Assembly: GCA_009840225.1 (NCBI GenBank) | Contig: VXOE01000384.1 | Coordinates: 1 to 34,936 of the forward strand | Length of the DNA: 34,936 bases | Reading direction: 5' to 3' | Source of the DNA: Caldilineaceae bacterium SB0662_bin_25 | Lineage (GTDB): Bacteria > Chloroflexota > Anaerolineae > Caldilineales > Caldilineaceae | In this document: piece by piece, positions 1-34,936 of the stretch | Layout: each line of letters starts with the position of its first letter | Numbering within the stretch: position 1 is the first letter of the stretch | Translations under genes and position numbers: made by a program | The notes under the pieces: generated by a model | The model's database searches: none | Told to the model about the DNA's origin: nothing | The model's input: the letters and a program-made list of their open reading frames with translations, nothing else

Positions 1-384
1 TTCGTAACAGGTGCCTAATCGAAGGTGTCCAGCCCGACCACGTCCCGCCAGTCCCCAGTCCCATCAGATCCCCGTACGTGCCTGCCCTCGCACCCGCCCC
101 AACTGACGGACGCCGCCGTACGGCCAGGCCCAGCGCCTGTACTGCGTCTCGCCCAAAGACGGCAAACAACCCCAGCCACCGCTGGTACGGATTCACCGCC
201 AGACTGTTCCCACTCCAAATCTGGGATGCACACGAAGGCAAAAGCGGGCAATAGGTTAGGGAAAGTGGCCGCGCTCGCACGCGGGCGCGACTGAGCTGAG
301 GTAAGTCGGCTGATGCGGGTGCACGCTTGCTTTTCTGACGGAGTAACGGCAATATGCTGAGGAAAGCAGACTTCAGCCAATGCT

Positions 385-1299
385 GTGAGAGGAGAACATA
401 TGCCGACCAGCAAAATGCAGGGCGTGTACCCCATCCTGGTCACGCCCTTCAATGAGGATTCGCAGATCGACGAAGAAAGCCTGCGCCGGTTGATAGACTT
501 CAATCTGGATGCCGGTGTTCACGGGTTGGGGGTTGCCCTGGGAAGCGAGGTCTATAAGCTGACAGAGGCCGAACGGGCCCGGATGACCCGTGTCGTCGTG
601 GACCAGGTCGCTGGCCGTGTCCCTGTGGTTATCAATACGGGAGCCAATGGAACAGACCTGGCCGTTCATTACAGCCGTATGGCGCATGAGAACGGAGCCG
701 ACGCGCTGATGGTGCTGCCGCCGTCCTTCTTTCCGGCAGGGCCGAACGAGATTGCAGCCTACTACCGTGCCATCTCGGATGCTGTTCCCTTGCCCATCTT
801 CATCCAGGACGTGGCCGCGTCGCCCATTTCTGCTGGCCTGGCAAGGCGGCTGGCCGAGGAGTGTGAATGGGTCCAGTATATCAAGGTAGAGAGTTTCCCC
901 GTGGTAGAGAAAGTGGCGGCAATGTCGGCCGAAGCGGGTGATGTGCTGACGGTTTTCGGCGGCGCCGGGGGCGGTTACTTTATCGAAGAGATGCGCCGCG
1001 GCTCGGTTGGGACAATGCCGTTCTGTACCCAGCCCGAGGCATTTGTAGATATATGGGACCGAGTGCAGGCAGGTGATGAAGCAGGCGCGTGGGAGACGTT
1101 TAACAAGCAGCTCGTTCCGATTGCCCGCCTCAGTGCCCAGGGCGCAGGCCTCTTTCACGGCGTCCATAAGGAGATTCTCGTCCATCGCGGCGTGATTCGG
1201 ACGGCGGTTGTCAGGGCGCCTGCTGCATCGATAAACCAGCTGACGCGAGAGGAGTTGGGAACACTACTGGAGGAACTGTATCCGAACGACGAGCAATGA
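385..1299 (+). CDS. Dihydrodipicolinate synthase / N-acetylneuraminate lyase family aldolase
   Basis: 304 aa ORF; (beta/alpha)8 class I aldolase pattern, Schiff-base Lys context 'VQYIKVES', 'INTGANGTDLAVHYSRMAHENGADALMVLPPSFF', 'VFGGAGGGYFIEEMRRG'; SD-like gagagg upstream of the start. Confidence 0.93.
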   Translation: MRGEHMPTSKMQGVYPILVTPFNEDSQIDEESLRRLIDFNLDAGVHGLGVALGSEVYKLTEAERARMTRVVVDQVAGRVPVVINTGANGTDLAVHYSRMAHENGADALMVLPPSFFPAGPNEIAAYYRAISDAVPLPIFIQDVAASPISAGLARRLAEECEWVQYIKVESFPVVEKVAAMSAEAGDVLTVFGGAGGGYFIEEMRRGSVGTMPFCTQPEAFVDIWDRVQAGDEAGAWETFNKQLVPIARLSAQGAGLFHGVHKEILVHRGVIRTAVVRAPAASINQLTREELGTLLEELYPNDEQ

Positions 1300-1380
1300 G
1301 TGAAAGGGAATGCGAGAAAAGAGCCGCACTCCTGGTCAATATGATGGTCTGAACATATATGAGAGGAAGGTTTAGGGACG

Positions 1381-2532
1381 ATGAAAATAGTAGACATACA
1401 GGTGGTTCCGTTTCGGGTCGTGCGTGAGCAGTTTCATCAGGGCAGGTATAGCTTTCCGCGTGAGGTAACGCAGACGCTGATGAAGGTGATTACTGATGAG
1501 GGCGCAGAAGGCTACTATTTTGGCGGGCATGGACATGGCGACGCCGACGGGTTGACGCCGGAAGACCGGTCGCAGATGGAAGGGCGGCTCAAGAATATGG
1601 TTCTGGGGGAGGATCCCTACGACCGTGAGCGCTTCTGGCACTGGATGTGGGTGGCGAACGTCCCCGAGCATCTGCTGAGTGCGCTGGACTGCGCCCTGTG
1701 GGATCTCCAGGCAAGGGCTATGGGCCTGCCGCTCTACAAGCTGCTGGGCGGCTGCCGCGATAAAGTGAAGGCGTACGCGAGCACCTTTCCAAATGTGGGC
1801 AGCGTGGAAGACTATGCTGCGCATGCTGTGGCTTGCAAGGAGGAAGGGTATACGCACTACAAAATCCACCCATACTATTTCTGGAATCCGGTGACGCACG
1901 AGGCGGTACCGGGGCGGCCGTCGCACATTGAAAAGGACATAGAAGTGTGCAGGGCGGTGCGGGCCGCCGTCGGTGACGACATGGTGCTGAGCTACGACCC
2001 ATGGGGTACCTACCGGACCTATGAGGAGGCCTACAAAGTGGGGCGCGTACTGGAGGAACTGGGCTACTACTGGTACGAACATCCGATGAACGAGTATAGG
2101 GTGCAGCCCTACATAAAGCTGTGCCGGGAGCTCGATATTCCAATCCTGTCACCTGAGATCGCCGCCGGGAGCCTGTATACGCGCGCCGACTGGATACTGC
2201 GAGGCGCTTCGGACATGACGAGGATCGACGTACTGCGCGGTGGAATCACCGGAGTGCGCAAGATGGTTGCGGTCGCGGAAGCGTTCGGCGTCAAGTGCGA
2301 AATCCACATGAGCGGTTTCGCGAACCTGCAGATCCTGGGTTCTACGAGCGAGGACACGTGTGAATACTACGAACGCGGGCTGCTGGCGCCGGGAATAGAC
2401 TGCAATACGCCTCCGCCCTATCTGAAGGACATCGGTGACAGAATGGATAGCGAGGGATTTGTCCACTTGCCGCAGGAACCGGGCATGGGTTACCAGATAA
2501 ATTGGGACTATATCGAGGACAATCTGGTTTGA
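1381..2532 (+). CDS. Mandelate racemase/muconate lactonizing enzyme family (enolase superfamily) dehydratase
   Basis: 383 aa; metal-ligand contexts 'LSYDPWGTY', 'YYWYEHPMNEY', 'ILSPEIAAG'; 'HYKIH' K-x-H motif; C-terminal 'CEIHMSGFANLQ'. Confidence 0.93.
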   Translation: MKIVDIQVVPFRVVREQFHQGRYSFPREVTQTLMKVITDEGAEGYYFGGHGHGDADGLTPEDRSQMEGRLKNMVLGEDPYDRERFWHWMWVANVPEHLLSALDCALWDLQARAMGLPLYKLLGGCRDKVKAYASTFPNVGSVEDYAAHAVACKEEGYTHYKIHPYYFWNPVTHEAVPGRPSHIEKDIEVCRAVRAAVGDDMVLSYDPWGTYRTYEEAYKVGRVLEELGYYWYEHPMNEYRVQPYIKLCRELDIPILSPEIAAGSLYTRADWILRGASDMTRIDVLRGGITGVRKMVAVAEAFGVKCEIHMSGFANLQILGSTSEDTCEYYERGLLAPGIDCNTPPPYLKDIGDRMDSEGFVHLPQEPGMGYQINWDYIEDNLV

Positions 2533-2586
2533 AGGGAGAAGGCCGCGGGTCGGGCAAGCCGGCCGCGGCAAAAGGGAAGGATTCGT

Positions 2587-2612
2587 GCGGCGGGGAAACC
2601 ACGCCCCGCCGC
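2587..2612. terminator. Strong GC hairpin between convergent genes (candidate bidirectional terminator without T-tract)
   Basis: Perfect 9-bp inverted repeat GCGGCGGGG (2587-2595) / CCCCGCCGC (2604-2612), 8-nt loop, between convergent CDSs ending at 2532 (+) and 2632 (-). Confidence 0.55.
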
Positions 2613-2631
2613 TGTCGATGCAGCTACCCAT

Positions 2632-3657
2632 TTAAAATGCTACGCCCAATTTTACATTTTCCTCCGGTGCGTTCGCGATCTTGGGATATTCATCGAGCAG
2701 GTCTTCGAATGGAACGACTGGCTGGACGACGGGCTCCGCCTTCAGGCTGCCGTCGCAGAGAAGGCGCCACACCACAGAGAAGAGGCGGTTTTCGTCCCAG
2801 TTGGGGTATTCGGGATTGGGTTCGCTGCACGCGCGCGAGAAGACGATGGTAGGGCGGTTAAAGTGTGCTTCAGCGCCCAGATCGAGGCCGGCGGGATAGC
2901 TGCCGGGCCAGGCCCCGGCAACAACCGTGCCCAGATACGCGACGCCGCGCAGGGCGGCCTGCAATGCGCTGTAATGGCCGCTGTAGTCTACGCAAACGTC
3001 CGCCCCGCGTCTGTCGGTTGCGAGCTTGATTTCGAGTCCGGCGTCGCAGGAAGTCGGGTCCATAACGATGTCTGCGCCGCACTCCTCCGCCACGTCGCGG
3101 CGCAAGGAGATGGGATCGACGGCGATTACAGGATAGGCGCCGGCCAGTTTGGCCAGTTGGACGACAAAGAGTCCAATTGCGCCCATGCCGAAGACTGCGA
3201 CCGTGTCACCAAGGCGGATGTGGCCGTCGCGGACGGCGCCGAGCGCGAAGTCGGCCGGGTCGAGGCAGACTGCCGCCTGCCACGGAACGCCGTCGGGTAG
3301 TCTGCGGGCGTGTTGGGCGGGCCAAACGTGTTCCTGTCGGAAGGAGCCGTGGGCAAAGACCGTATCTCCGAGGCTGATGTCCTGGACCTCTTTGCCGATC
3401 TCGGTCGCCTCGCCAACGCACATGTTGCCCAGCCCGTTTGGATACTTCACCATCTGGCTTTCCTGCGTGAAAATATGCAGCTCGCCATCGTAGTTGCCGC
3501 GATGACCGGCGTAGCCTTGAAACATGGCCATTTCCGAGCCGTGTTTGGCCGCACCAAAGCGACTGCGCACGCGAATCTGGTCCGGTCTTAAGGGAGGGCT
3601 TTCATATTCACGGAATGCGACTTCCTCTCGGGCGGGGGCGATGAGCTCGGTGGGCAT
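2632..3657 (-). CDS. Medium-chain dehydrogenase/reductase (zinc-type alcohol dehydrogenase-like)
   Basis: 341 aa; GroES-like N-terminus plus Rossmann 'VAVFGMGAIGLFVVQLAKLAGAYPVIAVDPISLRRDVAEECGAD'. Confidence 0.9.
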   Translation of the reverse strand: MPTELIAPAREEVAFREYESPPLRPDQIRVRSRFGAAKHGSEMAMFQGYAGHRGNYDGELHIFTQESQMVKYPNGLGNMCVGEATEIGKEVQDISLGDTVFAHGSFRQEHVWPAQHARRLPDGVPWQAAVCLDPADFALGAVRDGHIRLGDTVAVFGMGAIGLFVVQLAKLAGAYPVIAVDPISLRRDVAEECGADIVMDPTSCDAGLEIKLATDRRGADVCVDYSGHYSALQAALRGVAYLGTVVAGAWPGSYPAGLDLGAEAHFNRPTIVFSRACSEPNPEYPNWDENRLFSVVWRLLCDGSLKAEPVVQPVVPFEDLLDEYPKIANAPEENVKLGVAF

Positions 3658-3719
3658 GGGAATCCTCCTGGAGGCGGTGACCCGGTTGGTTGCAGCCAGC
3701 TTCGACTCTTAAGTTGCTG

Positions 3720-3778
3720 ATTGTACATCCTTCCTACTCTGTCGACAATTGTGTATGCAGGATCCGCTGTGCTATTCT
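3720..3778. promoter_or_regulatory. Candidate divergent promoter region with palindromic TGTCGACA
   Basis: Minus strand: TTGTCG-17-TACAAT (+ strand 3743-3748 and 3720-3725). Plus strand: TTGTGT (3749-3754)-18-TATTCT (3773-3778). The palindrome TGTCGACA lies between the two. Confidence 0.4.
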
Positions 3779-3822
3779 ATTTCCGCTTCTGACAAACCAT
3801 ACCTCCACCTACTGCAATTGCT

Positions 3823-4809
3823 ATGCCACTCTGGTTGACACGAAACGACGTTGAGAATCTCCTGGATATGCAGTCTGCCATCGAGGCAGTGGGAGAAGCC
3901 TTCCGCCTGATATACGAGCGCGAGGCGGAGTTGCCCGTGCGAGCCAATATACCGGTTGCCAGGCATGAGGGGAGCTTGATGTCCATGCCCGCCTACTTGG
4001 GCGGCGAGATGGATGCGCTGGGGGCAAAGCTGATCTCCTTCTACGGGACGAACCCGACGCGGCGAGGGCTGCCAGCAATTCAGGGGAACATAGTGCTCTT
4101 CGACGGCAGGACCGGGGCCCTGCTGGCCCTTATGGATGCCGGATATCTGACGGCGATGCGGACCGGTGCATCCGGGGGCGTTGCGACGCGCTATTTGGCG
4201 AAGGAGGACGCCCGGACGCTCACCATCTTCGGCAGTGGCGTGCAGGCCCCGTACCAGGTGGAGGCAGCCCTGTGCGAGCGGGCCATCGAGCGCGTTCTTG
4301 TCCTGTCGCGCACGCCGGCAAATGCAGAGGCGCTCGCACTTAAGCTGGAGCAGATGTTCAATATCTCAGCCCAGGCCACCGTCGATGTCAAAATGGCCGT
4401 TGAAGCGGCCGATATTCTGGTCACGGCAACAAGCACGCACGAACCTCTCTTCGATGGCAGCCTGTTGCGACCCGGTGTGCACATTTCCGGAATTGGTTCG
4501 CACCTTCCCTACGCAAGTGAAGTGGATGCCAGCGCAGTGCAAAGGGCCAAGGTTGTGGTCGATCAGATGAGCGCATGTCTGGCCGAGGCTGGCGATCTGA
4601 TCCGGCCGATCGAGGACGGTGTGTACGATGCCAGCCAGATTCACGCCGAGATCGGTGCGATAATTGCCGGGGACCAACCCGGACGCGAGGGCGACGACGA
4701 GATAACTTTTTTCAAGTCGGTTGGCCTGGCAGCGCAGGATGTGGCGGTTGCCCGCGTGGTCTACGCCAAAGCGCTGGCGCAGGGCGCAGGCACTGAGTTG
4801 GACCGGTAA
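3823..4809 (+). CDS. Ornithine cyclodeaminase / mu-crystallin family protein
   Basis: 328 aa; '[47 protein letters not shown]', typical OCD family core. Confidence 0.92.
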
Positions 4810-4817
4810 CGCGTCGG

Positions 4818-5822
4818 ATGGCGGAATCGTCACTGGCGGCAGAGCCCAGGCAGATCGCGTTCGATGCGCAAAATGCAGAGCACGTGCGCTGGATGGTGGC
4901 GGTCTGGAACCAGGCCGCCAATAGCAGTATTCCCCTCACCGAGAGATTCCTGAAATACAGCTTTACAGAAGATGCGGGCGTCGTACGGGCGGGCCGCATT
5001 GCATTCGTGCAAGACCGGCCCGCCGGTTTCGTGCTATGCAGCGTTCATCCCGGCGCGCCGCCGGCGATGCGTACTGAAGTTACCGGCTGGATAGAGGCGA
5101 TCGCGGTGGCGCCAACCTACCAGAGGAAGGGGATCGGCAGGAAGCTGCTCGGTTGGGCTCAGAACTGGCTGGACTCACAGGAGAATCCCTCTGCCTCCGG
5201 CCTTGTGAAAGTGGGCGGGGGCCCGCGTCACTTTGTGCCTGGCGTACAAGCCGGGTCCGATGCCGAACTGTTTTTCTTGGCATGTGGATTCGACTATGAA
5301 GATGAGCCCTTTACTTGGGACGTGGCGCGATCTCTCAGCGACTACAGTCCGCCGTTGCTCGACCATGTGCCGGCGGCAGCGCGGCCTGGTCAGCCGGGAC
5401 AAGAGCGAGATGTGTTGGGCTTTCTCGCCAGTGAGTTTCCGGGAAGGTGGCACTGGCAGGCTGAGAGGTTTCTGGAGGAGGGCGGACGAATATCGGACTT
5501 TATGTTGCTCTGGACGGAAGAGGGCGTGCAGGGATCTTGCCGGCTTACGTTTGAGGACTCGGTCAATCCGATTGACCGCTACTTCCCGTACCAGCTGCCG
5601 CGTCCGTGGGGACAGCTTGGTTGGATCGGGATAAGCGCACATCTGCGAGGGCAGGGGCTGGGCATCTTTCTGCTGGATGCCGGGCTGAGGCGGTTGCACA
5701 ACAGTGGCGTCAACGGGTGCGTAATCGACTGGACGACATTACTCGACTTTTACGCCAAGTGCGGGTTCCGTCCCCATCGGAAGTGGGCTAAGCTCAGTCG
5801 GACCAGGGGCAGCAATGGGTAG
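4818..5822 (+). CDS. GNAT family N-acetyltransferase, apparently two GNAT modules
   Basis: 334 aa; acetyl-CoA loops 'IEAIAVAPTYQRKGIGRKLLGWAQ' and 'LGWIGISAHLRGQGLGIFLLDAGLRRLHNSG...FYAKCGFRPHRKW'. Confidence 0.85.
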   Translation: MAESSLAAEPRQIAFDAQNAEHVRWMVAVWNQAANSSIPLTERFLKYSFTEDAGVVRAGRIAFVQDRPAGFVLCSVHPGAPPAMRTEVTGWIEAIAVAPTYQRKGIGRKLLGWAQNWLDSQENPSASGLVKVGGGPRHFVPGVQAGSDAELFFLACGFDYEDEPFTWDVARSLSDYSPPLLDHVPAAARPGQPGQERDVLGFLASEFPGRWHWQAERFLEEGGRISDFMLLWTEEGVQGSCRLTFEDSVNPIDRYFPYQLPRPWGQLGWIGISAHLRGQGLGIFLLDAGLRRLHNSGVNGCVIDWTTLLDFYAKCGFRPHRKWAKLSRTRGSNG

Positions 5823-5852
5823 CCCGACATTCAGGACCGGAAATTCTCCCCT

Positions 5853-7079
5853 ATGAGCATGAACGCTACTGCGCCTGCGATGAAAATCATTGGACTCATG
5901 AGCGGCACATCCGCTGACGGTATCGACGCGGTCCTGGCTGAAATCTCGGAAACGGCTGACAATCCCCGGATGCGTCAGATTGCATTTGAGAGCGTTCCTT
6001 GGGGCCAAGAGGAGCGTGAGGCCATTATGCTTCTGATATTAGGGCAGGGTGATACGCGCACTATGAGCCGGGCGGGGTTCTTGTTGGGAGACCGGTTCGC
6101 CGAGGCTGCGCTGTACGTAGTCGAAAAAAGTGGGTTTGACATAGAGGACATCGATCTGGTCGGTTCGCACGGGCAGACAGTCTGGCACGAGGTCGAAGAA
6201 GACGGCACGGTTCAGTCGACTCTTCAGATTGGGGAGGCGGCTGTGATCGCCGAGAGAACCGGGCTTACCACGGTGGCCGATTTTCGCGTGGCCGACGTCG
6301 CGGCGGGAGGACAGGGAGCGCCGCTCATACCGATCTTTGATCGCTTCTTTCTGCGGCCAAAGGCAGGTTCGACGGGTTGCCGGGCCGTTCAAAACATCGG
6401 CGGCATCGGCAATGTGACGTTTCTGCCGCCGGAAGGGCATGACGGAGGCATCCTGGCCTTCGATACAGGACCGGGCAATGTGCTGATCGACTGGGCAGCG
6501 GGCCAGGCAACTGACGGTGCGCTGCAATTCGATAAGGATGGTGGGTTGGCCGCAAGGGGCAGCTGCAACGATAGTCTGGTTGAAGGCTGGCTTGCACATC
6601 CCTATTTCCTACAGCTTCCTCCCAAGTCGACAGGTCGGGAGCTTTTCAGCCTGGCGATGGCCAAACAGTACCGTCAGGAGGCTGCCGACGCGGGGCTCTC
6701 GAACCAGGATTTTGTCGCGACCGTGACGGAGCTGACGGCGGCTTCGATTGCCGAGAGCTATCGTCGGTTTGCCCCTGCGCCGGTAGCTGACGTAGTTGTC
6801 TGCGGGGGTGGTGCACGCAACCCGGTGCTTCTGGAAAGGTTGCAGGCGCAGTTGACCCGGAGGTGCCGGCGACAGGTTGCAGTTGTGCGCTATGGCGAAC
6901 TGCCAGGGATCCCGGGAGACGAGGAGTCGAAGGAGGCTCTGGGCTTTGCCCTGCTGGCGTGGCTGGCGATTCAAGGCGAAGCGGGCAATGTGCCCGCGTG
7001 TACGGGCGCCAGCGGAGAGCGCATACTGGGCAAGATTGCGCCGGGACGGAATCTCCGGCGAGTGTTAAGCAAGCTGTAG
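5853..7079 (+). CDS. anmK: Anhydro-N-acetylmuramic acid kinase
   Basis: 408 aa; 'MKIIGLMSGTSADGIDAVLAEI', 'GSHGQTVWHEV', 'QNIGGIGNVTFLP', 'FDTGPGNVLIDW', 'VVCGGGARNPVLLERL'. ATG at 5880 (MKIIGLMSG) is an alternative start. Confidence 0.95.
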   Translation: MSMNATAPAMKIIGLMSGTSADGIDAVLAEISETADNPRMRQIAFESVPWGQEEREAIMLLILGQGDTRTMSRAGFLLGDRFAEAALYVVEKSGFDIEDIDLVGSHGQTVWHEVEEDGTVQSTLQIGEAAVIAERTGLTTVADFRVADVAAGGQGAPLIPIFDRFFLRPKAGSTGCRAVQNIGGIGNVTFLPPEGHDGGILAFDTGPGNVLIDWAAGQATDGALQFDKDGGLAARGSCNDSLVEGWLAHPYFLQLPPKSTGRELFSLAMAKQYRQEAADAGLSNQDFVATVTELTAASIAESYRRFAPAPVADVVVCGGGARNPVLLERLQAQLTRRCRRQVAVVRYGELPGIPGDEESKEALGFALLAWLAIQGEAGNVPACTGASGERILGKIAPGRNLRRVLSKL

Positions 7080-7112
7080 ACACGCCCTGCTCGCCTCGCA
7101 GCGGTGTCCTGA

Positions 7113-9725
7113 TTACATCATAGAGACCGGGTCGATGTCGATGCGCCAGCCGAAAGGGATGTCGATGCCTTGCAGGAATGCCGAGGGATCCGCCGCCCGA
7201 ACAATGATCTGCCATCGATAGTAGCCGCGGTAGCGCGCATAAGGTGCAGGGGCGGGGCCCAGCAGGTCGACACCTTCGCCCCAGATACCCATCTCCTCGG
7301 CGCGTTGCTCTAACTTCCTCATCATCCGGTTAGTCTGACCTTCGACCGTTTCAAGTTTCTTGTGCCAGAAGATCAACCGGGCCAGCCTGCTCACCGGTGG
7401 GTAGTGCTGCTCGCGTCGGAATTCCATTTCCCGCTGGTAAAAGGCGTGGTAGTCGTGACCGGCCGCTGCCTGCAGCGCGTAATGCTGGGGCGTGTAGCTC
7501 TGGAAGATGACCCGACCACCTCTGCGGCTGCGACCGGCGCGTCCTGCCACTTGTGTCAATAGCTGGAATGTACGTTCCGGGCCGCGGAAGTCCGGCAGAT
7601 AGAGACCCACGTCTGCGGCGACGACGCCGACCAGTGTGACGAGCGGCAGGTCCAGCCCTTTGGCGATCATCTGTGTACCGATAAGTACGTCGGCCTCGTG
7701 GGAGGCAAATCGATCGAGGATCTTTTCGTGGCTGTCCTTGCGACCGGTGGTATCGCGGTCCCAGCGCAGGAGGCGCGCGCGCGGGGCGATTTGGCTGACC
7801 AGTTCTTCTATGCGCTGCGTTCCGGTGCCGAAGAACCGAATGCGATGACTGCGGCAGGCCGGGCAGTGTTCGGGAATCGGTTCGCGACCGTTGCAGCGGT
7901 GACAGATGAGCTGGGCAGCACGTTCGTGGAAAGTGAGGGGCGTTTCGCAGCGGGCGCATTCGGCGACAAATCCGCAGTCGCGGCACATTACAAATGAGTG
8001 CGTGCCGCGGCGGTTCAGGAAGAGGATGGCCTGTTCCCCAGCGTCGAGAACTGCGTGCAGCTCGGACTGAAGACTGCGGCTGAAGATGCTCCGGTTGCCG
8101 GCGCGCAACTCCTGGCGCATGTCCACGATTTCAACGGGAGGCAGTGCGGCGTATGCAGGAGGTCCAGCCTTTTCCTGCGGGCGGGCATCATCCAGTTCGC
8201 CATGGCCCACAACCCTGTCGGGCATTTCAAGCAGCTGCAGCCTGTCCTGTTGCGCGGCATGGTAAGAGTCCAAAGACGGCGTGGCAGTTCCGAAGATCAG
8301 GGCGCTGCCGGTTGCTTCTGCCAGTTGGATGGCAACTGTGCGTGCATCGTAGAAGACGGTAAAGCTGCCCCACTCGTCAGTGTCCTGCTTGTAAGTGGAC
8401 TCGTGTTCTTCGTCGACCACGATGAGACCGAGGCGGTGCAAGGGAGAGAAAAGAGCGCTGCGGGCGCCGACAATGACATCGATCTGGCCGTCCCGTGCCC
8501 TGCGCCAGACATCGTAGCGCTGGCTGGCGTTCAGCCCAGAGTGAATTACCGAAACCCGATCTGGAAAGCGGCCGGCGAAGCGAGCAACGGTCTGTGGTGT
8601 GAGTGCAATCTCAGGTACGAGGACGATGGCCTGGCGATTGCGTGATAGTGTTTCGGCGATTGCACGCAGGTAAATTTCGGTCTTGCCGCTGCCAGTTGCA
8701 CCGTGGAGAAGGAAGGTCCCACTCCGAAGAGACGCCTTCACAGGCCCTTCTGCCTCCGAGCACCGATTCAAGGGTTCGTCTTGCGTAGAGGGGAAGCAGG
8801 TCCTGCTGATTTCATCCCAGACCTTCTGCTGTTGGTCGGTCAGTCCGGGGGGATCTGTCCTTGGATAGATACGGCCGCCGAGAGGGTCCCGGTAACGCAC
8901 TTTCTGTTCGAGCCGGATCAGTCCGGCGTCCCTCAATTTGCGCAACATTGCAAGATCGGTATCTACCGTCTTGTAAAGGTCGGTCTTCCAGACGGGAGTA
9001 GTGGCCTCAGCAAGGTACTTCAAGACCGGCTCGTATCTTGACGTACCCCTCATCCTCAGGATGGCATCTTCTGCGGCCGAACGCGACTGCGCAAGAGTCA
9101 CACAGTCGTCTGTAACGCGTACTAGCCCCTTTTCCTCCAAAAAAGGAATAAAGTCTTCCGGCGGAAATTCGCAGGCAACTGTCAGTTCATCCAAGGTCAA
9201 TTTGAACGACGGTGAATCCAGTAGTACCGCCAGGATGTGATCCTGTTTCCTCGTCCGTCCAAGTTTGAACAGATTTGTGCGAACAGACATTGGATCGATA
9301 AGCAACTCAACCTGTTCCTCCCGTTTGGTACGGACTCTGGTAGCCGCGCCGCTCTTGCTGAGCAGGCCAGGCGTCAGGAAGAGCTTCACGGCTTCCGAGA
9401 TTGGCGCCGCGTAGTAGTCGGCAATCCAGAATGCCATGGTCAGCTGGGCCGGGTTCAGGACGGGTTGCGGACGGGCGAGTCGAACGATCGCTTTGGTCTC
9501 GACGGGAGACGAGGTCGCAGGCCCTACAACGATTCCCTGAACTTCCTGCGGGCCAAAGGGGGCCCATACCAGGTGCCCCGGCTCTACCTGACCTTTCAGG
9601 TTGGAAGGCAGATGATAGTGGAAGGTCTGAAAACGCGCCGCCCCGCCGGTACGTTGGTGAACCGAGTCCGGCCCTGGGAGATTGAGGGAGAGATTCAGTG
9701 CGCCATCTCCATCGACGCCACCCAA
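7113..9725 (-). CDS. priA: Primosomal protein N' (replication restart helicase PriA)
   Basis: Walker A 'LLHGATGSGKTEIYLRAI', DEEH box 'LIVVDEEHESTYKQD', zinc-binding Cys clusters 'CRDCGFVAECARCETPLTFHERAAQLICHRCNGREPIPEHCPACRSHRIRFFGTGTQRIEE'. The ORF track extends to 9917, but the first ~64 aa do not look PriA-like; TTG at 9725 is a possible start (uncertain). Confidence 0.96.
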   Translation of the reverse strand: MGGVDGDGALNLSLNLPGPDSVHQRTGGAARFQTFHYHLPSNLKGQVEPGHLVWAPFGPQEVQGIVVGPATSSPVETKAIVRLARPQPVLNPAQLTMAFWIADYYAAPISEAVKLFLTPGLLSKSGAATRVRTKREEQVELLIDPMSVRTNLFKLGRTRKQDHILAVLLDSPSFKLTLDELTVACEFPPEDFIPFLEEKGLVRVTDDCVTLAQSRSAAEDAILRMRGTSRYEPVLKYLAEATTPVWKTDLYKTVDTDLAMLRKLRDAGLIRLEQKVRYRDPLGGRIYPRTDPPGLTDQQQKVWDEISRTCFPSTQDEPLNRCSEAEGPVKASLRSGTFLLHGATGSGKTEIYLRAIAETLSRNRQAIVLVPEIALTPQTVARFAGRFPDRVSVIHSGLNASQRYDVWRRARDGQIDVIVGARSALFSPLHRLGLIVVDEEHESTYKQDTDEWGSFTVFYDARTVAIQLAEATGSALIFGTATPSLDSYHAAQQDRLQLLEMPDRVVGHGELDDARPQEKAGPPAYAALPPVEIVDMRQELRAGNRSIFSRSLQSELHAVLDAGEQAILFLNRRGTHSFVMCRDCGFVAECARCETPLTFHERAAQLICHRCNGREPIPEHCPACRSHRIRFFGTGTQRIEELVSQIAPRARLLRWDRDTTGRKDSHEKILDRFASHEADVLIGTQMIAKGLDLPLVTLVGVVAADVGLYLPDFRGPERTFQLLTQVAGRAGRSRRGGRVIFQSYTPQHYALQAAAGHDYHAFYQREMEFRREQHYPPVSRLARLIFWHKKLETVEGQTNRMMRKLEQRAEEMGIWGEGVDLLGPAPAPYARYRGYYRWQIIVRAADPSAFLQGIDIPFGWRIDIDPVSMM

Positions 9726-10002
9726 GTCACTGCCTGGCGGCGGAACGTCATTTTGCCTGAATGAACGGCGGATGGGGATGAATATGATTACTTCAACTAG
9801 GCTCTTCTCGACTGACACAGGATGTCCCTCTGAACAGTATGGCTCATATGTTCCGTCTAACCCAAGGGAATTGTAACCCCGGTGCGGCGCGGCCGCCAAG
9901 GGCGCGGTCCTCCCCACGGCAACCGATTCAATGATGGGGTTTTCCTGCGTCGCAACAAGGGCTACAGGAGAGCGAGGTTAGAGACGGCCTTGCCTTCGGG
10001 CA

Positions 10003-11418
10003 TTACCAACGGCGACGGCGCTGAAAGGTTAGAAGCAGTGTGACGCGGAAGATTCCGGCGTAGACGTACACTTGCCAGAGCCCGACAGGAAGGGCCAGGG
10101 CAGCAGGCAGGTAAGCGGTGACGGGGTGTCCGATTATGGAGGCATTTAGCGAGTTGAAGAGGACGGCCAGAAGGCCGTAGCAGACCAGCCCGAGAACAAC
10201 GCCCATCAGCGGTTGGATCGTTGAGCGCAAAATGTATTGGCGGTCGAACTCCTCATGCACTCGCATTCGCTCAAAGAGAAACGATACGGTGCCCAGCCAC
10301 CCGCCGATCCCGCCGCTTGCCACCGTCCACAGCAGCGAATAGTAGTGAGACGTGTTCCATCCTGTGCTGGATGAGATCACCAGGATTATTTCATTGACAT
10401 CGAGCGGATAGAGATAGAGGGCGGCGCCAAGTCCGCCCAAGGCGGCCAACCAGAGTATGAGGAGACCGAACGTGCGCAGTGCGATGCCGCGTGAACGACT
10501 GCGGCTGGACTTGGCGCGTTCGATTATCTGCCTGGCCTGTTGAATATTGTACTGAGCCCGCTCGATACGGTGGGGCTGGCCGGCTATGATCTCCCTGGCC
10601 TCACGCAAAAGGGACAGGGCATGGCCCGTGTTTTCGCGCCGCGTTTCCCGAAACCGTTCGATTGCTTCGTAGAGGCTGGTGATTTCTTCTTCAATCAGTT
10701 GCGCGTCGGACGAGAGAGATTCGGGCGCCACCTGGAACTGTAGCCATTCGGGCGGGGGCGCTACCGTTACGGGATTGTCCAGAAGCGATTCCGATTGCGT
10801 CCGAGTATTTTGAATTGGAAATTGCGGCTCTTGTGGCCTTGTCTGGTCTGCTGGACCCTGGCCCGACTGTATATGGGGCAGGTCTTCCCCGTCGGACTGA
10901 TCGACTTTGCGGGGAGACTGGTAGAGGAATCCCTGTCTGGAAAACGTTCCAGAGGTGGGCTCTGTATCTTGCCGGATAGAGGGTTGGGACCACTGGCGCG
11001 ATTCCGCGGCGGGATCAGGGGAGCCGGATGTGGCCGAACCTGGGACGGATGCATCCGGCACCGCCGCATCGCTTTGAATCTGGTCAGGTGTCGGGGCGTT
11101 TTCCAGTCCGGGCTGCACTGTCTGGCCGGAATGCAAAATCGGTTCTTGCTGGTCCTCGGCTTCTCTTGTTGGCGCCGACGCGATGCCTTCCGTAGAGTCG
11201 CGAGTTGAGTCGGAGTCCGTGCTTGCGGCCATCTGCTCAAGGAGAAACTCGGCGCGTTGACGCAGCGCGGCCAACTGTGCCGCCGATTCTTCGAGCATTT
11301 GAAGGGAAGACAACTCTTCCCGCGCCAAGTCGATCGGACCTGGACCCGCCCTACTTTCTTCGGTCGGATTTGGGTTGCCGTCCGAAGATGCAGAGGCGTT
11401 TTCAGATTCGGAATTCAA
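10003..11418 (-). CDS. Membrane protein with long S/P/Q/E-rich low-complexity N-terminal region, coiled-coil segment and ~4 C-terminal TM helices
   Basis: 471 aa; low-complexity N-terminal ~230 aa, helical segment 'EEEITSLYEAIERFRETRRENTGHALSLLREAREI', hydrophobic stretches 'TFGLLILWLAALGGLGAALYLY', 'LMGVVLGLVCYGLLAVLF', 'YLPAALALPVGLWQVYVYAGIF'. Confidence 0.7.
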   Translation of the reverse strand: MNSESENASASSDGNPNPTEESRAGPGPIDLAREELSSLQMLEESAAQLAALRQRAEFLLEQMAASTDSDSTRDSTEGIASAPTREAEDQQEPILHSGQTVQPGLENAPTPDQIQSDAAVPDASVPGSATSGSPDPAAESRQWSQPSIRQDTEPTSGTFSRQGFLYQSPRKVDQSDGEDLPHIQSGQGPADQTRPQEPQFPIQNTRTQSESLLDNPVTVAPPPEWLQFQVAPESLSSDAQLIEEEITSLYEAIERFRETRRENTGHALSLLREAREIIAGQPHRIERAQYNIQQARQIIERAKSSRSRSRGIALRTFGLLILWLAALGGLGAALYLYPLDVNEIILVISSSTGWNTSHYYSLLWTVASGGIGGWLGTVSFLFERMRVHEEFDRQYILRSTIQPLMGVVLGLVCYGLLAVLFNSLNASIIGHPVTAYLPAALALPVGLWQVYVYAGIFRVTLLLTFQRRRRW

Positions 11419-12284
11419 AATAAGCTACAGTTCATTTGCAACGCCAAATGCCCGGAGGCGGCACCGGTTTGACGGAATCCCCACCGCCCAACAGTGATCA
11501 GAGGACTGTCTAGTACTATATCATACGGTATAATTCAGCGAAAAAGGCTGCCTCTGAATTCCAGTGAGGGCCCGCGAACCGTTCAACTGAGAAAGGCGGC
11601 TTCGGGTGAGCGCTCTGCAGTCTGAGATCTGGTAAGATAGTGATTTGGGACACTTTCCGAAGAACTGACCTTTCTGGCCTGGCATGACGTTACTTGGGCT
11701 ACGCCTGCTCACTCCTCCCTGATTCTTTCACATCGCTCAGAATCGGGGGGGTTAGATTTCAGGGTTGACTGTAGCCAGGCCAACGTGCTTTCTGAGAGGC
11801 GAAATGCAATTGGGGAAGCAATTGAGCCGTCACCGGTGCGCGCGCAAAGGTTGAGCACTGCGGCGGGCACTGTGAAAAGCACTTCATGCGAGGAATCCGA
11901 ATCCAGTTTTTCTTGAAGTCCTGAGTTCATGGATGGTTGACGAAAGGGTGGCATAGGGGTGAAGCTCAGTATGAGACGTGAGAAACAGGTCGCTGGATTC
12001 ACACTTTCTATCTCTCCAAGACGGGTCTCTAGTACGTGAGGGCGTGTTGCGGAGGCCCAGAGGAAGTCCAAATGACCGGCCACCTGCATCTGCAGCGGCC
12101 AGTGGCCCGAATTCGCGGCAACAGATTCAGGAGAGAAGTGAAAAGGGGAAGTGAAGACAGGATCTCATTGCGACTAGCTGCATTTCACGCATCGTCCAAC
12201 ATGGGGTGGGCGCAGCGGGAAGGGAGCCAACGCGAGGTAGGAAAGGGATAGCGAAAACGCGGAGTAACGAAATTGGCGCTAGAT

Positions 12285-12314
12285 TTGACAGTCACAGTGA
12301 ATGCCGCGTATAAT
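12285..12314 (+). promoter_or_regulatory. Consensus sigma70-type promoter upstream of rpmH
   Basis: TTGACA (12285-12290), 18-nt spacer, TATAAT (12309-12314), 46 nt upstream of rpmH. Confidence 0.75.
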
Positions 12315-12330
12315 TGACTATTGGTAGTCA
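12315..12330. repeat. Inverted repeat at predicted rpmH transcription start
   Basis: TGACTA-TTGG-TAGTCA, perfect 6-bp arms immediately after the -10 box. Confidence 0.5.
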
Positions 12331-12360
12331 TTCTGAATTGTTCATTTGGAGAGGGAAAAG

Positions 12361-12525
12361 ATGCCGAAACGAACCTGGCAACCGAAGGTTCGCAAGCGGT
12401 TGCGCACACACGGCTTTCGCAAACGAATGAGTAAGCCCGGCGGACGCAATGTGTTGAAGCGCCGCCGACTTAAGCGGAGGACAGAACTTTCAGTCCAGCT
12501 TTCAACGCGTAAGAGAACATTCTGA
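12361..12525 (+). CDS. rpmH: 50S ribosomal protein L34 (54 aa; not in supplied ORF track)
   Basis: Manual translation: [56 protein letters not shown]-like ggagaggg upstream; rnpA follows. Confidence 0.97.
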
Positions 12526-12685
12526 CAGCGCGCCCCTAAAACTGCTGCGTGACTGGCAGCGCATCGTCGGTACGAGAGTGGATGAGCAGGAAGGTGTGGG
12601 ACATCCTCAACGAAGTGCGAAGCTCGTTCGCTCACATGGCTTCGCTTACAGCCAGCAATTGTGTGTTTGCTGAATCTTTCGGACC

Positions 12686-13069
12686 TTGAGCGGCGTGAGA
12701 CGACGCTTCCGAGTACGGGAAAACAGCCGGTTCCAGGAGATTCGCCGCAAAGGCAGATCGTATAGTAGCCGTTTTGCCGTATTGTGCATTCTCGAGAATC
12801 GCCTTCCTTACAGCCGTTTCGGTTTTTCCGTGAGCCGCCGGATTGGAAATGCGGTCCTGCGAAACCGCGTGAAGAGGCGAATGCGAGAATCGGTGCGGTT
12901 ACACATGGACCAGATTCAACCTGGTTGGGACTGTGTCGTGATTGCCCGAACACCGATTCGAAAGGCTACGTACGGTCAGATTGACGACACCTTTTCCCGA
13001 CTCTTTGCGCGTGCAGCGCTCTTGGTCTCTGAACTGGGCCGAAACGAGGCTAAGGCCTGGGAGGGCTGA
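12686..13069 (+). CDS. rnpA: Ribonuclease P protein component (TTG start)
   Basis: 'RRRFRVRENSRFQEIRRKG', 'RFGFSVSRRIGNAVLRNRVKRRMRESVRLH', 'WDCVVIARTPIRKATYGQI'. Confidence 0.95.
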   Translation: MSGVRRRFRVRENSRFQEIRRKGRSYSSRFAVLCILENRLPYSRFGFSVSRRIGNAVLRNRVKRRMRESVRLHMDQIQPGWDCVVIARTPIRKATYGQIDDTFSRLFARAALLVSELGRNEAKAWEG

Positions 13070-13072
13070 GTT

Positions 13073-13282
13073 GTGCGCGCTGTCCTGCTGCTTCTGATCA
13101 GTCTCTATCAGAGAGGCATCTCGCCTCTCATGGGAAGCAATTGCCGCTTCTTTCCGACTTGCTCACAGTACACTTACGAGGCGGTGGAGAGATACGGGGT
13201 GGCTCAAGGGACATGGATGGGTTTGCGGCGCATCTGCCGTTGCCATCCATGGAATCCCGGAGGTTTTGACCCTGTTCCTTGA
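13073..13282 (+). CDS. yidD: Membrane protein insertion efficiency factor YidD (GTG start)
   Basis: 69 aa; '[62 protein letters not shown]'. Confidence 0.95.
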
Positions 13283-13308
13283 CAGGTATTGTCAAACTCA
13301 CCTGTTTT
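13279..13308 (+). promoter_or_regulatory. Overlapping alternative hairpins at end of yidD (candidate terminator/antiterminator)
   Basis: Hairpin A: TTGACA (13279-13284)/TGTCAA (13290-13295). Hairpin B: ACAGGT (13282-13287)/ACCTGT (13300-13305) followed by TTTT. The two share bases and so are mutually exclusive. Confidence 0.35.
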
Positions 13309-13412
13309 CGTCGCATTCACTTTAAGTTACCCCATGTCGAGCGTTGAAAGGCGGATTGCCGGGTCGCAGACCTTTTGCTTGATACATTTCGACAGAGGGT
13401 CAAGGGATAAGG

Positions 13413-13481
13413 ATGACTCATACAGGTGATGCGGTCGGACAACTCGAGGTTGAGGAACGACCAAAGCAGCAAAGGTCGTGA
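13413..13481 (+). CDS. Possible 22-aa upstream ORF before yidC (MTHTGDAVGQLEVEERPKQQRS)
   Basis: ATG preceded by purine-rich aagggataagg; its stop overlaps hairpin ACGACC (13457-13462)/GGTCGT (13474-13479). Confidence 0.25.
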   Translation: MTHTGDAVGQLEVEERPKQQRS

Positions 13482-13535
13482 ATTTGGCCGGCCCTGCCCG
13501 CGCCTGTGTTTGGTGCGGCGATTAGGAGAAATACT

Positions 13536-14537
13536 GTGAATCGCAGAAGGATTCTTTGGCTGTTGATCCTGGTATCGGCGGCGCTTCTACTTGGCGGTTG
13601 CGGCGTACCGCGCGAAGGCGTGGTGGACTGGAACACGGCCGAGGCAGATGGATGGTGGCAGGTCGTCATCGTTTTCCCTCTGGCAAAGTCTCTAATCTGG
13701 CTGAATACAAGCCTGGTAAACTGGGATATCCCCTACAGCTGGGGCTTTGCGATCATCCTGTTCACGATAATAATAAAGATGATCACGTTCCCCTTGACGA
13801 TGATCCAGATAAGGAGTATGCAGGCGCAGAAGAGCCTGCAGCCTCAACTTCAGGAGCTCCAGAAGAAGTACGGAAAGAACCGCGACAAGATGGCGCAGGA
13901 GCAAATGAAGCTATATCGGGAGGCAGGGGTTAACCCACTCAGCGGCTGCTTGCCAATGGTCGTACAGATGCCGGTCCTGTTTGGGCTGTATTCGGCTCTG
14001 GTGGCGTTGGGTCCTGCCTTGACGGATGCTCGCTTCTTCTGGATTCCCGATCTTGGCTTTCCAGAATTCACGCGCGGGCTTGCCTGGATCCCCGAAAAAT
14101 TCAATGAGGGCGAGTATCTGCTTCTGCTGGCCTACCTTGTCTTACCGGCCTTGCTCATGATCAGCCAGGTCTACATGCAGAGGATGACGACAGCGACCAC
14201 GCCGACCGGCAGCGAAGGTCAGGCCGGAATGATGAAGCAGATGACAACGATCATGACCTTAATGTTCGGCTTCTTCACATTGCAGGTGCCGGCAGGTCTG
14301 TCGTTGTACTGGGTGACGAGCAACCTGTTGCAGTTGGGACAAACATACATTGCCAACTATGTGAGCGGTGTAAATAACCCGATCGCCCCGGCGGCGCCGC
14401 AGGCCTTGACGGCCACGGCTGGTGCTGGTTCTTCTGACGGAGGTTCGACAGTTGCCCCTGCTGCAGAAGTAAAGGAACCCCAACGCAAGAGGACGCCTCA
14501 TCGTCGACGGAACCGGCGCAATCGAAAGAGAAGATAA
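13536..14537 (+). CDS. yidC: Membrane protein insertase YidC/Oxa1 family (lipoprotein-type signal, basic C-terminal tail)
   Basis: 'FAIILFTIIIKMITFPLTMIQIRSMQAQKSLQPQLQELQKKYGKNRDKMAQEQMKLYREAGVNPLSGCLPMVVQMPVLFGLY', 'QVPAGLSLYWVTSNLLQLGQT'; lipobox 'LLGGCG'. GTG at 13536 has aggag ~8 nt upstream, so it is preferred over 13506 in the track. Confidence 0.95.
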   Translation: MNRRRILWLLILVSAALLLGGCGVPREGVVDWNTAEADGWWQVVIVFPLAKSLIWLNTSLVNWDIPYSWGFAIILFTIIIKMITFPLTMIQIRSMQAQKSLQPQLQELQKKYGKNRDKMAQEQMKLYREAGVNPLSGCLPMVVQMPVLFGLYSALVALGPALTDARFFWIPDLGFPEFTRGLAWIPEKFNEGEYLLLLAYLVLPALLMISQVYMQRMTTATTPTGSEGQAGMMKQMTTIMTLMFGFFTLQVPAGLSLYWVTSNLLQLGQTYIANYVSGVNNPIAPAAPQALTATAGAGSSDGGSTVAPAAEVKEPQRKRTPHRRRNRRNRKRR

Positions 14538-14538
14538 G

Positions 14539-15393
14539 ATGAATGAAGGTCAGAGCTACGAGTACAGGGCAAAGACCGTCGAGGCGGCCGTCAATGAGGG
14601 ATTGCGCCAACTGGGAGTTTCCCGGGATGACATCGAAATTGAAGTGATCGACGAGGGGAGTCGCGGAATCCTGGGAATTGGCGCCTCCGATGCACACGTT
14701 CGTCTGACTCGCAGAGTTGAGGACTTACCTTTGGCAGCTCAGGCCGAGGAAGCCAGTACTGTTTCAGAACTTACTGCGAGCGTAGCAGAAACAGTGCCTG
14801 AGTACGAGACCCCCGGCGAACTCGAGTCAACGACAGCGGATGACCCTGGGCCAGTCGAAGACGACGTCGCGCCGATCTCGGCTGCTGACTCGGATTCTGC
14901 CGCGAATGTTGAAGAGGATGAAGGCGACGCGGAACTGGAGGACCTCGCGTTCGATCTGCTGAACCAGATGTTGGTGCATTTGGGCATCGAAGCTGAAATC
15001 GAGGTTTCCTGGCAGGACAATCCGGAGGACAGTGACCGGGCACTCTGCCTGAATGTTGTCGGGGAGGAGTCGGGCGTCCTCATCGGTCGCAACGGCGAGA
15101 CTCTGGCGAGCATGCAGTACCTGATTAGGCTCATGGTCAACCAGGAGATTCATAGCTGGAAAAACATCATTGTCGACATTGACGGGTACAAACAGAGAAG
15201 AGCTGAGCAGCTCAGCCAGTTGGCCCACCGCCTCGCTGACCAGGTCGTCGCTTCAGGTAGACCTGCATCTTTGGAACCGATGCCGGCAAGTGAGCGCCGC
15301 CTCGTCCACATTGCGTTACGCGACCACGAGCACGTCTATACCTCAAGCACCGGAGAGGACACGCGGCGCAAGGTCCAGATCTTGCTCAAGTGA
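14539..15393 (+). CDS. khpB: Jag/KhpB family RNA-binding protein (Jag_N, KH, R3H domains)
   Basis: N-terminal 'YRAKTVEAAVNEGLRQLGVSRDDIEIEVIDEGSRGILGIGASDAHVRL', acidic linker, KH-like 'VVGEESGVLIGRNGETLASMQYLIRLMVNQ', R3H-like C-terminus; follows yidC. Confidence 0.93.
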   Translation: MNEGQSYEYRAKTVEAAVNEGLRQLGVSRDDIEIEVIDEGSRGILGIGASDAHVRLTRRVEDLPLAAQAEEASTVSELTASVAETVPEYETPGELESTTADDPGPVEDDVAPISAADSDSAANVEEDEGDAELEDLAFDLLNQMLVHLGIEAEIEVSWQDNPEDSDRALCLNVVGEESGVLIGRNGETLASMQYLIRLMVNQEIHSWKNIIVDIDGYKQRRAEQLSQLAHRLADQVVASGRPASLEPMPASERRLVHIALRDHEHVYTSSTGEDTRRKVQILLK

Positions 15394-15540
15394 TTGAGGC
15401 AAACCCTCCGTTCACTTGTTGAACTGTTGCATCGTGGAGCAGCTTTTCAGGGACGGTCTCTTGCCAGAGCGATCAGGCTTCGGCCGACCGCAAACCACCC
15501 AAGTCAGGTGTACCAGTCGCAAACTGCTCACGAACTGTCC

Positions 15541-16422
15541 ATGTCGATCGATTTGCTGGCGATAGGAACTGTAACGCGAGACATCGCGATTGCAGATCCG
15601 TCCGCGACCGACTATGTGCTGGGGGGGACAGTCAGTTTTGCCGCGGTTACGGCTGCGCGACTCGGTCGCCGGTCGGCAGTTCTGACTCGAGCAGGTGATG
15701 ACATTGATCTCTCTGATTTGCAGAGAGTGGCCGACCTTCACGTACTGCCTTGCGAGAATACGACGACATTCGCGAATCTCTACTCACCAGACGGCCGCGT
15801 CCAGTACTGCTACACACCTTCGCCGCCTATCGCTGCCGTGGACATTCCCCCGCAACTAAGGGCACCACATATCGCTCTCCTGGGCCCTCTTGTGAACGAG
15901 GTACACGCTGAGGTGGCATCGACATTTGACTCCGACACACTTGTGGCAGCCGTGCCTCAGGGCTGGATGCGCCGGTGGGACGAAGACGGTAAGGTTTTCC
16001 CGACGCAGTGGACGGATATGGCGGAAATCCTGCCCCATCTGGACGCACTCATTTTGTCGATTGAGGACATTGACGGCGACTTGAGTCAGGTGGAGGAGTT
16101 CCTCAAGTACGTGCCGCTCGTGGTACTTACGGAGTACCGTGACGGGAGTACGATCTACAATCGCAAGCCTGAGTCAGAGGTTGAAATTGTCCCGATTCCT
16201 CCTCGCCCGGCAAACGAAGTAGATCCTACCGGCGCCGGCGACATCTTTGCAACTGCATTTCTGCTGCGGCTCGATGAAACCGGCGACCCGCTCGACGCGG
16301 CCCGCTACGCAAATGTAGCAGCCTCTTTCGGCGTTGAGGGTCAGGGCGTGACACGAATTCCCAGCCACAAGCAAGTCTTGGACTACATGGCCCGGCATCC
16401 CTGGCGGCACTCCGCTGCCTAG
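15541..16422 (+). CDS. PfkB family carbohydrate kinase
   Basis: 'DLLAIGTVTRDIAIADPSATDYVLGGTVSFAAVTAARLGRRSAVLTRAGDD' and the anion-hole motif 'DPTGAGDIFATAFLLRL'. ATG at 15541 (MSIDLLAIG) is preferred over the track start at 15394. Confidence 0.9.
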   Translation: MSIDLLAIGTVTRDIAIADPSATDYVLGGTVSFAAVTAARLGRRSAVLTRAGDDIDLSDLQRVADLHVLPCENTTTFANLYSPDGRVQYCYTPSPPIAAVDIPPQLRAPHIALLGPLVNEVHAEVASTFDSDTLVAAVPQGWMRRWDEDGKVFPTQWTDMAEILPHLDALILSIEDIDGDLSQVEEFLKYVPLVVLTEYRDGSTIYNRKPESEVEIVPIPPRPANEVDPTGAGDIFATAFLLRLDETGDPLDAARYANVAASFGVEGQGVTRIPSHKQVLDYMARHPWRHSAA

Positions 16423-16489
16423 CCTGTAAGGAACCCATAGGCGAGATGGCCCACTCAAGTGCCTACCACCATATGCAGTTGAGAGTGCG

Positions 16490-17320
16490 ATGACAGCTCA
16501 GATTTTCGCGATCGCCAACCAAAAGGGCGGCGTGGGCAAGACCACGACTGCCGTGAACCTTTGCGCCTACTTGGCCGGGGCGGGCTGCCGTGTTCTTCTT
16601 GTTGACAGTGATCCGCAGGCCAATGCCACAACCAGCTTGGGAATCGACCCCAGGAAACCGGGAACAAGCCTCTACGATGTCCTCATTGAAAACAGGCCCG
16701 TTCAGGAAGCCGTAACGGAAACAACGCTGCCTGGACTGAGCCTGGTGCCCGCCAACCTCGATTTGGCTGGCGCAGAAGTTGAAATGGCGGCGAGGATGGC
16801 CCGAGAGCAGCTCCTTTCCAAGGCCTTGCAGCCTCTCCACTGCGAGTTCGACTACGTGTTCATTGATGACCCTCCTAGCCTGGGCCTGATCACGATAAAC
16901 GGGTTGACTGCCGCGGATGGGATTATCATACCGGTCCAGTGTGAGTACTTGGCCCTGGAGGGACTGAGCCAGTTGCTGAGCACGATTCATCAGGTGCGTA
17001 AGGTCCTGAATGCACGACTGAAGGTCGCCGGCGTGCTCTTGACAATGTCGGACGTGCGCACGAATCTAAGTACGCAGGTGGTCGAAGACGTTAGGGAACA
17101 CTTCCCCTTGGAGACGTTTGATACGCTGATACCCCGCTCGGTTCGCCTCAGTGAAGCGCCTAGTCACGGCCTGACGGTACTTGGCTACGCGCCAGACAGC
17201 GCTGGCGCGCTGGCATACGGAGAACTGGCCGCTGAATTCATGAGTCGTTTTCCAACTAAGGTCGGGGCGGCCCCCGCAGGTCTGCCAGGCGCAGGGTCTC
17301 CGGGTTCCACGGTGGCTTAG
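16490..17320 (+). CDS. parA: ParA family chromosome partitioning ATPase (Soj-like)
   Basis: 'MTAQIFAIANQKGGVGKTTTAVNLCAYLAGAGCRVLLVDSDPQANATTSLGID', 'IIIPVQCEYLALEGLSQLLSTI'; directly upstream of parB. Confidence 0.96.
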   Translation: MTAQIFAIANQKGGVGKTTTAVNLCAYLAGAGCRVLLVDSDPQANATTSLGIDPRKPGTSLYDVLIENRPVQEAVTETTLPGLSLVPANLDLAGAEVEMAARMAREQLLSKALQPLHCEFDYVFIDDPPSLGLITINGLTAADGIIIPVQCEYLALEGLSQLLSTIHQVRKVLNARLKVAGVLLTMSDVRTNLSTQVVEDVREHFPLETFDTLIPRSVRLSEAPSHGLTVLGYAPDSAGALAYGELAAEFMSRFPTKVGAAPAGLPGAGSPGSTVA

Positions 17321-17322
17321 AA

Positions 17323-18267
17323 ATGAGCAGAGAATCAGGTCCAGACCAATTGAACCCCCGCCGAAGGCACGGACTTGGCCGCGGGTTGGGCGCGTTGCTC
17401 GGTAGGTCAGACACGCACGACGACGTAGGGACCGATGAGCAGGTCGATCCGGAAAGCGTTGGGGGGATCAGCGAAGTTCCTATCGGGGAAATAGAGCCTA
17501 ATCCCCACCAGCCGCGTACGCGCTTTGAGCCAGCAAGTCTGGTTGAGCTGGCTACGTCGATCCGCGAACACGGGGTCATTCAGCCGGTAATCGTAGCCGA
17601 GCGTCCTGATCAGCCGCATCGCTACTGGCTGATTGCAGGAGAGAGGCGCTGGCGGGCTGCGCGCCAGGCTGGGCTGTCAGTCTTGCCAGCGGTCGTGCGC
17701 GAAGCGACTTCCCAACAGTTGCTGGAACTCGCCCTGGTCGAGAACTTGCAGCGCGACGATCTGGGCCCCCTGGAGGAAGCCGCTGCCTACAGCGTGTTGA
17801 TTGACCAGTTCAGCCTGACCCAGGCGCAGGTCGCGTATCGTGTGGGAAAGAGCCGGTCGGCGGTGGCCAACGCAGTACGCCTCTTGGGCCTGCCTACCGA
17901 GGTCCAGGCAGCACTGAATGATCGGATGATCAGTGCCGGCCACGCACGCGCTCTCCTCAGCCTCGACGGCGACGAAGAAAAATGTAGGGCTCTCGACCAG
18001 ATAGTTGCGCGGGAGCTGAACGTACGGCAGGCCGAAGAGCTTGTCCGAAGGTGGCAGGATGAATCCGCCGTGAAGGAGAGGGAGGAGGAACCTTCACATT
18101 TGCAGGCACAGTTGCGTTACTGGGAAAACCGTTTTCGAGACCGGCTCAGCACGAAGGTGAATCTCGACCGAAAGGCCGACGGTAGCGGTCGGCTCGTCAT
18201 TCATTTCTATAGCGATGAGGACCTTGAGACGATTTACCGAGAGATCGTCGGAAATGAATCGGACTGA
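17323..18267 (+). CDS. parB: ParB/Spo0J family partition protein
   Basis: 'RHGLGRGLGALLG', 'PHQPRTRFEPASLVELATSIREHGVIQPVIV', 'YWLIAGERRWRAARQAGL', HTH 'LTQAQVAYRVGKSRSAVANAVRLLGLP'. Confidence 0.96.
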   Translation: MSRESGPDQLNPRRRHGLGRGLGALLGRSDTHDDVGTDEQVDPESVGGISEVPIGEIEPNPHQPRTRFEPASLVELATSIREHGVIQPVIVAERPDQPHRYWLIAGERRWRAARQAGLSVLPAVVREATSQQLLELALVENLQRDDLGPLEEAAAYSVLIDQFSLTQAQVAYRVGKSRSAVANAVRLLGLPTEVQAALNDRMISAGHARALLSLDGDEEKCRALDQIVARELNVRQAEELVRRWQDESAVKEREEEPSHLQAQLRYWENRFRDRLSTKVNLDRKADGSGRLVIHFYSDEDLETIYREIVGNESD

Positions 18268-18379
18268 AGGCTCAGGTCTGTGAGCGAAACGCCGCCGGGG
18301 AAGTATAGTCTGCGCGTAAGTTCACCATTTGGGTGTACAACTCCTCTGATCTTCAGTTTAGTGTTGGCTGGAATGCCGA

Positions 18380-19075
<696 letters not shown>

Positions 19076-19111
19076 TTCCTGATATGGGCTGGGCCGCAAC
19101 CGGAGTCTAGC

Positions 19112-20386
19112 GTGTCCTCAAAAAAAGTACTTCTCCTCACCACACCAAACAGTTACCGGACGCAGGACTATGTCGACGCTGCGACGCGTCTGGGAATCGA
19201 CGCAATAGTGGCGGTGGACCTACCTGGGATGCTGGCTGAAGAATGGAACGTCCCCCTCGGCGCAGAATTTGGCCGCCCTGATAAGGCCGCAGAGAAGATT
19301 GTCGAAGCGCTGGCCAATTCGGGCGGGTCAGTCAGTGGCGAAATCTGTGTCGATGCCGTCCTGGCGCTGGATGACTCCGGGTCCCGGGTAGCGGCGTTGG
19401 TTGCGGCAGAATTGGGACTACCCCACAACGAGCCAATGGCGGCGGAAGCTGCCCGCAATAAGTTCCAAATGCGGACGTTGCTTGCCGCGTGCGGCGCTCC
19501 CGTACCCGAATTCCGCGAGTTTCAAACAAGTGACAACCTGAAAGAGATAATCGCCCGAACGGAGGAGGAAATCGGGTACCCGTGCGTGGTCAAGCCTGAA
19601 GAGTTGAACGGGAGCCGCGGTGTCATCAGGGCAAACCTGCGCTGCGAGTTGGCTGCCGCGGTGAGAAGGCTGACTGCCCTGATTGGGCGCGAGCAACCAT
19701 TCCTGATTGAGGGCTACATTCCCGGGGTGGAGGTCGCTCTCGAAGGCCTCTTGGATAGAGACCGCCTGCACTGTCTGGCCTTGTTCGACAAGCCAGACCC
19801 ACTGGAAGGACCATACTTCGAGGAGACGATATACGTTACCCCCTCAAGGCTGCCGCCTGAAGTGCAGAATCAAATCGCAGAGACGACAGAGGCGGCGGCG
19901 CGGGGACTGGGCCTGCAGACGGGACCCATTCACGCCGAGCTGCGGATCAATGCCGAGGGTCCATGGATTGTGGAGGTCGCCGGGCGGTCGATAGGTGGAC
20001 TTTGCTCGCGAATCTTAAGGTTTGGAATGGAGGTCGGCAACGGCAGTTCGCTGGAGGAGCTGATTCTGCGGCAGGCGTGCGGTCTGCCACTGGCAAGCCT
20101 GGAGCGGGAGTCACAGGCCGGCGGAGTGATGATGATTCCGATTCCTGAAGGGGGTATTCTGCGCCACTTGAGCGGCGTTGAGGAGGCGAAGGAAGTGGCG
20201 GGAATCGAGGATGTTCAGATTACTGCACGGTTGAACCAGTCCCTTGTTCCCCTGCCTGAGGGCGATGCCTATCTGGGCTTCATTTTTTCCAAGGGACCGT
20301 CGCCGGCAGCAGTGGAGGATGCGCTGCGACAAGCACACTCGTTACTACAGTTCGAGATCGACCCGGAGTTTGCGTTGGTACAGTAA
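19112..20386 (+). CDS. ATP-grasp domain protein (carboxylate-amine/thiol ligase-like), GTG start
   Basis: 424 aa; 'RNKFQMRTLLAACGAPVPEF', 'GYPCVVKPEELNGSRGVIRA', 'FLIEGYIPGVEVALEGLL', 'GPIHAELRINAEGPWIVEVAGRSIGG'. Confidence 0.88.
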   Translation: MSSKKVLLLTTPNSYRTQDYVDAATRLGIDAIVAVDLPGMLAEEWNVPLGAEFGRPDKAAEKIVEALANSGGSVSGEICVDAVLALDDSGSRVAALVAAELGLPHNEPMAAEAARNKFQMRTLLAACGAPVPEFREFQTSDNLKEIIARTEEEIGYPCVVKPEELNGSRGVIRANLRCELAAAVRRLTALIGREQPFLIEGYIPGVEVALEGLLDRDRLHCLALFDKPDPLEGPYFEETIYVTPSRLPPEVQNQIAETTEAAARGLGLQTGPIHAELRINAEGPWIVEVAGRSIGGLCSRILRFGMEVGNGSSLEELILRQACGLPLASLERESQAGGVMMIPIPEGGILRHLSGVEEAKEVAGIEDVQITARLNQSLVPLPEGDAYLGFIFSKGPSPAAVEDALRQAHSLLQFEIDPEFALVQ

Positions 20387-20395
20387 TGACCGCCG

Positions 20396-20716
20396 CTACT
20401 TCCGGGGCGCCCCTTTGCCTGCAGGCACGCCTTTGCCCGCACCCGGAGTTCCTTCGGGTGTCCACCCTTCCGGCATCTTGGCGCCAACCCCGAAGAAAAA
20501 CTCTTCCATCTGCTCGGCCAGAAAATCGCGTGACTGCTGATCGCCGAGGCTGAGGCCGTAATGGTTTATGAGGACGACCGAGTACTGCATCCACATATCC
20601 CAGGCAGATTGCGAAATGTTCTCAAAGATCCGCTTGCCCAACTCGCCCGGATAGGGGGGCGACTCCAGACCAGGCAGTTCCTGTCCGATCTTTGCACACT
20701 GTACCAGGTGAGCCAT
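20396..20716 (-). CDS. YggX-like oxidative damage protection / Fe(II)-trafficking protein with Gly/Lys/Pro tail
   Basis: 'MAHLVQCAKIGQELPGLESPPYPGELGKRIFENISQSAWDMWMQYSVVLINHYGLSLGDQQSRDFLAEQMEEFFFG'; N-terminal Cys, YPGELGKRI and W..W...LIN features match YggX. ATG at 20716 with GGGAG upstream is preferred over 20731. Confidence 0.85.
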   Translation of the reverse strand: MAHLVQCAKIGQELPGLESPPYPGELGKRIFENISQSAWDMWMQYSVVLINHYGLSLGDQQSRDFLAEQMEEFFFGVGAKMPEGWTPEGTPGAGKGVPAGKGAPRK

Positions 20717-20745
20717 TTTTTTTGCTCCCAACCTAATATAGAGTC

Positions 20746-20761
20746 AACTGTGGCCACAATT
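20746..20761. promoter_or_regulatory. Near-perfect 16-nt palindrome (candidate operator) in the yggX/formyltransferase intergenic region
   Basis: AACTGTGGCCACAATT; inner TGTGGCCACA is a perfect 10-bp palindrome; overlaps the minus-strand -10/start region. Confidence 0.45.
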
Positions 20762-20788
20762 ATACGGCCTGAGCCGAGTCTGTGTCAA
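20759..20788 (-). promoter_or_regulatory. Consensus sigma70-type promoter for yggX-like gene
   Basis: Minus strand TTGACA-cagactcggctcaggccg (18)-TATAAT (+ strand 20783-20788 and 20759-20764). Confidence 0.7.
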
Positions 20789-20793
20789 AGGAA

Positions 20794-21789
20794 ATGCGTA
20801 CCCTTTTCATGGGAATGTCCGGACAGTTCAGCCACATTGTGCTGGAGAGGCTGCTAGCTCGCGGTATCAAAGTGGTCGCGGTACTGCTCACCGGACCGAA
20901 AAATGTCCCGCTCCGGGCGGTTTTTCCTGCTGCCGGCACCGCCTTGCCTACCCAGGGGGAAGAGTTCGAACTACCGCTACTGGACCCGGCCGTTACCTTG
21001 GCGACGACGGCTCTGGAGGAGAGACGTGTGAGCAGGAGCGGCAGGCGGGGCAACTCTGCTTCGCATGTGGCCAGCGTATCAGGAAGCCCTCTGGCACTCG
21101 CCGCAAATAAAGGCATTCCTGCATATGAATGCGGGAAGGTCGGCCATCAGGAGACTACCGGCTGGTTGAAGGAGTTGGCGCCGGACGTAGTTAGTGTGGC
21201 CTGCTGGAACAGCATTATTCCTGCGCCTGTACTGGAGATTCCTCGATACGGTTTTCTGAATGTGCATCCTTCATTACTGCCCGCCTACAGGGGGCCGTTT
21301 CCTCTTTTCTGGCAATTTCGCAATGGGGAAACGGAGACGGGTGTAACAGTTCATTGGATGGACGCGGGCCTCGATTCGGGTGACATTGCGGGGCGGCGAG
21401 AGATTCGATTCAGGGAGGGAATCCGTGGCGCAAGCGCTGAAGCGCTTTGCGCGAAGTCAGGGGGAAACCTGCTGGCCGAGATTATTGGAAGGCTGTCGCG
21501 GAGTGACGCATTAAGGCAACCCCAGCCTTCGGGGGGGACCTACTATCCTGCGCCCTCACAAGACGACTTCACCCTCGATTCCAATTGGCACGCGAGGAGA
21601 GCATTCAATTTCATGCGGGCGACCGCTGAGTGGGGTATACCTTTCAGCGTAGAATCGGATGGTAGATTGTACCGGCTGAGTGACGCGATACAATGGCAGG
21701 AGGACGCTTCAACGGAAACGCCAGATTGCGGAATGGTATGGGCTTCCTTTCAGGGCGGCAGTGTGTTAGCTGAAGAGTGGCCCGATTGA
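20794..21789 (+). CDS. Methionyl-tRNA formyltransferase-like formyl transferase
   Basis: 'MRTLFMGMSGQFSHIVLERLLARGIKVVAVLL', catalytic-type motif 'GFLNVHPSLLPAYRGPFPLFW' and 'TVHWMDAGLDSGDIAGRREI'. ATG at 20794 with aaagga upstream; the track start is 20782. Confidence 0.85.
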   Translation: MRTLFMGMSGQFSHIVLERLLARGIKVVAVLLTGPKNVPLRAVFPAAGTALPTQGEEFELPLLDPAVTLATTALEERRVSRSGRRGNSASHVASVSGSPLALAANKGIPAYECGKVGHQETTGWLKELAPDVVSVACWNSIIPAPVLEIPRYGFLNVHPSLLPAYRGPFPLFWQFRNGETETGVTVHWMDAGLDSGDIAGRREIRFREGIRGASAEALCAKSGGNLLAEIIGRLSRSDALRQPQPSGGTYYPAPSQDDFTLDSNWHARRAFNFMRATAEWGIPFSVESDGRLYRLSDAIQWQEDASTETPDCGMVWASFQGGSVLAEEWPD

Positions 21790-21895
21790 GCACCGTATAC
21801 GAACATCGCCAATCAGTTTCTTGCCCAAGAAGGTTAGACCAGACGATCCGAAACAGTATTCGACCAACTTGCATTCAAATGACAGGAGATCACCG

Positions 21896-22903
21896 ATGTC
21901 ACTCATGTCAATACCGCCGGGAATGAAGATCGCGGCTCAGGTGTCACCCGAAGCCAGCGAGGAGGACCTGCAGTTTGTGAAGCAGATGGGGCTGGACTGG
22001 GCCGTTTGCTGGACGGACGGCGAACACGCCGGCTATGACTACTATGCCAGGACCAAGGAGCGGTTTGAGAAGGCAGGGGTCCGGGTCTACGGGTTTGGTA
22101 ACCGGGAAGTGCACAACCAGGACGCGATCGTTCTGGGTTTGGATAATCGCGATGCCAAGATCGAGGAGTACGTCAGCCATCTGAGAGCACTGGGCAAAGC
22201 CGGGATTCCCTATACTACGTACGCGCACATGGGGAACGGTATCTGGAGCACGAAGCGCGAGCTGACGCGAGGCGGTGCCTCGGCGCGAGGATTCGACCTG
22301 GCAAAGGCAGACGCCGGACATTGGGCGGGACGCTACTACCATCTGCCGCTCACACACGGTCGGACTTATTCCGAAGATGAGATTTGGGAAAACTTCCGCT
22401 ACTTCGTTTCCCAAGCCGCTCCGGTGGCCGAAGAGGAAGGCGTCCGCATAGGCATTCACCCTGACGACCCTCCCCAGCCAGAGCTAGGGGGAATCCCCCG
22501 GTGCATTTTCAGCAGTTTCGATGGTTACTACAGGGCAATGGACATCGCCAGCAGCCCCAACGTGGGCATCTGTTTCTGCATTGGTTGCTGGTTGGAAGGC
22601 GGCGATCTGATGGGCAAAGGGGTTGAGGAGTCTCTGCAGGAGTTCGGTCAGGCGAATAAGCTCTTCAAGATTCACTTTCGTAACGTTGACCAGCCGTTGC
22701 CTCACTTTGTCGAGACGTTCGTGGACGACGGCTATTTTGACATGTACAAGGCGATGCGTGTGCTGGAGCAGACCGGCTTCGACGGTGTACTGATTCCGGA
22801 CCACATTCCCATGATGGCGGACGATCAGCGCATCGGTACTGCCTATACGATTGGGTACATGAAGGCTCTGCTGGCCCGGGCGCAGGAAGAAGTGAAAGGG
22901 TAA
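21896..22903 (+). CDS. Mannonate dehydratase-like (UxuA family) TIM-barrel protein
   Basis: 'LQFVKQMGLDWAVCWTDG', 'EEGVRIGIHPDDPPQPELGGIPRCIFSSFDGYYRAMDI', 'LFKIHFRNVDQPLPHFVETFVDDGYFDMYKAMRVLEQTGFDGVLIPDH'. ATG at 21896 with aggag upstream. Confidence 0.88.
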   Translation: MSLMSIPPGMKIAAQVSPEASEEDLQFVKQMGLDWAVCWTDGEHAGYDYYARTKERFEKAGVRVYGFGNREVHNQDAIVLGLDNRDAKIEEYVSHLRALGKAGIPYTTYAHMGNGIWSTKRELTRGGASARGFDLAKADAGHWAGRYYHLPLTHGRTYSEDEIWENFRYFVSQAAPVAEEEGVRIGIHPDDPPQPELGGIPRCIFSSFDGYYRAMDIASSPNVGICFCIGCWLEGGDLMGKGVEESLQEFGQANKLFKIHFRNVDQPLPHFVETFVDDGYFDMYKAMRVLEQTGFDGVLIPDHIPMMADDQRIGTAYTIGYMKALLARAQEEVKG

Positions 22904-22911
22904 GTACTGCC

Positions 22912-23784
22912 ATGAAAACAGTAGGGATTCTGAGCCCCGGAGACATGGGGCATACGGTAGGTGAGCGGCTGAAAGCGCACGGTCTGCGAGTAATCGCGCA
23001 TCTGGCCGACCGCAGCGCTCGCACGCGAGGCCTGGCCGAAAAGGCAGGAATTGAAGAGGTAGATTCTTACGACTCGCTGGTTGAAATGGCGGATGTCGTG
23101 CTGTGCATCCTTGTGCCCGCGGAGGCGGGGGCGGCAGCCCTGACCGTGGCGAAGGCTCTTCGCCGGACAGGCACTGACCTGCTCTATGCCGACTGCAACG
23201 CGGTCGCACCGCAGACGACCATCAAGATTGGCCGGACGATAACTGAAGCCGGTGGCCGGTTTGTAGATGCCTCGATCATTGGGCCCCCACCGCGCCGCGA
23301 GGGGGCGACGCGGTTCTACGCGTCGGGCGTGCACGCGGGCAAGCTGGCGAAGCTCGAAGACTACGGGCTCGATGTGCCCGTCATCAGCGACAATATAGGT
23401 GATGCTTCTGCCATCAAAATGTGCTATGCGGGAATGACCAAGGGACTGACCGCGCTTTGCACAAACCTGCTGGTTGCTGCAGAGGCGTTGGGAATACGTG
23501 ATGCCCTGTTTGACGAGTGGGGTTTGAGCCAGGAGGCAATGCTAAAGCGCGTGCAGGGCCTGCCAAGTATGCCGCCTAAGTCACGCCGTTGGGTAGGCGA
23601 GATGGAAGAAATAGCGGCGACGATGGCAGCTGTTGGAATGTCGCCGAAGTTCCACGAAGGTGCCGCAGACATCTACCGATTTGTAGGTGCTTCGGCTTTG
23701 GCAGATCGGACCCCTGAAGACCCCGAAGAGCCTTCGCTGGAGGAAATGTTGAAGCTGTTGGTGGGGTCGCTGCCTACGCGGTGA
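22912..23784 (+). CDS. NAD(P)-binding beta-hydroxyacid dehydrogenase-like protein with C-terminal DUF1932-type domain
   Basis: 'KTVGILSPGDMGHTVGERLKAHGLRVIAHLADRSART', 'ADVVLCILVPAEA', 'SAIKMCYAGMTKGLTALCTNLLVAAEALGI'. Confidence 0.87.
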   Translation: MKTVGILSPGDMGHTVGERLKAHGLRVIAHLADRSARTRGLAEKAGIEEVDSYDSLVEMADVVLCILVPAEAGAAALTVAKALRRTGTDLLYADCNAVAPQTTIKIGRTITEAGGRFVDASIIGPPPRREGATRFYASGVHAGKLAKLEDYGLDVPVISDNIGDASAIKMCYAGMTKGLTALCTNLLVAAEALGIRDALFDEWGLSQEAMLKRVQGLPSMPPKSRRWVGEMEEIAATMAAVGMSPKFHEGAADIYRFVGASALADRTPEDPEEPSLEEMLKLLVGSLPTR

Positions 23785-23809
23785 GACCGCCCTAAGGGGC
23801 GCTCTTTTT
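23783..23809 (+). terminator. Rho-independent terminator
   Basis: GAG-ac-CGCCC-TAAG-GGGCG-CTC followed by TTTTT, immediately at the stop codon of the upstream CDS. Confidence 0.75.
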
Positions 23810-23978
23810 CATATTCCTTGAACAGGGTGATTTGGGAGCAAGTCCTGCACTTGCCATGAGAGGCCGACAGGAGTCGCTCCTAATGTCCACGAACGGCCGC
23901 AAGTTTACCTCATGTCATTGGAATCGAACGGGATCATCCTAAGGCCATTCTGGACTCTCTCACAGGTGCCTCTTCCTG

Positions 23979-24051
23979 TTGCCCCAGGACGCGTGGTGCT
24001 CTAACTGTCCACCGTAGTAAGAACATGAGCGCTGGCAAGCAACTGGGGCAA
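23979..24051. repeat. Perfect 9-bp inverted repeat with 55-nt spacer in non-coding region
   Basis: TTGCCCCAG (23979-23987) / CTGGGGCAA (24043-24051). Confidence 0.4.
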
Positions 24052-24185
24052 TGCAACTGAACAACGGCTCCTAAACAATGAAGGAAAGGTACGCCCTTCT
24101 GCAGGCACAAGCGTGCGCAGGCGATTCCCCAAGCATTTCGGTGAGGGGGCAGGGTGTCGAAGAGCTATAGCTTACAAGGAACTGC

Positions 24186-25085
24186 TCAAATCTTGAGGCC
24201 GCTGAGGACGACACCCTGAATGAAGTAGCGCTGGGCAGCGGCGAATAAGGTGATGACGGGCACAGTCATGATGGCTGCCGCGGCCATCAGCAGGTGATCG
24301 CGCGGGTCCCGGGTTTCAAGAGGAATATTCTGAAAGAAGCGGAGGCCGACGGCGGCAGTAAATAGGTCGACTCTGTTGAGGTAGATAAAGGGACCGAAGA
24401 ATTCGTTCCAGTCGCCCAAGAACTGCAGGATCGCAACTGTAGTCAGTGCGGGCTTCATGAGGGGCAGGAGCACGCCCCAGAGGATGCGGATGGGGGACGC
24501 GCCGTCCATGAGCGCGGCTTCGTCTAAGTCTCTGGGGATCGACATGATGAACTGGCGCAGGAGGAAGATCATGAAAGCGCCGCCGCCCAGCCAGGAGCCA
24601 ATCGTAAGTGGGACGTAAGTGTTGATGAGTTTTAGGTTGAAGAAGAGAACATATTGGGGAATGAGGGTGACCTGGGTGGGAATCATCATCGTGCCAAGCA
24701 TGAGGACGAACCAGACCTCCTTGCCGACGTAGTTGAAGCGGGCAAAGGAGTATGCGGTCAGGGAGCCGGTAATGATGACGCCCGGGATAGTGATCGCGGT
24801 GATCAGGAAGCTATTGGCCATCCAGCGTGCGAACGGTACGGAATTGAAGACCATGGCATAGTTTCCCCACTGTGGGACGGCGGGGAAGAGATGGGGTTCG
24901 AAGGAACGCAGCTCCTTCCAGGTTTGCAGAGAGCTTGAGACCGTCCAGAATAGGGGGAAAGCAAACATTAGAGCGGCGATGGTGAGAAGAAGGTACGTGA
25001 CTGCCCTCTGGGCACGATTGCGACCGCGTCGGTAAACATCGGCGCGGAGTTCGGTACTGGGCAGGCGTTCGATTGTTGCGGCCAT
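24186..25085 (-). CDS. Carbohydrate ABC transporter permease (MalG/UgpE-like)
   Basis: 'LFWTVSSSLQTWKELRSFEPHLFPAVPQWGNYAMVF', EAA-type loop 'RDLDEAALMDGASPIRILWGVLLPLMKPALTTVAIL'. Confidence 0.95.
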   Translation of the reverse strand: MAATIERLPSTELRADVYRRGRNRAQRAVTYLLLTIAALMFAFPLFWTVSSSLQTWKELRSFEPHLFPAVPQWGNYAMVFNSVPFARWMANSFLITAITIPGVIITGSLTAYSFARFNYVGKEVWFVLMLGTMMIPTQVTLIPQYVLFFNLKLINTYVPLTIGSWLGGGAFMIFLLRQFIMSIPRDLDEAALMDGASPIRILWGVLLPLMKPALTTVAILQFLGDWNEFFGPFIYLNRVDLFTAAVGLRFFQNIPLETRDPRDHLLMAAAAIMTVPVITLFAAAQRYFIQGVVLSGLKI

Positions 25086-25091
25086 CTTCTC

Positions 25092-26036
25092 TTAGCTCCC
25101 GTAGTAGAAAACCCAGCGGCGTGAGAGTCGCAGTTGCCAAATGGTGAGGGATACGATTACGAATGCGAAAAACCAGGCCAATGTGGCAGCGTAACCCATG
25201 TTCCAATAGTCGAAGGCGTGACGGTAAAGGTGCAGGCTGTAGAATGTCGTTGCGAAACCAGGACCTCCCTCAGTGGCAACAAACGCCGCGGTGAAGACCT
25301 GCAGTCCGCCGATGACGCCAAGTACCATATTGAAAAAGATTGTGGGCGTCAGTAGAGGAATCGTTACGTGGCGCAGCTTGTGAAGCGCGGTTGCGCCGTC
25401 GATCGAGGCGGCCTCGTAGAGAGATTCGGGGATGCCTTGGAGGCCGGCGAGAAAAATGATCATGCGCGTGCCTCCCAGTCCTTGCCACAAGCCCATGATG
25501 ATCAGCGATGGAATCGCCCAGCGGCGGTCTCCGAACCAACCTGGCGGATCTGACCAGCCAAGGTCGATCAGCCACTGGTTGATAATGCCGAAGTCGGCGT
25601 GCAGCAGCCATTTCCAGAGGACGACCGAGGCAACAATAGGCACCAATGAGGGCATGAAGAATAGTGTGCGGTAGGTGGCGAGGCCTCGCAGTTTGGCGTT
25701 GAGGAGGATGGCCAGGAACATGGAACCAATGACGCCCAGGGGTACGCCCACGCCTGCGTAGTAGAAGGTACGGCCCAGTGACGTATAGAAGAGGGGATCG
25801 TCGAAAAACATCTTGACATAGTTGTCGAGGCCGAGCCATTCGGGTGGACTGAGAACATCGTACTTGGTGAAGCTCAAGTAGAGAGAGAAGAGCCCCGGGC
25901 CGAGAAAGAGCCCCAAGAAGCCAAGTAGCCAAGGGGTGAGAAAGAGATACCCGTAGAAGTTTTCCCGCCTCTGCCGCGATGTCGTGAGCATTTCTGAGAA
26001 GCCCGACAATCTCAGGCGGTTGGCCAGAGTCGCCAT
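25092..26036 (-). CDS. Carbohydrate ABC transporter permease (MalF/UgpA-like)
   Basis: 'FLTPWLLGFLGLFLGPGLFSLYLSFTKYDVLSPPEWLGLDNY', 'ESLYEAASIDGATALHKLRHVTIPLLTPTIFFNMVLG'. Confidence 0.95.
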   Translation of the reverse strand: MATLANRLRLSGFSEMLTTSRQRRENFYGYLFLTPWLLGFLGLFLGPGLFSLYLSFTKYDVLSPPEWLGLDNYVKMFFDDPLFYTSLGRTFYYAGVGVPLGVIGSMFLAILLNAKLRGLATYRTLFFMPSLVPIVASVVLWKWLLHADFGIINQWLIDLGWSDPPGWFGDRRWAIPSLIIMGLWQGLGGTRMIIFLAGLQGIPESLYEAASIDGATALHKLRHVTIPLLTPTIFFNMVLGVIGGLQVFTAAFVATEGGPGFATTFYSLHLYRHAFDYWNMGYAATLAWFFAFVIVSLTIWQLRLSRRWVFYYGS

Positions 26037-26055
26037 AGGTTACTCCGAGAGATGG

Positions 26056-26092
26056 GAGCGGCGGGCAGAGGCTGATATTCCGCCCACCGCTC
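26056..26092 (-). repeat. Intercistronic stem-loop downstream of first SBP gene
   Basis: GAGCGG-c-GGGC (26056-26066) / GCCC-a-CCGCTC (26082-26092): 10 pairs with one mismatch, 15-nt loop. Confidence 0.6.
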
Positions 26093-26110
26093 TGTAGTTG
26101 CCCTTGAATA

Positions 26111-27454
26111 TCAGGCCGGTTCCATATCCAGGACTGCCTGGATATTGTCGTTCAGGTCCTGCAGGCCTTGCTCGAACTCAACCGGCTGGTGGGGGTCGAG
26201 AAGGAGGTCGGTCCACTGCTGGACGGCTGAGGTATACTCGCGGCCGCGCGAGTTGGCGGGCGCGTGGGCGGGTATGCCGTTCTCAAGGCTCGAGATGAAC
26301 CACTCGTGGATCGGGTCTTCTTCGATGAGAGAGTCGACCACGTCGGGCCGCACCATGGCAAAGTTGCCGCCGACCAGGTTGAAGCCAAGGCTGCCGTCGT
26401 GGCCTGCGATATGCAGGAGGAACTGGTAGCCGACGTCGGCGTGGTCCTGCCCGGTGCGAAGGTTCCATGTGCCGCCGCGAAGCTGCGAGGGGTAGCGGCC
26501 GTCTTCGCGTGCCGGGAAGAGGATCTGCCCGGCCTTGGCGACGCTTTCGTCCTCGATCTGGTTGTTGAAGTTGCGAACGCAAAGGGAGCCGCACCAGTTC
26601 ATCGTCAGAAGGCCCGCCACAAGTGCGCCGCCGGCGTTGTCGATGTCGCCGGGGGCGGGGAGTACCTGGTCAACGACACCGAGGTCATAGGCCCAGCGCA
26701 TGGCTTCTGTGGCGTTGGCGTCTTCGAGGAGGAGACACTGGGTGCCATCCTCGTTGATGAGTGAACTGCCAAACAGTCGGCACAATACGACGACGGTCGC
26801 TTCATTATGGCTGATATTGAGGCCGAAGCGCTCACCTTCCACGTAGAAGGAGTGTGCCCACTCGTGGATCATGTCGATCGACACATCACGGCCGACCGGA
26901 TCCGGAACATCCAGACCGGCCTCTTCGACATGGACTGTATTGAGTACCAGCGTGTCGAAGCCTGCCCAGCCCCAGCTGGGGAAACCGTACAGCGCGCCCT
27001 GGTAGTATTGCAGGCTCATGAAGTGTTCGAACCACTGCCCGAGGTCGGTGCTGTCGGCGGCGACCAACTCATCGATGGGCATGATGATGTCTTTGTTGAT
27101 GGCGCGCCAGAAGTGGTAATGCGATGGGTCGAAGGCGATGATTTCGCCGAGGTCTCCGGCCGCCTGTGCAGCGTACATCTTGGCGTAATTGTCCTGCTGG
27201 CCGGAGCCGGCGAGCGGTCGCAGCTCGATAGTTACATCGGGATGCATTTCGGCAAAAGTTTCCATTCGCTCTTCGTTCCAGCCGCTGCCAATGCCGCGGA
27301 AGGTGTCCCAGCGCAGGTGGACCGGCTCCATGGCGGCGCCTTCGTCGGCCATGTCTCCTTCAGGGGCTGCCGGGGCGACACAGGCTGCAAGTGCGCCGGC
27401 GGATACTGCGAGAGCGCCCTGCAAGAATGAACGTCTTGATACGCGGTCTTTCAT
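26111..27454 (-). CDS. Extracellular solute-binding protein (Tat-type lipoprotein signal)
   Basis: 'MKDRVSRRSFLQGALAVSAGALAACVAPAAPEGDMADEGAAMEPVHLRWDTFRGIGSGWNEERMETFAEMHPDVTIEL'; adjacent to permeases. Confidence 0.93.
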   Translation of the reverse strand: MKDRVSRRSFLQGALAVSAGALAACVAPAAPEGDMADEGAAMEPVHLRWDTFRGIGSGWNEERMETFAEMHPDVTIELRPLAGSGQQDNYAKMYAAQAAGDLGEIIAFDPSHYHFWRAINKDIIMPIDELVAADSTDLGQWFEHFMSLQYYQGALYGFPSWGWAGFDTLVLNTVHVEEAGLDVPDPVGRDVSIDMIHEWAHSFYVEGERFGLNISHNEATVVVLCRLFGSSLINEDGTQCLLLEDANATEAMRWAYDLGVVDQVLPAPGDIDNAGGALVAGLLTMNWCGSLCVRNFNNQIEDESVAKAGQILFPAREDGRYPSQLRGGTWNLRTGQDHADVGYQFLLHIAGHDGSLGFNLVGGNFAMVRPDVVDSLIEEDPIHEWFISSLENGIPAHAPANSRGREYTSAVQQWTDLLLDPHQPVEFEQGLQDLNDNIQAVLDMEPA

Positions 27455-27505
27455 CTGTTTCTCTCCCAGGAGATATGACGGGTAAATGTGGTTTATGCTA
27501 AGAAT

Positions 27506-27540
27506 CCGCAGCCCAGGCTCCGTCGGGTCCTGAGCCGCGG
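27506..27540 (-). repeat. Intercistronic stem-loop downstream of second SBP gene
   Basis: CCGC-agccca-GGCTC-(11 nt)-GAGCC-GCGG: 5+4 pairs with a one-sided bulge. Confidence 0.45.
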
Positions 27541-27562
27541 TAAGAAAAACTTGAGATCAGGG

Positions 27563-28888
27563 TTATGCCAGAGACTCCTTGTCCAGGACTTCCTGTACGA
27601 GGAGGTGGGTCTGCTCGACTCCCTCGTCGAATGTGGTCACTTCAGTCCACACAGCCTGGAGATTGTTGTTGAGCGTGTCTACGAACTCCAGCGTGCGGGC
27701 ATTGGCCGGTCTGTGCCACTTGCGAGGTCCATCAGGATATGTAGCGATGTGCTGGCGGAAGATTGGATGGACGGCGAAGAGCTCGTCGCTGTCCCAAACA
27801 TCGGCTCGGCCGCCAGGACTGCCGGCGCCAAAAAGGACATGCTCGATTCCATCCTCCTTCGTGGAGTAGAAGTCGAGAATCTGGAATGCTTCTGATGGAT
27901 GCTTGGAGTTACCCGTAATGCCGAAGGCGGCAGCAGACACCTGCGATCCCCTGAGTCCGGTCGGTCCGACGGGCCCGACGAGAACATCCCAGTCAAAGGT
28001 GATGTCGCCGGACTCCTTCTGGTTGTTCCAGCGCCCTACAAAACCCGTAGTCCAGTTGTATACGCCGACCGTGCCAGCGACGTAGTTGTTGAAGGTCTCG
28101 TTGCTGCACAGGCAGGGGTCGACTCCGTGAGTGAATCGTAGGTCATAGAGCCACTGAAGGCCTGCAATGGATTCTTCCTGGTCCAGCAGCGACTTCGTTC
28201 CTTCCTCGTTGATTGCGTCGCCACCGAAGATGCGAAGGTAGGAGGGGATGTGCTCCTGCCCAACTCCCATCGCGCGCACGCCCCAAACCTCAGGGGGCGC
28301 GGTGATCGCCTGACCAATTGTTACCAGGTCATCAGTTGTCCAGTCGGGTGTGGGGACTTCGGCGCCCGACTCTTCGATCAGGTTCCTGTTTATGTAATAT
28401 GCGGTCGTACCGAAGTGACCGTGATTGGGGATGGCATGCAGCTCGCCATTCAGGGTGAGTGCGGCAATTAACGAGTCCCAGAAGGGTGACAGGTCGAAGT
28501 CTTTGGCTGCGACTATGTCATCCAGCGGGATCAGTACGCCCTTTGCCTTATGTTCCGGCGGGTTGTTGAGGTAAGTCCAAACAACGTCTCCGACCGTTCC
28601 TGAGGCCGACAAGGCGTAGATCTTCGGGTACATCTCATTTCCGGGAAGTTCGTCAAACTCGAGTATCAGGCCGGGGTTCTGTTCTTCAAAAAGGTCTTTG
28701 CGGCTGACGTGCCAGTCGGCATGTGTACCCAAGCGTGTATGGAAGAGGAGCGTGATGGGCTCTTCGGAAGCCATGGCCTCTTCCCCATCACCTGACGGGG
28801 CGGCAGCTGGCACGCACGCAGACAGCGCCACGGCCGATGCGGCCAGGGCTCCCTGCAAGAATGAACGTCGCGAAACTTGCCTGTTCAT
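27563..28888 (-). CDS. Extracellular solute-binding protein, paralog of the adjacent gene (Tat-type lipoprotein signal)
   Basis: 'MNRQVSRRSFLQGALAASAVALSACVPAAAPSGDGEEAMASEEPITLLFHTRLGTHADWHVSRKDLFEEQNPG'. Confidence 0.93.
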   Translation of the reverse strand: MNRQVSRRSFLQGALAASAVALSACVPAAAPSGDGEEAMASEEPITLLFHTRLGTHADWHVSRKDLFEEQNPGLILEFDELPGNEMYPKIYALSASGTVGDVVWTYLNNPPEHKAKGVLIPLDDIVAAKDFDLSPFWDSLIAALTLNGELHAIPNHGHFGTTAYYINRNLIEESGAEVPTPDWTTDDLVTIGQAITAPPEVWGVRAMGVGQEHIPSYLRIFGGDAINEEGTKSLLDQEESIAGLQWLYDLRFTHGVDPCLCSNETFNNYVAGTVGVYNWTTGFVGRWNNQKESGDITFDWDVLVGPVGPTGLRGSQVSAAAFGITGNSKHPSEAFQILDFYSTKEDGIEHVLFGAGSPGGRADVWDSDELFAVHPIFRQHIATYPDGPRKWHRPANARTLEFVDTLNNNLQAVWTEVTTFDEGVEQTHLLVQEVLDKESLA

Positions 28889-28933
28889 GGTTCTCTCCTG
28901 ATCGGTGTGACGAAATAAAGTGAAGGATCCCGA

Positions 28934-28975
28934 TAGGACGCGGCTCAGGTTCCTGCCATCCAGAGCCGCGTCCTA
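28934..28975 (-). repeat. Perfect 13-bp intercistronic stem-loop between the two paralogous SBP genes
   Basis: TAGGACGCGGCTC (28934-28946) / GAGCCGCGTCCTA (28963-28975), 16-nt loop. Confidence 0.85.
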
Positions 28976-28993
28976 AGCGGGCTCAAACCAGGG

Positions 28994-30325
28994 TCAGACT
29001 GGATCCTTGTCCAAGACCTCCTGGACAAGGAGATGGGTCTGCTCTACACCCTCTTCGAACTCCACTGCCTGCGTCCAAATTGCCTGCAGATTGTTGTTCA
29101 TCGTATTGACAAACTCAGAAGTGCGGGCATTGGCAGGGCGGTGCCACTTGCGCGGGCCTTCTGGATAGATCTCCTGGTGCTGACGGAAGATCGGGTGGAT
29201 GGAGTTGAGCTCATCGCTCTCCCAAACGTCCTTGCGGCCGCCTGGGCTGCCGGCGCCGAAGAAGACATGCTCGATGCCGTCTTCTTTCGTCGAATAGAAG
29301 TCCAGGACCTGGAAGGCTTCCGAGGGATGATCGGAGTTGCCGGTTATACCAAAGGCGGCTGCCGACACTTGTGAACCGCGCAGGCCCGTGGGTCCAATCG
29401 GGCCGACAACGGCATCCCAATCAAAATCCAGGTCGCCGTCGTTCTTCATGTTGTTCAAGCGACCGATCCATCCTGTCGTCGTGTTAAAGATGCCTACGGT
29501 ACCAGCGACGTAGTTATTGGCAACTTCGTCGCCGCACTGGCAGGGATCTATCTGATGTGTGTGCTGCAGGTCGTAGAGCCAGCGCAGACCAGCGATGGAC
29601 TCCTCCTCACCCAGCAAGGATTGTGTTCCTTCCTCGTTGATTGCATCGCCGCCGAAGATTCGCAAGTAGGAGGGGATGTGCTCCTGTCCTGTACCGAAGC
29701 TACGGACGCCCCACACCTCGGGCGGAGCTGTGACCGCTTGCCCGATTGTAATGTAGTCATCGACAGTCCAGTCAGGGTTGGGGTTCTCTGCGCCAGATGC
29801 TTCGATCAGGGTCTTGTTGTGATAGTAGGCGGTCGTGCCGTAGTGGCCGTGGTTGGGAATGGCGTGCAGTTCACCGTCGAGCGTGACGGCTTCGAGCAGG
29901 GAATCCCAGAATTGGGAGAGGTCGAAGTCTTTGGCCGCGACGATATCGTCCAGGGGGACCAAGACTCCCTTGGCCTTGTGTTCCGGCGGATTGTTGAGAT
30001 AGGTCCAAACTACATCGCCCACCGTGCCGGAGGCTGAAAGAGCGTAAATCTTGGGATACATTTCATTGCCCGGCAACTCGTCGATTTCGAGTAGAATGCC
30101 GGGATTCTGCTCTTCGAACAGGTCCTTGCGGCTCTTGTGCCAGTCGGCGTGTGTGCCGAGCCGCGTGTGGAATAGTACGGTGACGGGTTCTGTCGAAGCC
30201 TCCATCGACTCCCCGCCTTCACCTGCTGTGGGAGCAGCGGGCACGCAGGCAGACAGAGCCAGAGCTCCGGTTGCTGCCAGTGACCCAGACAGGAACTGAC
30301 GACGACTCACATTTTTCTTAAGCAT
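28994..30325 (-). CDS. Extracellular solute-binding protein (Tat-type lipoprotein signal)
   Basis: 'MLKKNVSRRQFLSGSLAATGALALSACVPAAPTAGEGGESMEASTEPVTVLFHTRLGTHADWHKSRKDLFEEQNPG'. The track start is 30370; M at 30325 fits the signal peptide better. Confidence 0.93.
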   Translation of the reverse strand: MLKKNVSRRQFLSGSLAATGALALSACVPAAPTAGEGGESMEASTEPVTVLFHTRLGTHADWHKSRKDLFEEQNPGILLEIDELPGNEMYPKIYALSASGTVGDVVWTYLNNPPEHKAKGVLVPLDDIVAAKDFDLSQFWDSLLEAVTLDGELHAIPNHGHYGTTAYYHNKTLIEASGAENPNPDWTVDDYITIGQAVTAPPEVWGVRSFGTGQEHIPSYLRIFGGDAINEEGTQSLLGEEESIAGLRWLYDLQHTHQIDPCQCGDEVANNYVAGTVGIFNTTTGWIGRLNNMKNDGDLDFDWDAVVGPIGPTGLRGSQVSAAAFGITGNSDHPSEAFQVLDFYSTKEDGIEHVFFGAGSPGGRKDVWESDELNSIHPIFRQHQEIYPEGPRKWHRPANARTSEFVNTMNNNLQAIWTQAVEFEEGVEQTHLLVQEVLDKDPV

Positions 30326-30385
30326 GGTTGACTCCTCCTTGGGAATAGGTGAACGTTCTGCGACAACCACTTCAATAGAATTGCA

Positions 30386-31312
30386 CTATCCTTTGATGCC
30401 GGACATCACAATTCCCTGGACCAGATAACGCTGCGCAAGGAAAAAGATGACAATTATAGGTGCAGTCATCATGACACTGGCCGCCATGAGAAGGTGGTAC
30501 TTTGGCTCAGTGTCATCGGCAAAGCCGGCGACGGCCTGGAAATAGCGAATGCCGATCGCCAGCGTGTACTTGGACTTCGTGTTGAGGAAGATAAATGGCT
30601 GGAGAAACTCATTCCACTGGGCCATGAAGGTCAGAACGGCGGCGGTTGCTGTAACGGGAATGGACAGTGGCATCAGAATCTGCCAGAAAATTCGTAGGTA
30701 GTTAGCGCCGTCTATGCGGGCTGCTTCGTCCAGGTCGATGGGAATGCTCATAAAGAACTGGCGCATGAGGAAGATGAGGAAGGCGCTGCCACCGAAAAAC
30801 GAAGGAATAATCAGCGGTCTGTAGGAGTCCAGCCATCCAATCTTCGCAAACATGAGGTAGAGAGGAATCAGGGTAACTTCTACAGGAAGCATCATGGTGC
30901 TGAGAGTGATGATGAACAACACGTCGCGGGCAGGGTATCGAAAACGGGCAAAAGAGTATCCGACGAGCGCGGCGGTCAGGACTGCGCCAAAGGTTGATAC
31001 AATTGCCACGAAGGTCGAATTCCAGGTCCAGGTCGCCCAGGACACGATTTCAAAAACTTTCGGATAGTTTTGAAACTGCGGAACCTCTGGAAGCCAGGTA
31101 GGTGGGAACCTGAACAGCTCGCCACCTCTCTTTAGCGAGGAGAGGACGGTCCAAACAAAGGGAAACATGAACACGGCCGAACTGGAAACGGCGATCAGAT
31201 AGAGGATTCCTCGGCCGATGGCGCGCTGGAAGGAAGCTGACTGGAAGATCCCGGCTGGATTTATTCCGCTCCCGGTCTGTTTTCGGCCTGTTGCGATTGC
31301 TTCGCCCGCCAT
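30386..31312 (-). CDS. Carbohydrate ABC transporter permease (MalG/UgpE-like)
   Basis: 'FPFVWTVLSSLKRGGELFRFPPTWLPEVPQFQNY', 'IDLDEAARIDGANYLRIFWQILMPLSIPVTATAAVL'. ATG at 31312 overlaps the upstream stop as TGATG with ggggagg SD; the track start is 31342. Confidence 0.95.
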   Translation of the reverse strand: MAGEAIATGRKQTGSGINPAGIFQSASFQRAIGRGILYLIAVSSSAVFMFPFVWTVLSSLKRGGELFRFPPTWLPEVPQFQNYPKVFEIVSWATWTWNSTFVAIVSTFGAVLTAALVGYSFARFRYPARDVLFIITLSTMMLPVEVTLIPLYLMFAKIGWLDSYRPLIIPSFFGGSAFLIFLMRQFFMSIPIDLDEAARIDGANYLRIFWQILMPLSIPVTATAAVLTFMAQWNEFLQPFIFLNTKSKYTLAIGIRYFQAVAGFADDTEPKYHLLMAASVMMTAPIIVIFFLAQRYLVQGIVMSGIKG

Positions 31313-32262
31313 CAGTCCACCTCCCCTGCGTAATAGACCCATCGTCGCGACTGTCTGAACTGAACGTAAGTAAAGACGAACAAAACGAAGAAGAAGATCC
31401 AGGCCAGAGCCGAAGCATAACCCATTTCAAAGTACTGGAATGCGCGCGTGTAGATGTGCAATGCGTAGAACCAGGTAGAGTATGCCGGCCCGCCCTGGGT
31501 GGCGACGTATGCAGCTGCAAATACTCTCAGTGCCCCGATGATTCCAAGTACCATGTTGAAGAAAATCGTCGGTGTAAGCATTGGGAGGGTCACGTTTCGA
31601 AACTTGGCCCATAAGCCGGCGCCGTCCACGACAGCGGCATCGTACAGTTCCTGGGGAACCCCTTGCAGGCCGGCCAGGAAAATCAGCATGGTGTTGCCGC
31701 CGATTGCCCCCCACATTGCCATTATGATCAGACCGGTCATCGCCCAGTCCGGGTCTCGGAACCATCCCGGGGCGTTGTCGCTGCCGGTGATAGTACGAAT
31801 CCAATGGTTGATCGGCCCCACGTCGGCGTTGAAAATCCAGCCCCAAAGGACGGCGGCAGCGACGATGGGAGTTAGGTGAGGCAGGAAGAAGAAGGTTCGA
31901 AACCACGTCGTTCCCAGCAGTGCCTGGTTGAGGAGCATAGCCGCGGCAAGCGCGCCGATTAGTGAAAGCGGTACGACAATCAGCGCGTAACGGAAGGTGA
32001 GCATCATCGAGGGCCAGAAGAGCCGGTCTTTCGTGAAGATCTCGATGAAGTTCTTCAGGCCAACAAATTCGGGTGGGTTGACGATGTCGTAGCGGGTAAA
32101 GCTGAGGAAGCCGGAGGTCATCATTGGACCGATGATAAAGAGAATAATGCCAAGCAGCCAGGGCGACAGGAATATGTAGCCGGCGATTGCCTCTTTGGCG
32201 CGCAGGTTCCTCGTCCAACTGGGAAGTGGTATCCGTGCGCCCGCTAACGCTTTCGTCGTCAT
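31312..32262 (-). CDS. Carbohydrate ABC transporter permease (MalF/UgpA-like)
   Basis: 'FLSPWLLGIILFIIGPMMTSGFLSFTRYDIVNPPEFVGLKNF', 'ELYDAAVVDGAGLWAKFRNVTLPMLTPTIFFNMVLG'; ATGA overlap with the upstream CDS. Confidence 0.95.
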   Translation of the reverse strand: MTTKALAGARIPLPSWTRNLRAKEAIAGYIFLSPWLLGIILFIIGPMMTSGFLSFTRYDIVNPPEFVGLKNFIEIFTKDRLFWPSMMLTFRYALIVVPLSLIGALAAAMLLNQALLGTTWFRTFFFLPHLTPIVAAAVLWGWIFNADVGPINHWIRTITGSDNAPGWFRDPDWAMTGLIIMAMWGAIGGNTMLIFLAGLQGVPQELYDAAVVDGAGLWAKFRNVTLPMLTPTIFFNMVLGIIGALRVFAAAYVATQGGPAYSTWFYALHIYTRAFQYFEMGYASALAWIFFFVLFVFTYVQFRQSRRWVYYAGEVD

Positions 32263-34259
32263 TTCTGCCTCTCCCTAACCATTTCATGTCCCTCATAAAG
32301 ATCGCGCACCACTGTACCCTGGGCTTGCGCAGGAGGATCGACGCCCAGAATGTGGCAAAACGTCGGGACGACATCGACGGCATGAATGTAGCCCAGCCGG
32401 TCAACTGGGCGTTCATATCCCTTCTTCAGCCCCGGTCCGTCGAGGAAAAACGATCCGAAAGTTGACGAAAAGCCGTTTGTAGTTGGAATGAAGCCGCCAT
32501 GATGGGCGCCGTAAACAAGTGGGGCGCCGACATTTCCCCCACCGTCAATCCCGAGCCATTGCGTGTAGTAACCGCTTACATAGTCGTGGTCCCAGGCGAA
32601 GATGACGTCACCGCACTCGTCTCCCCACTGCCCCAGCAGATAGGCGTCGCGTTTGGGCAGGGCGATGGCGACAACGGTGTTGCCAGTTTCTTCGTCAACC
32701 CACGTGCGCAGGGCAGTGAGCAGCTCGCGTTCGATCTGATCGAATTCCGGTCCGGGATCGGCGTTGATCGTAATGTCGAAGCCGCGCCTGGCGAGATAGG
32801 CTTTCGTCAGGTTCCAGTCGATCTCGTCAGAAGAGGGATCTAGGTCTTGGGCAATGGCCTCGTCCCCACCTTGCTTCAGAACGAGGAAGCCCTCGTCATA
32901 CAGGAATTGCCGAAGGTTGGCGATACGGACGTCAGGGAAGGCGCCGTGGTCGGAGATAATACCAACGTAAACTTCATCCCCGTCTTGGTTGGCCTTGTCG
33001 GCCGCCTCGTACATCAGGCCCAAGACGCGGTCGCCGACCTGGTACGTGCGGCGGAAGTAGTCCATATACTTCTCTTTGGTTTCCGGATTGAATCCGGGAC
33101 ACTCCGGGTCCACGTCAGCTAAGTGGATGTGGTTGAGATAGTCATAGAGGTGCCAGTGGCAGGTGAAGTAGGAGCAACCTCTCTCGTGGAGCATGTAATT
33201 TGCCACGTTGGCAAACCAGAGGCCTTGGTATTCGCACTCTTCAAGCGCTGTATCGAAGTCGGTCATGCCTGAGGTATAAGGTGTCATCGAGGCATGTTCC
33301 TGATACGGGCCGAAGCGGCGAATGAGTTCGGCTTCCAACTCAGAATCGCCATACGTGAAGCCGTTGGTATATGTAACTTGAGTTCGATAAAGTTTCAACG
33401 AACTGCCATCGCGGGCCAGTTCTAGCAACTTGAAACGGACCGCGGCCTCCTGAGCGCGACCTTCGATTTGAAAGTCCTGGATGGCCCAGTCACTCCAATC
33501 ACCAAGGTTGGCCGCGGTCACCACGTCGCCAGCATCTCGACTACGACAAATCAAGACTCGGTCGTAACCCTTACCGCTGCTGTCGACGGCAAGCAAATGA
33601 AAGTGGTTGGCGTCTCCACCCAGACGCGCGTTGACGGAAATCGCTGTCGCCAGGGGAGTCGAGGCACTTTCCGGTAGATTGGTCCAGCCTTCGGCAGCGG
33701 CGAGCGACTCGATGGGTTCAACGCTGCGAGGGCCCTGGATGGCTGAACCGTCGTGTGCCATGGCAACATCGCTGGCCTTAGCAGGATCCGTAGTGTAGGC
33801 CTGGGCCGCAGCCACTTCGAATTCCGTGCTATTGTGCCCTGGAGCGCCGAAACCGTCGACAACGTAGCCGATTTCCACGCCTGAAGGATGGGCCCCCGGG
33901 TAGTGTACGGCTACGCTTTTGAGGCCGGCGCGCTCCAAAGAGTTCCAGATTCTTTCGGCGTTGTTGGCCCGGCCGTCAAAGCTGCTAACTGAAACATCCT
34001 TCTCGCCAGCGGCGGACTTTCGCTCAATTACAGTTTGCCACGTTGGGACGCTGTGTGTGCCGGTGTGGGCGCCGGTGGAGAGTGTTGCCCAATTGGTGGG
34101 GGTCCAGACAGGAAAGGAGGGATAGGTCTCGTTGACAGTTCCTTCGCTGAGCAAGCGACTGAAATTCGGCAGGCAGCCCTCCGAAGCAAAATACTTCATC
34201 ATCGGAGTGACGAAACCGTCCATTCCATAGGCATAGATCTTCTTTGTCATCGGCGGCAC
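32259..34259 (-). CDS. Alkaline phosphatase superfamily (type I phosphodiesterase/nucleotide pyrophosphatase-like) protein
   Basis: 666 aa; metal/nucleophile motifs 'YAYGMDGF', 'FPVWTPTNWATLSTGAHTGTH', 'GIISDHGAFPD', 'YGAHHGGFIPTTNGF'; no signal peptide evident. Confidence 0.88.
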   Translation of the reverse strand: MPPMTKKIYAYGMDGFVTPMMKYFASEGCLPNFSRLLSEGTVNETYPSFPVWTPTNWATLSTGAHTGTHSVPTWQTVIERKSAAGEKDVSVSSFDGRANNAERIWNSLERAGLKSVAVHYPGAHPSGVEIGYVVDGFGAPGHNSTEFEVAAAQAYTTDPAKASDVAMAHDGSAIQGPRSVEPIESLAAAEGWTNLPESASTPLATAISVNARLGGDANHFHLLAVDSSGKGYDRVLICRSRDAGDVVTAANLGDWSDWAIQDFQIEGRAQEAAVRFKLLELARDGSSLKLYRTQVTYTNGFTYGDSELEAELIRRFGPYQEHASMTPYTSGMTDFDTALEECEYQGLWFANVANYMLHERGCSYFTCHWHLYDYLNHIHLADVDPECPGFNPETKEKYMDYFRRTYQVGDRVLGLMYEAADKANQDGDEVYVGIISDHGAFPDVRIANLRQFLYDEGFLVLKQGGDEAIAQDLDPSSDEIDWNLTKAYLARRGFDITINADPGPEFDQIERELLTALRTWVDEETGNTVVAIALPKRDAYLLGQWGDECGDVIFAWDHDYVSGYYTQWLGIDGGGNVGAPLVYGAHHGGFIPTTNGFSSTFGSFFLDGPGLKKGYERPVDRLGYIHAVDVVPTFCHILGVDPPAQAQGTVVRDLYEGHEMVRERQK

Positions 34260-34936
34260 TTTGCTCCCAATTCAGTACGCTGGAATTCAGGTGGACGCCT
34301 CCGCTCGGCAACGATGGGGTTCTGTAGGTTCAAGACTGGCGCGAAGACGCTGCGTACTAGTGCAATTTGGTGTGCAAACATTCAGGCGAGGCAATTGCCT
34401 GAAGAGGCATGCTTCGGCAGAAGTGATACTGCCGAGGGGCCTGCGATTCTACGTCTGATATCAGGGATCGAGTGGGTCCGAGTCCTCTGATTCTGCTCGC
34501 AGGTTCTGTTTGCTGGTTGAATACCTCCGGATTACAGTGCGACAGATGGATTCAGATATGTCTGGCCATTGATGCAGCACCATCTGCTAATGCTGAAGTA
34601 TCTTCCATGGGCATTCACTGACATACTCGTGGGCCCGCCCTCAAATCTGGTTACCTAATGTCGTCGGTTCTGACGCTTAACCAGTGGTGTACTTTGAGCA
34701 CAATCGTGCGAGCGCCGGGATTATATCAGCATCTGTCGGGATCTGCAAACCACCTCCTGTCGGGTGCATCCCTTAATGGGGGCGAACTTCCCCATGCCTC
34801 AGGTCGCTGCGGAGCACTAACCATCTCGCGATCAACTCTGAGTCAGAGGAAACAGCAGTTCTCTCTCCTCACTTCTCTTCACTCTCTCCTCGCTCTTTTG
34901 GGCGGTCGGGCCTAGTCGGCCCTCCCTTGTGCGGGG

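Follow-up and report, generated by a model that had tools for sequence, protein, structure and literature searches.

What is the role of the stem-loops that follow each of three consecutive solute-binding protein (SBP) genes in an ABC transporter operon of an uncultured bacterium? SBPs are needed in excess over membrane channels, and the solutions that operons offer to this need are known from a few model bacteria. The window analysed here, the whole stretch of 34,936 nucleotides, is one contig of a 5.6-Mb draft genome (G000) from a sponge-type lineage of the Caldilineaceae (Chloroflexota). On its minus strand a phosphodiesterase-like gene is followed by the permease genes P1a and P1b, which form a first permease pair upstream of SBP1, then by SBP1, SBP2 and SBP3, and finally by a second permease pair, P2a and P2b. 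The three hairpins occupy the SBP1-SBP2, SBP2-SBP3 and SBP3-permease spacers (Table 1).

Table 1. Genes and SBP-associated hairpins of the operon; positions are those of the window.
Feature	Position	Strand	Description and evidence
Phosphodiesterase/nucleotide pyrophosphatase-like gene	32259..34259	-	PF01663; kept upstream of P1a in homologous loci L031-L044
Permease P1a	31312..32262	-	PF00528
Permease P1b	30386..31342	-	PF00528; upstream of SBP1
SBP1	28994..30322	-	Family-1 solute-binding protein, TAT-type signal; Pfam PF01547 E 3.8e-16, PF10518; stop ends at 28994
Hairpin 1	28929..28981	-	SBP1-SBP2 spacer; perfect 13-bp core stem at 28934-28975, lengthened to 28929-28981; z -3.42; covariation
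SBP2	27563..28888	-	Tandem duplicate of SBP1 (79% identical); PF01547 E 2.1e-13; stop ends at 27563
Hairpin 2	27506..27540	-	SBP2-SBP3 spacer; z -2.59; covariation
SBP3	26111..27454	-	Divergent family-1 SBP; PF01547 E 3.1e-05, just under family cut-off; 28% identity to SBP2; own-genome match; stop ends at 26111
Hairpin 3	26056..26092	-	SBP3-permease spacer; stem of 14 pairs, including two G.U; z -3.82; covariation
Permease P2a	25092..26036	-	PF00528 E 2e-13; directly 3' of hairpin 3
Permease P2b	24186..25085	-	PF00528 E 6.8e-21

The hairpins begin 18, 22 and 18 nt past the stops of SBP1, SBP2 and SBP3 (28975-28934, 27540-27506 and 26092-26056), exactly where the original prediction had placed them, and their spacers fold with -43.0, -34.7 and -32.2 kcal/mol. 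Dinucleotide shuffles of these GC-rich spacers average -20 to -31 kcal/mol and reached an equally good fold in 2/200, 2/200 and 0/200 cases, so that the folding with shuffled controls proposed in that prediction came out in its favour (z -3.4, -2.6 and -3.8). The same shuffle test revealed no comparable fold in the P1b-SBP1 spacer (z +0.7) or at the P2a and P2b gene ends (z +1.4 and +0.4). Inspection of the window sequence found no U-tract after any of the three stems, in agreement with the absence of a T-tract on the coding strand that had been noted for them, and the window contains no Rfam match above gathering score. Hairpin 1 is indeed a perfect 13-bp stem, with arms TAGGACGCGGCTC and GAGCCGCGTCCTA, and pairing continues beyond it to 28981-28929. 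As to the cores said to be shared by hairpins 1 and 2, the GAGCC of hairpin 2 sits in the apex, and the partner of the arm CCGCGGCTCAGG is CCTGGGCTGCGG. Hairpins 1 and 2 align with each other and are related rather than independent, because SBP1 and SBP2 are themselves tandem duplicates with alignable hairpins. SBP3 is only a distant paralogue of SBP2, and the recurrence within the operon therefore amounts to about two events and not to the three that had made it seem notable; the recurrence that matters is genome-wide.

Comparison with homologous operons shows that the structure of the SBP hairpins is conserved, with pairing kept while sequence diverged. We used 14 homologous clusters (L031-L044) from other Caldilineaceae MAGs, across which the gene order is conserved. 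The tandem duplication of SBP1 and SBP2 (27563-30322) occurs in some of these operons only, and others have a single copy that is closer to SBP1 or to SBP2. Nearly all SBP spacers of the 14 operons hold a long stem about 20 nt past the stop, strongly different in sequence, as exemplified by the homologous arms CCGCGGCTCAGG, GCTGCAGTTCAG, CCCCGACCCGGA and GAGCAGTGGGCAG, each with a matching partner; for two of the spacers, automatic selection of the hairpin settled on a different part, and the homologous arms are still visible in the alignment. The covariation that the original prediction had proposed to look for in such operons is strong. In the alignment of SBP3 hairpins 94.7% of cells are paired, double changes occur at 5/13 pairs, and the covariation score is 0.323 against 0.221 in shuffles; in that of the SBP1/SBP2 hairpins 93.6% of cells are paired, changes on both sides affect 10/13 pairs, double-change cells number 31 against 8.6 in shuffles, and the score is 0.452 against 0.250. 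Neither score was reached in any of 500 shuffles, and although kinship among sequences alone can beat such shuffles without structure, the effect size and a slide control, in which a shift of the partner by 1-3 columns removed the signal from both alignments, argue otherwise.

Beyond this operon, a strong hairpin 3' of most SBP genes is a genome-wide rule. Junctions with a same-strand gene at least 45 nt downstream were tested by folding the 85 nt past the stop, with z < -2 taken as significant. A significant fold follows 60/83 PF01547 SBP genes compared with 19/272 other same-strand junctions (Fisher p 5e-32), the controls being drawn from about 0.9 Mb of stretches of the genome, most of them around SBP genes. 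The oligopeptide-type SBP genes of PF00496, a separate Pfam family, behave likewise (40/62), and permease gene ends have such a fold in 8/159 cases. Where an SBP gene precedes a permease gene the fold is significant in 51/69 junctions, as against 3/11 where an opposite-strand or distant gene follows. Stems start at a median of 15 nt past the SBP stop. Among spacers of 90-260 nt, 26 have the hairpin closer to the stop and 10 have it closer to the following start (p 0.004), with median distances of 23 nt and 58 nt, respectively; these survey spacer lengths are approximate, since genes were called with a simple codon-usage ORF caller and their starts trimmed, and the stops on which the test is based are unaffected.

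The SBP repertoire of this genome is itself very large, with 97 PF01547 and 62 PF00496 matches in its 5.6 Mb. A minority of its SBP hairpins (for example at C297:6940-8337, C299:4133-5350 and C322:2877-4100) are built of recurrent purine-rich words, AGGAGTGAG and GAGGAGAG among them, which are perhaps a source of new stems.

The composition of the stems bears on the strand that selection acts upon. In a strand-symmetric stem search that scored G.U and A.C alike, stems downstream of SBP genes favoured G.U over A.C by 185:90 (132 stems, p 1e-8), significantly so in each of three SBP sets, and at other gene ends the ratio was 29:21, which is not significant (p 0.3). Such an excess is to be expected of a transcript that folds; it points to the sense RNA as the target of selection and speaks against both an antisense RNA and a palindrome at the DNA level. 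Sense and antisense folding energies of whole regions showed no significant strand preference. A sense/antisense energy contrast on hairpins that had been chosen on the sense strand looked strong and was biased by that choice; the G.U/A.C count replaced it.

The association of hairpins with SBP genes is widespread in the phylum, yet lineage-dependent. When the best-scoring SBP genes, one to three per genome, were taken, z < -2 was obtained in 18/27 of the family sample and 15/27 of the phylum sample. Deeper sampling gave positive SBP ends in 14/20 against 1/27 controls in G005, of the same family, and in 6/8 against 0/7 controls in G031, of another family in the phylum. G037, a member of the Chloroflexota with many SBP genes, provides a natural contrast, with SBP-downstream hairpins in 0/12 of those sampled, and the mechanism is therefore not obligatory.

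We consider it likely, at a probability of roughly 0.6, that the hairpins are intercistronic 3'-end stabilisers of the malE-malF type, which would halt PNPase and so lift the level of SBP mRNA above that of permease mRNA; their purpose is very probably the provision of more binding protein than transporter channel. An endonuclease would cut the polycistronic mRNA within its permease part, and PNPase would then degrade it 3'-to-5' back toward the SBP message until it stalled at the GC-rich stem, just beyond the stretch that a ribosome covers while it terminates at the stop of the SBP gene. Such an exonuclease block would create a difference in mRNA half-life, with the SBP message outliving the permease message, and a protein ratio in which SBP output exceeds permease output. 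The analogy to malE-malF that had been drawn from the window fits: the hairpins are stable on the transcribed strand, lie 3' of SBP genes and near the stop, lack a U-tract, are conserved in structure and are commonest before a permease gene. The accompanying idea that they set the SBP:permease ratio would apply directly to hairpin 3 only, at the SBP/permease boundary, and not to hairpins 1 and 2, which lie between SBP genes.

The exonuclease content of the genome is relevant to this proposal. Stable stems stall PNPase, and RNase R is able to pass them. PNPase and Rho are encoded in G000, and no RNB-family exonuclease (RNase II/R) was detected there or in any of 11 sampled congeners, all of these genomes being drafts except for two single-contig congeners; given the different responses of these enzymes to stems, this combination would favour protection by hairpins. 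Within the family an RNB-family enzyme is present in 7/41 genomes, and the relatives G006 and G010 combine it with SBP hairpins. The occurrence of hairpins in RNB-bearing relatives speaks against the stabiliser reading, as do the location of hairpins 1 and 2 off the SBP/permease boundary, the lack of hairpins in the G037 sample, the non-significant comparison of strand folding energies over whole regions and a slight enrichment of T past the stems.

This last point leads to leaky internal termination, a serious main rival to stabilisation, or its partner, in which RNA polymerase would halt at the stem in some passes and fewer transcripts would reach the permease genes; the 3' end so created may in addition be protected by the stem itself. 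In Ruminiclostridium, SBP-downstream stem-loops have been demonstrated to terminate transcription partially (20.7-96.1%), types with few U included (PMC9045158), and here, too, stem-loops are enriched after SBP genes that precede permease genes. Their position within the operon is equally compatible with termination, and the 8 nt past the stem contain a mean of 2.27 T where 1.69 are expected. At least five T in these 8 nt, however, occur at only 3/51 stems and at 0/3 in this operon, and the presence of Rho also weighs against the proposal. Canonical intrinsic terminators were rejected as a candidate, the U-rich tract being missing at the three stems and at nearly all others. Strong hairpins are rare at the convergent gene ends of the genome (12% with z < -2), although terminators would be expected at such ends, which suggests that intrinsic terminators are little used and that stem-type termination is apparently not usual in this genome. 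Three serial terminators would moreover cut the expression of P2a and P2b cumulatively, and because of this stepwise loss a role for hairpins 1 and 2 as protectors of each SBP message seems the simpler reading. Leaky termination seems clearly less likely than stabilisation.

A barrier to translation or reinitiation, in which the stem would stop post-SBP ribosomes from scanning or coupling to the permease start or would mask its ribosome-binding site, appears improbable. Hairpin 3 would be suitably placed, ending 19 nt upstream of the permease ATG and beside a Shine-Dalgarno-like GGAG. The genome-wide preference of hairpins for the stop over the next start runs counter to such a role, as do the homologous operons, where the stems that follow SBP1 and SBP2 end about 40-70 nt upstream of the ATG.

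The stems are also palindromic, intergenic and GC-rich, and AGGAGTGAG-like words are common to a minority of them, as would suit palindromes that leave the fate of the mRNA unaffected, whether mobile or repeated (REP/MITE-like) or acting at the level of DNA (for instance protein sites or cruciforms). This explanation is largely refuted and very improbable, in view of the preference for G.U over A.C, the compensatory changes without sequence conservation and the concentration of hairpins at SBP gene ends. Two of the spacers, searched against the whole genome, returned no further homologues, and the CCGCGGCTCAGG arm is present only twice. The malE-malF stabiliser of E. coli consists of REP repeats; unlike it, every stem here has its own sequence, and the REP label of the original prediction must be dropped for stems that lie outside any repeat family. 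Chance folding, for which GC-rich spacers do offer a basis as they fold well by default, is refuted by the dinucleotide-shuffle controls, the excess at SBP ends over other junctions and the covariation, and retains next to no probability.

The preferred reading as 3'-end stabilisers places the hairpins among known systems. In E. coli, stabilisation acts selectively on SBP messages, and U-less hairpins are found where the stabilised segments end; in the ABC systems found, the stabilised gene is always the SBP (PMC5927463). Our elements resemble malE-malF and the other SBP-stabilising hairpins in the differentially decaying ABC operons of that species (PMC5927463) in that a U-less hairpin closes the SBP segment of such an operon, that the SBP message is the one that stands to be favoured and that the structure is conserved in relatives. 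They differ in location, since 17/26 protective hairpins of E. coli lie within the downstream coding sequence and those described here occupy the spacer, close to the stop of the SBP gene, and in the evidence, decay having been measured in E. coli (PMC5927463) whereas our element is known from sequence alone. With the SBP stem-loops of R. cellulolyticum they share the genome-wide SBP association, spacers above 50 nt, long GC-rich stems with little U and the strongest association ahead of permease genes (PMC9045158). In that organism partial termination was shown and most stems have some U-rich tract (PMC9045158), whereas here, in another phylum, U is near background; the present comparison extends further in covering two SBP families and testing compensatory evolution. 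A further parallel is provided by the Clostridium operons subject to selective RNA processing and stabilisation (SRPS), ABC transporter operons included, in which 3' stem-loops set segment stoichiometry (PMC8219983); these belong to another phylum. The element type is thus known, the lineage is new and the scale is unusual.

In summary, the sequences show selection for the same solution at about two-thirds of more than 150 SBP genes in one uncultured lineage and in two SBP families, a result that supports the view that distant phyla have repeatedly made use of SBP-linked hairpins. We tentatively envisage, as a rather unlikely further step, a lineage-wide post-transcriptional code in some Chloroflexota, at least this genus, whereby most SBP genes of any family would carry their own non-repeat, U-less, covarying and ratio-setting 3' hairpin, tied to a decay system whose only classical 3'-5' exonuclease would be PNPase, RNase II/R being missing. 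The hairpin offers a simple means of recognising the SBP/permease boundary computationally, and the stems form a large natural set with which reporters could test stabilisation against leaky termination. They also provide a testable link between SBP hairpins and the loss of RNase II/R that this genus appears to have undergone.
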